DNA of 64,000 nucleotides from an uncultured Cohaesibacter sp. GTDB taxonomy: Bacteria; Pseudomonadota; Alphaproteobacteria; Rhizobiales; Cohaesibacteraceae. Location: the NCBI RefSeq assembly GCF_963678225.1, contig NZ_OY782763.1, forward strand, positions 1,178,001 through 1,242,000, given 5' to 3'. The notes under the pieces were generated by a model that worked only from the letters and a program-made list of their open reading frames with translations, was not told the origin of the DNA and searched no databases. This document shows positions 1-64,000 of the stretch, piece by piece (positions within the stretch are counted from its first letter, which is position 1; every line of letters starts with the position of its first letter). A program made the position numbers and the translations under genes.

Positions 1-312
1 ATCCGCTTCACCAGCCCCAAAAGCGAACGCGAGAAGCTCGGGCATGGCTATCGGGTGGAAGTAAAAATCGTGATCTGGTCCGATGATAATACCCTGCTCA
101 TTCCATCCAATGCTCTCTTCAGGGATGGCGAAACATGGGCGGTCTTCAGGGTCGTGGACAAAACTGCATATCAAACCCGTGTAAAGGTCGGAAAAGACAA
201 TGGCATTTCAGCGCAAATTCTTGATGGTCTAAGCGCAGGAGACCAGATCGTCCTCTATCCTTCCGCAGGCCTTGCAGATAGCGCGAAGGTGGTGCGCAGA
301 ATGGTGCAGTAA
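1..312 (+). CDS. HlyD/MFP-type periplasmic adaptor subunit of an efflux system (C-terminal part only)
   Basis: The reading frame is already open at base 1, so the gene begins outside the window; about 103 residues remain. They look like the beta-barrel and membrane-proximal end of an RND or ABC efflux adaptor: a stretch on the pattern GHGYRVEV..I.IW, then IPSNALFRDGETWAVFRV and DGLSAGDQIVLYPS, which is the usual order in the family (barrel strand, 'IPxxALFRxGxxWxVF', 'GLxxGDxVVxxP'). Such proteins sit in the periplasm, anchored in the inner membrane, and connect an inner-membrane pump to an outer-membrane channel. The pump gene must lie upstream. The substrate cannot be told from this fragment. 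Confidence 0.8.
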   Translation: MRFTSPKSEREKLGHGYRVEVKIVIWSDDNTLLIPSNALFRDGETWAVFRVVDKTAYQTRVKVGKDNGISAQILDGLSAGDQIVLYPSAGLADSAKVVRRMVQ

Positions 313-370
313 AGAGGGCCTCAACGCCTCCGAGCAAAACGGCAGCAATCCCGTCACCAAAGGCCCGAAA

Positions 371-1816
371 ATGACAGACAAGTCCATCGCCAGTACGCCG
401 ACCCGCCCACAGATGACAAAAGACATGGCGGATCTCTACCGCCCTGAGCTGGTGCTCAGCCATGACGGCGCCCCTCTGGATGGCCTCACATCAGCCGCAG
501 ACTGGGACCCGATTTGTCCTGCCCTTCACGGCTACGCCCGCACTCTTAAACCCGATTATCGCGTTGATCCGGGCGACATGAGCAAGCCGGATTGCTTTGC
601 CTCCATCCAGCAGGCCATCAGCCACGCCATTTCCGAGGCCAAAAGCAAAGGGCTGACAAAGCGCATCTTTATCGAAATCGCGCCGGGCACCTATAACGAG
701 CTGGTCTATATCCCAGCGCTAGAAATCGACGGGCAGAAGGTGCCGATCACACTCTATGGCAGCGCCGAGGATGCACGCAAAACCATCATCTCGGTGGATA
801 TCGATCAGGGCCTTACCGCCGACGCTTACACCATGCGATTCGGCTCGGCTTTCCTTAACACCGAGGAGAGCATCAGGGCGATGTTCGATGAGGTTTCCGC
901 TCGGGGTGATTTTGACATCGGCACCACCAATTCCTGCGTCATGCGCGTGCGCAACGACGGATTTGAAGCACTCAATCTCACAATCGAGAACAGCTATAAC
1001 GAAGGCCGCATCACACCGGATATCATCGACAGGGCAGATGTAACCCGCAACGAAAAGGGCCAGCTGTCTCACGGGCAGCATCAGGCGGTTGCCGTGCTCG
1101 TGGATGCAGCTGATCGTGTGATGTTTGAGAATGTCCGCCTGCTGGGCGATCAGGATACGCTCTATTTCAAGACCAACGAACCGCGCGTCACAGTCAAATC
1201 CTATTATAAAAACTGCACCATCGAGGGCGATGTCGATTTCATCTTTGGCAACAGCACCGCCTTTTTCGACCATTGCGAAATCCGCTCGAAAGGAGCGCGC
1301 ACAGCGGACAGCTATGTCGCAGCTCCCAGCACCAACATCCATATTCCCTATGGCATTGTCTTCTGGGATTGCAGCTTCACCCATGATGACAGCGAAGCCG
1401 CAAGGCTTGGACACTTCTATCTTGGCCGGCAATGGTTCGAGCGCGTGCGCGCAACCCCTTATGGCATCTCCCCCGTTAAGGGCTATCGCTGCACGCTGGG
1501 CGAGCTATCCCATTATGAAGAACCCACTGGCACCATAGCGCTCAAGACGCTGGAAGCCGTCGGCAAAGTTGCAGTTCTGCATAGCCGAATTGGCGCGCAT
1601 ATCAATCCTTGCGCTCCATGGACAGACTGGAACGGCGGAGATTTCGATAAAGACGGCACCTATCATCCGGCGCCTTGGGCTCCGCGCTTCCGTCCTGTGC
1701 AATATGGCATAGAGGATTTCAACCGCACTCTGTCAAGCTGGCTGGAAGCTGAGGGGCTTTCCTATCCCAACGAGGAAACACCCCTGCCCTTCATTGCCGA
1801 ATATGGCAACAGCTAG
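371..1816 (+). CDS. Pectinesterase family protein (CE8), no signal peptide visible
   Basis: A protein of about 481 residues with the right-handed beta-helix signature of pectin methylesterases. GDQDTLY carries the transition-state Gln and an active-site Asp, DFIFGN carries the catalytic Asp, and LGRQW corresponds to the family's LGRPW with the substrate-binding Arg; all catalytic positions are kept. The reaction would be removal of methyl esters from polygalacturonate or related uronides. I chose the ATG at 371 because longer in-frame starts overlap the upstream adaptor gene. Neither this N-terminus nor the longer one has a hydrophobic export signal, so the enzyme looks cytoplasmic, which is unusual for CE8. 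It converges on the polysaccharide operon and has no pectate lyase or uronate gene beside it. Confidence 0.85.
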   Translation: MTDKSIASTPTRPQMTKDMADLYRPELVLSHDGAPLDGLTSAADWDPICPALHGYARTLKPDYRVDPGDMSKPDCFASIQQAISHAISEAKSKGLTKRIFIEIAPGTYNELVYIPALEIDGQKVPITLYGSAEDARKTIISVDIDQGLTADAYTMRFGSAFLNTEESIRAMFDEVSARGDFDIGTTNSCVMRVRNDGFEALNLTIENSYNEGRITPDIIDRADVTRNEKGQLSHGQHQAVAVLVDAADRVMFENVRLLGDQDTLYFKTNEPRVTVKSYYKNCTIEGDVDFIFGNSTAFFDHCEIRSKGARTADSYVAAPSTNIHIPYGIVFWDCSFTHDDSEAARLGHFYLGRQWFERVRATPYGISPVKGYRCTLGELSHYEEPTGTIALKTLEAVGKVAVLHSRIGAHINPCAPWTDWNGGDFDKDGTYHPAPWAPRFRPVQYGIEDFNRTLSSWLEAEGLSYPNEETPLPFIAEYGNS

Positions 1817-1840
1817 GTGGCAATTGGCGGTAGATTTCAG

Positions 1841-1876
1841 CCTCCCCGGGCAGCTTTAGCCGCAAACCGGGGAAGG
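1841..1876. terminator. Possible bidirectional hairpin between convergent genes
   Basis: CCCCGG pairs with CCGGGG, and the flanks CCT and AGG extend the stem around a bulge. It lies between the stops of the pectinesterase and the ColD-like gene. There is no clear T-run, so termination is only inferred. Confidence 0.35.
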
Positions 1877-1887
1877 CCATATTCGGT

Positions 1888-3060
1888 TTAGCGCATCAAT
1901 TGCGACAAGGCCTCAACAGCCTCCGGAATAGGATAATGATGGTTGCCGACAAACAGCCCATGCTTGTCGATATAATCGGCATTCTTCAAATCCTGATGGA
2001 TCGAATAATCAAAATATTGCATCACTTCGTTTCTGGCAAAATTGCCCGCGACGATAGGACGGCATTCAAATCCGGCCGCAACGAGCGCCTTGACCAGATC
2101 CGCACGTGCAACCTCCACCTCGGGGCGTATCACCAGTGAGAAGCCAAACCAGCTGGCAGCTCCGATTTCCTTCTGAATCATGAAGACCGGATGGTCAGAC
2201 AGCTGCGCTTGCACCAGCGCCGCATTCGCCCGTCGCCCCTCAATGAGAGCAGGCAGTTTTTCCAACTGCTCGATCCCCAGAGCGCCAGACATTTCAAGCG
2301 GGCGCAAATTGTAGCCAGGCAGGACAAACCGGAAGCTTTCCTCGAAGGGATCGTCTGATTTCTCGCCCGTCACCTGATTGAACTTGGGCAGATTCCGCGT
2401 CCAGCCATGGGCTCGCAACACAAGCATGACATGGTAGAGCTCTTCATCATCGGTCACCACCACGCCACCTTCCATGGTAGAGATATGGTGCGAGAAGAAA
2501 CAGGAGAAGGAGCCCATCACACCGAAGGTACCCGCCTGTTTGCCACCGAACGTTGCGCCCATCGATTCACAATTATCCTCGATGACGACGATTTCCCGTT
2601 CGCCAATGATCCGCTTGATCTCGTCAAAATCATTGGGGTTGCCAAGCAGGTTGACCACCATGATCGCACGGGTCTTGTCGCTGATGGCCGCTTCCAGCGC
2701 CTCAAGATCATAGTTGAGGGTTTCCAGATCGATATCGACAAACTTGAGATGCAGCCCATATTGATTGAGCGGATAATAGGTCGTTGACCAGCTCACGGCG
2801 GGCACAATGATTTCGTCGCCGCGGGAGAGCTTGTATTGAGGATTTTTGGTAAAGGCCAGAGCGGCGGTCATCAACAGATTGGCCGAAGAGCCCGAATTGA
2901 CCATGACGGCATATTTCGAGCCGAAATAGTCCGCAAACCGTTGCTCAAAGTCAGCAACTTCATTGCCCATGGAATAACGATCTGACGCAACAACGCGCTG
3001 AATGGCATCCAGCTCTTTCTGATCCCAGGAAGAGGTGGCAAGCGGAAAACGGACACTCAT
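1888..3060 (-). CDS. colD: ColD-type GDP-4-keto-6-deoxy-D-mannose 3-dehydratase (PLP-dependent, His in place of Lys)
   Basis: A 390-residue protein of the DegT/DnrJ/EryC1/StrS fold. In ordinary sugar aminotransferases of this family a lysine in the motif K-x-I-T-x-x-E-G-G forms the PLP aldimine. Here that place reads S-H-H-I-S-T-M-E-G-G (H191-H192), so histidine replaces the lysine. This, with the EDNCES motif (residues 161-166, Asp162 facing the PLP ring nitrogen), is the hallmark of the 3-dehydratases ColD and E1, which bind PMP and remove the C3 hydroxyl. It overlaps the Fcl/ColC-like gene by four bases and follows gmd, whose product is exactly the ColD substrate. I infer GDP-4-keto-3,6-dideoxymannose formation on the way to GDP-L-colitose. 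A perosamine-type aminotransferase is unlikely without the lysine. Confidence 0.78.
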   Translation of the reverse strand: MSVRFPLATSSWDQKELDAIQRVVASDRYSMGNEVADFEQRFADYFGSKYAVMVNSGSSANLLMTAALAFTKNPQYKLSRGDEIIVPAVSWSTTYYPLNQYGLHLKFVDIDLETLNYDLEALEAAISDKTRAIMVVNLLGNPNDFDEIKRIIGEREIVVIEDNCESMGATFGGKQAGTFGVMGSFSCFFSHHISTMEGGVVVTDDEELYHVMLVLRAHGWTRNLPKFNQVTGEKSDDPFEESFRFVLPGYNLRPLEMSGALGIEQLEKLPALIEGRRANAALVQAQLSDHPVFMIQKEIGAASWFGFSLVIRPEVEVARADLVKALVAAGFECRPIVAGNFARNEVMQYFDYSIHQDLKNADYIDKHGLFVGNHHYPIPEAVEALSQLMR

Positions 3061-3989
3061 TTCGTAGCCTCATTGAGATAAAAATCATAAGTCGCACGGA
3101 TGCCATCAACCAGCGATGTTGAGGCCGACCAGCCCCATTCGGTTTGACGATCCGTTGCGCAGAGCTTCTGTTTCATGCCCACGGGGCGGGACAGATCGTG
3201 AGTAAATTCTCCATCCCAACCGATGACATCGGCAACACTCTGATAATAGGTATTGATTTCGTGATCATGACCAAGCCCGCAATTCATCAGCTCGGGCAAG
3301 GCCTCGATGTCACCTGCCGCCTTCATGACGGCATCAGCAAGGTCACCGGCATACATGAATTCACGTCGTGCCGTACCATCGCCCCAGATTTCAACCGTCT
3401 TCTCACCCTTTTCCTTGGCCATATGCACCTTGTGAATGATAGCGGGCAGAAGATGGGAATGCTTGGGATCAAATTTGTCATGACGCCCGAAGAGATTGCA
3501 TGGAATGATGGTCTTGTAATTCGCGCTTGCGTCTTCGCGGCGAATATATTGGCAAAGGCGGGTCGCCATGATCTTGGCAAGGGCGTAGCCTTCGTTGGTC
3601 GGCTCCAACTCGCCCATGAGGATCATGTCTTCGCGCAACGGATTTTCCGCCGCCCGCGGATACATGCAGGTCGAGGCCAAATTGAGGAAATTCTTCACAC
3701 CCGCCTTGTGTGCCGCCATGATAATATTGCGGCCGATGGCCATGTTGCGTTCCAGAAATGCCACAGGATGGGCCATATTGGCCTGAATGCCACCCACCTG
3801 TCCTGCAGCATGGATCACGAGGTCCGGCTTGTGCTCAGCAACATAGGCATCGACAGACCCGGCGTCCGTCAAATCAAGTTCCTTGGACCCCGGAGCAAGA
3901 ATATGCCAAGCGCTGGCTGTCGGATGCTCGAGAATATTGCACCCGACCATACCGGAGCCTCCGGTAAGGAGCAGTGTTTTCTTTGTCAT
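3057..3989 (-). CDS. GDP-L-fucose synthase / GDP-L-colitose synthase (Fcl/ColC family epimerase-reductase)
   Basis: A 310-residue extended short-chain dehydrogenase. The N-terminal TGGSGMVG binds NADP; AAGQVGGIQAN is the family's AAxVGGIxxN; STCMYP holds the Cys108 general acid; YALAK (Tyr135, Lys139) is the catalytic pair; and His179 in the DPKHSHLLP segment matches the second epimerase residue. The enzyme epimerises C5 (and C3 when a hydroxyl is present) and reduces C4 of a GDP-4-keto-6-deoxy sugar. Fcl and ColC share this whole layout, so sequence alone does not separate them. The tight gmd - this gene - colD operon, with a 5-base gap and a 4-base overlap, makes ColC activity (GDP-colitose) the better guess, with GDP-fucose as the alternative. 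Confidence 0.82.
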   Translation of the reverse strand: MTKKTLLLTGGSGMVGCNILEHPTASAWHILAPGSKELDLTDAGSVDAYVAEHKPDLVIHAAGQVGGIQANMAHPVAFLERNMAIGRNIIMAAHKAGVKNFLNLASTCMYPRAAENPLREDMILMGELEPTNEGYALAKIMATRLCQYIRREDASANYKTIIPCNLFGRHDKFDPKHSHLLPAIIHKVHMAKEKGEKTVEIWGDGTARREFMYAGDLADAVMKAAGDIEALPELMNCGLGHDHEINTYYQSVADVIGWDGEFTHDLSRPVGMKQKLCATDRQTEWGWSASTSLVDGIRATYDFYLNEATK

Positions 3990-3994
3990 TGATG

Positions 3995-5116
3995 TCAGCT
4001 TTCCGTGCTCACAGGCAGCTCCAGCCCATGCTCTCGCAAGAGCCGCGCACGGCGGGCATTCTTGAGATCATTGGCGACCATTTCAGAACACATTTCCTGC
4101 ACGGTAATGACCGGCTCCCAGCCCAGCTTTTCCTTGGCCTTGGCCGGATTACCCAAAAGGGTTTCCACTTCAGCCGGGCGGAAATAGCGCGGATCGATCC
4201 GAACGATCACATCCCCGACCTTGAGCGCAGGCGCGTCCTCGCCAGAGATGGCCTCCACGATACCAACCTCTTTGAGCCCCTCACCTTCGAAGCGAATAGT
4301 AATGCCTAGTTCGGCAGCAGACCATTCGATGAACTGGCGCACGGAATATTGCACACCGGTCGCGATGACAAAATCATCCGGCTCATCCTGCTGCAGCATC
4401 ATCCATTGCATCCGGACATAGTCCTTGGCATGTCCCCAATCCCTCAGAGCATCGATATTGCCCATATAAAGACAAGGCTCCAGCCCTTGCGCGATGTTGG
4501 CAAGGCCACGGGTAATCTTGCGGGTGACGAAGGTTTCTCCACGACGCGAGGATTCATGGTTGAACAGGATGCCGTTGCAGGCATACATGCCATAGGCCTC
4601 ACGATAGTTGACAGTGATCCAATAGGCATAAAGCTTGGCGACCGCATAAGGAGAGCGCGGATGAAATGGCGTGGTCTCGGTCTGGGGGATTTCCTGAACA
4701 AGGCCATAAAGCTCGGAGGTGGATGCCTGATAAAAGCGCGTCTTCTCCTCAAGCCCAAGGAAGCGGATGGCTTCAAGCAGCCGCAAGGCGCCGGTTGCGT
4801 CCACATCAGCCGTATATTCAGGGCTCTCGAAACTCACGGCCACATGGCTTTGCGCCGCAAGGTTATAAACCTCGTCCGGCTTCACTTCCTGCAAAATACG
4901 GGTCAGGTTCGAGCTATCGGTCAGGTCACCATAATGCAGCTTGAAACGCACATTATCGGTATGCGGATCCTCAAAAATATGATCAATACGCTGGGTGTTG
5001 AAAGAGGATGCGCGGCGTTTGATACCATGCACCTCATAGCCTTTTTCAAGCAGGAATTCGGCCAGATATGAGCCGTCCTGCCCAGTGACACCGGTGATAA
5101 GCGCCCGTTTTGTCAT
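3995..5116 (-). CDS. gmd: GDP-mannose 4,6-dehydratase
   Basis: A 373-residue protein, the normal Gmd length. It has the Rossmann motif [11 protein letters not shown] near the N-terminus, the Gmd-specific [15 protein letters not shown] stretch, STSELYG with the active-site residues, and [12 protein letters not shown] with the YxxxK pair. It converts GDP-D-mannose to GDP-4-keto-6-deoxy-D-mannose in the cytoplasm, the branch point to GDP-fucose, GDP-colitose, GDP-rhamnose and GDP-perosamine. I placed the start at the ATG at 5116, preceded by a GAAGAGAG-like ribosome site; longer in-frame extensions read as leader sequence. It is the first gene of the gmd-fcl/colC-colD operon, and GDP-mannose is supplied by manB and manC at the far side of the cluster. 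Confidence 0.95.
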
Positions 5117-5552
5117 CTTTGCTCTCTTCAAGTTCAATTTTGTTGGCCCGTGAAAAGGATCGCCGCAAAAACCGGCCCCAATTTCCAGCCCAAATTCGTC
5201 GCCAGGCACACGACCCTCACAGCCTATAAAGGAAGCCGCAGAGATGGAGCATGCACATCGGAAGCAAGGTCAAACCGGTTTGGTCAGACCATGGCCAAGT
5301 TGGCGCGATCATAGACCAACTCTGCTCAACCTGTCACCTGTTTACCCAAGCTTTGCGCAAAGCCTGTTTGCATTTGGATTTACAGGTCAACCCAGCTGGG
5401 GAGTTCCGCTATAGGCACACCAAATATGGCCATTCAATGGATGACAGGCCGGAAACAAATGGTCTATTCTCGGACGCTCTGGGCCGCGAGTGTATCCGGC
5501 AATTCCAAAGGCCCCTTCCAGCCGCAATGATCAACACAGGCACGCGGTAACA
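5117..5552. other. Divergent intergenic region between gmd and a glycosyltransferase
   Basis: This 436-base gap should hold promoters for both directions. A 99-codon open frame inside it has no recognisable product and no good ribosome site, so I do not call it. A perfect 12-base palindrome, CAAACCGGTTTG, lies at 5271-5282 and could be an operator; nothing else stands out. Confidence 0.4.
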
Positions 5553-6362
5553 ATGAGCGTTTGCATGCAGAATTCAAATGACAAAATTTCCCTTCCCGTT
5601 TCAGCCTTCATCATTACGCTCAATGAAGAGGACCGGATAGAAAAGGCCATTCTCAGCGTTATCGATTGGGTGGATGAGGTAATCGTCGTCGATTCCGGCT
5701 CCACGGACAACACGACCGCGATTGCCGAGGCACTGGGCGCGAAGGTCCATTTCAATGCCTGGCCGGGCTATGGGCGGCAAAAGCGCTTCGGCGAAGATTT
5801 GTGTCGCAATGACTGGCTCTTGAACATTGATGCAGATGAAGAAGTCACCCCGGAACTGCGTGACAGAATTTGCTCCATTTTCAAGATCGGCCCGGATGTT
5901 GACATATACAAGATCGAGATCCTTGACGTCTTCGCCCATGAAGACAAGCCCAAGAAATGGGCTTACGGCTATTGGCAATACCGTCTCTATAACCGTAACA
6001 AGGGCCGTTTTTCCGAATCCACCGTGCATGACACGGTAAGGCCTGAGAAAGACGCAACGGTCAAGAAGCTCGACGAAAAGATCGCGCATTACTCCATTCG
6101 TTCGGTCCAGTGGGCCGTGGAGAAGATGAACCGCTATTCGGACATGCAGAGAGACGACATCGTCGCCAAGGGGCGCCATATCTCACGCTGGCGTCTGGTC
6201 TATGAATTTCCGCTGAGCTTCCTGAAAAGCTATATCCTGCGCCGCAGCTACCGCTATGGCTTCTGGGGGCTGGTGCTGGCTCACAATTATGCCTATTCAC
6301 GCTTCTTGCGCATCGCCAAGATCTACGAGCATCAGCTCTTGAGTGACGCTAATAAGAAATAA
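5553..6362 (+). CDS. Glycosyltransferase family 2, LPS core type (WaaE/KdtX-like)
   Basis: About 269 residues. The GT-A start PVSAFIITLNEEDRIEKAI, the VDSGSTDNT nucleotide-binding loop, and NIDADEE as the DxD-type metal site are all present, followed by KRFGEDLCRNDWLLNIDADE as in the WaaE/KdtX group that adds a beta-linked hexose to the inner core of lipopolysaccharide. The protein should act on the cytoplasmic face of the inner membrane; its C-terminus is basic and aromatic. The ATG at 5553 gives the conserved N-terminus; an in-frame extension to 5490 is possible but unsupported. It is the only plus-strand gene inside the polysaccharide locus, divergent from gmd and convergent with the second GT2 gene. 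The acceptor and sugar are unknown. Confidence 0.82.
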   Translation: MSVCMQNSNDKISLPVSAFIITLNEEDRIEKAILSVIDWVDEVIVVDSGSTDNTTAIAEALGAKVHFNAWPGYGRQKRFGEDLCRNDWLLNIDADEEVTPELRDRICSIFKIGPDVDIYKIEILDVFAHEDKPKKWAYGYWQYRLYNRNKGRFSESTVHDTVRPEKDATVKKLDEKIAHYSIRSVQWAVEKMNRYSDMQRDDIVAKGRHISRWRLVYEFPLSFLKSYILRRSYRYGFWGLVLAHNYAYSRFLRIAKIYEHQLLSDANKK

Positions 6363-6416
6363 GCGTGCGAGCCTGCTGTACAATGAAACCAAAGCTCTCC
6401 CCGTCCAACCACCCAA

Positions 6417-7502
6417 TCAGAATGGCTTGAAGCCATAGCGAAGGGCACGGGATGGGTTGGTCTTGAGCGCGAAAAGCATCGCTTTCAGTGCCAGTCCGCG
6501 CAGGCCGCGCCGTTTGGCTTCCTGCACGATGTGATGGGCGAGCACCTGCCGCACCTTGGCGCTCCCAAAGAAAGACTTGCTCTTTAATCCATCAATCAGC
6601 GCATCAAGATCCTCTGACGCGAGGTCCTTAATGCCCTTGTGCGTCAAAATACGGTCAATCAGATGGTAGTAGCGAAAAAGCGCCACCATATTCTCTGGCG
6701 CAGCCCGAAGCTGGGGCGACGTTGCAGTCCAGTCAAACGAAGGCACACAATCCCACCCTTTTGAAGGATCATCCCGACCGGCTTCCAATTCTCTGGCAAT
6801 GAGAATAATCAGATCCTGAGAGAAGCGTTGCCGCACGATGGATGTCTGGGTGACCTGCCCCTCATGCAGCCGGTAATCCAGAAGTACATCTGCCAAGCCG
6901 GCCAATTTGGTTCTCTTGCTCATGCGATACCAGAGATCCAGATCCTCTGCGCCCTTGAAGACATCCCGATAGCCGCCGGCACCCAACATCTCGGAGCGTC
7001 TGGCCATCACTGTGGGATGGTGGGGCAGACAATTCCCCTTACTTAGCGCTGCGGCCACATCTTGCGGTGCAGTGCGCGTATTGGTCACTTTGCCAATCGA
7101 CTTGCCTTGCGCATCGACCTTGTTCATCTGGGCAAAAACCAGCCCGACATCGGGATTGTCTTTGAGAAACTGCCACTGCCGGGAAAAGCGATTGGGATAG
7201 GAAATGTCGTCGGCATCCATTCTGGCGATCAGCGGCGCACGCGCTTCCTCAAGCCCCCAATTGAGGGCAGAAACAAGCCCGTCATTGTCGCGAGCAAGAA
7301 TACGGACACGATCGTCCTGCGCGGCAAGCCGCTCCAATATCACCTGCGTTCCATCAACTGATCCGTCATTGATGGCCAGCAGTTCGAAGTCGGTAAAATC
7401 CTGCTCCAATATACTGTTAAGAGCTGCCTCGATATATTTTTCGCCATTATATACCGGCAAGACGACTGAGATTTCGGGTGTTTTTTCCGTCATGTCCACC
7501 AT
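6417..7502 (-). CDS. Glycosyltransferase family 2
   Basis: About 361 residues with a classical GT-A domain at the N-terminus: ISVVLPVYNGEKYIEAALNSIL, then INDGSVDGT, ARMDADDIS as the DxD metal site, and GAEDLDLWYRM as the ED catalytic segment. The C-terminal third is helical and unassigned. The start is uncertain: the ATG at 7502 has AAAGGCG upstream and leaves a 14-base gap to the preceding gene, while a longer ATG at 7541 overlaps that gene by 26 bases and has no ribosome site. It is the last gene of the minus-strand run manC - manB - GT10 - GT11 - GT4 - GT2, so it probably helps build the same glycan. Donor and acceptor cannot be read from sequence. Confidence 0.82.
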   Translation of the reverse strand: MVDMTEKTPEISVVLPVYNGEKYIEAALNSILEQDFTDFELLAINDGSVDGTQVILERLAAQDDRVRILARDNDGLVSALNWGLEEARAPLIARMDADDISYPNRFSRQWQFLKDNPDVGLVFAQMNKVDAQGKSIGKVTNTRTAPQDVAAALSKGNCLPHHPTVMARRSEMLGAGGYRDVFKGAEDLDLWYRMSKRTKLAGLADVLLDYRLHEGQVTQTSIVRQRFSQDLIILIARELEAGRDDPSKGWDCVPSFDWTATSPQLRAAPENMVALFRYYHLIDRILTHKGIKDLASEDLDALIDGLKSKSFFGSAKVRQVLAHHIVQEAKRRGLRGLALKAMLFALKTNPSRALRYGFKPF

Positions 7503-7515
7503 CCGGTCTTCGCCT

Positions 7516-8556
7516 TTATCCGACAGTTTTTCTATAGACATCGTCCAGACAATGGACGGTTTGCTGCAAGTCGAATTTCTGGACCTGTTGAGCCCCTAGA
7601 GCCGCAAAATGCGCGTGCTCGTCGGCCATTTTCATCAAACAAGCAGTAATCTCCTCCACATCGAGACTTTCAAGGAAGATACCTGCCTTACCGATGGTTT
7701 CTGGCAAGGCCCCATTCGCCGTGGAAACAACCCCGGCCCCGGCAGCGAAGGATTCAATGGCGACAAGGCAAAAGCTTTCCCGCTCCGAGCAGATAAGCGA
7801 TATTTTTGCCTCTTGCAAACGTTGCTTTATGGTTTCATGAGGCAATCCATCCAGCAACGAAAGACGCTCACACCCCGCAACGGCCCGCTTCACTTTGGCC
7901 ACATATTCATCAGACCCGCTAAACGCGCCGACCAGACAGCCCGACCAATCAGGCCGCTGCGCTATGAATTGCGCCATCGCCTCAGCCGCTGGAAGCGCAT
8001 TCTTCTGTGGCTCGATGCGCCCGATAAAAAGGACTTCGTTTTTCTTGTCTGCATCGGCATGCCAGAGCGAACAGTCGATCCCGTTAAAGACCGTATGGAG
8101 CGGCGTTTTGATGGCTGGATATCGCTCCAGAAAGCTCGTCCGGCACGTGTCTGATACAAAGATTAGCCCCTGCAAGGCTTCATAGCGCTTCTGATGACGC
8201 CACTTCTTAAACCAGGACAGCTTGCCACCATCTTCAAAATTATGCCGATGAAGCATAACCGGAATGGGGCGAAAGAGCTTTGCAACATTTTGCGCCGTCG
8301 GTCCGTGCTGTTGCACCACGATCAGGTCTGGCTGAAACTCGGCAACGATGGCTTGCAGCTGTTGCAACTTTTGCTTCCGGCTGCCGTCCTTGAGCATCCT
8401 CAGCGCCACATCGTCAAAGGGCTTATCGATTTCGTCACAAACCACCAGAATATCATGCTCGCTTCTCACGCTTTGCTGATGAACGCACAGGTCAATGGAC
8501 GTCGCCTTTTCCGGTCCAAAATGCATGTTGCGTGGCAAATAATTCAAAACTTTCAT
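7516..8556 (-). CDS. Glycosyltransferase family 4 (GT-B fold)
   Basis: A 346-residue protein. The C-terminal Rossmann half shows VLFIGRIEPQKN and ERESFCLVAIESFAAG, the E-x7-E motif typical of retaining GT4 enzymes that use a nucleotide sugar. The N-terminal half has HRHNFEDGGKLSW and a VSDTCRTSFLERYP segment, as in enzymes of O-antigen and capsule loci. It is soluble and probably works at the inner face of the membrane. A GAGAG element lies upstream of the ATG at 8556. With GT10, GT11 and GT2 neighbours on the same strand it belongs to the glycan-assembly set. The transferred sugar is not predictable. Confidence 0.85.
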   Translation of the reverse strand: MKVLNYLPRNMHFGPEKATSIDLCVHQQSVRSEHDILVVCDEIDKPFDDVALRMLKDGSRKQKLQQLQAIVAEFQPDLIVVQQHGPTAQNVAKLFRPIPVMLHRHNFEDGGKLSWFKKWRHQKRYEALQGLIFVSDTCRTSFLERYPAIKTPLHTVFNGIDCSLWHADADKKNEVLFIGRIEPQKNALPAAEAMAQFIAQRPDWSGCLVGAFSGSDEYVAKVKRAVAGCERLSLLDGLPHETIKQRLQEAKISLICSERESFCLVAIESFAAGAGVVSTANGALPETIGKAGIFLESLDVEEITACLMKMADEHAHFAALGAQQVQKFDLQQTVHCLDDVYRKTVG

Positions 8557-8628
8557 CGAAGCGCTCTCATGAGATAGTCATTTTTTCGCTGTGTAGCGAG
8601 CATATAGAAGCCCGTTGCAAGGGTGACA

Positions 8629-9528
8629 TCAGATCGTCAGCCACCCCTCAGGGAACAGATCTGCCACAGATCGACGTTTCAAGGCCTCGGGCGTGAACCA
8701 GTTTTTCGGAGCCAAAACCTGCTTGTCACCACTCTGGTTGAGCATAGCCCCCCACCAGCTGAAGCTGCTATTGGCAATAATATTGTGACGGCAACAGCTC
8801 ATCAGTGCCAGATCCTGCTGTTGGTTGTTGCCCTCAATGAAGAGTGTCCGATCCCAGTGGGACAGCATGTCCTTTGCCGCCTCCGGGGCATCGGAAAAAA
8901 TGCAATAAAGATCAGGTTTGTGATCCCGCTCCAACTGCTCTCGTGCCCGATCATAATAGTCCGCTTCAACAATGCCGTGAACGGCCAAAGCCTCGGGATT
9001 CTTCAAGAAATCCCCACGGCGAATATGAACACTTACCGTGTTAAAGCCTGTTAATTGGGAAACCAAAGCCGGATCACACGTCTCAAGAATGGGCTGCAGC
9101 TTGATAATCTCGGCCAGCTGATCGACAAGGGGGGCAAAATAGCGCGGGCTCTGCCAATAGCCTGACAACAGAATACCCTTCGGCAGGTCTCCAAAGCCCG
9201 ACCAATAGTGAAAATGCGGCTCGGTTACCGGCTTTAAAGGCCACAGACCCAGCATCGTTCTGAAGTGATCGCCCAACCGGCGATCCTTCTTGCGGCGGGA
9301 ACGACGCATCAGGGCATCGGGCAGCTCGATATAATCAGGCTTTATGCCCACCAGCTCAAGCCCTGACTGATGCATAATGCCGCCATCCTGCGCACAGTAC
9401 AAAGGGCAATCATGCTTGTGCGCCAGGGCCAGACCGGCCAGATATTGAAACAGGATATTCCCCAAGCCGCCCTGCAGCTTCGTTACGATGATCTTGTCCA
9501 GCTCCGGACTGTTAGACGTTGCTTGCAT
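8629..9528 (-). CDS. Glycosyltransferase family 11 (alpha-1,2-fucosyltransferase-like; possible colitosyltransferase)
   Basis: About 299 residues, the usual GT11 size. All three landmark motifs are there: KLQGGLGNILFQYLAGLALA at the N-terminus, VHIRRGDF in the middle (the GDP-binding HxRRxD motif), and NSSFSWWGAML near the C-terminus. GT11 enzymes transfer fucose, or in some O-antigens colitose, from a GDP-sugar. The ATG at 9528 puts the GGLGN motif about 20 residues in and leaves a 4-base gap from the GT10 gene; a longer frame overlapping that gene is not credible. GDP-fucose or GDP-colitose would come from gmd, the Fcl/ColC-like gene and colD in this locus. Donor choice between the two is inference. 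Confidence 0.88.
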   Translation of the reverse strand: MQATSNSPELDKIIVTKLQGGLGNILFQYLAGLALAHKHDCPLYCAQDGGIMHQSGLELVGIKPDYIELPDALMRRSRRKKDRRLGDHFRTMLGLWPLKPVTEPHFHYWSGFGDLPKGILLSGYWQSPRYFAPLVDQLAEIIKLQPILETCDPALVSQLTGFNTVSVHIRRGDFLKNPEALAVHGIVEADYYDRAREQLERDHKPDLYCIFSDAPEAAKDMLSHWDRTLFIEGNNQQQDLALMSCCRHNIIANSSFSWWGAMLNQSGDKQVLAPKNWFTPEALKRRSVADLFPEGWLTI

Positions 9529-9532
9529 GGAG

Positions 9533-10564
9533 CTACTGCCTTTCGAAGAGGGAGAGATACATCTTGCGAGACATTGGGCGCAAAGGCTTGGGCACAGAGC
9601 AGAGCTTTTTCCATTTCGGCACGCGATTGGGGCAGAAAGAAAAGGCACTTTCCAGCCTCTGAAAATCTCCATTCCCCTGATGGGTTTCAATGGTCTCAAT
9701 GACCCGGCTGCATAGAGAGAAGAAATTCTGCTGCTGCATCAGGCGCTGTTTGTTCTCCCTCATCGCCGCGCCCGCCTTCGTGGCAAGATCGCGATCAAGA
9801 ATATCAAGGACTTTCGCAACCGCTTGCCTTGGCTTGGTGATGTCGATGGAGGCAAAGCCTTCCGGGTTGAAATAATCACCCAGATTGGGGCTCCCGGCAC
9901 TGATCGGAAAAATCCCGCCCAAAATGGGATCAGCCAGCTTTTCGGTCCATCCATCTTTGAGCAGATTATTCTCCAGCACCAGATGATAGCGATAGCCGTC
10001 GATGGCCTCCCTCTTGTCGGCGATGGGGCGAAAACCACGGCCATACAGCGTGATCCGGTCGCCCAGCGCCTCTTTCAGCATAGAGAGAAAGCGGATGCGG
10101 CGGCTCTGGTTGATATTCATATTCTTGGTGGAACAGACGACCGACAGCTCGCCCTTATGCGGCACGGCTCTATCGGCGGCCAGCGCGTCCCATTGATAGG
10201 CCTCTGCGGTCCGCTCAAAATCGAGACCATACATCCAGGGTAAAGCCACCTGAGACAGGATCGTCTGTCCCTCAAACGACGGATTGTCATCAATGGAGAC
10301 AACCGCCCCAAACTGGTTCAGAAAGTCTGCCGAATAATATTTGATACTCTTGGGTTCGGTACGAAACAGAATCCGACGCTCCTTGGGCAAATCTGTTTCA
10401 CATATCTTGTTGGGCTCATCATAGGCGACGAGCCAATCGGCATGATGCCGTCCATCGACCAGATCGAACTGATTGTCTCCCCATATCCCATCGCCCTTCG
10501 GCGTTTGGCGGAAGAAAAACTCCAGATTGTTATTGCTTGTCAGTTGGACGATTGTTCTGGTCAA
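9533..10564 (-). CDS. Glycosyltransferase family 10 (alpha-1,3/1,4-fucosyltransferase-like)
   Basis: A 343-residue protein. The C-terminal half carries the GT10 core: YRYHLVLENN followed by DGWTEKLADPILGGIFPI and a GSPNLGDYFNP.GFASID stretch, which matches the donor-binding region of bacterial alpha-1,3-fucosyltransferases. The N-terminal half contains EPKSIKYYS and a SIDDNP segment, and no membrane anchor, as in other bacterial GT10 enzymes. It lies 4 bases upstream of the GT11 gene, so the two are probably co-translated. A GT10/GT11 pair implies at least two 6-deoxy (fucose or colitose) branches on the surface glycan. Which sugar is moved is not shown by sequence. Confidence 0.82.
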   Translation of the reverse strand: MTRTIVQLTSNNNLEFFFRQTPKGDGIWGDNQFDLVDGRHHADWLVAYDEPNKICETDLPKERRILFRTEPKSIKYYSADFLNQFGAVVSIDDNPSFEGQTILSQVALPWMYGLDFERTAEAYQWDALAADRAVPHKGELSVVCSTKNMNINQSRRIRFLSMLKEALGDRITLYGRGFRPIADKREAIDGYRYHLVLENNLLKDGWTEKLADPILGGIFPISAGSPNLGDYFNPEGFASIDITKPRQAVAKVLDILDRDLATKAGAAMRENKQRLMQQQNFFSLCSRVIETIETHQGNGDFQRLESAFSFCPNRVPKWKKLCSVPKPLRPMSRKMYLSLFERQ

Positions 10565-10652
10565 CGGTTGGATCTCTTGGTTAGTCCTGAAGGCGCCGCT
10601 TGACCATCAAGGCTGCGGCTTGAAATCAGATAATCTCGATATTTGGGCAAAA

Positions 10653-12068
10653 TCAGACAGTGAAATTTTCCAACAACCCCAGCCCTTTCTGCAAAAGTGC
10701 CTTGGCTGCCGCTTCATTTTCGGCTTCCACATAACAGCGCATTTCAGGTGCATTGCCTGAAGGGCGGAAATGGACCATCTCGCCACTCTTTAGCAACACG
10801 CGCAGACCATCAATGTCGCTTTTGGAAGCCACAGCGCCAATAGGCTCAAAGAATTGCGCAAGATTATCATCACTCTCGCGCAAAGATGCCATCAGGGCAG
10901 AGCTGCGCTCCTGCGCATAATTCTTGATCCGGTCAGCATCCGCATAAGGCAACGCATAGTCCGCAACAAGCTCGGACAGAGACTTGTTCGCGCTAAACGC
11001 GCTATGGAGCGTAGCAAGAATAGGCAGGAAACAATCCCGTGTGGGCAAAGCGGCAAGCGGATGTCCGTTCGGAGCAAAGGCGGTCGCCGTCAAATAGCCG
11101 CCATTGGCTTCAAACCCGACGATATTGCTTTTGCCTTGAGACAGGGCCTCCATCATGCCAGCGATGACAAAGGGTGAGCCAACCTTGGTGCGCAGCACTT
11201 CAAAGACCCCATTTTTCTCAATGCCGGAATTAGACGTAATGGGCGTAACCGCCACCTCAGCACCAAGAAAGCCCGAGGTAATGAGGCCAACAAGATCCCC
11301 CCGCAGCGGCAGGCCGGTTTCATCGGCCACCAAGGGCCGGTCTGCATCACCATCAGCCGAAACAACAGCGTTAAGACCATGCTCCCTGGCCCAGCCTTGC
11401 AGCAGGGCAACAGTCTCGCTCGATACGGCTTCCGTATCGACCGGAATGAACACATCAGACCACCCCAGAGGAACAACCTCTGCGCCATAATCCTCAAGGC
11501 AAGAAACCAGCATGGAGCGGCAAGTGGTGGAATGCTGATAGACACCAATCTTTTTGCCCTTGAATGCCCCTTCTGGCAAAAGGCATGCAGCCCGCTGCAA
11601 AAAGGCAGAAATGGCTGCCCCGCCATCGCTTTCTGCAACGCCCTTTTCCTCGAGAACCGAACCGCTCAGCTTTTCGGCCCACGCAACAATCGCAAGCTCA
11701 TCTTCCTTGGTAATCTCGCCAGAAGGCACATAAAATTTGATGCCATTGCGATCTGCCGGAATATGCGAGCCAGTGATCATCACCGAGGCCGCGTTCCGCC
11801 CCATAGCTGAAAGGGCCAACGCCGGGGTCGGCAGAATGCCGCAATCAACCGGCACAAAGCCGCAAGACTTGATAGCTCCAAAGCACAGCGCCGCAATCTC
11901 CGGGCTGGATGGGCGCAGATCCTGCCCCACCAGAAGGACGTCCCCCTTTTGAGCAAGCCCCTTTTCTTCCAGAAAGCGGCAAAAAGCGGTCATATATAAA
12001 GCACTTGGAAGCCCCGCCAACTCGCTTGAAAGCCCGCGCAGACCACTTGTCCCAAATTTCACATCCAT
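10653..12068 (-). CDS. manB: Phosphomannomutase (alpha-D-phosphohexomutase family)
   Basis: A 471-residue protein with the four-domain phosphohexomutase pattern: KFGTSGLRG at the N-terminus, the active-site serine loop TGSHIPADRNG (TASHNP in many relatives), the metal loop DGDADRP, and the phosphate-binding FRPSGNAPEMRCYVE near the C-terminus. It interconverts mannose-6-phosphate and mannose-1-phosphate. It lies just downstream of manC on the same strand, so the pair makes GDP-mannose for gmd. A phosphoglucomutase or phosphoglucosamine mutase role is less likely because of that pairing. The substituted serine loop still keeps the serine. Confidence 0.9.
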   Translation of the reverse strand: MDVKFGTSGLRGLSSELAGLPSALYMTAFCRFLEEKGLAQKGDVLLVGQDLRPSSPEIAALCFGAIKSCGFVPVDCGILPTPALALSAMGRNAASVMITGSHIPADRNGIKFYVPSGEITKEDELAIVAWAEKLSGSVLEEKGVAESDGGAAISAFLQRAACLLPEGAFKGKKIGVYQHSTTCRSMLVSCLEDYGAEVVPLGWSDVFIPVDTEAVSSETVALLQGWAREHGLNAVVSADGDADRPLVADETGLPLRGDLVGLITSGFLGAEVAVTPITSNSGIEKNGVFEVLRTKVGSPFVIAGMMEALSQGKSNIVGFEANGGYLTATAFAPNGHPLAALPTRDCFLPILATLHSAFSANKSLSELVADYALPYADADRIKNYAQERSSALMASLRESDDNLAQFFEPIGAVASKSDIDGLRVLLKSGEMVHFRPSGNAPEMRCYVEAENEAAAKALLQKGLGLLENFTV

Positions 12069-12174
12069 AATTTCATTCCAAATGCCTGAGAGATACGGCT
12101 TGAAGGATCAATTATCCCTACTCTTGTGGTCTGGCAAGATCGGCACACCAACCGCCATAGCACGATGCGGCACC

Positions 12175-13596
12175 CTAATCTCTTGAATAGATATCCTCAT
12201 AGCGAACGATATCATCTTCGCCAAGATAAGAACCGGTTTGCACCTCGATCAGCACCATATGCACCTTGCCCGGATTTTCCAGACGGTGGGTTTCGCCAAG
12301 GGGAATATAAACCGACTGATTCTCCGTCAGCAGCTTAGACTCTGCTCCGATGGTAACTTTGGCGGTTCCTTCGACCACAATCCAGTGCTCGGCCCGATGA
12401 TGGTGCGATTGCAAGGATAGAGCTGCGCCGGGTTTGACCACGATGCGCTTCACCTGAAAACGCCCGCCGACAACCAGACTTTCAAACCAGCCCCATGGGC
12501 GATGATCCAGCGGGAAAGCCTCGGCCTGCCGCACCTTTTTTTCCTTGAGGGCATCAACGGCCTTGCGAATATCCTGCGTTCGGCTTGCATCGGCAATGAG
12601 AACGGCATCCGGCATGGCAACAGCCAGCACATTATTCAGCCCAACGCCGACAATCTCCAACCCTTCAGCCTCGGAGCGGAGCAGCGAGTTGGAGCAGTCA
12701 ATAGAGGTCGCATTGCCAGAAAGCGCCACGCCCTTGTCGTCCCGTTCGCTTTCCTTCCAGACGGCCCCCCAGTCGCCAAGATCAGACCAACCAGCAGAAA
12801 AAGGCACCACGGCCAAATTGTCAGCCCGTTCCATCACCGCATAATCAATCGAGATATCTTCCGCTTTGGCCCAGCTTTCCGGCTCCAGACGCAGAAAGCC
12901 AAGATCAGGCACAGCCTTGCGCACGGAATGTTCGATCGGCTCCATCAGATTGGGAGCATGCTTTTTGAACGCCTCTATGATCGCCTTGGCGGAGAACAGA
13001 AAAATGCCCGCATTCCAGAGGAACTTCCCTGACGCAACCATCTTCTCCGCGTCCGGCAGATCCGGCTTCTCGACAAAGCGTTCAAGGCTCACAGCCCGCG
13101 CCTTGTCAGCCCCCAGACAGTCGGAAAGCTCCAGATAGCCATAGCCTGTTTCCGGATGGGTTGGCTCAATACCAAAGGTAACAAGCTTGCCTTCCTTGGC
13201 TGCAGCTTCGCCAATCTTGACCACGGCGCGGAAGGCATCTGCATTCGGAACCACATGGTCCGAAGGCGCCACCAGCATGAGGGCATCGGGGTCTTTTTCT
13301 GCCAGATAGAGCGCCGCCGCCAAAACCGCCGGGGCCGTGTTGCGTCGATCCGGTTCGATCAGAATCGCTCCCGGATCGATACCGACCTCGAGAAGCTGCT
13401 CAGGCACGATGAAGCGGAAGTCGGCGTTGGTCACGATAACCGGTTCATTATACCCCTCTCCGGACAACCGCTTGGCAGAGGCTTGAAACAGGGTCTCTTC
13501 ACCAATCAGAGGCACAAACTGCTTGGGATAGCTTTTGCGAGAAAGAGGCCAAAGGCGCGTACCAGACCCACCACATAAAAGAACCGGAGTAATCAT
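12175..13596 (-). CDS. manC: Mannose-1-phosphate guanylyltransferase / mannose-6-phosphate isomerase (bifunctional type II)
   Basis: About 473 residues, the usual length of the bifunctional ManC/AlgA type. The N-terminal nucleotidyltransferase starts LLCGGSGTRLWPLSRKSYPKQF, contains the FVEKP motif, and is followed by a C-terminal cupin with LQSHHHRAEHWIVVEGTA, IPLGETHRLENPG and EVQTGSYLGEDDIVR. It uses GTP and mannose-1-phosphate to form GDP-mannose; the cupin isomerises fructose-6-phosphate and mannose-6-phosphate. The ATG at 13596 fits the family N-terminus; in-frame sequence further upstream is not conserved-looking. It heads the manC-manB-glycosyltransferase series and follows a LysR gene after a gap of about 180 bases. 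Confidence 0.95.
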   Translation of the reverse strand: MITPVLLCGGSGTRLWPLSRKSYPKQFVPLIGEETLFQASAKRLSGEGYNEPVIVTNADFRFIVPEQLLEVGIDPGAILIEPDRRNTAPAVLAAALYLAEKDPDALMLVAPSDHVVPNADAFRAVVKIGEAAAKEGKLVTFGIEPTHPETGYGYLELSDCLGADKARAVSLERFVEKPDLPDAEKMVASGKFLWNAGIFLFSAKAIIEAFKKHAPNLMEPIEHSVRKAVPDLGFLRLEPESWAKAEDISIDYAVMERADNLAVVPFSAGWSDLGDWGAVWKESERDDKGVALSGNATSIDCSNSLLRSEAEGLEIVGVGLNNVLAVAMPDAVLIADASRTQDIRKAVDALKEKKVRQAEAFPLDHRPWGWFESLVVGGRFQVKRIVVKPGAALSLQSHHHRAEHWIVVEGTAKVTIGAESKLLTENQSVYIPLGETHRLENPGKVHMVLIEVQTGSYLGEDDIVRYEDIYSRD

Positions 13597-13777
13597 GACG
13601 TCTCGTATCCGTGCAAACAAATGAGAATATGAAAGTTTCTGATCTATAAGCCAGCATGCCCTCTGTAGCAAGGTACCAGACTGTCTGAGTAGGGTTTGAA
13701 AGAAGGACTGGTACAAAACGTCTCCGAGCGGGGAAAAGTCGTCCCGCCCGCCAGTCCAAAGCCGTTTATCAGCACCT

Positions 13778-14692
13778 CTATATGGCCGCCTTTTCTGGTG
13801 CAGATATGGCAGCAACAGCCTCCGCAACTTCCCTCTTCAGAATCGCAGCAAAATGCTGGGTCACAAGGTTCGGCACACGGCTGGAATAATGCAGAGCAAC
13901 CCCAAGAGATGGTAATTCCGGCAAGCCATAGTCTGCACAGGAAAGCGGGTGCACATTGGCAGGTCGGCCGATCTCACTTCGCAGTGCGATCCCCAGCCCC
14001 GCTTCGGTTGCCGCCCAGAGGCCTGCAAGACTGGGGCTTTCAAAGGCAATACGCCAAGCAGAAGCCTGCCTGTCGAGACTGTCGCACGCAATGACACGCA
14101 TCTGACAAGGCATTTCCAGCGCAACCAACGGCACGAAGCTGTCTGTATTCTGCTTTAGAAGAAGCGCTCCATTGTCACTGGCAAGCCAGCGAAGCGGAAT
14201 ATCGGCGAGCTTTTCCGCAGTAGGCTCCAAATCACCATCACTCCAGGCCAGAGCAAGATCGAGCTGCCCGTTGGCAACCTTTTCGCGCAATTCCTTGTTG
14301 CGGGCAATGCGCCCCTCGATGCGAACCTTGGGGTGCGCCTGCGCAAACAGATTAAGGATGGAGGGAAGCAGCCGTTCGCCGAAATCTTCCTGAAGGCCCA
14401 CCCGAACCCATCCTTCCAGATCCGGGTCAAACAAGGCGCTGATGGCTTCATCATTCAGCTCGATCAACCTGCGCCCGTAGGATAAAAGCTGTTCACCCGT
14501 GTCGGTCAAGACAAGGCCCCGTCCGGACTTTCTGGTCAAGGGACTGCCGATCTGGCTTTCCAGTTTCTTCAATTGCGCACTGACAGCAGAAGTCGAGCGC
14601 CCCAGACGATCCGCCGCAAGTGCAAAAGAGCCCGCCTCAATGCCTGTCACAAACGTGCGCAGGGCGGCCATATCCAGATTGATTTTCTGCAT
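13778..14692 (-). CDS. LysR family transcriptional regulator
   Basis: About 304 residues. The N-terminal winged helix-turn-helix reads MAALRTFVTGIEAGSFALAA, then RLGRSTSAVSAQLKKLE and RKSGRGLVLTDTGE, a standard LysR pattern; the remainder is a periplasmic-binding-protein-like effector domain. I favour the ATG at 14692 (GGGA upstream) over 14719. It is divergent from the DUF4865 gene at 14864, and LysR regulators commonly control the divergent neighbour. A role for manC, which follows on the same strand, is possible but not indicated. Confidence 0.88.
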   Translation of the reverse strand: MQKINLDMAALRTFVTGIEAGSFALAADRLGRSTSAVSAQLKKLESQIGSPLTRKSGRGLVLTDTGEQLLSYGRRLIELNDEAISALFDPDLEGWVRVGLQEDFGERLLPSILNLFAQAHPKVRIEGRIARNKELREKVANGQLDLALAWSDGDLEPTAEKLADIPLRWLASDNGALLLKQNTDSFVPLVALEMPCQMRVIACDSLDRQASAWRIAFESPSLAGLWAATEAGLGIALRSEIGRPANVHPLSCADYGLPELPSLGVALHYSSRVPNLVTQHFAAILKREVAEAVAAISAPEKAAI

Positions 14693-14863
14693 CACTATCC
14701 CGATTTTCAGGACCATCACTCAAAAACTATGCGATTTTCAGCATAATCATGATGCGATAGACAAGAGATGTCAATCAGGACCACCAAGATGGATGAGACG
14801 AAATCGCGATATATGCGCGGTCCATTCAGCGCCTTGAGCCCACCCTGGATACGGAGCATTTCA

Positions 14864-15418
14864 ATGATCGCAATGCAATATAGCTTCACCTTGCCTGCCG
14901 ACTACGACATGACGCGCATTGATGAGCGTATTAAGAGCAAAGGCCATTTGCTCAACGGATTTCCGCATCTCAAATGCAAGGCCTATCTGTCTGCCAGTCG
15001 GCAGGACGAGGCCTATAGCAGTCAGCACAATCTCTATGCACCATTCTATATTTGGGATGACGCCGCAGGGGCAAGCGCATTTCTTGCCACTCAGGGCTTT
15101 GAAGCGCTTAAAGACAGTTTCGGCCGGCCCGACATCGATATCTGGCTTCCCCTTGCTCATAGTCTGGGAGATGATGTGGCGAAAAGCCAGTTCGCCACAC
15201 GCCACATATCCCCCATAGCACCGCAAACCAGCCTTGCCGATCTACGCAAAGACATGGAGGAAGCCGTCAGCACCGCTCGCAAACGCGGAGCAACGGCGGC
15301 CTTTGCTGGCTTTGACCCTCACACATGGCGACAGATCTATTTTGAGATGGGGCCGAATCTTCCAGTTCTGCGTGATGAGAGGACGCAAATCTATCGCGTC
15401 GGCTATATCGCGCAATAA
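14864..15418 (+). CDS. DUF4865 family protein
   Basis: A 184-residue protein beginning MIAMQYSFTLPADYDM, with GFPHLKCKAYL, YAPFYIWDDAAGASAFL and SFGRPDIDIWLPL. This resembles the DUF4865 family, small proteins with a ferredoxin-like (dimeric alpha/beta barrel) appearance and often encoded beside a LysR regulator, as here. The ATG at 14864 has GGAG seven bases upstream, which decides the start against a longer frame from 14768. No signal peptide or membrane segment is visible. The biochemical role is unknown; the divergent LysR gene is the likely regulator. Confidence 0.72.
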   Translation: MIAMQYSFTLPADYDMTRIDERIKSKGHLLNGFPHLKCKAYLSASRQDEAYSSQHNLYAPFYIWDDAAGASAFLATQGFEALKDSFGRPDIDIWLPLAHSLGDDVAKSQFATRHISPIAPQTSLADLRKDMEEAVSTARKRGATAAFAGFDPHTWRQIYFEMGPNLPVLRDERTQIYRVGYIAQ

Positions 15419-15445
15419 GCAAACCGCATCATTGCCAACAACAAA

Positions 15446-15470
15446 GCCCCGCGCGATTTCCGCGCGAGGC
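15446..15470. terminator. Hairpin between convergent genes
   Basis: CGCGCG at 15450-15455 pairs with CGCGCG at 15461-15466, with an outer GCC/GGC extension after one mismatch. ATTTT follows on the plus strand. It probably ends the DUF4865 transcript and may act both ways. Confidence 0.55.
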
Positions 15471-15504
15471 ATTTTCATATGTTGCATATCCGGGCTAAAA
15501 GGGA

Positions 15505-17010
15505 TCAGTCAAAAAGCGGGATTTCAACCCCTGCGGCCTCAAACAGATAATCACGCGATGCCGTGATCTTGTCGCGCAACGCGGCGATATCCTGACCAAC
15601 CAGTTGTCCCTGCCACTTCTTGATCTGACCAGCAACCATGACGGTTTCGACGTTGGAGCGTTCCATCAGCGTCACAACAGCGCCTGGTGCATTGTTGAGC
15701 GGGGCAACGTTGAGGGCTTCGGCATCAAGCAGAATGATGTCTGCTTCCTTGCCCGGCGTCAGGGAGCCGGTCTTGTGATCCAGCTTCAGGCCCTTGGCAC
15801 CGTTGATGGTGGCGAATTTGAGCACGTCACGCGCATGGAGCAATACTGGTGCATTCTCCGGCCCATCTTCCAGCGCCTGCTGGTTGGCCATGGCCCGCTG
15901 CAGGGTGATGGCACTGCGCATCTGGGTGAAGAAGTCCGAAGTCATGGTACATTCCACATCAACCGACAGCGACGGCTCCATGCCCATGTCGATGGCCTTC
16001 TGGATCGGCGGCATGCCATGGCGCATCTGCATCTCGATTGGCACCGAGAGGGAAACATGTGCGCCAACGTCCTTGGCACGATCCCAGGCCGCGTCCGACA
16101 TGCCGGTCATGTGAATGAACAGATGCTTGTCGGTATAATGCGGAATGAGCCGGTCCATGGTTTCCTGCATGCCGAGCGAGCCGACCACATGCAGACCGAC
16201 CATCAGGTCCAGCTCCTTGCCAAGGTTCCACAGATCCAGCGGGTCGATATTCGGCAGATAGGCTTCGCCGCCCATGAGCATGGTCAGGAGCTGGTCATCG
16301 GAGGCGAAATACTCGTCGCGAATGCGCCGCGCATCCTGCGGATAGGCCAGATCCGGACCATAACCCTCAAAGTAGCCAAAGACACCACGACGACCAACAT
16401 CCTGCATGCCCTCAATGACGGCATTGGAATGCTCGGGCGAATGGTGGATCTGGGAGACGTCAAGCACCGTGGTCACACCGGCATCAAGCTGGCTGAGGCC
16501 GCCGAACAGCTCTGCAATGTAAACGTCTTCCGGGCGATAGACCTTTGAAAATTTACCCAGAATGTCATCAAGATAGTTCGGCTCACCCGGGCGGGTCGGA
16601 TCGGCAAACATGATCCCGTTGGGCAGGAAGGAGCGCAGCGCCGTTTCAAACTGGTGATGGTGGGTATCAACAAAACCGGGCATGACGACACGCCCCTTGG
16701 CATTGATCACCGCTGCGTCAGAGGCTTCGATAGAGGGAGCCACTTTAAGGATTTTCTGCCCCTCGACTAGCACGTCCCCGATAAAATCTCCAACGGAAGG
16801 GTCTTGAGAAAGAATATAGCCGCCTTTTATAAGCGTACGCCGACCTGACGCGCCTACACCCTTGGGCAGTTCAGAGGCCTCGGCCGCACGGTTGAGCAGG
16901 GTAGGAAACAGCGCCGCTGCCGTCGCACCAGCCATCGCACTCTTCAGAATAGTTCGGCGTGAGGTGTCCGTTTCGCGATGAGGTAGTCCCGCCTTGCAGA
17001 ATTCACACAT
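15505..17010 (-). CDS. Tat-exported amidohydrolase (TRZ/ATZ/chlorohydrolase-like)
   Basis: About 501 residues. The start at 17010 has AAGGAGA a few bases upstream. The N-terminus carries a twin-arginine signal, SRRTILKSAMAGATAAALFP, so the folded enzyme should be exported to the periplasm. The amidohydrolase domain follows: GRVVMPGFVDTHHHQFET with the metal-binding HxH, a GLHVVGSLG strand, the late SVDVECTMTSDFF segment with the catalytic Asp region, and GSLTPGKEADIILLD at the end. This is the cytosine deaminase/triazine hydrolase branch of the superfamily, cleaving C-N or C-Cl bonds of cyclic substrates. The substrate is unknown. It is divergent from an HxlR regulator with a palindrome between them, so substrate-induced expression is likely. 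Confidence 0.85.
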   Translation of the reverse strand: MCEFCKAGLPHRETDTSRRTILKSAMAGATAAALFPTLLNRAAEASELPKGVGASGRRTLIKGGYILSQDPSVGDFIGDVLVEGQKILKVAPSIEASDAAVINAKGRVVMPGFVDTHHHQFETALRSFLPNGIMFADPTRPGEPNYLDDILGKFSKVYRPEDVYIAELFGGLSQLDAGVTTVLDVSQIHHSPEHSNAVIEGMQDVGRRGVFGYFEGYGPDLAYPQDARRIRDEYFASDDQLLTMLMGGEAYLPNIDPLDLWNLGKELDLMVGLHVVGSLGMQETMDRLIPHYTDKHLFIHMTGMSDAAWDRAKDVGAHVSLSVPIEMQMRHGMPPIQKAIDMGMEPSLSVDVECTMTSDFFTQMRSAITLQRAMANQQALEDGPENAPVLLHARDVLKFATINGAKGLKLDHKTGSLTPGKEADIILLDAEALNVAPLNNAPGAVVTLMERSNVETVMVAGQIKKWQGQLVGQDIAALRDKITASRDYLFEAAGVEIPLFD

Positions 17011-17039
17011 ATCTTGCTTCTCCTTTATAACGAACAAAA

Positions 17040-17054
17040 TGTATGTTACATACA
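17040..17054. promoter_or_regulatory. Palindromic operator candidate for the HxlR regulator
   Basis: TGTATGTTACATACA is a perfect inverted repeat (TGTATG, 3-base centre, CATACA). It lies in the 81-base gap between the divergent amidohydrolase and HxlR genes, where it can overlap both promoters. Confidence 0.6.
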
Positions 17055-17091
17055 ATAATAGCGTTATAGAGCCGCGCAAGGAGGCACAATT

Positions 17092-17469
17092 TTGAAGCTA
17101 GGTAACATGAGTGTTCCCGGAGACTGCGGCAGCATCTCTCCGATTCTGGCCCGTATAGGCGACAAGTGGTCGACCCTTATCATTCTGGTTTTATCAGAAG
17201 GACCAAAGCGTTACAGCGTTCTGAGACGAGAAATAGAAAGCATTTCGCAACGCATGCTGACGTTGACCTTGCGCGCTTTGGAGCGCGACGGGCTGGTTTT
17301 GCGTACCGTCCACGCCGATAAAAATCCGCCTCAGGTGGAATATGAGTTGACGGACTTGGGGAAAACCCTGATCGATCCACTCTATGAACTTTGCCTCTGG
17401 GCATCGCAAAATTGCGACGTAATCGAAGAAAACCGCAAGAAACATGAAGCCGAGCAGGCCGACGCCTGA
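17092..17469 (+). CDS. HxlR family winged helix-turn-helix transcriptional regulator
   Basis: A 125-residue protein with the HxlR core: GDCGSISPILARIGDKWSTLII, RYSVLRREIESISQRMLT as the recognition segment, and LRALERDGLVLRTVHADKNPPQVEYELT as the wing. The N-terminal Cys (GDCGS) is the family's conserved cysteine, which in some members senses electrophiles. The TTG at 17092 is preceded at seven bases by AAGGAGG, a stronger site than that of the ATG at 17107, so I take TTG. It is divergent from the amidohydrolase gene and probably represses both promoters through the palindrome at 17040. Confidence 0.9.
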   Translation: MKLGNMSVPGDCGSISPILARIGDKWSTLIILVLSEGPKRYSVLRREIESISQRMLTLTLRALERDGLVLRTVHADKNPPQVEYELTDLGKTLIDPLYELCLWASQNCDVIEENRKKHEAEQADA

Positions 17470-17688
17470 GGCAATCATCGCGCTGCCGTCTTCCGCGCGT
17501 ATGGCTAGCCACCGTTTCTCGCCATCTCTCGAAAAGAGAGCAAGCCATGTCAAGTATGGGGCTCAGCAAGCCGCTAGGTTGCGACCACTGGCCAAACAGG
17601 ATGGACAGAGATCAAACCCAATGGCCCAAGAGGCACACAAGATCTGCGCCGTCCTGTCTCGGGGATCAAGAGCGAGGAAGGATAGACG

Positions 17689-18597
17689 ATGAAGACAAGC
17701 AGTGTGAAAGAGTATGAGACCCGTTTACTCAGGGTTCTCGAGCATATCGATGCCAACCTGACAGCCCCATCAAGTCTGCAGGAGCTGGCTGGCATTGCTC
17801 ACTTTTCGCCGTTCCACTTCCACCGCATATTCAGAGGCATGACAGGCGAAACCATCGGTGGATATATCCGGCGACGCCGTCTCGAGGTGGCCGGAGAGCA
17901 ACTGGTTTCACAGGGCCACTCCGTCACTTGCATCGCCTTTGATGCCGGATTTGAAAATAGCGAGAGCTTCTCTCGTGCTTTCAAGACCCATTTCGGCATG
18001 TCTCCAAGCCAGTACCGAAGCACGGGAAAATCGCTAATGACCTCAAGGACGCTCAAAGCCGCCCGATTGGGGATGCTTCATTCGCAGGCCCGTGCCCTCG
18101 CCCATTACATGGCAACTGAAGGAAGACGAACCATGTTCGACGTTGAAATCAAAAACATTCCCGAAATTCATGTGGCCAGCATGCGCCACACCGGCCCTTA
18201 CAATGAATGCGGCGCTGCATTCGAACAACTCTGCAGCAAAGCTGCCCAAGAGAATTTGTTCCGTCAGGATACGGTATCCATGTCCATCTGCTATGACGAT
18301 CCCCATTCGGTGGAGGCAGAAAAGCTGCGGTGCGATGTCTGTATCACCGTGCCCGAAGACACCACGGTGACGGCACCCATGCAGAGCAAAACCATCCCTG
18401 CGGGTGACTATGCTGTGGCGCTTCACAAGGGATCCTATGACGGCCTGCAGGCAGCCTATGATTGGCTGTTTGGCCAATGGCTACCGCATTCAGGGCGTGA
18501 GGCAACCGATGAGAGTTCCATCGAGGTCTATTTGACAGACCCATCCACAACCAGACCGGAAGACAACCTCACCGAGATCCGTATTCCACTGGTCTGA
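17689..18597 (+). CDS. AraC family regulator with GyrI-like effector domain
   Basis: A 302-residue protein. Residues 1-110 are two AraC helix-turn-helix units (SLQELAGIAHFSPFHFHRIFRG and CIAFDAGFENSESFSRAFKTHFGMSPSQYR). From about residue 145 a GyrI/SbmC-like small-molecule domain follows: FDVEIKNIPEIHVASMRHTGPYNECGAAF, then IPAGDYAVALHKGSYDGLQAAYDWLF. This architecture is that of Rob/SoxS-like and BmrR-like drug-responsive activators. AAGGA stands seven bases before the ATG. Its targets are not evident; the convergent SDR gene and the upstream HxlR gene are neighbours only. The effector is unknown. Confidence 0.9.
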   Translation: MKTSSVKEYETRLLRVLEHIDANLTAPSSLQELAGIAHFSPFHFHRIFRGMTGETIGGYIRRRRLEVAGEQLVSQGHSVTCIAFDAGFENSESFSRAFKTHFGMSPSQYRSTGKSLMTSRTLKAARLGMLHSQARALAHYMATEGRRTMFDVEIKNIPEIHVASMRHTGPYNECGAAFEQLCSKAAQENLFRQDTVSMSICYDDPHSVEAEKLRCDVCITVPEDTTVTAPMQSKTIPAGDYAVALHKGSYDGLQAAYDWLFGQWLPHSGREATDESSIEVYLTDPSTTRPEDNLTEIRIPLV

Positions 18598-18643
18598 TAG
18601 CGTTTACACCAGCTATTTGAGCCACAAATGGCACAGATGAAAA

Positions 18644-18670
18644 GGGGCGTCACTCACAAGAAGACGCCCC
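18644..18670 (-). terminator. Rho-independent terminator of the SDR gene
   Basis: GGGGCGTC pairs with GACGCCCC around an 11-base loop. Read on the minus strand the stem is followed by TTTT, so it serves the SDR gene and may block the convergent AraC transcript too. Confidence 0.65.
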
Positions 18671-18697
18671 ACAACCAATGTTTTGGCAAGGCAAATG

Positions 18698-19408
18698 CTA
18701 TTTGCGCACCGGTGCCAGCACGATTTCATGCAGGGCCACACCGGGCTGCATATCCGCAACAAACAGGGCAGTTTTCGCCATGTCTTCCGGCTGGATCATG
18801 CCAGCCATTGTGCTCTCATCGAAATTCGGGCGCTGTTTGAGCAATGGCGTTGCCACTTCAGCAGGACACAAAGCGGTCGAGCGGATGCCATTCTTGCCTT
18901 CTTCATCATTCAAACTGGCAGAAATATCCGACAGGGCATGTTTGGAAGCGCCATAGGCAACCCCGCCCACCGAATAATGATAGCGCCCCGCCCAGCTCGA
19001 TGTATGGATCAAGACACCATCTTTTTGCGCCCGCATCACCGGCAGACAGGCAGCAATCACATTCAGTGCTCCAGTGATATTCACCTCGATGACCTTGTCC
19101 CAGCTCGTCCAATCCAGTTCGGCCCACGAGCGCTTGGGAACATTGAGACCGGCATTGTTGCATAGCACATGCAAGCCGTCCCCCCAGTTAGCAATTTTTT
19201 CTGCTGCCAAAACCATACCTTCACGATCCGCAACGTCGCCCGGCAGAACCAGATGATCAGCACCAGCAGGCAAACTGCGGGCCACATCCAGCAGCTTGTC
19301 TTCGCTGCGCCCGGTAAGAACAACCCGGTCGCCCGCCTTTGCAAATGCAATAGCCATTGCTGCGCCGATCCCTGAGCCGGCACCCGTAATCCAAACGGTT
19401 CTCGTCAT
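18698..19408 (-). CDS. Short-chain dehydrogenase/reductase (SDR)
   Basis: A 236-residue classical SDR. WITGAGSGIGAAMA binds the cofactor, NNAGLN is the structural motif, and the catalytic triad is in HTSSWAGRYHYSVGGVAYGASKHAL (Ser, Tyr, Lys as YxxxK). The residue after the second beta strand is a basic TGRSEDKL, which suggests NADP(H). It acts in the cytoplasm on an alcohol or ketone; the substrate is not predictable. It stands alone on the minus strand with its own terminator. Confidence 0.9.
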   Translation of the reverse strand: MTRTVWITGAGSGIGAAMAIAFAKAGDRVVLTGRSEDKLLDVARSLPAGADHLVLPGDVADREGMVLAAEKIANWGDGLHVLCNNAGLNVPKRSWAELDWTSWDKVIEVNITGALNVIAACLPVMRAQKDGVLIHTSSWAGRYHYSVGGVAYGASKHALSDISASLNDEEGKNGIRSTALCPAEVATPLLKQRPNFDESTMAGMIQPEDMAKTALFVADMQPGVALHEIVLAPVRK

Positions 19409-19737
19409 TGATCAATTCCTTGATTATGCGTGTGTCTTTGTATCTTGCAATCCCCACCCAACCTACCGCCTTTTAAATCCCCGGTATAGTGCGACAGTGG
19501 CGGTTATGCCCCCCCCGACAACGAGGCTTTGAACGGAAAAGACGAGAGGGCTAGACGCGCCACGACAGGTTGCAAAACGTCTAAAGTTTACACAAGAGGC
19601 GTCGAAAGATGGCAGCTCGCAATCGCCACTATGGACAAACTGAAAACACTGGAATGGTGAAAAGTGTCCCACGCGCCCAATTTTCGTGGGACACTTTCTT
19701 TGTAAGACACTGCATTTACGTAGATTTTAAAGGAGAA
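19409..19737. other. Intergenic region between the SDR gene and the tRNA
   Basis: No supported gene in these 329 bases; short open frames here lack recognisable content. The only structure seen is the hairpin at 19661-19697. Confidence 0.5.
19661..19697 (-). terminator. Hairpin downstream of the tRNA
   Basis: A perfect 13-bp inverted repeat (AAAGTGTCCCACG / CGTGGGACACTTT) with an 11-base loop begins about 40 bases after the tRNA 3' end. On the minus strand the stem ends in TTTT. Termination of the tRNA transcript is the likely use. Confidence 0.6.
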
Positions 19738-19814
19738 TGGTGGGCCCGGAGGGACTCGAACCCCCAACCAGACCGTTATGAGCGGTCGGCTCTAACCAAT
19801 TGAGCTACAGGCCC
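19738..19814 (-). tRNA. tRNA with CAU anticodon, probably tRNA-Ile2 (lysidine-modified)
   Basis: A 77-nt cloverleaf on the minus strand. Acceptor stem GGGCCTG/CGGGCCC, D arm with AGCTCAATTGGTTAGAGC, anticodon stem GACCG/CGGTC around loop CTCATAA, T arm with GTTCGAGTC, A73 and an encoded CCA. The CAU anticodon could be Met or Ile2. The acceptor pairs C4-G69 and C5-G68 and A73 match determinants reported for the TilS lysidine synthetase on Ile2, so Ile2 is favoured over elongator Met. Confidence 0.9.
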
Positions 19815-20057
19815 TGAATTTCAGGTGCATTTGAACTATACTGAATTGCCTTTTCAGGCAAGCCCTGACAAAGCGATCAGTGGATAGCCAATGCATTCTT
19901 ACACCTTCTGATACACAGGACCGCTCCCTACCCTACTCCGGCCACAAAGCTGGAAAAAGATGCCTTCTTTATCAAACCACCTGCCAGAGACAGCCGGACC
20001 TACCGGCATTCTGATTATCAAGGCAGGGTCGTATCTATCATGGGGAGCCCCAGTATC

Positions 20058-20774
20058 ATGAACAAAAGCCTGATCACATTGACCACTCTTCTTTTCCTGA
20101 CTGCACTACCCGCAGGCGCAGAAGAGACGAACACGGGAACAATCTCTGTATCCGGCACAGGCAGCCTGAGCGCCGCTCCCGATATGGCCATCCTGTCTGC
20201 AGGTGTGGAATCCAGAGCCAAGGACGCCAAGGCAGCGCTAGCAGACAACAATGACAAGATGGCAAAGCTAATGGCAGAGTTGAAAAAGGCAGGCATAGAA
20301 GAAAAGAATATTCAAACCTCCAACTTCAACATTCATCCGCAACTGGTCTATCCCGATAGCAGCACCCAGCCCCGCGCACCGGAAGTGGTCGGCTATGTTG
20401 TCAGCAACCGGGCAACCCTGCGCATCCATGATCTGGGATCGGTAGGCTCAGTGTTGACGGCACTGGTCAATGCTGGCGCCAATGATATCTCCGGCCTCAA
20501 CTTCGACATCTCCAACAAGGATGAGCTGCTCGACGAAGCGCGCAAGGAAGCTCTGGCTGATGCGCACCATAAGGCTGAGCTCTATGCCAAAGAACTCGGC
20601 ACCGATCTCTCCTCTCTTCAGAGCCTCTCAGAATCGGGCGGGTTCAGAAACCCTCAGCCAATGATGATGCGCGCAGCCAAGATGGAAGCCGTTGACTCTG
20701 CCGTGCCGGTCGCAAAGGGCGAGATGGAAATCTCCATCACGGTGAATGCCAGCTGGTTCCTTAAGGACGACTAA
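20058..20774 (+). CDS. SIMPL domain (DUF541) exported protein
   Basis: About 238 residues. A signal peptide (MNKSLITLTTLLFLTALPAGAEE) is followed by the SIMPL domain: TISVSGTGSLSAAPDMAILSAGVES at the start, NIQTSNFNIHPQLVY in the middle, VGYVVSNRATLRIHDL, and DEARKEALADAHHKAELYAKELG near the end. Family members are periplasmic or membrane-tethered oligomers related to BP26/OMP28 of Brucella and E. coli YggE; the role is poorly defined and has been linked to oxidative stress. The ATG at 20058 starts exactly at the signal peptide; the ATG at 20040 adds six residues. It converges on rpoD. Confidence 0.88.
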   Translation: MNKSLITLTTLLFLTALPAGAEETNTGTISVSGTGSLSAAPDMAILSAGVESRAKDAKAALADNNDKMAKLMAELKKAGIEEKNIQTSNFNIHPQLVYPDSSTQPRAPEVVGYVVSNRATLRIHDLGSVGSVLTALVNAGANDISGLNFDISNKDELLDEARKEALADAHHKAELYAKELGTDLSSLQSLSESGGFRNPQPMMMRAAKMEAVDSAVPVAKGEMEISITVNASWFLKDD

Positions 20775-20899
20775 CCGGCTTGAATCCTTTTGTGAACAAG
20801 CGGACTCTCTTGTGGAACTTGAAGCCACAAGAGAGCCAGTCTCAAAACTGGCGCACGCATATCACTCACCAGGGAAGCACTTTAAGGCACACCAAAAAG

Positions 20900-20931
20900 C
20901 AAAGCCCGGACAATGACTTGTCCGGGCTTTG
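20900..20931. terminator. Bidirectional terminator between SIMPL gene and rpoD
   Basis: A 14-bp perfect stem (CAAAGCCCGGACAA / TTGTCCGGGCTTTG) with a TGAC loop. On the minus strand it is followed by CTTTTTGG, so it terminates rpoD; it also sits well for the SIMPL gene. Confidence 0.8.
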
Positions 20932-20957
20932 TGATTCAGATTGATAGTCAGCTGATT

Positions 20958-23009
20958 TTAGCTATCAAGGAAGCTGCGCAGCTTGCGGCTGCGGCTTGGA
21001 TGCTTGAGCTTACGCAGCGCCTTGGCTTCGATCTGACGAATACGTTCACGGGTCACGGAGAACTGCTGACCAACCTCTTCGAGGGTGTGGTCGGTGTTCA
21101 TGCCGATACCGAAGCGCATACGCAGCACGCGTTCTTCACGCGGCGTCAGGGAAGCCAGAACGCGGGTCGTGGTCTCTCTGAGGTTCGCCTGAATGGCCGC
21201 ATCGATGGGCAAGATCGCATTCTTGTCCTCGATGAAATCGCCCAGATGAGAATCTTCCTCGTCCCCGATCGGGGTTTCCAGAGAGATTGGCTCCTTGGCA
21301 ATTTTCAAGACTTTGCGCACCTTCTCAAGCGGCATCTGCAATTTATCAGACAGCTCTTCCGGTGTTGGTTCGCGACCGATCTCATGCAGCATCTGACGCG
21401 ACGTCCGCACGATCTTGTTGATCGTCTCGATCATATGCACAGGGATACGGATGGTCCGGGCCTGGTCCGCAATCGAGCGGGTGATCGCCTGACGAATCCA
21501 CCATGTGGCATAAGTCGAGAATTTGTAACCGCGGCGATATTCGAACTTGTCGACAGCCTTCATCAGGCCGATATTGCCTTCCTGAATTAGGTCGAGGAAC
21601 TGCAGACCACGGTTGGTGTATTTCTTGGCGATGGAGATAACCAGACGCAGGTTGGCTTCCACCATTTCCTTCTTGGCCTGACGGGCTTCCCGTTCGCCCT
21701 TCTGCACGGAGGAAACGATACGTCGGAACTCGCCAATCTCAAGACCGGTTTCGGTTGAAAGCACCTGAATGTCTTCGCGCAGATCCTGAATCCGGTCGCC
21801 TTCGTGATGGACGAATTCTTTCCAGCCACGGCTCGTCAACTGGGAAACACGTTCGATCCAGTTGGGATCCAGCTCGTTGCCCTGATAGTTCTTGAGGAAC
21901 TCGGACCGATTGACACCATAGGCTTCAGCCAGACGCAGAAGACGCCCTTCGCGACCAACCAGCTGCTTGTTGATTTCATAGAGCTGGGAGACCAGAGCAT
22001 CAATACGGTTCTGGTTCAAGGACAGGCTCTTAACCTCGACAATGATGTCTTCCTTGAGTTTGTCGTACCGACGTTCCTGGCTGGGAGACAGAGACTTGTT
22101 GGCCATACGCTGCTCAACAAGCTGATCCTGCAAACGGCGCAGCTTTTTGTAGTCTTCAGCGATCTGGTCGAAAATAATCAGAACCTTGGGCTTCAGCTCG
22201 GCTTCCATTGCGGCAAGAGAGAGGTTGTTTTCGAGGTCATCCTCGTCATCCTCATCGTCATCACCCTCGCCTTCCCCTTCGGCCTTCTCTTCCTCATCGC
22301 TGACAGGCTTCTGTCCGGCGACGACGGCAGGCTTGGCGACAGCTTCTACCACAGGAGCTGCTGCTGCGCTTTCCTCTTCGCCATCGGTTTCCTCGTCGGA
22401 ATCGTCCTCATCCTCGTCCTCGTTGCCGGGGCCGGCATAGGTCGCTTCCAGATCGATAATATCGCGCAGAAGAATGTTGCCCTCGAGCAACTCATCACGC
22501 CAGATGATGATAGCCTGAAAGGTCAGAGGGCTTTCGCACAAACCGGCGATCATGGCCTCGCGGCCGGCTTCTATGCGCTTGGCAATGGCGATTTCGCCTT
22601 CGCGCGACAAAAGCTCCACCGAGCCCATCTCGCGCAAATACATGCGCACAGGGTCATCGGTCCGATCTGTCGGTTCCTTGCTGGTTGTCGTCTTAGCAAC
22701 TGCGGTCGAGCTCTTCGCCTCAACCAGATCCTTTGAATTGCTTTCCGACTCGTTGTCTTCAGCTTCTTCTGACTCGATCACATTGATCCCCATGTCAGAT
22801 AGCATGGACATCGTGTCTTCGATTTGTTCAGATGAAACTTCTTCCGACGGCAAAACTTCGTTCAACTCATCATAAGTGACGTAACCGCGTTTCTTTGCGG
22901 TTTTGATCATCTGCTTGACAGCAGTATCCGTCATGTCCAGCAGCGGCGCATCCGAGTTGGAGCTTTCGCTGTTGGTCTTGTCGTCGTTTTGCATTGCCTT
23001 TGTTGCCAT
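20958..23009 (-). CDS. rpoD: RNA polymerase primary sigma factor RpoD (sigma-70)
   Basis: About 683 residues. Region 1.1 lies near the N-terminus ([21 protein letters not shown]), region 1.2 at about 118-145 ([16 protein letters not shown]), and the non-conserved region carries two acidic runs at about 196-215 and 240-258. From about 447 come region 2 ([35 protein letters not shown]), region 3, and region 4 ending [32 protein letters not shown]. It is the housekeeping promoter-recognition subunit. The ATG at 23009, with GGAG seven bases upstream, gives the normal start; the longer frame to 23084 is not typical. It follows dnaG, as in many proteobacteria. Confidence 0.98.
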
Positions 23010-23493
23010 TCCTGTCTCCAAAGACACCCGGTTCTGTGGGGCGTCTGCTTCGGCATCCACTCGTACGAACGGTAGGTCATGCAATTATGCCGGTGCTCGC
23101 AACAACCGCATGATGTTCAGGACTCACGTACATTCATATAGATGGGTTCGTTAAACGCCTCTTAACCCAAGCCTGCTTGGTGCAGTCACCACGATCCCCT
23201 GCACATATATCCACAAAAACAGGCCGGTTAGACGGCAAAGTCCCCGGCTTCAGATCACGTTCGATTATCCGCAGCATAAATCATTTCTTCGCCAACTTGA
23301 CATTTGGCGCATGGGGCTGCCGGAACTAGATATTTAGCGCAGCGATTCGATTCGGCAACCCCCAAGAGTAGAAAAAACATCGTTTTTAGGGACTTTTCGA
23401 ATCATTTTTACGGTTTTTGTTCGCGAAACCGCAAAGATCTGGACAAAACCTGACGCTCACAGCTGATTCGCCCAAAATAAGAATCACATAGAC
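23010..23493. other. Intergenic region between dnaG and rpoD
   Basis: 484 bases with no supported gene. It must contain the rpoD promoter region. I see no clear hairpin, repeat or confident -35/-10 pair on the minus strand. Confidence 0.5.
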
Positions 23494-25506
23494 TCAAGCG
23501 CTTTCATCGACTGGCGTGGCCAATTGCAGCAGAACCTCTTCGAGAGAAACCTTTTCGCTGCCGCTTTTCATCTGGTCGTAAAGCTCGCTGAGTTCCTGCT
23601 CCTCACGCAGATTTTCTTCCCTGCGCCGATGCAATTCATTGGTCAAAGACTGGATGCGATGAAACGCCCCCTCGTCCACGCCTGCAGAAAGAGTAGCCAT
23701 CTCCCTTTCCAGATCCTTCTCTGTCTCTCGCACCTCAAGCACATTGAGATAGGATTGGAAAAGCCGCTCCAGAAACAATCGGCTGGGCTTATAGACCAGT
23801 TGGTGCACCCTGCGACGTCCCGCAAGACGCCAACCCCACGGATGGATGACCTTGCCATTGCCATCACGCACCTCAACCCCATGCATATCATCGAGCAGGT
23901 CCCTCAGATTGTCCGGGCACTGGTCATAGATATCCTTGTAGGTGCGCGCATTCTGGTCAAAGATAATGTGCGAGAGCACAAATTTGAAGGCCTCAAGACT
24001 CTCCTTCTGGAATGGCACCGCCAGTATCTGCTCGGCGAACTGTTCGAACAGATAGGGCATATGGACCGAGAGCCCGATGAGGCAATATTCATATTCCGTC
24101 GACTGCCCCATCTCTGGTGCTCGGGACACATTGCCCGAAGCCTGCAATGCGCTGGAGGGTCCAGCCCCCTTGCCCGCACGGGCGCCACCGCCAGTGAAGA
24201 AGCGATTGCGATTCTGATCGCGCCGATCGCGCTCCTGCTGCCAGAAGAAATTCGACAAAGCCGACTTGAAGCTCATCTGATACTGGCGCTGCACGCGCTC
24301 ATCCTTGATCAGACGCACCAGATCTTCGATGCGCTTTTCAAGAGCGGCCTTGCGTTCAGGCGTATCTGCCGGTTGGGCTTCCAGTTCCCGCTCCCAGATC
24401 ACGTCAAACAGGCTGCGAGCCTGCCCCAAAACAGGAGCAAAGGCATCCGCACCGCCTTCGCACACCAGATCATCCGGGTCCTGACCATTGGGCAGAAAAA
24501 CAAACTGGAAGGAATAGCCCGCCTTCAGATTGGGCAAGATGCGTTCAATTGAGCGATGGGCCGCCTGTCGACCCGCGCGGTCACCGTCAAAGCAGATATA
24601 GGGCTCGTTGGAAAAGCGCCACATGCGCGCAATTTGCTGCTCGGTGAAGGCCGTCCCCAGCGACGCGACAACATGACGGATACCGGCCTGATAGAGCGCG
24701 ATGGCATCCATATAGCCTTCCACCACAATCGCCGAGCCCGCTTCATAGGCCGCCTGTCGCGCCCGATGGGCGTTGAACACCATATTGCCCTTGAAGAAGA
24801 GGCGCGTTTCTGGCGAGTTGAGATATTTCGGCTTGCCATCCTTGTCCAGAATACGGCCACCAAAAGCCACGACCCGTCCACGTTCATCCTCAATGGGGAT
24901 CATCAGACGGTTGCGGAAGCGGTCGTAGGTGGGGCGACCGTCATCAGGCTTGATGATCAGGCCAGTGTCGAGCATATCCTGCTCGCTTACGCCATGCTCG
25001 AGCAGATAGCTCTTCAGGTGATCCCGGCTGTTGGGAGCAAATCCCATACGGAAGGTCCGCATGGTTTCTTCAGTCAGCCGCCGGTTGTTGGCATAGCTGC
25101 GCGCCTCGCGCCCCAGTTCCGAATGAAACTGAAGCTGGAAAAACTTGGTCGCCATCTCCATAACATCATAGAGACTGGCCCGTTCGCGCTCACGCTTTTG
25201 CACCTGCGGGTCTGGATCGGGTAGCGGAACCCCCGCTTGCCCTGCCAGCATCTCGACAGCCTCGGGAAAGCTCAGCCCTTCAGTTTCCATCAGAAACTTG
25301 AAGATATCGCCATGTTTGCCAGAGGAGAAACAATGATAGAACTGCTTCTGGTCATTAACGAAGAAGCTGGGTGTCTTTTCCTTGTTGAAAGGCGAAAGAC
25401 CGGCATATTCCCGCCCCTGACGACGCAATTTAACCTTGCGTCCGACCACGTCGGACACAGGAATGCGTTCTCTTATTTCTTCCAGCAGGCTTTGCGGAAA
25501 TTTCAT
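23494..25506 (-). CDS. dnaG: DNA primase DnaG (zinc-ligand-poor alphaproteobacterial form)
   Basis: About 670 residues. The N-terminal domain keeps the outline of the CHC2 zinc ribbon (YAGLSPFNKEKTPSF, KQFYHCFSSGKHGD), but three of four ligands are gone: Ser38 for Cys, Asn41 for His, Cys59 kept, Ser62 for Cys. The TOPRIM catalytic core is intact: VVEGYMDAIAL carries the Glu, and CFDGDRAGR the DxD. The C-terminal part should bind DnaB helicase. It makes RNA primers at the replication fork. I take the ATG at 25506; a TTG two codons earlier is possible. It lies between yqeY and rpoD on the same strand. Loss of these ligands seems usual in this lineage, to my knowledge. Confidence 0.97.
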   Translation of the reverse strand: MKFPQSLLEEIRERIPVSDVVGRKVKLRRQGREYAGLSPFNKEKTPSFFVNDQKQFYHCFSSGKHGDIFKFLMETEGLSFPEAVEMLAGQAGVPLPDPDPQVQKRERERASLYDVMEMATKFFQLQFHSELGREARSYANNRRLTEETMRTFRMGFAPNSRDHLKSYLLEHGVSEQDMLDTGLIIKPDDGRPTYDRFRNRLMIPIEDERGRVVAFGGRILDKDGKPKYLNSPETRLFFKGNMVFNAHRARQAAYEAGSAIVVEGYMDAIALYQAGIRHVVASLGTAFTEQQIARMWRFSNEPYICFDGDRAGRQAAHRSIERILPNLKAGYSFQFVFLPNGQDPDDLVCEGGADAFAPVLGQARSLFDVIWERELEAQPADTPERKAALEKRIEDLVRLIKDERVQRQYQMSFKSALSNFFWQQERDRRDQNRNRFFTGGGARAGKGAGPSSALQASGNVSRAPEMGQSTEYEYCLIGLSVHMPYLFEQFAEQILAVPFQKESLEAFKFVLSHIIFDQNARTYKDIYDQCPDNLRDLLDDMHGVEVRDGNGKVIHPWGWRLAGRRRVHQLVYKPSRLFLERLFQSYLNVLEVRETEKDLEREMATLSAGVDEGAFHRIQSLTNELHRRREENLREEQELSELYDQMKSGSEKVSLEEVLLQLATPVDESA

Positions 25507-25693
25507 AAGCAAGGCTCGAACTCAAAAGCCGCACGTGGTTCGACTAGGTCAGACCAATAGCAGGCATATTCCAGAACAAGATACCCGCACGGATCTCTTG
25601 CGACATCCCTGCAGGCTAACACGATCCGATGATAATATCAGATTTTCCAAAAGCACAATGGTCACTTCAACGAGACCATTGAACCATAGACGA

Positions 25694-25726
25694 CTTCGGG
25701 GCCTCATTTTTTAGAGGCCCCTGAAG
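25694..25726. terminator. Stem-loop between yqeY and dnaG
   Basis: GGGGCCTC pairs with GAGGCCCC, loop ATTTTTTA, with a CTTC/GAAG extension past one bulged base. No T-run follows on the minus strand, so it may be an mRNA stability element rather than a terminator. Confidence 0.45.
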
Positions 25727-25754
25727 AAAGCGATCAACTGTTGTGATGGCAGGG

Positions 25755-26204
25755 CTAGAGCAGCAAGCCCTTGACGATGCAGCTTGCTTTGCCGAAATCC
25801 ATCTGCCCCGGATAGGTCGCCTTGAGGTGGTTCATCACCTTGCCCATATCCCGCAAGCCATCGGCATCAAGCTCTTCCACGGCTTTGGCGCAAGTCTCTG
25901 AGACTTCCTCTTCCCCCATCTGCTGAGGCAGGAATTCCTTGATGATTTCAGCTTCCTCACGTTCCTGCTGGGCAAGCTCTTCCCGTCCGGCTTCTTCATA
26001 AACCCGGATGGATTCTTCGCGCTGTTTGATCATTTTGGCAAGGATCTGCAAAATGTCGTCATCCGAGACCCCTTCCTTACCTTGACCGCGTGCATCGACG
26101 TCACGGTCCTTGATAGCGGCGGTCACCAGACGCAGGGTTGCCATACGGCGTTTGTCCTGAGCCTTGATTGCCTCTGTCAGGCTTTCGGTAATCTGCTCAC
26201 GCAT
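25755..26204 (-). CDS. GatB/YqeY domain-containing protein
   Basis: A 149-residue protein with MREQITESLTEAIKAQDKRRMATLRLV at the N-terminus, IKQREESIRVYEEAGREELAQQEREE in the middle, and EFLPQQM and DMGKVMNHLKATYPGQMDFGKAS towards the end. It is the YqeY family, homologous to the tRNA-binding tail domain of the GatB amidotransferase subunit; a role in charged-tRNA metabolism is assumed but not established. It is the first gene of the yqeY-dnaG-rpoD series and is divergent from carA, an arrangement common in Rhizobiales. Confidence 0.93.
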   Translation of the reverse strand: MREQITESLTEAIKAQDKRRMATLRLVTAAIKDRDVDARGQGKEGVSDDDILQILAKMIKQREESIRVYEEAGREELAQQEREEAEIIKEFLPQQMGEEEVSETCAKAVEELDADGLRDMGKVMNHLKATYPGQMDFGKASCIVKGLLL

Positions 26205-27053
26205 ATTGCTGGCCTCTCATCTCTGTTGGCCTTTCATTGCCAGGAATCACAAAACGCTCTCGGCAAGAAAGCGGTTCCCGTTTTGAAAGCCAAGAGCAAT
26301 ATTCCTGTAAAGTGGCGCAATTTCGCCACTATATCGGCATTTTCCAGCCACGTTAGCATGGCTTTGCCACCGAAAAAACTTAATGTTTGATACAGTGACT
26401 TTCAATGTTAGGCAAGTCGGCATTGCACTTACGTCTTAGTCCGCCGCTTGTTTGGCAAAGCGTTAACAAAGAATGAACAGCGTAAAAACATGGAGAATTC
26501 CAGCGCGTTCCTTACGTTTCACCGTCCCCTTGCTCCGACTTCTTAACAGCGCTGTCATTGTTGAAAGGTGAGTGCAAGCCCTGCTCTCCAGCGGCCGATA
26601 ACTATGGAGACGCATAAAAGCCACGACTGACCAATAAGATAAAAGCGACGCCGTGAAAGCCCCCCTTTAGAAGATCGGGCCCCTCAGCCGGGCCAACAGG
26701 CGCCAACCCTTTGGCCAGCTATGCAGAGCCCCGCAAAAGAAGGGTCAATATGCTGCTACACAGCATAGCATGGGGAAAAAGCCAGCCCCATCACTGTATA
26801 ATCGACATAAGAGGAATACAAAACCGCAAAACAGCACAAAATTTCAAAATCAAATCATTTTGAAATATATTTATTCGAATTATTTATCCCAGACTCATTG
26901 ACGCTCGGGCTCTTTTGTCATAGATCATCACCTCTGAGAACAAGCATTTCCCTGTCTCCATCCTCGTTTCAATTGACGCTGAGCCCAAAGGGCTCCAGCG
27001 GACGAGAAGGGGCACAGAAATCAGACAAACAGCATTTTCAGGACACCCACGGC
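26205..27053. other. Long divergent intergenic region upstream of carA
   Basis: 849 bases without a supported gene. The right third is AT-rich and holds the inverted repeat at 26841-26866. An open frame continuous with carA reaches back to 26898 but has no CarA-like content. A possible 26-codon leader frame starts near 26473, without support. Confidence 0.5.
26841..26866. promoter_or_regulatory. AT-rich inverted repeat upstream of carA
   Basis: ATTTCAAAAT - CAAATC - ATTTTGAAAT: 10-bp perfect arms around six bases, about 190 bases before the carA start. It could be a regulator site in the carA promoter or a weak terminator; TATATTTATT follows it. Confidence 0.45.
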
Positions 27054-28277
27054 ATGGCTCACCCCGCTACTTCACCGGCTCAGACGACACCGGCCCCTTG
27101 GGACGACTTCAAACCGACCGCTCTCCTGGTTTTGGCAGACGGCACTGTCATTGAAGGACAGGGAATCGGCACGACCGGCTCCGCCGTCGCGGAAGTCTGT
27201 TTTAATACGGCAATGACCGGCTATGAGGAAATCCTCACCGATCCTTCCTATGCAGGCCAGATCGTCACCTTTACCTTCCCTCATATCGGCAATGTCGGTA
27301 CCAATGAGGAAGATGTCGAAACCATCGATCTCGACAATGATGCAGGCGTCCGAGGCGCAGTCATCAAGACGGACATCACAGAGCCCTCCAACTACCGCGC
27401 AACGCGCCATTTCGACGCTTGGCTGAAGTCACGCGGCATCGTTGGCATCGCTGGTGTGGATACCCGTGCTCTGACGGGCTTGATCCGAGAAAAAGGTCTG
27501 GCCAATGCGGTTATCGCCCATTCGCCTGACGGCAAGTTCGATGTCGAGACTCTCAAGCGCGAAGCGGCAGGCTGGAACGGCTTGGTCGGCGCAGACCTCG
27601 CCAAGGATGTTACCGCCAACAAGACCTTCGAGTGGGATGAAACCACTTGGGTCTGGGATGAAGGCTACGGCAAGCTCAAGGATCCACAGTTCCATGTGGT
27701 CGCCATTGACTACGGCCTCAAGCGCAACATTCTGCGCCTGCTTGCCGATCAGGGCTGCAAACTCACAGTCCTGCCTGCCACGGCAACCGGCGAAGACATT
27801 CTGGCGCTGAAACCCGATGGGGTTTTCCTTTCCAACGGTCCGGGCGACCCGGCCGCTACCGGCAGCTATTCGGTAGATGCCATCAAAGCTGTTATTGAGG
27901 CAGACATTCCTCTGTTCGGCATTTGCCTTGGCCACCAGATGCTGGCACTGGCCCTTGGCGGCAAGACCACCAAGATGCATCAGGGGCACCATGGCGCCAA
28001 CCATCCGGTTCAGGACAAAACCACAGGCAAGGTGGAAATCACCTCTATGAACCATGGTTTTGCTGTTGATGGCGAAAGCCTGCCAGAAGGCATCGAGGAA
28101 ACCCACATTTCCCTGTTCGACGGATCCAACTGCGGTCTGGCTGTGAAGGACAAACCGATCTTCTCGGTTCAATTCCATCCTGAAGCCTCTCCGGGGCCGA
28201 AAGACAGCCACTATCTCTTTACCCGCTTCACCAATCTGATGCGGGCCCGCAAGGGCATTGAGCAAGTCGCTGAATAA
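27054..28277 (+). CDS. carA: Carbamoyl-phosphate synthase small (glutaminase) subunit
   Basis: About 407 residues. The N-terminal half has LVLADGTVIEGQGIG and FNTAMTGYEEILTDPSYAGQIVTFTFP, typical of CarA. The C-terminal class I glutamine amidotransferase domain has SNGPGDP, the nucleophile in GICLGHQM, and the His-Glu pair in FHPEASPGP. It releases ammonia from glutamine and passes it to CarB for carbamoyl phosphate, used in pyrimidine and arginine synthesis. The ATG at 27054 fits the family; an AGGA stands ten bases before it. carB lies about 1.2 kb downstream with an XRE regulator gene between them. Confidence 0.97.
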   Translation: MAHPATSPAQTTPAPWDDFKPTALLVLADGTVIEGQGIGTTGSAVAEVCFNTAMTGYEEILTDPSYAGQIVTFTFPHIGNVGTNEEDVETIDLDNDAGVRGAVIKTDITEPSNYRATRHFDAWLKSRGIVGIAGVDTRALTGLIREKGLANAVIAHSPDGKFDVETLKREAAGWNGLVGADLAKDVTANKTFEWDETTWVWDEGYGKLKDPQFHVVAIDYGLKRNILRLLADQGCKLTVLPATATGEDILALKPDGVFLSNGPGDPAATGSYSVDAIKAVIEADIPLFGICLGHQMLALALGGKTTKMHQGHHGANHPVQDKTTGKVEITSMNHGFAVDGESLPEGIEETHISLFDGSNCGLAVKDKPIFSVQFHPEASPGPKDSHYLFTRFTNLMRARKGIEQVAE

Positions 28278-28306
28278 GACCGGCTCTCAAACAGCTTTAT
28301 ACAGAT

Positions 28307-28346
28307 AAAAAGCCCGCTCCATGCAAATCATGGTGGCGGGCTTTTT
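28307..28346 (+). terminator. carA rho-independent terminator
   Basis: AAAAAGCCCGC pairs with GCGGGCTTTTT; an inner CCAT/ATGG helix closes the loop. The T-run on the plus strand directly follows the GC stem, 30 bases after the carA stop. Confidence 0.88.
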
Positions 28347-28412
28347 GGTTCGCTTGGGCCTTCTCACAGATCTCCCACTCAAAAAAAGCCGACAGATGCC
28401 TTCTCTTGAGCC

Positions 28413-28451
28413 AAAAAGAAACGGCCCGATGAACCATCGGACCGTTTCTTT
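28413..28451. terminator. Second hairpin after carA
   Basis: AAAGAAACGG-c-CCGATG pairs with CATCGG-a-CCGTTTCTTT: a 16-bp stem with one mismatch and an AAC loop. It may be a back-up terminator that works on both strands. Confidence 0.5.
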
Positions 28452-28748
28452 GGGAGACTTGATTTTTAAATCCCGGGCCATTCTGCATCACAACAAGAAT
28501 TGGCTCCTATTCGTTACGCGCTAAAATCTTTGAACACGCGTGCAAGATAGCAACGAAGCTGGGCAAATCTGTGAACGTCGCAGCGACGACGAACGCCCAG
28601 TGTTTCGCGACTTACCATGAGGTCGACTAACATTGGGGGCACTCCATAAAGTGGGCTCCTGTCGGGATCCCGGTTTTCATCACACTCTTATGCAGCATCA
28701 ACCATTGACCTTACTGCGAAGGTAGGTTTTAAATAAGCTGAACGGACT

Positions 28749-28821
28749 GCACTCAGTGCGCTTATGTCTGTAAATATGCGCACTAAGTGCATCAATGTCA
28801 ACAGGAAGGCGCACTTTTTGC
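28749..28821. promoter_or_regulatory. Three tandem operator-like repeats upstream of the XRE gene
   Basis: Site 1 GCACT-C-AGTGC (28749-28759) and site 2 GCACT-A-AGTGC (28780-28790) are perfect palindromes. Site 3 (28811-28821) keeps GCACT with a degenerate right arm TTTGC. Centres fall at 28754, 28785 and 28816, an exact 31-bp pitch, about three DNA turns. ATGTC also recurs at the same offset after sites 1 and 2. Confidence 0.65.
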
Positions 28822-28838
28822 GCAAAAAGAAGTAAGCC

Positions 28839-29204
28839 GTGGCAAAATCTGAACAAAAACAAGACGATGAACCCATGTCCGCGCAGCAATTTCGCGCGTG
28901 GAGAAAAGAAATGGGGCTTAAACAGAAAGACGCAGCAGATTTGCTCGGCTTGAAAAAGCGCATGATTCAGTATTACGAGAAGGGCAATCGGGATGGGAAG
29001 GCTGTCACCATTCCCAAGTCGGTCCGCCTTGCCTGCTATGCGCTGACAATCGGCATTTCCGACTTTGACGGCACAACGGCCAGCAAATTCGATCCAGCCA
29101 AATTCAAAGACAAGTCTGACGATCAAAGCGACGAGCAAGCCGTTGAGCACCAGCCCCTCTCGCACGAAAACGAGACCCCCCCATCCGATCAGGAAGCCCT
29201 CTGA
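28839..29204 (+). CDS. XRE-like helix-turn-helix DNA-binding protein
   Basis: A 121-residue protein. Residues 13-55 form a Cro/C1-type helix-turn-helix: MSAQQFRAWRKEMGLKQKDA, then ADLLGLKKRMIQYYEKG. The C-terminal third is acidic, polar and low in complexity, so probably disordered. It starts with GTG at 28839 (GAAG a few bases upstream); an internal ATG at 28875 would still give the whole DNA-binding domain. Position between carA and carB is conserved in relatives, as far as I know. The tandem palindromes just upstream suggest it controls its own promoter. A role in pyrimidine or arginine control is only a guess from position. Confidence 0.8.
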   Translation: MAKSEQKQDDEPMSAQQFRAWRKEMGLKQKDAADLLGLKKRMIQYYEKGNRDGKAVTIPKSVRLACYALTIGISDFDGTTASKFDPAKFKDKSDDQSDEQAVEHQPLSHENETPPSDQEAL

Positions 29205-29223
29205 AAGGGCCAGATGGCCCTTT
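29204..29223 (+). terminator. Hairpin at the 3' end of the XRE gene
   Basis: AAAGGGCC-AGAT-GGCCCTTT: 8-bp perfect stem beginning at the last base of the stop codon, followed by ATTCC. A short terminator is likely; read-through into carB is possible. Confidence 0.6.
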
Positions 29224-29494
29224 ATTCCGACGGCATGAGGCGTCCTTAAGTATTTTCCCCAGACTCCACGGGACATGCCTCAATCCTGACAAGAAATCGG
29301 CTATCTGTTGACGCCAGCCAAACAATCATCCGAAAAAGTGCTAGATAGAGACAAAAAAACTTCCTTTCCCTATGGCAATATGGGCAATATTTCGCTATAG
29401 CGATCCAAATCTCATCTGCACACCCCGACCAGCAACGGCCAGGCTCCTCTTCAAGACAAGGGTGAGCGGTGCCTCGACGTGAGCGCGAAGAACG

Positions 29495-32400
29495 ATGCCA
29501 AAGCGGACAGACTTAAAATCCATCCTTATTATCGGTGCCGGACCCATCATTATCGGTCAGGCCTGCGAGTTCGACTATTCCGGAACACAAGCTTGCAAGG
29601 CTCTCCGAGAAGAAGGCTACCGCATCATTCTGGTCAACTCGAACCCGGCGACGATCATGACCGATCCGGACATGGCGGACGCAACCTATATCGAGCCGAT
29701 CACTCCGGAAATCGTAGCCAAGATCATCGAGAAGGAACGTCCTGACGCCCTGCTCCCCACCATGGGTGGCCAGACGGCACTCAACTGCGCTCTTTCCCTG
29801 CGCAAAATGGGCGTTCTGGAAAAATACAATGTCGAGATGATCGGCGCGACGGCTGAAGCCATCGACAAGGCTGAAGATCGAGAACTGTTCCGCGAAGCGA
29901 TGAACAAGATTGGTCTCGACACGCCTGTTTCCCGGTTGGCCCACAACATTCCCGAGGCGCTTGAAGCGCTCGAAGTGGTTGGCCTGCCCGCCATCATGCG
30001 TCCATCCTTCACCATGGGCGGCACCGGCGGTGGCGTGGCCTATAACCGCGAAGAATATCTCGAAATCATCGAGCGAGGCCTTGATGCCTCTCCGACCACC
30101 GAAGTGCTGGTGGAAGAAAGCATCATTGGCTGGAAAGAATATGAGATGGAGGTCGTTCGCGACAAGAACGACAACTGCATCATCATCTGCTCCATCGAAA
30201 ACCTCGACCCGATGGGCGTACATACCGGCGATTCGATCACCATCGCACCGGCCCTGACGCTGACGGACAAAGAATACCAGATCATGCGCGACGCCTCTCT
30301 GGCAGTTCTGCGCGAGATCGGGGTGGAAACCGGAGGGTCCAACGTTCAGTTCTCGATCAACCCGGAAACCGGCCGCCTGATCGTGATTGAAATGAACCCG
30401 CGTGTGTCCCGTTCCTCGGCTCTGGCCTCCAAGGCGACCGGCTTCCCGATCGCCAAGGTCGCAGCCAAACTGGCTGTCGGCTACACGCTGGATGAACTGG
30501 CCAACGACATCACCGGCGGCGCAACGCCGGCTTCCTTTGAGCCATCCATCGACTATGTAGTTACCAAGATCCCACGCTTTGCCTTCGAGAAATTCCCGGG
30601 CGCAGAGCCTTCCCTGACCACTGCCATGAAGTCGGTTGGCGAAGTCATGGCCATTGGCCGCACCTTTCAGGAATCCCTTCAGAAAGCCCTGCGAGGCCTT
30701 GAAACGGGCCTCACCGGCCTCAATGAGGTGGAAATCGAAGGGCTGGATCAGGGCGATGACAAGAACGCCATTCGCGCAGCCCTTGCAAAAGCGACCCCGG
30801 ACCGACTGCTCAAGATCGCACAGGCTATCCGCCTAGGCGTCAGCCACGAGCAGATTTTCGAGACCTGCAAATATGATCCTTGGTTCCTTGAGCAGCTTCA
30901 GGGCATCATCGATATGGAAGAGAGGGTACGTGCTCACGGCCTGCCGCAGGATGCGCACAATATGCGCAAGCTCAAGAGCATGGGCTTCTCCGACGTGCGC
31001 CTTGCAGAACTGGCTGGCACCTCGGCCAAGAAAGTGGCGGCCCTTCGGAACGATCTTGAAGTCCGTCCGGTCTACAAGCGCATCGACACCTGCGCTGCCG
31101 AGTTTGCGTCACCAACCGCCTATATGTATTCCAGCTACGAGATGCCATTCAACGGCGCTCCTGCCTGTGAAGCCAATCCTTCAGACCGCAAGAAAGTTGC
31201 CATTCTCGGCGGTGGTCCAAACCGTATTGGTCAGGGTATCGAGTTCGATTATTGCTGCTGTCACGCCTGCTTTGCCATGAGCGAAGCCGGGTATGAGACC
31301 ATCATGATCAACTGCAACCCCGAAACGGTCTCCACCGACTATGACACCTCCGATCGTCTCTATTTCGAGCCGCTGACCGCTGAAGATGTTATCGAGATTC
31401 TGCGCAAGGAACAGGAAAACGGCGAACTGGTCGGCGTCATCGTGCAGTTTGGCGGCCAGACCCCGCTGAAACTGGCTCAGGCGCTTCAGGATGCCAACAT
31501 TCCGATCCTTGGCACCTCTCCGGATGCCATCGATCTGGCCGAAGACCGCGACCGCTTTCAGAAGCTGCTGCACAAGCTCGACCTGATGCAGCCACGCAAC
31601 GGCATTGCCTATTCCATCGAGCAGGCCCGCATCGTGGCTGACCAGATCGGCTTCCCTGTTGTCGTGCGCCCATCCTACGTGTTGGGCGGCCGCGCCATGG
31701 AAATTGTGCGCACGCCGGAAGCATTTGAAAAATATATCCAGCTAACGTTGGCCGAACTGGTACCTCCGGATATCCGCCTCAAATACCCCAATGACAAGAC
31801 CGGGCAGATCAACGCCGTTCTCGCTCAGAATGCCCTGCTGTTCGACAGCTACCTTTCCGGAGCCATCGAGGTTGACGTGGATTGCCTGTGCGATGGCAAG
31901 GAAGTTGTGATTGCAGGTATCATGGAGCATATCGAGGAAGCGGGGATCCACTCCGGTGACTCCGCCTGTTCCCTGCCGCCTTACTCCTTGTCTCAGGACA
32001 TTCAGGATGAGTTGGCGCGCCAGACCAAGGAAATGGCGCTTGCCCTCAATGTGGTCGGCCTGATGAACGTACAGTTCGCAGTCAAGGACGGCGATATCTA
32101 TGTTATCGAGGTCAACCCGCGCGCATCCCGTACCGTACCGTTCGTGGCCAAAACCGTTGGCAAGCCGATTGCCAGCATCGCCTCGCGCGTCATGACCGGC
32201 GAACAGCTGGCCGATCAGGACGTCAAGCATGACAAGCTTGACCATATTGCCGTCAAGGAAGCCGTCTTCCCATTTGCCCGCTTCCCCGGCGTCGATACCA
32301 TTCTCGGCCCGGAAATGCGCTCGACCGGTGAGGTCATGGGTCTGGACAAAGACTTCCCGGTTGCCTTCGCCAAGTCACAGCTGGGCAGCGGTACCAAGGT

Positions 32401-32803
32401 TCCAAGCAAGGGCACAGCCTTCATTTCGGTCAAGGATGACGACAAGCCGGCGATTCTGCCTGCTGTCCGTCGCCTCAAGAATGTTGGTTTCCGTATCATC
32501 GCGACCGGTGGCACACAGCGTTATCTGTCCGAAAACGGCATAGAGTGCGAAAAAATCAATAAAATGCTTGAGGGTCGCCCGCATATCGTTGATGCTCTCA
32601 AGAATGGTGAAGTGCACCTGGTCTTCAACACAACCAAGGGCGCCAAGGCAATTTCCGACAGCCGGGATTTGCGCCGCGCTGCACTTTTGCATAAGGTACC
32701 CTACTACACGACTGTTGCCGGAGCATTGGCAGCAGCTCAGGGCATTGAAGCTTATCAGAAGGGAGATATTGAAGTCCGGCCTCTGCAGGACTATTTCTCC
32801 TGA
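29495..32803 (+). CDS. carB: Carbamoyl-phosphate synthase large subunit
   Basis: A 1102-residue protein with the full CarB layout: a first ATP-grasp half starting [23 protein letters not shown], an oligomerisation region, a second half with [26 protein letters not shown], and a C-terminal MGS-like regulatory domain ([33 protein letters not shown]). It makes carbamoyl phosphate from bicarbonate, CarA-derived ammonia and two ATP. Allosteric control by UMP and ornithine acts on the C-terminal domain in known enzymes. The start at 29495 matches the typical MPKRTD N-terminus. A terminator follows at 32843. Confidence 0.98.
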
Positions 32804-32842
32804 TTGGCAAGACCGACACAGTCTTGCAACGAACATTCATGT

Positions 32843-32884
32843 GCGTCTCGAGGGCACGAAACCCTCGGGACGCTAAACTTTTTT
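32843..32884 (+). terminator. carB rho-independent terminator
   Basis: GCGTC-T-CGAGGG pairs with CCCTCG-G-GACGC (12 bp with one G-U), followed by TAAACTTTTTT. It lies about 40 bases after the carB stop and before greA. Confidence 0.85.
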
Positions 32885-32927
32885 GTGGGGCCTCGTACCC
32901 CGTTTAACAGGAGGCTTTCCGAAGGCA

Positions 32928-33401
32928 ATGGAAAAAATCCCAATGACGCCTGCCGGATATCAGGCTCTTAGTGAAGAATTGAAACAGCGCAGCAGCGAAG
33001 AACGTCCGCGGATTATTGCGGCGATCTCCGAAGCGCGTGCCCATGGCGATTTGTCCGAAAACGCCGAATATCATGCTGCAAAGGAACAGCAGAGCCTGAA
33101 TGAAGGCCGTATCTCCGAACTCGAAGACAAGCTTTCGCGTGCGGAAGTCATCGACGTGGCCAAGATGAGTGGCGACACCATCAAGTTTGGTGCCACAGTG
33201 ACCATGGTGGATGAAGACACCGATGAAGAGAAAACCTATCAGATCGTGGGCGATGTCGAAGCCGATCTGAAAAAGGGCAAGATTTCCCTATCCTCCCCTA
33301 TCGCACGTGCCCTAATAGGCAAGCAGGTTGAGGATTCCGTGGAAGTCATGGCGCCCGGCGGGTCGAAATCCTACGAGATTCTCGAAATCAAATATATCTG
33401 A
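32928..33401 (+). CDS. greA: Transcription elongation factor GreA
   Basis: A 157-residue protein, the standard length. The N-terminal coiled coil is clear: [29 protein letters not shown], then [21 protein letters not shown], with the acidic tip D-L-S-E-N that enters the RNA polymerase secondary channel. The C-terminal FKBP-like domain ends [24 protein letters not shown]. It stimulates cleavage of backtracked RNA. The ATG at 32928 gives the family N-terminus; AGGAGG lies 14 bases ahead, with GAAGG closer. Confidence 0.97.
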
Positions 33402-33485
33402 CAGATCTTTGGGTCTGTCCCTTCCCCAACAATAGCAGTTTAAAGAGCTGCTCAAGTCTGATGGAAGCCATTCAAAGCCTATAAA

Positions 33486-33521
33486 AAAAGCGCATCGGCG
33501 TTGCTCCCGCCATGCGCTTTT
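33486..33521. terminator. Bidirectional terminator between greA and the Lrp gene
   Basis: AAAAGCGCAT pairs with ATGCGCTTTT, and an inner GGCG/CGCC helix closes the loop. A and T runs flank it on both sides, which suits the two convergent genes. Confidence 0.82.
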
Positions 33522-33553
33522 AAACAAATCGCTGCCTTTCCGACTTTCTCGCG

Positions 33554-34084
33554 TCAGTCACCCAGATTAATCGGAACGTTCGGCGCATTCTTGCTCAAGC
33601 GGATTGTCAGCGATGTACGCACGCTATCCACGTTGGGCGCAGACGTCAGTTCATTGATGACGAAAGACTGAAAAGCTTGCAAATCAGGCGACACACAGCG
33701 CAGAACAAAGTCGATATCCCCGGAAAGCATGTAGCATTCCCGAACTTGCGGCCACGCTCTGACACGTTCCTCAAAGGCCACCAAATCGGCTTCGGCCTGA
33801 CTATGCAACCCGACCATGGCAATCGCTGTTACGTCAAAGCCGATCTGCTTTTCGTCAACAATGGCGCGATAGCCTTTGATGATGCCAGCTTCTTCCAGCG
33901 CGCGAACGCGGCGCAGGCATGGAGGCGCAGAAATACCAACGCGACGCGCCAGCTCTACGTTTGTGATACGACCATCATCCTGAAGCTCTTTCAGGATTTT
34001 CCAGTCAATTGGATCAAGTCTTGCTTTCAAGGCGAAAGGTCTCTTATTTTCGAGAAGCTCATGGAAACGTGAGCTGTTGTCCAT
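33554..34084 (-). CDS. Lrp/AsnC family transcriptional regulator
   Basis: About 176 residues. The DNA-binding half reads LDPIDWKILKELQDDGRITNVELARRVGISAPPCLRRVRALEEAGII, and the RAM ligand-binding half includes VRECYMLSGDIDFVLRCVSPDLQAF and TSLTIRLSKNAPNVPI. The family binds amino acids and forms octamers around DNA. The start is unclear: the ATG at 34084 leaves a 20-residue extension, the ATG at 34117 a longer one, and neither has a convincing ribosome site. It is divergent from the ELM1-like gene. The effector is not predictable. Confidence 0.9.
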   Translation of the reverse strand: MDNSSRFHELLENKRPFALKARLDPIDWKILKELQDDGRITNVELARRVGISAPPCLRRVRALEEAGIIKGYRAIVDEKQIGFDVTAIAMVGLHSQAEADLVAFEERVRAWPQVRECYMLSGDIDFVLRCVSPDLQAFQSFVINELTSAPNVDSVRTSLTIRLSKNAPNVPINLGD

Positions 34085-34230
34085 ACCAAGGTATAGCGCG
34101 CAGCGACACACGATCATAGCGCTAAATGGACAAATCTGGAAAGTTTAGACATATTTCTGTGCCCATTTAGGACACAGAACGCCGTTTCGGTGAATTATTT
34201 GGAAAGATCACCCCTCCAGGAGAGTCGAAA

Positions 34231-35208
34231 GTGGTAGCCACAACAGGCATGAAAATCTGGGTTCTGAGTGACGGCAAGCCTGGCGACGAGAATCAATGCC
34301 TCAGCGTTGCCGAGCGATTGGGCGGCTCCATCGAGCTGCGCCATGTAGCCCCGGCAGCGCCGTGGGTCTGGCTCATGCCCCATGGGCCGATACCACCATC
34401 TGACAGCCCCCAAAAGCCAGGCTCCCCCATTCATGGCCCCTTTCCCGATGTGGCCATAGCATCGGGCCGCAGAACCGTGGCCTATTTGAGAAAGCTCAAG
34501 AAAGTCAGCCCGCAAACCATAACGGTCTTTCTCAAGGACCCGCGCCTTTCTTCTTTCAATGCGGATCTTGTCTGGGTTCCCTTCCATGACAAACGCCGGG
34601 ATTCTCGCACAATCGTCTCCCTGACCGGCCCGACCCGCATTACACCTGAACACTTGGCCTCAGCCAGAACCCGGGCCCCGCAAGCCCTGCTTCATCTGCC
34701 AGCGCCGCGTGTGGCGCTTATTCTGGGTGGCGACACGGCAAAGGAAAAGTTCGGCGAGCAGGCATCAAAAAGGCTTGCGCACTATCTAAGCCATGAGCTG
34801 CCCCCGCATGTTTCCGTGATGGTCACCCCATCCAGACGGACGCCGGAGCACTTGAAAGCCGCCGTTGAAAAGGCGCTCATAGGACACCCTCACTGGATCT
34901 GGGATGAGCAGGGCGACAATCCATATTTCTCGATGCTCGCCCTTGCCGATGCGATCATCGTGACTGCTGATTCTCATTCCATGCTTTCGGATGTTCTATC
35001 GAGCGAAGTTCCTGTTTACATTTTCGAGCCGGATGCCTATCCAAAGAAGCTGAAACGGACGATCAATCAACTCGTCCAACACCCTTTTGTACAACTTCTC
35101 CCCGCCCCTCTTGAAACGGGAGCACGGCCCGCAATAGATTCAACAGAACTGATAGCAGAGGAAATCCGGCTTCTGCTCAACCCGACCCCTCTTAAAGGAT
35201 CTCAATGA
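34231..35208 (+). CDS. ELM1/GtrOC1-like family protein (putative nucleoside-diphosphate sugar-binding)
   Basis: A 325-residue protein of the 'mitochondrial fission ELM1' family: MKIWVLSDGKPGDENQCLSVAERL at the start, FPDVAIASGRRT, LGGDTAKEKFGE, and ADAIIVTADSHSMLSDVLSS with VPVYIFEPD near the end. The bacterial members resemble GT-B glycosyltransferases in fold, and the plant protein ELM1 has an unrelated-looking cell role. The biochemical function here is unknown. The GTG start at 34231 has AGGAGA eight bases upstream, better than the ATG at 34249. It runs directly into trxB, with its stop overlapping an in-frame trxB start option. Confidence 0.82.
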   Translation: MVATTGMKIWVLSDGKPGDENQCLSVAERLGGSIELRHVAPAAPWVWLMPHGPIPPSDSPQKPGSPIHGPFPDVAIASGRRTVAYLRKLKKVSPQTITVFLKDPRLSSFNADLVWVPFHDKRRDSRTIVSLTGPTRITPEHLASARTRAPQALLHLPAPRVALILGGDTAKEKFGEQASKRLAHYLSHELPPHVSVMVTPSRRTPEHLKAAVEKALIGHPHWIWDEQGDNPYFSMLALADAIIVTADSHSMLSDVLSSEVPVYIFEPDAYPKKLKRTINQLVQHPFVQLLPAPLETGARPAIDSTELIAEEIRLLLNPTPLKGSQ

Positions 35209-35255
35209 AGCGGAGACCGCTCCTCTTCATGGCCATATCAAAGAAAGTTAATCCG

Positions 35256-36200
35256 ATGCATAGCAAAGTCTTGATCATTGGCTCTGGACCAGCAGGGTAC
35301 ACAGCCGCCATTTATGCTGCCCGCGCCATGCTTGAGCCGACGCTTGTTGCCGGTATGCAGGAAGGCGGTCAGTTGACCATCACCTCCGAGCTGGAAAACT
35401 ACCCCGGCTTCGCTGAAGAAATCCAGGGCCCGTGGCTGATGGAGCAAATGAAGGCTCAGGCCAAGAATGTTGGCACCAACCTTGTCTCGGATATCATCAC
35501 CGAAGTCGACCTCACCTCACGCCCCTTCAAGGCAAAAGGCGATTCTGGCGCAGACTATACCGCCGACAGCATCATCATCGCCACGGGCGCGCAGGCGCGT
35601 TGGCTGGGCATGGAAACCGAAGAGAAATTCAAGGGCTTCGGCATCTCCGCCTGTGCCACATGCGATGGCTTCTTCTATCGTGGCAAGGAAGTACTTGTCA
35701 TCGGAGGCGGCAACACCGCTGTGGAAGAGGCACTCTATCTCACGCACCATGCAAACAAGGTGACGGTCATCCATCGCCGCGATGAATTCCGCGCCGAGAA
35801 GATCCTGCAGAACCGCCTTGAGAAGAACCCGAAAATCGAAGTGATCTGGGACTCCGTGGTTGAGGAATTCATCGGCAAGGAAGGCTTCCCGCCAAGCGTG
35901 ACCGGCGCCAAGCTACGCAATGTCAAAACCGGTGAGATAACCGATATCACCGCTGACGGCATTTTCGTTGCCATTGGCCATGCGCCAGCTGTTGAGCTGT
36001 TTAAGGACACGCTGAAAATGAAGGAAAACGGCTATATCTGGACCGCACCTGATTCGACAGTGACCTCAATTCCGGGCGTTTTTGCCGCAGGAGACGTCAC
36101 CGATGACAAGTACAGACAGGCCGTAACGGCGGCCGGTTTGGGCTGCATGGCCGCTTTGGAAGCCGAACGCTTCCTTGCAGAACAAGAAGACGCTGAATAA
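35256..36200 (+). CDS. trxB: Thioredoxin-disulfide reductase
   Basis: About 314 residues. FAD binding: VLIIGSGPAGYTAAIYAARA; redox-active pair in ACATCDGFF (Cys133, Cys136); NADPH-binding GGGNTAVEEALYL with HRRDEFRAE; and GVFAAGDVTD. It passes NADPH electrons to thioredoxin in the cytoplasm. The ATG at 35256 matches the family N-terminus. An in-frame ATG at 35205 has a good AAAGGA site and overlaps the upstream stop by ATGA, so a form with 17 extra residues is possible. trxB beside lsrB is a conserved Rhizobiales pairing, and LsrB is known to respond to redox in some species. Confidence 0.97.
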   Translation: MHSKVLIIGSGPAGYTAAIYAARAMLEPTLVAGMQEGGQLTITSELENYPGFAEEIQGPWLMEQMKAQAKNVGTNLVSDIITEVDLTSRPFKAKGDSGADYTADSIIIATGAQARWLGMETEEKFKGFGISACATCDGFFYRGKEVLVIGGGNTAVEEALYLTHHANKVTVIHRRDEFRAEKILQNRLEKNPKIEVIWDSVVEEFIGKEGFPPSVTGAKLRNVKTGEITDITADGIFVAIGHAPAVELFKDTLKMKENGYIWTAPDSTVTSIPGVFAAGDVTDDKYRQAVTAAGLGCMAALEAERFLAEQEDAE

Positions 36201-36275
36201 TAACGGGTTTTGCCCAGAAATAACGTCCTAAGACCTCCGGCTACCTTGTTTTGCGTTTGAAACTTATTAGACTAA

Positions 36276-36310
36276 GGGCTACGCTTGAATCCGCATATCT
36301 GGCGTAGCCC
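36276..36310. repeat. Inverted repeat between trxB and lsrB
   Basis: GGGCTACGC (36276-36284) and GCGTAGCCC (36302-36310) are perfect complements around 17 bases. No T-run follows. It may be the trxB 3' structure or part of lsrB control; its right arm touches the LysR-type box at 36309. Confidence 0.5.
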
Positions 36311-36322
36311 AAACGCATAACA
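36309..36322 (+). promoter_or_regulatory. Copy of the LsrB/VtlR-box candidate upstream of lsrB
   Basis: CCAAACGCATAACA, identical over 14 bases to 37390-37403 in front of the AbcR-like RNA. It keeps the T-N11-A spacing of LysR sites and lies about 90 bases before the lsrB start, so autoregulation is likely. Confidence 0.55.
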
Positions 36323-36411
36323 TGGGCAGCGTCCACTACGGCTAGTCAAGGCTCGTTAAGATTCAGACATTAGCATGGATTGCAGGACCAGCAATTCAGC
36401 CGGAGGAAACT

Positions 36412-37302
36412 ATGGATTGGGACAAACTACGCATTTTTCATGCGGCCGCCGACGCTGGCAGCTTCACGCACGCCGGCGACAAATTGCATATGAGCCAATC
36501 CGCGATTTCCCGACAGGTTAGCGCTCTGGAATCGGACCTAGGGGTTACACTATTCCACCGACATGCACGCGGTCTCATCCTGACGGAACAGGGTGAGCTT
36601 CTCTACCGCACAGCCCATGACGTGCTCATGAAGCTGGAAACCGTCCGCACCCATTTGACCGACTCCAAGGAAAAGCCGACCGGCGAGTTGCGCGTCACCA
36701 CTACCGTGGGTCTTGGGTCGGCCTGGCTGACCTCGCATCTGGCCGAATTCATGGAGCTTTATCCCGGCATCGCGCTCACGCTCTTGCTTGAGAACGAGGA
36801 TCTCGATCTTGGCATGCGGCAGGCCGACGTGGCGATCCGGTTGCACCAGCCGACACAGCCCGATCTCATTCAGCGCAAGCTCTTCACGGTGCATTTTCAT
36901 ATGTACGCCTCAGCCAGCTATTTGAAGAAATTCAGCCAACCCCGCTCCATGGATGAACTGGAACAGCATCGACTGATCTGCTTTGGCGACAACCACCCCA
37001 ACTATCTCAAGGACGTCAACTGGCTCGAAACAGCCCAGATGCCTCCGGGCAAAAAGCGTCAGATGGCGCTGAAGGTCAACAACCTGCTGGGCATTCGTCA
37101 TGCGGTGATGCGTGGTGCGGGCATCGCGATTCTTCCCGATTACGTGGTTCATCCTCGCGATGAGATGATTCAGCTGCTGCCAAGTGTGGAAATGCCAAGT
37201 TTCGAAACCTATTTTGTGTATGCGGCAGAGCTCAGAAATTCGATGCGCATTAATGCTGTACGCGATTTTCTGCTGTCAAAAGCAGCTAGCTGGCATTATT
37301 AA
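36412..37302 (+). CDS. lsrB: LysR family regulator, LsrB/VtlR type
   Basis: A 296-residue protein. Winged helix: MDWDKLRIFHAAADAGSFTH, then KLHMSQSAISRQVSALESDLG and RHARGLILTEQGELL; the rest is the effector domain (TTTVGLGSAWLTSHLAEF, GMRQADVAIRLHQPTQPDL). The trxB-adjacent position and sequence fit LsrB of Sinorhizobium/Agrobacterium and VtlR of Brucella, which govern LPS, stress and host traits; VtlR is known to activate an AbcR small RNA. A good GGAGGAAAC site precedes the ATG. The downstream gap holds an AbcR-like RNA gene with a matching box, so the regulator-RNA pair appears preserved here. Confidence 0.85.
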   Translation: MDWDKLRIFHAAADAGSFTHAGDKLHMSQSAISRQVSALESDLGVTLFHRHARGLILTEQGELLYRTAHDVLMKLETVRTHLTDSKEKPTGELRVTTTVGLGSAWLTSHLAEFMELYPGIALTLLLENEDLDLGMRQADVAIRLHQPTQPDLIQRKLFTVHFHMYASASYLKKFSQPRSMDELEQHRLICFGDNHPNYLKDVNWLETAQMPPGKKRQMALKVNNLLGIRHAVMRGAGIAILPDYVVHPRDEMIQLLPSVEMPSFETYFVYAAELRNSMRINAVRDFLLSKAASWHY

Positions 37303-37382
37303 ACGCTAACTTAAGCCTTTTTAGAAGATATATTGCGCCCATGAGTTATGGCTCATGGGCGTTTACGTATTTAAACCTATAT

Positions 37383-37401
37383 TTATGCACCAAACGCATA
37401 A
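37383..37401 (+). promoter_or_regulatory. LysR-type box upstream of the AbcR-like RNA
   Basis: TTATGC-ACCAAAC-GCATAA is a perfect 6-bp inverted repeat that contains T-N11-A. Its centre (37392) is about 65 bases before the predicted RNA start, the standard place for a LysR recognition site. A -35-like TTGAAA (37422-37427) and -10-like CATATA (37445-37450), 17 bases apart, follow. Confidence 0.6.
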
Positions 37402-37456
37402 CAGAACTGCATCCGCGCACATTGAAAACCGTCTATTTAATAGGCATATATGCCTC

Positions 37457-37592
37457 AGCTGAAGGCAATAATCGTTGCTAACCTCCTCCCTGCGACGATG
37501 TTTGTAGCCAGCTGTTCCCCTCTGGAAGGTGATTGCTCCGCACTTTTGTGCGGAATAAACTTTATAAGCCGGACTTTTGTCCGGCTTTTTTT
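37457..37592 (+). ncRNA. abcR: AbcR-family (alpha-r15-like) trans-acting small RNA candidate
   Basis: Predicted start near 37457 from the promoter-like hexamers. An 8-bp stem (37471-37478 with 37492-37499) displays a 13-base loop with CCTCCTCCC (37482-37490), an anti-Shine-Dalgarno sequence. A second C-rich patch, TTCCCC (37515-37520), lies in a small CCAG/CTGG loop; it matches the second targeting motif I recall for AbcR RNAs. Two further stem-loops follow: TCCGCAC-TTTT-GTGCGGA, and the terminator AAGCCGGAC-TTTT-GTCCGGCTT with a T-run. No open frame fits here. AbcR RNAs use Hfq and repress ABC-transporter and other mRNAs, and in Rhizobiales sit beside lsrB/vtlR, as here. Only one copy is seen; many relatives have two. 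Confidence 0.75.
37566..37592 (+). terminator. Terminator of the AbcR-like RNA
   Basis: AAGCCGGAC-TTTT-GTCCGGCTT followed by TTTTT: a textbook intrinsic terminator with a 9-bp stem. Confidence 0.88.
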
Positions 37593-37908
37593 CTTTCTAT
37601 CTACTTTTCCAATTATTACCGAAATTTGAATAAATAATAGGCATGGCTATTATTTCAACAAAGAGCGCTATGCGCTTTTGTGAATTCTTGTCATGAAATC
37701 CGAATAGTGGCATTTGAAAAAATACCTATTCTTAAAATCAGACAAATGCCTTTCTCTCCTTGTCCCGCTAGCGCTCACCACGCAATCAAACCGGCAGCTA
37801 TCCCATCGCGATAGACAAACAAAAGGGCTGGCATGCGCGGAGTATCCCACACAGTACCAGCCCATTTAAACGTCGAAGCCCATCTGAGCCGACGCCGCAG
37901 AAGCCAAA

Positions 37909-38622
37909 TCAGGCAAAAATGGTTGCCCAGCCCCAGGAGATTGGCATGACAATCCAGAGCGCCGGGATCATGTTGGCCACAGGAAACTGCTTGATACCGC
38001 AAATGCGCATCCCCACAGCCAGCATGATGCAGCCACCACAAGCCGAGAAGTCAGCCAGCATATCCGGCGTTGTCAGGGGAATGATCAGCACCGAAGCGAA
38101 AAAGAACAGCGCCTGAACGATAAGCTGGGGAACTGCAAGCAAGGCAATAATGTACCCCATGGTCGCAGCGAAGATCATGGCGGTGAACAGGTCCAGGATG
38201 GCCTTGACGACCAACAGGGTCGTATCCCCGGTCATGCCTTCCACCATTGCGCCATAAATGCCTGTCGCACTCATGGAGAACAGCACCAGCAGCGCCACGA
38301 ACCGGTTCAGGAATTCATCCTGAGGCAGCGCACCATCCGATGGTGTCAGTTTGGACAGGAGGCTCTTGGTCTTGAAAGACATTTTGTGAATGGACTTTTC
38401 GAGGTCGAAAATCTCGCCCGCCAGTGAGCCGACAATCAATGCAAGCACCACCGGAGCCAAGGCCACCACCTTGCCTGCCATGGCAACCCCAAGCCCCATG
38501 GAGGCAATGCCGAACACCATCGGCATATTCTGTTTAACATTTTCCTTGATTTTGGCACCGATGAAAGCGCCGACAACGGAGCCGACTACAATCGCGGCGC
38601 CATTAATGAGAGGACCTATCAT
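37909..38622 (-). CDS. DUF554 family membrane protein
   Basis: A 237-residue, mostly hydrophobic protein with about seven membrane segments. It begins MIGPLINGAAIVVGSVVGAFIG and contains GLGVAMAGK, LIVGSLAGEIFDLE, FNRFV-like LNRFVALLVLFSMSATGIYGAM, and a late SACGGCIMLAVGMRICGIKQFPVANMIPAL, all characteristic of DUF554 (YdfK/YqgA-type) inner-membrane proteins. The function is not known; transport has been assumed. AAGGA lies eight bases before the ATG. The DUF190 gene next to it is on the same strand but separated by more than 150 bases. Confidence 0.88.
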   Translation of the reverse strand: MIGPLINGAAIVVGSVVGAFIGAKIKENVKQNMPMVFGIASMGLGVAMAGKVVALAPVVLALIVGSLAGEIFDLEKSIHKMSFKTKSLLSKLTPSDGALPQDEFLNRFVALLVLFSMSATGIYGAMVEGMTGDTTLLVVKAILDLFTAMIFAATMGYIIALLAVPQLIVQALFFFASVLIIPLTTPDMLADFSACGGCIMLAVGMRICGIKQFPVANMIPALWIVMPISWGWATIFA

Positions 38623-38789
38623 TTTTTTTCCTTTTGTGGCTTATACTGCCACTGCAAATGGCTCAGGCTGCCATTGATTTACTGGTTTTGACAACGCACG
38701 CCACCCTGCGAAGGCAAAGTCCTCCCAACTGCCTTCACATGAACCTGCGCCTTGAGCCAATCAAAGCATGTCGACTTTGCCGAACTCTT

Positions 38790-39113
38790 TTAACAATCTT
38801 CCGAGGTAAAGCCGAATTCTATTTCTTCCTTAGTGAAAAACACCTTCAGATCATTCGATTTCATGAGCGCAAAAAGCGCATCACATTCGCTCGCCGTTAC
38901 CGCCATAGTCAATCTCTGCGGTGGATCCTGCATATCGAAATATCCGTTGGAATGGTAGCGACCATCATGGCCGAACCCTTCCTGCGCCGTAGAAAGCGTT
39001 GCACCACGAATGCCCAACTGCATAGCCTGATCAATAATCCAGCGAGCGAGAGGGCGATCCTCATGCTCGCGACTACGCTGCGAAAAGAAGGTAATAAGAA
39101 ATCCTTTAGTCAT
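38790..39113 (-). CDS. DUF190-like small protein
   Basis: A 107-residue soluble protein. RPLARWIIDQAMQLGIRGATLSTAQEGFGHDG resembles the DUF190 signature (E-A-x-x-x-G-[LI]-x-GATV-x-x-G-x-x-G-[FY]-G), and the rest has an alternating strand-helix pattern like the PII-type ferredoxin fold proposed for that family. Members are often encoded near the CrcB fluoride channel, which I do not see in this window. The role is unknown. The ribosome site is weak (GGGCTCTC). Confidence 0.62.
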   Translation of the reverse strand: MTKGFLITFFSQRSREHEDRPLARWIIDQAMQLGIRGATLSTAQEGFGHDGRYHSNGYFDMQDPPQRLTMAVTASECDALFALMKSNDLKVFFTKEEIEFGFTSEDC

Positions 39114-39388
39114 GAGAGCCCAGACGCCGGTTTATATTGTTTAAGGTTTGCGAGAACTTCTTGCTCGTTTGGGCTGCTTGGATAAACAATGCTCAACTGC
39201 GGGCGGATCAATTGTCTTTGCGAAAAGCTAAGGCAAGATCTTGTAAGAAGTTTCTGCACTATCGGACTTCGATCTCAAAAAAGCAACAAAAAACCTGACA
39301 AAAGTCCGATTATTGTCAATGACAATACCATCAAGAATAAGGGAAACGGAGTAGATCCCCGTTCCCCCAACCATGACACTTATGCCAA

Positions 39389-41443
39389 TTAGTCTTCCTT
39401 GGCCGCTTCGAGCACGAGATCTGCCTGCCGACCGGTCAATTCCTGCATATGATCAAAGGATGCTTCATATGAGGCAACCCCGGCGGAGATAGATCTCAGC
39501 TCGATGATCAGATCACTGATCTCGGATTGTGGCATCAGACTTTCCACCACATCCCATCCTTCCCAGCCAGGCCGGGCATCATAGCCCATCAACTGGCCGC
39601 GCCTGCCGGCCACGATAGTGTTGACCTTGGGCGTTACATCATTGGGCACAGCGATCTTCACACTCACAATCGGCTCCAGCAGCACCGGACTGCATTGTGG
39701 CAACCCCTCGCGCATGGCCAACGTGCCTGCCGAGCGGAAGGCCTGATCGGAGCTATCCACGGTATGGTAGGACCCGTCACTGAGATTGACTGCCAGATCG
39801 ACAACTTCAAAGCCCAGCGGCCCCTTGATCAACGCATCCTTGATACCATTCTCGACAGAGCCGAAATACTGCTTGGGAACAACGCCCCCAGTGATACTTT
39901 CGCTAAACTGGAAGCCCTCTCCACGAGACAACGGCTTGATCTCGATAACCACATCCCCAAACTGGCCATGGCCACCAGACTGCTTCTTGTGGCGTCCGCG
40001 CACCGACGTTCCTTTGCGGATGGTCTCCTTGTAGGGAATGGCCGGAACATGGCTTTCGATATTGATCGAATATTTCCCCTGCAGCCGCTCAAGAGCCACA
40101 CGCAAATGCATCTCGCCCTGCCCACGCAGAATGGTTTCGCTGCTATCCTGATTTTGCTCGATAATCAGAGACGGATCCTCTTCAACCAGCTTTTGCAAGG
40201 TGGCATAGAGCTTGACCTCATCGCGGTGTTCCTTGGGCCTGACGGCCATGGCAAACACCGGAGATGGCGCTTCGAACATATCAAGCTGTGCGACACCTTC
40301 CTTCGCCGTGGTCAGGGTCATGCCCGTATGGGCATCATCCAGTTTGCCCAAAGCAATGACCTCACCAACGCCAGCGGTGTTGTCCTTGATGGTTTTCTGC
40401 CCCTGAACATGGAACAGACCCGACACGCGGCCGATTTCCTCGCCTTCGCTTGCGAAAAAGACATCGCCATCCTTCACCGAGCCTTTCAGCACCCGCGAGA
40501 TGGACAGCTTGCCACCATGAGAGGTGTGAATGCTTTTCATCACCTGCAACACAGGCTCGCCGTTGGGCATTTCAGGACAGCCAAGACGCTCCGCCGTATA
40601 GCCGACGCCAAGCCCTTCATGGCGCAGAACCTTCAGAAGACGGGTCACACCATTTTCCTGTTCTGCGGCCCCGATCAGCACCGGCATGACCTGCCCCTCG
40701 CGCATTTCCTTTACCAGATCGGTAAAGACCTGCTCTTTGGAGGGCTCCATATCCTCCAGCAGCATTTCCATGAGCTTGTCGTCATGATCGGAAAGCGTTT
40801 CGAGCATGGAATAGCGGGCTTCCCACTCGCGCTCCTGATCATCCGCGCTCATGTCCACCAGCTCGCTGGGCGCATGCTCCTTGTAAAGGAAGGACCGTTC
40901 CAGAGCCAGATCGATATAGCCTATGGCCTGTTCTCCCTTCCAGATCGGGATCTGACGCAGCAGAAGTGGCGTGTTGGAGGCATGCTGCAACGCCTCGACG
41001 ACAGAACGCACCCGTGTCGTGCATTTGTCCAGTTTATTGATAAAGAGAATTCTGGGAATGTTGCGCTCTTCAAGCTGCCTGAGAATAACCTGCAAGGCTG
41101 GAATTTTTTTCTCGTCCGGTTCGCAAACGACGATTGCGAGATCGACGGCGGAGAGCGCGGGAAGACTTTCAAACTGAAATTCGACTGAGCCAGGGCAATC
41201 AACGAAAATATAGGGATCTCCTAGAAATTCCGTTTCGGCGATATTGGCTTCTACCGACATATGGTGCGCGCGCGCTTCCTCGGATGCATCGCCAACAGAC
41301 CCTCCACTGTCGACTGATCCGAACTTGTTGATTGCGCCGGTTCGCGCCAACAAGGCTTCAAGGAGAGTTGTCTTACCGCTTCCAAAGGGTCCGACGATGG
41401 CTACGCAACGTGGACCCTCTACTCTTCTGCCAGCTTGTCCCAT
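39389..41443 (-). CDS. Elongation factor G-like GTPase
   Basis: A 684-residue protein with the five-domain order of EF-G. The G domain departs from true EF-G: the P-loop is GPFGSGKTT (residues 18-26) instead of AHIDAGKTT, the switch I RGITI motif is not recognisable, and the switch II DTPGH is DCPGS (82-86), so the catalytic His is Ser. NKLDK is kept. Domains III-V look ordinary (GEMHLRVALERLQGKY, GGHGQFGDVVIEI, GGVVPKQYFGSVENGIKDA). Such EF-G2/FusA2-like proteins do not simply replace EF-G in translation; their job is poorly understood. A normal fusA should exist elsewhere in the genome. No operon partner is evident. Confidence 0.85.
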   Translation of the reverse strand: MGQAGRRVEGPRCVAIVGPFGSGKTTLLEALLARTGAINKFGSVDSGGSVGDASEEARAHHMSVEANIAETEFLGDPYIFVDCPGSVEFQFESLPALSAVDLAIVVCEPDEKKIPALQVILRQLEERNIPRILFINKLDKCTTRVRSVVEALQHASNTPLLLRQIPIWKGEQAIGYIDLALERSFLYKEHAPSELVDMSADDQEREWEARYSMLETLSDHDDKLMEMLLEDMEPSKEQVFTDLVKEMREGQVMPVLIGAAEQENGVTRLLKVLRHEGLGVGYTAERLGCPEMPNGEPVLQVMKSIHTSHGGKLSISRVLKGSVKDGDVFFASEGEEIGRVSGLFHVQGQKTIKDNTAGVGEVIALGKLDDAHTGMTLTTAKEGVAQLDMFEAPSPVFAMAVRPKEHRDEVKLYATLQKLVEEDPSLIIEQNQDSSETILRGQGEMHLRVALERLQGKYSINIESHVPAIPYKETIRKGTSVRGRHKKQSGGHGQFGDVVIEIKPLSRGEGFQFSESITGGVVPKQYFGSVENGIKDALIKGPLGFEVVDLAVNLSDGSYHTVDSSDQAFRSAGTLAMREGLPQCSPVLLEPIVSVKIAVPNDVTPKVNTIVAGRRGQLMGYDARPGWEGWDVVESLMPQSEISDLIIELRSISAGVASYEASFDHMQELTGRQADLVLEAAKED

Positions 41444-41956
41444 GGCAGATCCTCCTTTCTGTTTTCTGCATGATGTCCGGCACCAGCCTGATCAACTGCT
41501 CTCATGGGATCAGCCATCAGCTCCTCCTGGTGTTTTCTTGTGAGTTTGACCCTGCTCCTCTTGCCTTGAATAAACGCGCCAAACTGTCAAAAAGCGCGGA
41601 CAGTACTCTTTCAGCTTAACCGAGATTTGCCCGGTCTGTTTGATCAAACGCAAAAGAAACCGAGATTGCATTATGGACTCACTGCAATTTGACAGTTTGA
41701 TGACAGCCCTTCGTCTAAGACTCATCTTTCGTCTATAAGACGAATTATCTAATTGAATTAAAAAGGAAAATCTTATCGCAGCATCACACCCCGAATCCGC
41801 TCTCGGGCTCTGGGCAGGCTGCAGGAGCAGACAGCCAGCGCAACCGGAAGCCTCGAACCGACTGAGCCGAATGGCTCGCATAAACAAAAAGGGGCACCTA
41901 AGTGCCCCTTTTCGTTATTGAAGATCAAATTTGACCAGCCTCGCTGGCAGCACCCC
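41444..41956. other. Intergenic region between the aminotransferase and the EF-G-like gene
   Basis: 513 bases with no supported gene. It holds the aminotransferase terminator at 41887-41912 and a 15-base palindrome, TCGTCTATAAGACGA, at 41729-41743 with a partial copy (TCGTCTAAGAC) at 41711, which may be a regulator site. Confidence 0.45.
41887..41912 (-). terminator. Aminotransferase gene terminator
   Basis: AAAAGGGGCAC-CTAA-GTGCCCCTTTT, an 11-bp perfect stem about 45 bases after the stop. On the minus strand the T-run extends into TTTTTG. Confidence 0.85.
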
Positions 41957-43662
<1,706 letters not shown>

Positions 43663-45381
43663 ATGACGGACCATGCAGCCTTTAGGGGCTTAAGAATTGC
43701 CTTCAGACATCTGTCTGCGGCAATCCTGCTGACTACACTAGCATCCATATCAGGACCGGTGATTGGATGGAGCAAGGCCAATGCTTCCCCCACCACCGCA
43801 AACAAAACAGAAAGCACAAATCCATCTGACAAAAAGCAGATCACAGGCAAAAAGCCTGGTGAAACCGCTGACCACAGCAAATTTGAAATTCTGCAACAGG
43901 ATTTCAAAAGTGGCCCCGAGGTTACCAAGGCCTGTCTCTCCTGCCACACCGAAGCGGCCACTCAGGTGCATGATTCCATTCACTGGAAATGGGAGTATGA
44001 CAATGAGAAAACCGGCCAGAAGCTCGGCAAGCGGTATGTCATCAACGCCTTTTGCGGCAACGTAGCGTCCAACGAGGCTCGTTGTACCTCCTGCCATGCA
44101 GGTTATGGCTGGAAAGACATGCGCGAAGATCCTCCTTCCGCACCGGAAGCGGTGGATTGCCTCGTCTGCCATGCAGACACCCAATATTACAAGAAATTCC
44201 CCACCAAGGCCGGTCTGCCGGTCACCGAACCAACCATGTTTGGTGGCAAGCCCTTCAAGGTCTCCAACCTGATTGAAGCGGCCCAGTCGGTCAGCCTGCC
44301 CCAGCGCGACAATTGCGGCTCCTGCCATTATTATGGTGGCGGCGGTGATGGCGTCAAACATGGCGACATAGACAGTTCGCTGGACAATCCATCTATCGAT
44401 CTGGACGTTCACATGGCCGCCGACGGCGGCAACATGGCCTGTTCGGCTTGCCATTCCGGCTCTGGCCATGTCTGGCCCGGCTCGCGCTATGACATGGACG
44501 CCAAGCCACAGGCCCGCGACGAAGAAGGCAAGAAGCTTCCTTCCTTCGCCATGCGCCGTATGAATGAAACCGCTTCCTGCGAGAGCTGCCACACCGATGC
44601 CCCCCATCAGGGCAAGACGCTGGAAGCCATCAAGCTGAACAATCATACCGATACGGTCGCCTGCCAGACCTGTCACATTCCCGAATTCGCGCGCGGTGGA
44701 GTTGCCACCAAGATGCTCTGGGACTGGTCAACCGCTGGCAAGCTGAAAGACGGCAAACCATTCGCGATCAAGGATGACAAGGGCCACCCCAGCTACGATT
44801 CCAAGAAGGGTGACTTCATCTATGAAGAGAATGTCCAGCCGACCTACAGCTGGTTCAACGGCAAGGTCACCTATGTCACCGACGAGGATAGGCTTGATAC
44901 GTCCCAACCGGTGGTGCTGAACGCTCTTGGCGGCAGCGCAGCAGACGAGAATGCCCGCATCTGGCCCTTCAAGCTAATGCACACAAAACAGCCCATCGAC
45001 GCCGAAAGCAAGAAGCTGGTCTATATGCATCTGTTCGGTAAGGACGCCAACGCCTTCTGGAAAAACTTCGATTGGGCAAAGGCCATACAGGGCGGTCAGG
45101 ACTATATGGGCAAGGACTATTCGGGCAAATTCGAGTTTATCGAAACCCGCATGTGGTGGCCCATCACTCACATGGTTGCTCCTGCCGTAAAGGCCGTCCA
45201 GTGTGACGAATGCCACGTCAAGGGTGGACGTCTTGAGAATATTGAAGGGGTTTATATTCCGGGGCGCGACGACCTTCCTCTAATCAGCTGGCTAGGCTAC
45301 GGCCTGATCATCCTGACCATTCTGGGCGTTGCAATCCACACCATCTTCCGCTTCGCCACGCGCAAACAGCGCAACCACTAA
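43663..45381 (+). CDS. Octaheme cytochrome c, tetrathionate reductase (Otr) family, copy 1
   Basis: A 572-residue protein. A signal sequence at the N-terminus is followed by eight CxxCH heme sites: CLSCH, CTSCH, CLVCH, CGSCH, CSACH, CESCH, CQTCH and CDECH. The spacing and the blocks around them, such as NCGSCHYYGGGGDGVKHGD, are those of the Otr family, whose Shewanella member reduces tetrathionate and, in vitro, nitrite and hydroxylamine. A C-terminal membrane helix (WLGYGLIILTILGVAIHTIF) anchors it on the periplasmic side. GGGAGG precedes the ATG. The cytochrome b gene starts 14 bases after the stop and probably feeds it electrons from quinol. The physiological substrate, and even the direction of electron flow, is not settled. 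Confidence 0.92.
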   Translation: MTDHAAFRGLRIAFRHLSAAILLTTLASISGPVIGWSKANASPTTANKTESTNPSDKKQITGKKPGETADHSKFEILQQDFKSGPEVTKACLSCHTEAATQVHDSIHWKWEYDNEKTGQKLGKRYVINAFCGNVASNEARCTSCHAGYGWKDMREDPPSAPEAVDCLVCHADTQYYKKFPTKAGLPVTEPTMFGGKPFKVSNLIEAAQSVSLPQRDNCGSCHYYGGGGDGVKHGDIDSSLDNPSIDLDVHMAADGGNMACSACHSGSGHVWPGSRYDMDAKPQARDEEGKKLPSFAMRRMNETASCESCHTDAPHQGKTLEAIKLNNHTDTVACQTCHIPEFARGGVATKMLWDWSTAGKLKDGKPFAIKDDKGHPSYDSKKGDFIYEENVQPTYSWFNGKVTYVTDEDRLDTSQPVVLNALGGSAADENARIWPFKLMHTKQPIDAESKKLVYMHLFGKDANAFWKNFDWAKAIQGGQDYMGKDYSGKFEFIETRMWWPITHMVAPAVKAVQCDECHVKGGRLENIEGVYIPGRDDLPLISWLGYGLIILTILGVAIHTIFRFATRKQRNH

Positions 45382-45394
45382 GGAGGACAGACAC

Positions 45395-46111
45395 ATGACG
45401 GACATCTCTTCTGCCTCTGGCCCTGCGGCAAGCAAAGCCATGGAGGCAAAGCCCAAGGTCTTTCATCGCAAGGTGAAAAACTACAGCCGATACGAACGCT
45501 TCTGGCACTGGTCGCAGGCGATCCTCATCTTCGTGCTGGCCTTCTCCGGCTTCACAGTGCATGGGACGATCCGCTTCATTCCCTTCCACTCCGCAGTCAT
45601 GATGCATGACATCGCTGCCTTTGTTCTGATCTTCCTATGGCTGTTTACAGCCTTCTGGACCTTCACCACAGGACAGTGGCGTCACTTTGTGCCAACCAAC
45701 GCGGGACTATGGGAAGTCATTATGCATTATCTCGTCGGCATGATGCGCGGCCAGCCTCATCCCTATAAACGCACCCTCAGCCGCAAGCAGAACCCGCTGC
45801 AGTCCTTTGCCTACTTCTCCATCATGACTGTCGTCGGGCCGCTGCTCTGGCTCTCTGGCCTTGCCTATATGTTCTATAGTTTCTGGGCGGGTAACTCCGG
45901 CAACCACGAGATCTTCAGCCTCGTGGTTCTGCTCCACCTCATCGGAGCGTTCCTGATGGTCGCTTTCGTGATCGGCCATATTTATATGGTCACCACGGGC
46001 AAAACCTTGATCCACTATACCAAGGCCATGATCACCGGCTTTGAGGATATGGAACTCACCGAAGCAGAAGTCACCTATCTGGAGGCACACGAACCAGACC
46101 GCATCAAATAG
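45395..46111 (+). CDS. Cytochrome b561-type membrane subunit, copy 1
   Basis: A 238-residue protein with four or five membrane helices: FWHWSQAILIFVLAFSGF, MMHDIAAFVLIFLWLFTAFW, FAYFSIMTVVGPLLWLSGLAYM and LLHLIGAFLMVAFVIGHIYMV. Histidines in helices 1, 2 and the last (FWHWSQ, MMHDI, LLHLI, IGHIY) can bind two b hemes, as in formate dehydrogenase gamma and Ni/Fe-hydrogenase cytochrome b. It should link the quinone pool to the octaheme protein encoded just upstream. AGGAGG lies eight bases before the ATG at 45395; a terminator follows the gene. It is a paralogue of the gene at 48142. Confidence 0.88.
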   Translation: MTDISSASGPAASKAMEAKPKVFHRKVKNYSRYERFWHWSQAILIFVLAFSGFTVHGTIRFIPFHSAVMMHDIAAFVLIFLWLFTAFWTFTTGQWRHFVPTNAGLWEVIMHYLVGMMRGQPHPYKRTLSRKQNPLQSFAYFSIMTVVGPLLWLSGLAYMFYSFWAGNSGNHEIFSLVVLLHLIGAFLMVAFVIGHIYMVTTGKTLIHYTKAMITGFEDMELTEAEVTYLEAHEPDRIK

Positions 46112-46136
46112 CGGCGTAGCACCGAGCAAACTTTTC

Positions 46137-46167
46137 AAGGCCGTGGGCGCACCCTGCGGCCTTTTTT
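46137..46167 (+). terminator. Terminator of the first octaheme module
   Basis: AAGGCCG pairs with CGGCCTT around 13 bases, then TTTTTT. It lies 26 bases after the first cytochrome b stop, so the two modules are separate transcription units. Confidence 0.82.
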
Positions 46168-46374
46168 CGCATGAGCAAAAGTGCCTACAACTTAGCGCGC
46201 GTGACAAGATGTCTCATCTACTTAATTCGAATATCCAAAATAAGCATTTTATAGTCTTGTTTAAGGAGACCTGTCGGAACCGGTCCGGAGCCGATTCCGC
46301 TTTTCACGACAACCAGATCAGTTTCTGCCGAGAAAGTTGATCTTCTTGCCTTTTGCATTTGTTCGGAGGACCAC

Positions 46375-48129
46375 ATGGCGAACTTTGCATATAGGGGCAG
46401 ATGGCCGCATATCAGAGCCCTGAAGGGCCTTGTTATGGCCATGTCTGCCCTTTCTTTTGTATCATTGCTATCCCTGTCCAACATCGAAGCTCTTGCAGCA
46501 TCCGGACAGGAAACACTCCCTCATTCCCCGGTCAATGCAGATGCCAAGGCGTCATCATTGCAGTTATCCGGCAAACCCGCTGGCGGTACCGCAGACCATT
46601 CAAAATTTAAAATCCTTCAGCAGGACTTCAAATCAGGGCCAGAGGTGACCAAGGCCTGCCTGAGTTGCCACACAGAAGCAGCCGATCAGGTGCAGCACAC
46701 CCTGCACTGGAAATGGGAAACCAAGAATGAGGCCACCGGCCAGACCCTTGGCAAGCGCACCGTCATCAACAGCTTTTGCGGCAATGTCGCCTCAAACGAG
46801 CCGCGCTGCACATCCTGCCATGCAGGTTATGGCTGGGAGGATATGCGCAAGGCCCCGCCATCCGAACCCGAAGCAGTCGATTGCCTCGTCTGTCACGCGG
46901 ACACAGCGCTTTACAAAAAATTCCCTACCAAGGCCGGTCACCCGCTTTATGAACCGACCCCATGGAACGGCAAGATCGTCCAGCCACCAAATCTCAGCAT
47001 GGCAGCTCAGTCCGTCACCAATCCGCAACGAGAGAATTGCGGCTCCTGCCACTATTATGGCGGTGGCGGTGACGGCGTCAAACATGGGGATCTGGACAGT
47101 TCGCTGAACCACCCAGATGCAGCTCTTGACGTTCATATGAATGCAGACGGCCTCAACATGGCCTGCACAGCCTGCCACTCCGGCTCCGGCCACCAATGGC
47201 CCGGCTCGCGCTACAGCACCGAGGCGAAACCCACCACAGTCACCAACGATGGTGAGGAAACCAAGACCGCCAAGATCCGCTCTCTTGATCAACATGCCGG
47301 TCTGATGGAGCCGTCCGCCTCCTGCGAGAGCTGCCATTCGGCGCGCCCGCATGATGGGAATGACATCATGGGCATCAAGCTCAATGATCATACCGACACG
47401 GTCGCCTGCCAGACTTGCCATGTGCCTGAATTCGCTCGAGGTGGAGTTGCCACCAAAACCCTTTGGGACTGGTCAACGGCTGGCAAGTTGAAGGATGGCA
47501 AACCCTACAAGGTCATGGATGAGCATGGCCATCCCAGCTACATGTCCGAGAAGGGCGATTTTGAATATGCCGAGAATGTCCAGCCATTCTATTCATGGTT
47601 CAATGGCGAAACGACATGGACGCTGCTCGACGACACAATCGATCCGACAAAGGTTGTCGAGATCAACGCCCTCGGCGGATCAGCCTCCGATGGCAAATCC
47701 CGCATCTGGCCATTCAAACGCATGCATTCGCGTCAGCCATATGACAAGGCAAACAACCAGCTGGTCTATAACCATGTCTTCGGCAAGGACGACACGGCCC
47801 TCTGGACCAATTTCGATTGGGACAAATCGGTGCCAGCCGCCATGGATTTCATCGGCAAGGACTTTTCCGGCGAGCTGGGCTTTGTCGATACCTACATGTA
47901 TTGGCCGATTACGCACATGGTCGCCCCCAAAGAACAGGCTGTGCGCTGCACCGAATGTCACGCCAAGGAAGGAAGGCTCGCAGGCATTACTGGCATCTAC
48001 ATGCCGGGGCGTGACAATTTCAAATGGCTCGACTGGATTGGCTATGCTGCCTTCGGGCTGACCCTGCTGGGCGTTCTGATCCATGCCTTGCTGCGCATCA
48101 TCTTCCGCAATCGCAAGACACAGGCTTGA
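46375..48129 (+). CDS. Octaheme cytochrome c, tetrathionate reductase (Otr) family, copy 2
   Basis: A 584-residue paralogue of the gene at 43663. Again a signal sequence, eight CxxCH sites in the same order (CLSCH, CTSCH, CLVCH, CGSCH, CTACH, CESCH, CQTCH, CTECH), and a C-terminal helix (WIGYAAFGLTLLGVLIHALL). Long blocks are identical or nearly so, such as GPEVTKACLSCHTEAA and NCGSCHYYGGGGDGVKHGD, while the loop between hemes 5 and 6 is longer (an extra TVTNDGEETKTAKIRSLD-like insert). It has its own ribosome site (GGAGGACCAC) and upstream region. Divergence in loops between shared heme cores suggests different partners or substrates, not a recent exact duplicate. Confidence 0.92.
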   Translation: MANFAYRGRWPHIRALKGLVMAMSALSFVSLLSLSNIEALAASGQETLPHSPVNADAKASSLQLSGKPAGGTADHSKFKILQQDFKSGPEVTKACLSCHTEAADQVQHTLHWKWETKNEATGQTLGKRTVINSFCGNVASNEPRCTSCHAGYGWEDMRKAPPSEPEAVDCLVCHADTALYKKFPTKAGHPLYEPTPWNGKIVQPPNLSMAAQSVTNPQRENCGSCHYYGGGGDGVKHGDLDSSLNHPDAALDVHMNADGLNMACTACHSGSGHQWPGSRYSTEAKPTTVTNDGEETKTAKIRSLDQHAGLMEPSASCESCHSARPHDGNDIMGIKLNDHTDTVACQTCHVPEFARGGVATKTLWDWSTAGKLKDGKPYKVMDEHGHPSYMSEKGDFEYAENVQPFYSWFNGETTWTLLDDTIDPTKVVEINALGGSASDGKSRIWPFKRMHSRQPYDKANNQLVYNHVFGKDDTALWTNFDWDKSVPAAMDFIGKDFSGELGFVDTYMYWPITHMVAPKEQAVRCTECHAKEGRLAGITGIYMPGRDNFKWLDWIGYAAFGLTLLGVLIHALLRIIFRNRKTQA

Positions 48130-48141
48130 GGAGGCATTATC

Positions 48142-48861
48142 ATGACAGACATACCGTCTTCTGCCCAATCAGAAGAATTGGCCACCAAGCCCGACGTCAA
48201 AAAGCGGGCCGTGAAAATCTATACGCGCTATGAGCGTTTCTGGCATTGGTCGCAGGCCTTGCTGATTTTTATTCTGGCCTTTTCGGGCTTCAATCTGCAC
48301 GGCTCACTCACGCTGGTGCCTTTTCCGCTGGCGGTTCTGGTTCACACCTATGCAGCTATTTTGTTGCTGCTCTTGTGGCTCTTCACCACCTTCTGGAACT
48401 TCACCACAGGACAGTGGCGCCACTATCTGCCCCAGAACAAGGGACTGTTCGCGGTGATCAAATTCTATGCCTATGGCATCATCACCGGCGCCCCGCACCC
48501 CTACTCGAAGAGCCTTAATCGCAAGCAGAATGCCCTGCAGTCTCTGGCCTACCTGACCTTTATGGTCATCATCGGCCCGGCCCTTTGGCTCTCGGGCATT
48601 GCCTACCTGCTCTATGGTCTTTGGGAGAATATCCAGAATGGCCAGCAGATCTTCACGCTGGTGGCCTTCGTGCATACGGCGGCAGCCTTCGCGATGATCA
48701 CCTTTGTCGTCATCCATGTTTATATGACGACCACAGGCAAAACAGTGTTCCACTATATCAAGACCATGATCACCGGCTACGAGAAGATCGAACTGACACC
48801 CGCAGAAGAAGCCTATCTGGAAGAGCAGCAGCCGGGCATGCTGAAAAAAGACACCAAATAG
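48142..48861 (+). CDS. Cytochrome b561-type membrane subunit, copy 2
   Basis: A 239-residue paralogue of the gene at 45395. The heme-binding and membrane segments align: YTRYERFWHWSQALLIFILAF, LVHTYAAILLLLLWLFTTFW, LAYLTFMVIIGPALWLSGIAYL and FVHTAAAFAMITFVVIHVYM. AGGAGG is placed nine bases before the ATG, and the gene begins 12 bases after the second octaheme stop. It should anchor and reduce (or be reduced by) that octaheme protein. A terminator follows at 48902. Confidence 0.88.
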   Translation: MTDIPSSAQSEELATKPDVKKRAVKIYTRYERFWHWSQALLIFILAFSGFNLHGSLTLVPFPLAVLVHTYAAILLLLLWLFTTFWNFTTGQWRHYLPQNKGLFAVIKFYAYGIITGAPHPYSKSLNRKQNALQSLAYLTFMVIIGPALWLSGIAYLLYGLWENIQNGQQIFTLVAFVHTAAAFAMITFVVIHVYMTTTGKTVFHYIKTMITGYEKIELTPAEEAYLEEQQPGMLKKDTK

Positions 48862-48901
48862 CCAAAGCAAAACCAAAGGCAAAATAGCCAAAGATATAAA
48901 G

Positions 48902-48928
48902 AAGCCGCAGCGAATGCCGCGGCTTTTT
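48902..48928 (+). terminator. Terminator of the second octaheme module
   Basis: AAGCCGC pairs with GCGGCTT around ten bases, followed by TTT. It sits about 40 bases after the cytochrome b stop, before the convergent DUF2892 gene. Confidence 0.78.
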
Positions 48929-48977
48929 CTTTGGATTGAGTGATCAAGGCATCAGGCGATGCCTCGTCCTTGTTGCA

Positions 48978-49181
48978 TCATTCAAAGGCTGTGCCGGGCT
49001 TGACGCCGATTTTCTTCAAAATCATGGCGGCCGGACAAAAACCGGTAAAAGCAGACTGCATCATGTTGGCGCCAACGAAGACCGTCAGCCAGATAAACAG
49101 CGGATGAACATAGACCGTCAGAACGACGGACAGCAGGACCATGAAGCCTGCAAATGCGAGAATGGAACGATCGAGCGACAT
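48978..49181 (-). CDS. DUF2892 (YgaP transmembrane domain-like) inner-membrane protein
   Basis: A 67-residue protein with two membrane helices (ILAFAGFMVLLSVVLTVYV, LFIWLTVFVGANMMQSAF) and the conserved end GFCPAAMILKKIGV. This is the DUF2892 family, which also forms the membrane anchor of the rhodanese YgaP, and it is often encoded with sulfur-handling genes. Here it converges on the second octaheme module. TGGAG lies eight bases before the ATG. A role in thiosulfate or sulfane sulfur transfer is a guess from family and neighbours. Confidence 0.88.
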   Translation of the reverse strand: MSLDRSILAFAGFMVLLSVVLTVYVHPLFIWLTVFVGANMMQSAFTGFCPAAMILKKIGVKPGTAFE

Positions 49182-49437
49182 TTTAGAACTCCATTAAATT
49201 AGAACTTGCGAATATACATAACAAACAACATCCATAAGGTAAAGAGGAAAGATCAGGGAAGCTGCTGAGGCAAGCTGTCGCGCCCATTCAAAGGTCTCAT
49301 AGCCATCACATACAATTGTACCAAGCGCCCCGAAATTGTCACAATATTGATCCCTTTGCGCCCTCTTTCACGCAAATCCGGGCCGCAATCCCGTGAGACA
49401 GTATCACTGGACCAACCCTGCCACGGGATTTAAAACA

Positions 49438-51963
49438 ATGACATTGCCTGACACCAACGCAAATGACCGGACAAGCGACAGGAAAAGAAAGCGCCATACA
49501 ATAGAACTGAGCGCCTATGCCGAACGCAAAAGTCCCATTTCAAGAATTTTTAAGCTCTGGATCGGAGCCTATGCATTTGCGATCTGTGCAGCTCTCGTCA
49601 TAGCCTTTGGAAAGCCAGCCCATTCGGCCCCTTCACAAATATCTGCTGTGCAGGACACTCCCACGGCACAGCCACTGCTTCTCACCCCCGATGACATGCA
49701 ATCGGGCGGCTTGTTGTTCAAGGCCAAGGAAGCGGGCAAATATATAGAGGCGCCGAAAGTGGCGACGGATATCAAGATCGACGTCACCGGACCGATCGCC
49801 CGCGCTGTGGTTACGCAGAAATTCCTCAACCCGAGCGACGCCTGGGTCGAGGGCATCTATGTTTTCCCCCTGCCAGACACCGCCGCCGTGGATGAACTGC
49901 GAATGAAAATCGGCGAGCGCATGATCGAAGGCCAGATCAAGCCCAAAGAAGAAGCCCGCCAGATTTACGAAACCGCCAAACAGCAAGGCAAGAAAGCCAG
50001 CCTGCTGGAGCAGCATCGCCCCAATCTCTTCACCAACGCCGTCGCCAATATCGGTCCGAGGGATTCCATCACCATCCAGATCGAATATCAGCAAAGCATT
50101 CCGCGCAAGGATGAAGAATTCTCCCTGCGCGTGCCGCTGGTCGTCGCGCCGCGTTACAATCCCCTCGACAAGCCCCTCAAACCCGTCATCGACCTGAAGC
50201 CCAACCAGGCCGACAATGCCAGCGGATGGGGCACGACAGATCCGGTTCCCGATCGTGAGGCAATCACCGCCCCCGTGCTTGACCCGAAAACGGAGGGCAA
50301 GAGCAATCCTGTTACGCTCAGCGTCAAGCTGAAGGCCGGTTTCCCTCTCGATAATGTCGTCAGCCACTATCATGATGTGGTGGTCAAGCCCGAAGGCAGC
50401 GACACCATGACCCTCTCGCTCAAGGGAGAAGCCGTACCAGCCGACAAGGACTTCCTGCTCACATGGAGTGGTAAGCCAAGTGAAACGCCCAATCTTGGTC
50501 TCTTTACCCAGACCCTCAAAGACGACCCCAACCAGCGACAGACCGGCGATGGGCAAAGCAAGGACGCCAGAGATGAAAATGAGGAAGAGGAAAGCCTGCT
50601 GGAAAGCGAAGCAGAACAGTATCTGCTGGCCTATATCACTCCACCTTACAAACTGACGACCGAGCTGAAAGTCCCCGCACGCGAAGTGATTTTCGTCATC
50701 GACCAGTCCGGCTCCATGGATGGCCCCTCCATCCAGCAAGCACGCGAAAGCCTGATAGAAGCACTGGGCCAGCTCAAGCCGGAAGACACATTCCAGATCA
50801 TCCGTTTCAACAATGACATGGCGCAGCTCTTCCCTTCGCCCCAACCAGCAGATAAAGAGCATATCACCACCGCGCGCTATTGGGTCGCGGCGATCGAAGC
50901 CAACGGCGGCACAGAAATGTTGCCAGCCATGCAGGCCGCCCTAAAAGATCAAAATCCCGATGCTCCGACCCTGCGTCAGGTTATTTTCCTCACCGATGGT
51001 GCCATTGGCAACGAACGCCAGCTGTTTGAAACCGTCAAATCCGCCATGGGCCGCTCCCGTATCTTCACGATCGGCATCGGATCTGCCCCGAACAGCTTCT
51101 TCATGTCCCGCGCAGCAGAAGTCGGGCGCGGCACGTTCACCCAGATCGGCAACATCACCGAAGTGAAGAGCAAGATGGCAGAGCTTTTCACCCAGCTCAC
51201 CACGCCAGTCGCCACCGACCTCAGCATCACCTTTGCTAACGGCAAGGATATCGAAGCCTCTCCGAGTGCGTTGCCAGATCTCTATAAGGGAGAGCCGGTT
51301 GTGGTTGCCTTCAAGGGCAAGGATTTGGGTCAGGAACTGACCCTAACAGGCCGGTTTGACAACCAGCCATGGTCTATGACCGTCGACATCACCAAGGCTG
51401 CACCTTCCAATGCAATCGACAAATTGTGGGCCCGAGGCAAGATCCGCCAGTTGGAGAATGAACGCCTGCTTGCGACAGATCCGGCGTCTTTCGACAAGAG
51501 GATCGAGGCCCTCGGACTCACACATCATCTGGTCACGCGCTTGACGAGCCTCGTCGCCGTTGACGTCACCCCATCACGCCCGCAAAATCAGACATTGGAC
51601 AGCAAGAAGGTTCCACTGAATCTCCCCGATGGCTGGAAAATGGAAAGCGTGTTTGGTGAGAGTGCTCCGATGATGGACACCGGCATTGATGCAACCATTG
51701 CCCCGGCACCTCAGGCAGGCAACCGCACAGCCGGTCTGATAACACTTGCTCCCGCCGCCATGAAGGCCATGAAAATGACTTCTGCGCCCCAGAGCGGCCC
51801 CACTCAGGTTGCCCTTGCCCCGACTGGCGGCAACCAGATTCTTCTCCCCAAGACCGCAACGCGGTCGGATCTTCTCATCCTCCTTGGTATCGCCCTGCTG
51901 ACCCTGGCCGGTGCCCTGATGGCATGGATACAATGGCGGAAGATCCGACCGGAGTTGCGCTAG
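49438..51963 (+). CDS. Marine proteobacterial sortase target protein (VIT and VWA domains, LPKTAT sorting signal)
   Basis: About 841 residues. An N-terminal hydrophobic segment (LWIGAYAFAICAALVIAFG) is followed by a VIT domain (VTGPIARAVVTQKFLNPS.AWVEGIYVFPLP at about 115-145) and a VWA domain from about residue 415 with the MIDAS motif VIFVIDQSGSMDG. At the C-terminus LPKTAT (803-808), a hydrophobic helix and the basic tail RKIRPELR form a sorting signal. This is the target type paired with class GN sortases. The GN sortase gene follows at 52054, after an intrinsic terminator. Protein is likely held in the inner membrane or processed at the signal by the sortase; its partner is unknown. I take the ATG at 49438 over a GTG at 49393. 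Confidence 0.92.
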   Translation: MTLPDTNANDRTSDRKRKRHTIELSAYAERKSPISRIFKLWIGAYAFAICAALVIAFGKPAHSAPSQISAVQDTPTAQPLLLTPDDMQSGGLLFKAKEAGKYIEAPKVATDIKIDVTGPIARAVVTQKFLNPSDAWVEGIYVFPLPDTAAVDELRMKIGERMIEGQIKPKEEARQIYETAKQQGKKASLLEQHRPNLFTNAVANIGPRDSITIQIEYQQSIPRKDEEFSLRVPLVVAPRYNPLDKPLKPVIDLKPNQADNASGWGTTDPVPDREAITAPVLDPKTEGKSNPVTLSVKLKAGFPLDNVVSHYHDVVVKPEGSDTMTLSLKGEAVPADKDFLLTWSGKPSETPNLGLFTQTLKDDPNQRQTGDGQSKDARDENEEEESLLESEAEQYLLAYITPPYKLTTELKVPAREVIFVIDQSGSMDGPSIQQARESLIEALGQLKPEDTFQIIRFNNDMAQLFPSPQPADKEHITTARYWVAAIEANGGTEMLPAMQAALKDQNPDAPTLRQVIFLTDGAIGNERQLFETVKSAMGRSRIFTIGIGSAPNSFFMSRAAEVGRGTFTQIGNITEVKSKMAELFTQLTTPVATDLSITFANGKDIEASPSALPDLYKGEPVVVAFKGKDLGQELTLTGRFDNQPWSMTVDITKAAPSNAIDKLWARGKIRQLENERLLATDPASFDKRIEALGLTHHLVTRLTSLVAVDVTPSRPQNQTLDSKKVPLNLPDGWKMESVFGESAPMMDTGIDATIAPAPQAGNRTAGLITLAPAAMKAMKMTSAPQSGPTQVALAPTGGNQILLPKTATRSDLLILLGIALLTLAGALMAWIQWRKIRPELR

Positions 51964-51986
51964 GTCTGTCCTTAGAGTAGCAGCCT

Positions 51987-52016
51987 GCGCGTGGGCTTCG
52001 GTCCACGCGCCTTTTT
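51987..52016 (+). terminator. Terminator between the sortase target and the sortase gene
   Basis: GCGCGTGG-8-CCACGCGC, then CTTTTT. It lies 23 bases after the target stop and ends 38 bases before the sortase start, so it could limit sortase expression relative to its substrate. Confidence 0.82.
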
Positions 52017-52053
52017 CTCACAATCTCAAAAATATGCGCACACCAAGGACAAC

Positions 52054-52668
52054 ATGGAAAAACCAGCCCCCAGCCCCACGCAGTTTAAAATAGGCGCAGT
52101 CAGCGCCATGGCTCTTGGACTGCTGGGGCTGGGGTTACTCATTTGGGGAAGCTGGATCCCCGTCAAGGCCGAACTCGCTCAATATCTGCTAGAAAGGGCA
52201 TGGCAGCAGAGCAAGAGCGATGGCGCCCCCCACAAGGCATGGCCATGGGCAGACAGCTGGCCAGTTGCCAAACTAACCATCCCGGACCTTGATTTCGAAG
52301 CGATCATTCTCAAGGAATCCGGCGGCGAAGGCCTCGCCTTCGGTCCGGTTCTGCTAGATCAGTCCGCCCCGCTAGGCCAACGGGGAACGAGCGTCATTTC
52401 GGCGCACAGAGATACCCATTTCAAGGCTCTTGCCAATTTGCAAGTTGGCATGAAGGTGTCGCTGGAGCCAATGCACGGCCAGACTTTGCATTACACCATC
52501 GATGCCAGCCGCATCGCCCGCTGGGATCAATCCGGCCTTGTCAGGAATACGCTGAGTTCTTCACTCGTTCTCTCTTCCTGCTGGCCATTTGATGGCCTTA
52601 CCAGCGGCCCCTTGCGCTTCATCGCCGAGGCCACGCCAGACCGTAAAACAGCTCAGTTGATCCGCTAA
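52054..52668 (+). CDS. Class GN sortase
   Basis: A 204-residue protein. An N-terminal membrane helix (AMALGLLGLGLLIWGSW) leads into the sortase barrel: GTSVISAHRDTHF gives the catalytic His, LVLSSCWPF the nucleophilic Cys, and the closing LRFIAEA the Arg. The SSCWP context is typical of the GN group of Gram-negative sortases, which cleave the LPxTA-type signal of a single neighbouring protein. That neighbour is at 49438. ACAAGGACAAC-like spacing precedes the ATG at 52054; the longer frame from 51991 runs back into the terminator. Confidence 0.9.
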   Translation: MEKPAPSPTQFKIGAVSAMALGLLGLGLLIWGSWIPVKAELAQYLLERAWQQSKSDGAPHKAWPWADSWPVAKLTIPDLDFEAIILKESGGEGLAFGPVLLDQSAPLGQRGTSVISAHRDTHFKALANLQVGMKVSLEPMHGQTLHYTIDASRIARWDQSGLVRNTLSSSLVLSSCWPFDGLTSGPLRFIAEATPDRKTAQLIR

Positions 52669-52837
52669 AACGCAGCAGTTTGAACGGGCGGCAGCATGCC
52701 AAGACAATCCATCAAAATTCTTGCTTGATTGATGAATAGAATTCGGTTGCAGTGGTGAGGCACTTGCCTTAGAAATCGGTCATTCTGCTGGCGCCACGCC
52801 CGCATTTCCCCCTCCTCACACTGGAAAGCTTCAATCA

Positions 52838-53776
52838 ATGCCAAGAATGACCGCCAACCTGTTGTTGCTGACCGCTGCCATCGTTTGGGGTGCGGCCTTT
52901 GTCGCTCAGTCCACTGCGATGGAGTCCATCGGTCCGATGAACTTCACAGGCGTGCGATTCCTTCTTGCGACCTTGGCTGTAGCACCCTTTGCCTATTTCG
53001 AACGGCGGCGAGTGAGCAATCCGATCCCTCTGCCGGTAATCGGCAAGGGCATTCTGGTGGGCGTTGTATTCTTTGCTGGCATGGCATTCCAGCAATTCGG
53101 CTTTGCCACAACATCGGTCACCAACGCCGGTTTCCTCACGGCCCTCTATGTTCCCCTGACACCGGTCATCGGTGTTCTGATTTTCCGTAGCTGGCCAACC
53201 CCGATCATCTGGCCGATCGTGGCCATCTCTGTGCTTGGTGCCTATTTGCTGGCAGGCAGTCTGGAGACCATGAAAGAGGGCGATATCCTGATGCTGTTCA
53301 GCGCTCTGTCATGGGCGTTGCAGATCATTTTCGTGGGACGCATGGTCAGCAAATATGGCAACCCGCTGGCCTTTGCCTTCCTGCAGTTTGCCACCGCTGG
53401 CGTGCTCGGCTTCCTTGGTGGGTTGCCTTTTGAGACGATGGACCTGTCCAGCCTTCAGGGCGCTTGGTTCCAGATCATCTATACCGGGGTTTTCTCCGGC
53501 GCCCTTGCTTTCGGTCTGCAAGCCATCGGGCAGCGCTACACGCCGCCTGCGGACGCCGCAATCATCCTGTCTGGCGAAAGCGTGTTTGCAGCCATCTTTG
53601 GTGCTCTGTTGTTGAGCGAACGCCTGACGTCAACCCAGTATCTAGGCTGCTTCCTGATCTTCTCCTGCATTCTGCTGGTCGAGCTTTTGCCGCAAATCCA
53701 GAAACGTCTGCGTCGCGCCAAAAAGAAAACCGAAGCCTCAGAAACCACAGAAGCTTCGGCAGACATTCCGGCCTGA
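52838..53776 (+). CDS. EamA (DMT superfamily) transporter
   Basis: A 312-residue protein with ten membrane segments in two EamA repeats (NLLLLTAAIVWGAAFVAQS at the start of the first; DILMLFSALSWALQIIFVGR at the start of the second). GESVFAAIFGALLLSERLT is the usual motif near the end of repeat two. The basic, glutamate- and threonine-rich tail is cytoplasmic. DMT exporters move amino acids and other metabolites out of the cell; the substrate here is unknown. GGAAAG lies upstream of the ATG. Confidence 0.92.
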   Translation: MPRMTANLLLLTAAIVWGAAFVAQSTAMESIGPMNFTGVRFLLATLAVAPFAYFERRRVSNPIPLPVIGKGILVGVVFFAGMAFQQFGFATTSVTNAGFLTALYVPLTPVIGVLIFRSWPTPIIWPIVAISVLGAYLLAGSLETMKEGDILMLFSALSWALQIIFVGRMVSKYGNPLAFAFLQFATAGVLGFLGGLPFETMDLSSLQGAWFQIIYTGVFSGALAFGLQAIGQRYTPPADAAIILSGESVFAAIFGALLLSERLTSTQYLGCFLIFSCILLVELLPQIQKRLRRAKKKTEASETTEASADIPA

Positions 53777-53815
53777 AGCATATCGCCCAATCAACGCAAA
53801 CAAGAGACAGACAAC

Positions 53816-53846
53816 AAAAAGACCGCTGCTCAAAAGAACAGCGGCC
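53816..53846 (-). terminator. Terminator of the SQR-like gene
   Basis: CCGCTG pairs with CAGCGG around ten bases. On the minus strand the stem is followed by GTCTTTTTG, about 40 bases after the stop. Confidence 0.72.
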
Positions 53847-53885
53847 AAGGATGCCTTCCATACGGGAAACCAGGAGGTTGGTTAC

Positions 53886-55157
53886 TCAGTTCTTGATCTT
53901 GGCGATATCCAGCAGACTCAAAACGGCCTTTTCATAATATGGCTCGGTCTCGCCCTTACGGATCTTGCGCAGGAAATATTTCTCAAAGGCGATCTTGGCC
54001 AGATGCACCCATTTACCCTGCCCTGAATAGTTGGTGTTGCGCGGCGGAATCTGCGGCATGGCCACAAAGGCCAGCCCTGAATCGCCAAAGTCGGCAAGAC
54101 AGATCGCGTTCCAAGTCGCTTCATGGGTCGGATCTTTACCCGCCAGAATTTCACCCAAATTCTTGGCCGATGCCGTGACCATGGATTCGATCATGTAACC
54201 CGTCTTCGGCACTCCCACCGGCACTGGGGTCGCTTCATAAGGCGGAATGGCGATGCACACGCCGATGCCGAAAATATTGGGATATTTCGGATTGCGCTGA
54301 TGTTTGTCGACAATGACAAAGCCGCGCGGATTGACCAGCCCTTCGATGCCCTGCAGCGCAGGAATGCCACGGAAGGCAGGCAGCATCATGGAATGCTTGA
54401 AGGGCAGCTCATGCTTTTTCTTCTCGTTCCCGTCAGCGTCAACCTCGGTGACATACATCATGCCTTCTTCAACCTTGTCGACCTTGGCATTGGTAATCCA
54501 TTTCACGGTCCGGTCGCGCATGGCCGATTCCAGCATACCCTTGGTGTCACCCACGCCGCCAAGGCCCAGATGGCCCACATAAGGCTCCGAGGTCACAAAA
54601 GTCATGGGCACCTTGTCGCGGATCTTGCGCTTGCGCAGATCGGTGTCGAAAATCATGGCTGTTTCATAGGCGGGGCCATAGCAGGATGCCCCCTGCACAG
54701 CACCGACCACAATCGGGCCGGGATCTGCGCAGAAGGCTTCCCATTTCTCATGTCCTGCCGTCGCGTGGTCAACGTCGCAAACCGAAATGGTATTGCCCTC
54801 TGGGCCCAAGCCTTCAATCTCGTCAAAGGCAAGCTCAGGCCCGGTCGCGATCACCAGATAATCATAGGAAACCGATGAGCCATCTTCCAGACCCACGGTG
54901 TTATTCTCAGGATCAAGGCTCGTGGCGGCGGAGCAGATGAAGTCCACCTTGTTCTTTGGCAAAACTGTTGCCAGATCGAGTGTGATGTCTTTCTTCTTAC
55001 GCCATCCCACAGCGACCCATGGATTGGATGGTGTAAACTGGAAAAACGGCTTGTTTGAAATCACGGTCACCTTGCCAGCCTTCGACAGTTGCTGGCGGAT
55101 CTCGTAAGCTGCTGAAAGGCCGCCCAGGCCTCCTCCCAAAACCACTACATGCGTCAT
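53886..55157 (-). CDS. sqr: Sulfide:quinone oxidoreductase-like FAD flavoprotein
   Basis: A 423-residue protein. FAD binding is at VVVLGGGLGGLSAAYEI and GIGVCIAIPP. The two redox cysteines in SQR positions are Cys159 (GASCYGPAYE) and Cys301 (GIGVCIA); Cys127 (ISVCDVDHA) fits the third family cysteine. FTPSNPWVAVGWR near residue 41 and the basic, amphipathic C-terminus, which can touch the membrane, also fit. Likely reaction: sulfide to polysulfide with quinone reduction. A related flavocytochrome or NADH dehydrogenase II role is less likely given the cysteine set. It is divergent from uvrB; neither shares a pathway with it. Confidence 0.75.
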   Translation of the reverse strand: MTHVVVLGGGLGGLSAAYEIRQQLSKAGKVTVISNKPFFQFTPSNPWVAVGWRKKKDITLDLATVLPKNKVDFICSAATSLDPENNTVGLEDGSSVSYDYLVIATGPELAFDEIEGLGPEGNTISVCDVDHATAGHEKWEAFCADPGPIVVGAVQGASCYGPAYETAMIFDTDLRKRKIRDKVPMTFVTSEPYVGHLGLGGVGDTKGMLESAMRDRTVKWITNAKVDKVEEGMMYVTEVDADGNEKKKHELPFKHSMMLPAFRGIPALQGIEGLVNPRGFVIVDKHQRNPKYPNIFGIGVCIAIPPYEATPVPVGVPKTGYMIESMVTASAKNLGEILAGKDPTHEATWNAICLADFGDSGLAFVAMPQIPPRNTNYSGQGKWVHLAKIAFEKYFLRKIRKGETEPYYEKAVLSLLDIAKIKN

Positions 55158-55393
55158 ATTCTCTCCCTTTCAGCACCCTTCCCCCGGAATGTGGTGCTCC
55201 TCGCAATCAATTGCATTCCTTATATTTTAGTTATTTCGAATATTAGGACTATTTAATACAAAGAGAAATAATCAATTCGGCTGATGTGCCTTGGAGGAAG
55301 AAAAGGGCTATCGGAAAAATTTTGCCAAGCCCCCCTTCATATTCTCGCTTTGTTCCCTTACATTGTGCTCAAACAGCTCCGAGAGGTAGGCAC

Positions 55394-58084
<2,691 letters not shown>

Positions 58085-58114
58085 CCTGTATTCGTCAGAT
58101 AAACGGACATAAGA

Positions 58115-58148
58115 AAAGGCCCCGCTTCACTCTGAAAGCGGGGCCTTT
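58115..58148. terminator. Bidirectional terminator between uvrB and the dcu gene
   Basis: AAAGGCCCCGCTT pairs with AAGCGGGGCCTTT (13 bp, 8-base loop). It lies 30 bases after the uvrB stop and serves both convergent genes. Confidence 0.85.
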
Positions 58149-58181
58149 CTCATTCATGATTACACCCAAAAGGGGCATGCA

Positions 58182-59510
58182 TCAGCCAATCACGATCTCG
58201 GCCAACAGGAAGCCAACGACCGAACCGGTAACCACGGCAATCAAGCCAACGGTCATGAAGGAATGGTTGAAGTACCATTTGCCGATCTTCGTGGTACCAG
58301 ACACGTCGAAGTTGACGGTGGCAATGTCGGATGGGTAGTTCGGGATGAAGAAATAACCATAGACAGCAGGCATCAGGCCAATCAGCAGCGCCGGCTCCAG
58401 GCCAAGTCCCAGACCAACCGGCAACATCATGCGCGCCGTCACGGCCTGCGAATTCACCACAACGGAGACGATAAACAGGGCCAGTGCGAAGGTCCACGGA
58501 TATTGGGTCACCATATCAACGATACCAGCCTGGAATTGCGGCATGGCATATTTGAAATAGGTGTCCGACATCCATGCGATACCAAAAATGGCAATCGCGG
58601 CAACCATACCCGACTTGAATACAACCCCGTCAGGCACTGTGCGCGGATGCGTCTTGGTGGCTAACATGATGATACCACCAAAGCACAGCATCATCATCTG
58701 GATGACGACAGACATGCTAATCGGTTTCTCTGCTCCGGCGACGGTTCTCACGTCTGGAACCATGGCGATGAAGACGATCGTCAAAATGGCAAGGATAAAG
58801 AGCAGAACTGCGTTGCGAGCAGAAGCTGGCAGAGCCTCGTTTAAAGAGGTCGCCGTGGTTGATTTGATCCGCTCCGCCCACGCTGGATCCTGCAGACGTC
58901 TCTGATATTCAGGATCTTCATTCAGTTCCTTACCGCGGCGCATGCTATAAAGCGCCATGGCAAGCGTCCCGCACAAGGTGGCTGGAACGGTAACCATCAG
59001 AATGGAAAGCAGCGTGATATCAGGATTGATATCTGACAACTGTGCCAGATAGTAGACAACGGCAGCAGAGATCGGAGACGCTGTGATACCAACCTGAGAG
59101 GCGACCGACGCAGCGGCCATGGGGCGTTCCGGGCGGATACCATTTTTCAAAGCCACGTCACCGATAATCGGCATGATGGAATAGACAGCATGGCCCGTGC
59201 CCAGCATGAAGGTCATGGTGTAGGTCACAAAGGGTGCGATCAGCGTAACGCGCTTGGGATTGGAGCGCAGCATGCGCTCGGCCACCTGCAGCATATATTT
59301 CAAGCCACCGGCAGCTTCCAGAATGGAGGCACAGGTCACCACCGCCAGAATGATCAACATGACGGTGATGGGCGGGGACGTTGGTGGCATCTGGAAGATG
59401 AAGACTTCGATGACCAGGCCAATGCCGGACACCACGCCCAGACCGATCCCGCCAAAACGGGAGCCGATATAGAGCATGACCAGCAAAAACAGGAATTCAA
59501 GATAAAGCAT
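58182..59510 (-). CDS. Anaerobic C4-dicarboxylate transporter, DcuA/DcuB family
   Basis: A 442-residue protein with about ten to twelve membrane helices. RFGGIGLGVVSGIGLVIEVFIFQMPPTSPP at the N-terminus, FVTYTMTFMLGTGHAVYSIMPII, ASQVGITASPISAAVVYYLAQL and the conserved end PNYPSDIATVNFDVSGTTKIGKWYFNHSFM are the Dcu signature. DcuA/B exchange fumarate and succinate and support fumarate respiration or aspartate uptake. It would fit a cell with an anaerobic or microaerobic side, as do the octaheme modules. Regulation cannot be read; the upstream region has short inverted repeats. Confidence 0.92.
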   Translation of the reverse strand: MLYLEFLFLLVMLYIGSRFGGIGLGVVSGIGLVIEVFIFQMPPTSPPITVMLIILAVVTCASILEAAGGLKYMLQVAERMLRSNPKRVTLIAPFVTYTMTFMLGTGHAVYSIMPIIGDVALKNGIRPERPMAAASVASQVGITASPISAAVVYYLAQLSDINPDITLLSILMVTVPATLCGTLAMALYSMRRGKELNEDPEYQRRLQDPAWAERIKSTTATSLNEALPASARNAVLLFILAILTIVFIAMVPDVRTVAGAEKPISMSVVIQMMMLCFGGIIMLATKTHPRTVPDGVVFKSGMVAAIAIFGIAWMSDTYFKYAMPQFQAGIVDMVTQYPWTFALALFIVSVVVNSQAVTARMMLPVGLGLGLEPALLIGLMPAVYGYFFIPNYPSDIATVNFDVSGTTKIGKWYFNHSFMTVGLIAVVTGSVVGFLLAEIVIG

Positions 59511-59920
59511 CTGACGGGGGTCCTTTCGGCGGCCAAATCAGGCATAGATTTCGCTGGCAATCCGATATACACGGCTAACTTGCAGCCATACCAGCGCGTG
59601 AGACAAATGAGAATCTCAAGAAAGCTCTGCAATTCTCATTTCATGTTCGCGTCGCATTAAGCGGAGATACGAGAATTTTACCAGCCGGTCTTTTACGTAC
59701 ATAGAAAGACTATCCACGATTATCGCCCGCATCGTAATTTTTTACAAGAGATACGCAGAATTCTGTAGCAATTCTGCAACAGGGCTTACCTTTTTCTGTT
59801 CTCAGGACACCCAAATCGCACATCGGCCGAAAATGGCCATGATTCGATCACACTGCCGCCCATAAAGACAGACAACAAGGTACCTCAAACACGAGACCAG
59901 CCAAGCGTAACAAACGAAGA
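59511..59920. other. Divergent region between the dcu gene and the RlpA-like gene
   Basis: 410 bases with no supported gene. Two possible regulator sites: TGAGAATCTCA (59608-59618) near the dcu start, and GCAGAATT-CTGTAGC-AATTCTGC (59755-59777). Confidence 0.4.
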
Positions 59921-60304
59921 GTGAGAAATCCGAGCGTGAACAAGATTGCATCAACCGGCATAGGCCTTATCGCGGCCACACTGTTCCTCATGGTATTGCA
60001 GGATGTAAGCCACGCCGCAGACAAGAGCCATTGCGGGACAGCGTCCTGGTATCAATTGACAACAAGAACGGCATCGGGCGAAATGGCCAACCCCACCAAG
60101 ATGACGGCGGCCCATCGTTCGATTCGCTTTGGACAGAAAATCGAAGTGACGAATATGCGCAATGGCAAAAAGGTCATTGTTCGGGTCAATGACCGCGGAC
60201 CCTTTATCAAAGGGCGCATTTTGGATGTCAGCCGTCAGGCGGCCAAGCGTCTGGGCTTCAAGAATGCCGGTACCACAAAGGTCTGCATCCAGAACGCATC
60301 ATAA
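59921..60304 (+). CDS. RlpA-like double-psi beta-barrel protein
   Basis: A 127-residue protein. A signal peptide at 1-33 (GIGLIAATLFLMVLQDVSHAA) is followed by an RlpA-type double-psi barrel: GTASWYQLTTRTASGE, TMTAAHRSIRFGQKIEVTN-like segment with the AAH motif, and VIVRVNDRGPFIKGRILDVSRQAAKRLGF. Cys at the start (HCGTASW) and end (TKVCIQN) of the domain can form a disulfide. RlpA proteins bind or cleave denuded peptidoglycan; this one is a bare domain without the SPOR part, and with no lipobox. The start is GTG at 59921 or 59936. Confidence 0.82.
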   Translation: MRNPSVNKIASTGIGLIAATLFLMVLQDVSHAADKSHCGTASWYQLTTRTASGEMANPTKMTAAHRSIRFGQKIEVTNMRNGKKVIVRVNDRGPFIKGRILDVSRQAAKRLGFKNAGTTKVCIQNAS

Positions 60305-60384
60305 GACGGTTCCCCATGAAAAGCCTCCATGGCTTGGATCCTCTAAATTCGTTGTTTGAAAACAGATCCGACCGAACGAGCAGG

Positions 60385-61398
60385 CTACTGGCGCGCATTC
60401 GCCTGCTTGATACGCTTTTTCGAGCCCCCGGCTTCGTCAACCAGAGCGACCAGCTCTTCTGCCTTGTCGTTGACGAGCCAACCGTAATAATTCTCTTGGG
60501 GCCAGACTGTGCGACCGGATTTCTTCCGCTTTTCGCGCAGTTCACGGGCATGGATATCGGAATCACCGATATTGTAGAGTGTCGCCGTAATTCCAGGATT
60601 TTGCGAAATATCGACACCCGCTATACTGCGGTAATCATCGATGGCCTTGCGGATCATCGCGGCCATAAAGGCCAGAGAGATGTCCGGTTTCATAATGGCA
60701 TTATAAACCCCGGCGGCATTGTTGGCGTCCAGCTTGCGAATACCAGACTTCTGATGCACCAGATCGGAAAGTTTAAGTGCCGTCAGCGGGCTGATCTGCC
60801 CGAGCCCGAAGGTCTGACCGGCATATATAGGCTGGAAGAACACCTTGCTGAAACGATCTCTCGGGAATGTCTTCCCGTCCACTTCCTTGCCCTGAAAGTC
60901 CTTTTTCCAGACCGCCTGACGGCAGGACCAGAGCGAGTAGGAATCCTTGTGCTCATCACAGGCTTCAAACTGAGGCCGCTTCAGGAAAGCTTCGATATCT
61001 TCCCCATCATAGGCGAATTTCAAATCCATGCCTGAATAGATGGCAGCCTTTGTATAGTAGGTCTGAAGATAGTCGAAAACATTGATATTGTAGGTATGTT
61101 CGCCAACAATTGCGCCAATCATATGGATCGGATCAATGGAATAGACATCCGCTGCATCCTTGATTTTGGCAAGGAGCTTCTTGTCTTTCTGCAAAAGGGC
61201 ATGAACCTTGTCGTATTTTTTCTCAAAGGACAGTTTCTGCGCCTTGGTGCGCAAATGGGATCCATTGGGAATTTTGGGTTGGACCTTCTGGCGGTTTCCC
61301 GAGGGTACCACCTGAACAGATTTGGCAAGAGCCTGCTGATCAGACAGCACAAACGCTCCAGCCAGAAATGCAAAACACACAGCCAATATGAATTTCAT
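60385..61398 (-). CDS. DUF1402 family exported protein, possibly lysozyme-like
   Basis: A 337-residue protein with a signal peptide (FILAVCFAFLAGAFVLSDQQALA). The body has DPIHMIGAIVGEHTYNINVFDYLQTYY and FGLGQISPLTALKLSDLV. A helix ending in Glu, followed later by a GLxQxxP motif, is the layout of the lysozyme-like/goose-type transglycosylase fold, so a cell-wall role is plausible for Glu in IVGEHT; this is inference. DUF1402 is a family of Rhizobiales. The ATG at 61398 fits the signal peptide. The RlpA-like gene converges on it. Confidence 0.8.
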   Translation of the reverse strand: MKFILAVCFAFLAGAFVLSDQQALAKSVQVVPSGNRQKVQPKIPNGSHLRTKAQKLSFEKKYDKVHALLQKDKKLLAKIKDAADVYSIDPIHMIGAIVGEHTYNINVFDYLQTYYTKAAIYSGMDLKFAYDGEDIEAFLKRPQFEACDEHKDSYSLWSCRQAVWKKDFQGKEVDGKTFPRDRFSKVFFQPIYAGQTFGLGQISPLTALKLSDLVHQKSGIRKLDANNAAGVYNAIMKPDISLAFMAAMIRKAIDDYRSIAGVDISQNPGITATLYNIGDSDIHARELREKRKKSGRTVWPQENYYGWLVNDKAEELVALVDEAGGSKKRIKQANARQ

Positions 61399-61525
61399 TT
61401 CAATGCCCAACTTTCAATGGAATCAAATCTCACCGGATTGGATTGCAACCTATCAGCAATTCGCCCATTTACGTAGTGCATTTATGCAACAGACAGCCAA
61501 GAAGCGACCATCAAACCGCCTGTTT

Positions 61526-61765
61526 CTACCCTTTTTCAAGACTGTAGAGATCGTCGTTATAACTATCCATATGCTTGTGCAACAGCGCTTGCGCATCCAG
61601 CAAGCCCTTGTTGTAAAAGATCGGCCCAAGATGGGTTACGAGATGATCAAGGAAGAACTCGGCTTCAAACCGCCCCAGATCCTGATCAAATTCATCGCGA
61701 AAATAATCCTGCAGGATTTCGACAAGCCGTGCCTTTTCTTCTCTCGAAAAAGAAATTTCGCTCAT
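61526..61765 (-). CDS. DUF2164 family protein
   Basis: A 79-residue acidic, soluble protein: FSREEKARLVEILQDYFRDEFDQDLGRFEAEFFLDHLV, then GPIFYNKGLLDAQALLHKHMD. This is the DUF2164 pattern (x-x-E-x-D-x-x-[IL]-G-x-F-x-A-E-x-L-[LF]-D, FYN.GL.DA). The role is unknown. It follows the metallo-hydrolase gene on the same strand, separated by 60 bases that contain a hairpin. Confidence 0.88.
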   Translation of the reverse strand: MSEISFSREEKARLVEILQDYFRDEFDQDLGRFEAEFFLDHLVTHLGPIFYNKGLLDAQALLHKHMDSYNDDLYSLEKG

Positions 61766-61786
61766 CCCTGTCTCCCGGAACGCGAA

Positions 61787-61814
61787 AGCACGCCCCTAGC
61801 TTATAAGGCGTGCT
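61787..61814 (-). terminator. Hairpin after the metallo-hydrolase gene
   Basis: AGCACGCC pairs with GGCGTGCT around 12 bases. On the minus strand TTTCG follows, so the T-run is short. Confidence 0.5.
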
Positions 61815-61825
61815 CCAGAAAAGGC

Positions 61826-62461
61826 TCAAAGTCCCTTGAGGAATGGATTATTCACCCGTTCGTCACCGATGGTGGAATGGTTCCCATGTCCGCAGATAAA
61901 GGCAACATCATCGCCAAGAGGCAGGATCTTGTCGCGGATCGAGGCCAGCAGCGTTTCGTGATTGCCCCCCGGCAGGTCCGTCCGACCTATGGAGCCATTG
62001 AACAGGACGTCTCCCATGATCGCAAAGCGGGCTTCTTCATTATAGAAAACCACATGCCCCGGCGCGTGCCCCGGACAATGCAGCACGGCGAAGGGCATAC
62101 CGGCAATATCGACCGTATCCCCTTCGGTGAGCCAACGATCCGGCTCGCATGGCTTGGCCGCAGGCACACCGAACTGCAGCGCCTGCTCGGCCACCCGCTC
62201 GATCAACTGTCGGTCATCCTCGTGCGGGCCTTCGACATCCACATCCAGAGCGTCGCGCAATTCTGCCGCGCCACCGATATGATCGATATGCCCATGGGTA
62301 ATCAGGATGCGCTCGACTGTGATCTTTTCATGATCGAGCACTTGCAGGATTTTTTCCACGTCCCCACCCGGATCAATGACCACGCCTTTTCCGCTTTCCT
62401 CATCCCAGATGAGCGTACAATTCTGCTGGAATGATGTTACGGGAATGATTGCAACTTTCAT
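61826..62461 (-). CDS. MBL-fold metallo-hydrolase (glyoxalase II-like)
   Basis: A 211-residue protein. THGHIDHIGG (His56, His58, Asp60, His61) is the metal-binding HxHxDH motif; HCPGHAPGHVVF and GDVLFNGSIGRTDLPGG supply the further His and Asp ligands; ICGHGNHSTIGDE closes the site. The short form (no C-terminal domain of true glyoxalase II) is the YcbL-like group, which hydrolyses thioesters such as S-lactoylglutathione. It is cytoplasmic. The physiological substrate is not proven. Confidence 0.9.
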   Translation of the reverse strand: MKVAIIPVTSFQQNCTLIWDEESGKGVVIDPGGDVEKILQVLDHEKITVERILITHGHIDHIGGAAELRDALDVDVEGPHEDDRQLIERVAEQALQFGVPAAKPCEPDRWLTEGDTVDIAGMPFAVLHCPGHAPGHVVFYNEEARFAIMGDVLFNGSIGRTDLPGGNHETLLASIRDKILPLGDDVAFICGHGNHSTIGDERVNNPFLKGL

Positions 62462-62722
62462 GTGACCAATCCTGTCTGTTCGGGGCCTGTCTCTTCGGGA
62501 AATAAATGCTCAAAAGCAATTTGAGAGGTGATTGTTTCATGCATAAAGCACTTGGCTGCAAAAGCAACCGTGAATAAGCTGTCCAAAATGGGAAGCATCA
62601 TGACTAAACTGAAGTAAAGTGGCAATATCGCGACGAGTTGAACAAATATCAAACTGCAACAATTGGCCAATCATGGCGAGTCAGTTATTCTTTTGATGTC
62701 ACCCTCCTCAGGAGAAAGCGAA

Positions 62723-63418
62723 ATGAGATCCGGACAGAAAATCCTTGTTAAAGCAATCGCTAATGGCATGGGCTTGTGGCTGCAAACGGTTCACGGCTTT
62801 TTCCTGCTGGCCTGTCTGGCAAGCCTCCTTTTTGCCGCCACCGTTACAGAAGGCAAGACACAGGAGATCCCTCAGCGCATTCTGGATAACCACCGCGCCA
62901 CCATGGGCTGCTGGCTGGCAGAGTTTGATGATAAAGAGCTGGCAGATAAGGCGCTGATTATCCGCCTTGGGGTGCAGACATTCTATGGATTGGTCTGTGC
63001 CAGCAACCTCTATGGCGACAGCTACCGCCTTTATCAGGTGGAAGATGGCCGGGCAGAATGGGCCAATCTGGTGACCTTCCCACAGCTGGACACGAAATTA
63101 GGCTGGTATGCGTCAACCGAGCTGCAAAAGCCCACATGGGACGAGAAGAAAAAGCTGCTCCGCTCCGAGTTTCCCAAACAGGGCAGCACCAGCTCCTGTC
63201 GCCAATATAGCATCTATTCCTGGCAGAAAGGCCGCTTTTATATCGCCCAGATCGGCCTCTCCGGAGATTGCGAAGAGAAGGATAATGACAAGGATCTGAT
63301 CATTTATCCCTTCGTTGACGAAGTTGAGCAGGGCGAAGCCTCCGGCATCGTTACCCAAGAGGGCGCATCAGACGAAAGCGCGGATGAAGTGGACAAAGAC
63401 GCCAAAGAGAAAAAATAA
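62723..63418 (+). CDS. Exported protein of unknown function
   Basis: About 231 residues. An N-terminal hydrophobic segment (GFFLLACLASLLFAATVTEG) is a signal peptide or anchor. The body has GCWLAEF, LVCASNLYGDSYRLYQVEDGRAEWANLVTFPQ, and CRQYSIYSWQKGRFYIAQIGLSGDC, and the end is acidic (DKDAKEKK tail). Four cysteines could pair in the periplasm. The layout recalls DUF1176-type proteins, but I cannot place it firmly. The ATG at 62723 has AGGAGA about ten bases upstream. rlmJ follows on the same strand after 150 bases. Confidence 0.72.
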   Translation: MRSGQKILVKAIANGMGLWLQTVHGFFLLACLASLLFAATVTEGKTQEIPQRILDNHRATMGCWLAEFDDKELADKALIIRLGVQTFYGLVCASNLYGDSYRLYQVEDGRAEWANLVTFPQLDTKLGWYASTELQKPTWDEKKKLLRSEFPKQGSTSSCRQYSIYSWQKGRFYIAQIGLSGDCEEKDNDKDLIIYPFVDEVEQGEASGIVTQEGASDESADEVDKDAKEKK

Positions 63419-63568
63419 CGTCCTGTCTCCATTTTCGATGCGCAACAGCCAGCCTGCCGACGAACCAAAGAAGGTGTAAACAGCGCCCTGCCTACAAGCA
63501 TAGTTTGACAGGCGGCCTCTGGTAGGTCATAGCAGCGGAACCCATTACTCAACCCGATTGCCATTCAG

Positions 63569-64000
63569 ATGAACTATCGTCATATTTATCACGCGGGCAA
63601 TTTTGCTGATTGCCTAAAGCATATCATTCTCACGCGCATTCTTGCCTATCTGCAAAAGAAGGATAAAGCCTGCTTTGTACTCGATACGCATGCGGGCATC
63701 GGGGAATATGATATGTCGAGTGAAGAAGCCCAGAAGACGGGCGAATGGCAGGAAGGCATCGCGCGCCTGCGTAGTACAGACAAGCGCCTCCCTCCACTTG
63801 TTGCAGAATGCCTTTCTGACTATCTGGGCATTATTGACAAGCTCAACCCGGATGGAGAGATGGCGCTTTATCCCGGCTCCCCCCGGCTTATCGAACAGAT
63901 GCTGCGGCCTGTCGACAGAGCCACATTCATCGAAAAGCACCCGCAGGATGCCGATACGCTGGCTGTTACCATGGGCCGCAACCGACAGATCCATGTACGC
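63569..64000 (+). CDS. rlmJ: 23S rRNA (adenine(2030)-N6)-methyltransferase RlmJ (5' part)
   Basis: The first 144 codons of a gene that runs off the window. MNYRHIYHAGNFADCLKHIIL, DTHAGIGEYDM, LYPGSPRLIEQMLR and FIEKHPQDA are the RlmJ pattern (HAGNxADxLKH, D.HAG.G.Y, Y.GSP, E.HP.d). The enzyme adds a methyl group to A2030 of 23S rRNA. The catalytic DPPF-like motif should lie beyond the end of the window. Confidence 0.92.
   Translation, partial: MNYRHIYHAGNFADCLKHIILTRILAYLQKKDKACFVLDTHAGIGEYDMSSEEAQKTGEWQEGIARLRSTDKRLPPLVAECLSDYLGIIDKLNPDGEMALYPGSPRLIEQMLRPVDRATFIEKHPQDADTLAVTMGRNRQIHVR

Follow-up and report, generated by a model that had tools for sequence, protein, structure and literature searches.

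The window analyzed here is a stretch of 64,000 nucleotides on contig C1 of an uncultured Cohaesibacter sp., whose 4.94-Mb genome consists of two contigs. Three genes follow one another on its plus strand: trxB (positions 35205 to 36200), lsrB (36412 to 37302), and a small RNA (sRNA) gene of 136 nucleotides (37457 to 37592), which begins 154 bases 3′ of lsrB. The upstream neighbor trxB was taken from the open reading frame list and encodes a thioredoxin reductase (TIGR01292, 405.9 bits against a cut-off of 343.45). The LysR-type regulator gene lsrB (vtlR) was identified from the identity of its protein to those of relatives, sampled as the best 80 among 587 confirmed matches to lsrB with ∼2.5 kb on each side. 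Within these 80, a Cohaesibacter metagenome-assembled genome (MAG) protein was closest to the window LsrB (83% identity) and the remaining 79 shared 57 to 67% identity; a Rhizobium LsrB aligned over 296 amino acids at 60% identity and free of gaps. In the LsrB tree, the proteins of the window's genus and the Cohaesibacter MAG protein formed one cluster (support, 100/100). Two entries in the sample appear to carry doubtful titles. The lsrB-abcR locus titled Bacillus subtilis SK6B4 (L102) clusters with Pseudochrobactrum and is probably mislabelled or contaminated, and the LsrB titled Mesorhizobium sp. BR1-1-16 (L066) clusters with Kaistia, so that this name is probably wrong. Between lsrB and the sRNA gene, a plus-strand hairpin whose two perfect 10-base arms were checked in the sequence (37336 to 37361) probably ends the trxB-lsrB transcript, with no long T run after it. 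The convergent gene past the sRNA (37909 to 38622, minus strand; 237 amino acids) had no NCBIfam model match at 1e-3.

Five elements make up the sRNA: two hairpins with a GUUCCCCUCUGG stretch between them, then a linker rich in A and U, and finally a strong terminator. The first hairpin is long and imperfect, with a closing stem of AGCUG/CAGCU (the AGCTG stem starts at 37457), and its loop holds CCUCCUCCC (DNA, CCTCCTCCC) at 37482 to 37490, the place of the pairing motif aSD1, CUCCUCCC, which is unpaired in the predicted fold. A second C-rich motif, aSD2 or M2 (GUUCCC, UUCCCCUC; 37514 to 37522), lies between the first and second hairpins and is partly paired, as the first four bases of TTCCCCTC (37515 to 37522) are predicted to pair in a small hairpin of 4 bp. 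The identity of aSD2 in 20/20 aligned homologues is by construction, because these homologues were picked with GTTCCCCTCTG, which contains it. The second hairpin, UCCGCACUUUUGUGCGGA, spans 37537 to 37554, and the A/U-rich single strand ATAAACTTTATA precedes the stem of an intrinsic terminator with a U tail (37566 to 37593; stem, 37566 to 37587). A terminator scan of 37303 to 37700 on both strands returned two terminator-like sites (0.3 expected), one of which was this terminator with its T tail. Such 3′ ends have a reported role in Hfq binding (PMC3712013); by analogy, the 3′ end of the sRNA likely binds Hfq, and an hfq gene is present in the host genome. A first-pass annotation, made from the letters of the window, had described a structured 136-base segment with C-rich motifs and a strong terminator; its coordinates proved exact, and the motifs and the terminator were recovered.

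The RNA was predicted to fold with an energy of −53.9 kcal/mol, compared with −31.6 ± 3.5 kcal/mol for 200 shuffled sequences (z, −6.4), none of which folded as well. Covariation was assessed in an alignment, A1, of 20 sequences, 13 from the genus and seven from seven other families. Four genus copies identical over the RNA (L007, L008, L009, and L012) were left out, as was L024, from the same family but another genus, which has no exact GTTCCCCTCTG, the string used to place the loci. RNAalifold predicted 30 pairs on A1, of which 15 showed compensatory changes. When the window fold was imposed on the 20 homologues, 88.5% of the cells were paired and 22/43 pairs had changed on both sides; in the inner five pairs of the second hairpin (helix 7), every pair showed such changes. 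None of 500 shuffles scored as high on any of five measures, with the caveat that related sequences can beat shuffles even where there is no structure. Slid controls were 31 to 50% paired, a comparison that favors the structure because it was taken from one of the aligned sequences.

The first-pass annotation had assigned the segment to the AbcR family and proposed an Rfam search for AbcR/alpha-r15 as a check. This search matched RF02345 (ar15) over all model positions (1 to 112; E value, 3.4e−5 in 401 bases), but with 33.2 bits it stayed below the cut-off of 40. The sRNA was the top-scoring of the places scored in the host genome, followed by a paralogue described below (27.4 bits). The same search at E values up to 10 gave hits in 12/14 named control genomes, none above the cut-off, so that the Rfam score alone would not settle AbcR identity. 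In view of these hits, weak ar15 hits elsewhere in the host genome (18.4 and 13.6 bits) were regarded as noise. At the Rfam gathering threshold, the whole window yielded tRNA only. Sixteen sub-threshold matches fell at 37300 to 37700, including ar15 and ar14; the other families were set aside, the stronger ones sitting mainly on the terminator. Since the cut-off was missed, the sRNA is not claimed for the curated family and is instead regarded as an orthologue of AbcR type because of other traits: the gene order trxB-lsrB/vtlR-abcR, reported for A. tumefaciens (PMC7486931) and present at the window locus, both pairing motifs, the distance to a box for LsrB, an Hfq-type 3′ end together with hfq, and continuity with loci that do exceed the Rfam cut-off. 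On these traits, drawn from sequence comparison, we conclude with high confidence that the sRNA is a Cohaesibacter AbcR1 orthologue, as first suggested.

A covariance model, R1, built from A1 (the genus plus seven other genomes) found the main copy in 17/18 genus genomes with 133 to 147 bits; the 18th genome is 64% complete. Across 150 candidates scored per genome, the listed matches besides the paralogue all had 34.3 bits or less and were likewise taken as noise. Among the best 80 of 587 lsrB loci, R1 gave 83 matches in total. Six on the minus strand were left out (L045, L047, L074, L095, L101, and L106), which left 77 on the plus strand, all downstream of lsrB and spread over 71/80 loci, or over 69/80 if the two weak ones, in L114 (22.4 bits) and L115 (19.8 bits), which may be noise, are disregarded. 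No plus-strand match downstream of lsrB was found in nine of the 80 (L047, L048, L050, L052, L055, L065, L101, L106, and L111), in a search whose ∼2.5-kb flanks and E value limit of 0.01 would miss more distant or weaker copies. In Faunimonas pinastri (L101), a minus-strand match of 32.6 bits (1 to 108), truncated where the locus ends, lies ∼2.4 kb upstream of lsrB and has both pairing motifs; the minus-strand matches in L106 and L047 are weaker. A search of a plasmid collection with the sRNA gave no match.

Twelve source sequences were rescanned with Rfam. R1 and above-cut-off ar15 matches (44 to 115 bits) coincided in six (L039, L053, L054, L073, L087, and L105), and no above-cut-off ar15 match was present in the other six (L001, L002, L036, L043, L046, and L064), which indicates that Rfam under-covers these families. 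The literature consulted places alpha-r15 in Rhizobiaceae and Brucellaceae. Of seven rescanned genomes from outside these two families, two exceeded the Rfam cut-off (L039 and L054) and five did not (the window's own, L036, L043, L046, and L064). Both pairing motifs and the LsrB box are kept across families.

The box, GCAT-AAC-AG-AAC-T, occupies positions 37396 to 37408, −61 to −49 from the sRNA start at 37457. The LsrB site described for S. meliloti abcR1, GCAT-N3-TG-N3-T, lies at −61 to −49 (PMC8844928); the position thus agrees exactly, and one base differs (AG for TG). In its WG form, the box was present in 17/17 genus sequences, at −61 in 15 and −62 in two; 15 read AG and two read TG. Among the best 80 of 587 loci, GCAT-N3-NG-N3-T was found upstream of 67/77 R1 matches, compared with 64/3850 random 40-base windows, and the strict TG form upstream of 50/77, compared with 19/3850, counts that are not independent events given the shared ancestry of related species. 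In 47 of the 67 boxed matches the box began at exactly −61, and the variable base was T in 50, A in 16, and G in one. As AG is common both in the genus and among relatives, the variant is ordinary. In the window at large, the 13-base WG pattern occurred 27 times (25.5 expected) and GCAT-N8-TGC 17 times (20.8 expected), which makes such patterns useless for discovery alone; the evidence lies in the place of the box. Downstream of it is a promoter core, TTGAAA-N17-CATATA (37422 to 37450; TTGAAA at 37422 to 37427 and CATATA at 37445 to 37450). The promoter-like hexamers noted in the first-pass annotation were borne out by conservation, TTG and GCATATA being held at this place in 17/17 genus sequences, but a generic σ70 scan did not list the core, its hexamers being too weak.

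Published accounts differ on whether LsrB controls AbcR. In S. meliloti strain 2011, AbcR1 is reported to be lost without LsrB (PMC8844928), and in S. meliloti 1021 the AbcR RNAs are reported as unchanged without lsrB (PMC7486931). A candidate LsrB site also lies upstream of lsrB itself, where an inverted repeat, GGGCTACGC...GCGTAGCCC (36276 to 36310, plus strand), was found in 10/17 genus sequences. Inside it, GCATATCTGGCGT (36293 to 36305) matches the published consensus for LsrB exactly (PMC8844928), and this strict consensus occurs upstream of lsrB in 12/17 genus sequences. In addition, CCAAACGCATAACA is present both at 36309 and, upstream of the sRNA, at 37390. The repeat, the exact consensus, and the recurring string suggest that LsrB could regulate its own gene, as has been reported for the trxB-lsrB operon of A. 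tumefaciens (PMC11975290).

Other origins for these features were considered. The region could belong to the lsrB mRNA as its 3′ untranslated end, yielding an RNA by processing and having no promoter of its own, since it lies on the same strand 154 bases 3′ of lsrB and the generic promoter scan was blank here. Set against this are the hairpin at 37336 to 37361 between the two, the box and promoter core kept upstream in 17/17 genus sequences, and the spacing in relatives, where the gap between lsrB and the sRNA ranges from ∼90 to 1450 bases among the best 80 of 587 loci and the distance from box to RNA is mostly constant; we therefore consider processing from lsrB very improbable. A chance cluster of hairpins or a bare terminator region with no functional RNA would fit an Rfam score below the cut-off and the similarly weak scores that several unrelated families obtain through the terminator. 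It would not account for the fold z of −6.4 together with compensatory changes, or for both motifs and the box being kept across families, and this explanation is given next to no credence.

The sRNA might instead belong to another family with anti-Shine-Dalgarno loops, resembling NfeR1 or ar14, and lie beside lsrB by chance. The ar14 model, which we take to represent NfeR1, matched at full length with 25.4 bits, a score that falls 33 bits short of its cut-off (58.8) and also below that of ar15. The NfeR1 RNA is also described as LsrB-activated and as carrying anti-Shine-Dalgarno motifs (PMC10746234); the place beside lsrB and the coincidence with above-cut-off ar15 loci fit ar15, however, and membership in this other family is highly unlikely.

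The AbcR1 orthologue lies singly beside lsrB, and the first-pass annotation had contrasted its single copy with the tandem pairs of relatives. One copy is indeed all that the window holds, but the genome carries a second, and the supposed departure from relatives did not stand: in 66 of the 71 positive loci among the best 80 of 587, the stretch of ∼2.5 kb on each side held one match. The other five, with two matches (L087, L093, L099, and L104) or three (L105), all fell within one seven-row Rhizobiaceae clade. The second host-genome copy is unlinked (C2:35122 to 35256; positions 1457 to 1591 of locus L002) and scored 97 bits with R1. Second copies were present in 8/18 genus genomes (96 to 103 bits), and in nine of the 17 genomes with the main copy, that copy was alone. 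Multiple AbcR copies per genome are stated for Rhizobiaceae and Brucellaceae (PMC3712013), a trait that the host genome shares with its two. In six aligned second copies, GUUCCCCUCUGGAAGGUGAUUGC and the tail were kept and aSD1 was lost. In place of the first loop, the host copy has GGGU-AUUG-ACCC, and other hairpins are present in G003, G006, and, by eye, G014. Seven of the eight second copies were compared for their surroundings and occupied at least three different neighborhoods. A paralogue likewise driven by LsrB was considered and dropped: judged by eye in seven of the eight second copies, GCAT-N8-TG was seen near −60 in L002, L031, and L032 only and not in L033, L034, L035, and L141, and the promoter cores of second copies were unclear.

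Compared with AbcR1 (alpha-r15) of S. meliloti, the Cohaesibacter sRNA has aSD1, CUCCUCCC, and aSD2, UUCCCCUC, in matching parts of the RNA and the LsrB box at the same −61 to −49 (PMC8844928). It differs in having no adjoining tandem AbcR2, in the AG of its box, in its 136 nucleotides with an extra internal stem, against 112 Rfam model positions, and in its score below the Rfam cut-off. Brucella abortus AbcR1 and AbcR2 are likewise reported as two unlinked copies with M1 and M2 in matching parts of the RNA (PMC5461406). M1 is given as CUCCCA in that species (PMC5461406), compared with CUCCCU in Cohaesibacter, where the second copy has no M1. The AbcR2 of A. tumefaciens resembles this second copy in having kept M2 and not M1 (PMC5461406, PMC7486931); it is described as tandem with AbcR1, whereas the second Cohaesibacter copy is unlinked and has its first loop replaced by other hairpins.

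LsrB from the adjoining upstream gene would bind its box (−61 to −49) and activate transcription of the sRNA from 37457. The AbcR1 orthologue would then act in trans, probably with Hfq. Its C-rich motifs, aSD1 in the first loop and aSD2 between the hairpins, would pair with the ribosome-binding sites of nutrient uptake mRNAs, chiefly those encoding ABC-transporter binding proteins, and block their translation. In S. meliloti, either motif alone is reported to repress transporter mRNAs by such pairing (PMC8844928). That the locus encodes an AbcR1 orthologue activated by LsrB and repressing uptake mRNAs through aSD1 and aSD2 is, in our judgement, very probable. The direct basis for this reading comprises the sequence and its conservation, the predicted structure with its covariation, the gene order, the presence and place of the box, and motif complementarity. 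Its relatives provide the model by which the RNA would be transcribed, activated by LsrB, bound by Hfq, and repressive toward its targets. The literature searched contained no paper joining Cohaesibacter and small RNA.

Target prediction with the aSD1 loop, also proposed in the first-pass annotation, compared 48 substrate-binding-protein genes (PF00497, PF13458, and PF13416) with 58 controls (PF13561 and PF00126). The controls excluded L222 (the same gene as L221), L226 (lsrB), and two PF13561 and 13 PF00126 matches lacking a locus. Around predicted starts, which were set by a rule favoring strong ribosome sites, perfect complements of at least 7 bases to the aSD1 loop were found in 13/48 binding-protein genes and 0/58 controls, and to the aSD2 region in 4/48 and 1/58 (match lengths, P = 0.09). 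In a narrower window, GGGAGG, which extends the pairing with aSD1, occurred in 9/48 compared with 0/58 and GGAGG in 14/48 compared with 3/58; GAGGGG and AGGGGA, which suit aSD2, did not differ between the 48 and the 58 genes. Raw duplex energies differed between the two sets (P = 4e−5 for aSD1 and 0.003 for aSD2), but the residuals after regression on ribosome-site strength did not (P = 0.56 and 0.42, respectively). The target signal thus weakens when ribosome-site strength is taken into account, and the complementarity is suggestive only, being consistent with an AbcR role and not proof of it. As a separate observation, GAGGGGAA, the exact complement of aSD2, stands just before the probable lsrB ATG (approximately locus positions 2480 to 2495) in 23/80 of the best 80 of 587 loci, mostly Mesorhizobium-titled (for example, L054, L058, and L062); in loci with this sequence, AbcR may feed back on lsrB.

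The sRNA in itself is of a known kind and ordinary for these bacteria, one more example of modest interest; the part worth following is an LsrB that has no redox cysteines. In A. tumefaciens, oxidant sensing by LsrB is reported to proceed through C273, probably partnered by C144, and the statement in that source that the cysteines are conserved rests on three species compared (PMC11975290). In an alignment made without the A. tumefaciens sequence, the corresponding columns were residues 140 and 269 of the window LsrB. Shinella and Mycoplana have cysteines at 140, 232, and 269, which are C144, C236, and C273 minus 4, and the columns are thus very probably right. Valine occupies both positions in the window LsrB and in the other 16 of the 17 genus proteins. 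Among the best 80 of 587 LsrB proteins, 27 had both cysteines, 27 the first only, four the second only, and 22 neither. In an unrooted LsrB tree of 97 rows, the 39 that have neither cysteine all fell on one side of a single well-supported branch (98/91), together with the four second-only rows. A downstream sRNA match was present in 17 of the 22 neither-cysteine loci (one of them L115, a weak match), 13 of which also had the box, and the LsrB-AbcR arrangement therefore does not require the cysteine pair. No report of an LsrB without redox cysteines was found in the open-licence papers searched.

Whether LsrB on the side of Cohaesibacteraceae, Stappiaceae, and Pleomorphomonadaceae drives AbcR without the C144-C273 pair, the C144-side cysteine being a trait of Rhizobiaceae, Brucellaceae, and Phyllobacteriaceae, is in our estimate an evenly balanced proposition. 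If so, thiol sensing would be separable from the LsrB-AbcR circuit that controls uptake, and the LsrB of these bacteria would answer a different signal, for example, a bound ligand. The pairing of this regulator with this RNA, found both in the presence and in the absence of the redox cysteines, amounts to a natural experiment, which makes what LsrB senses directly testable, and a well-studied RNA controlling nutrient uptake is extended here to marine families.
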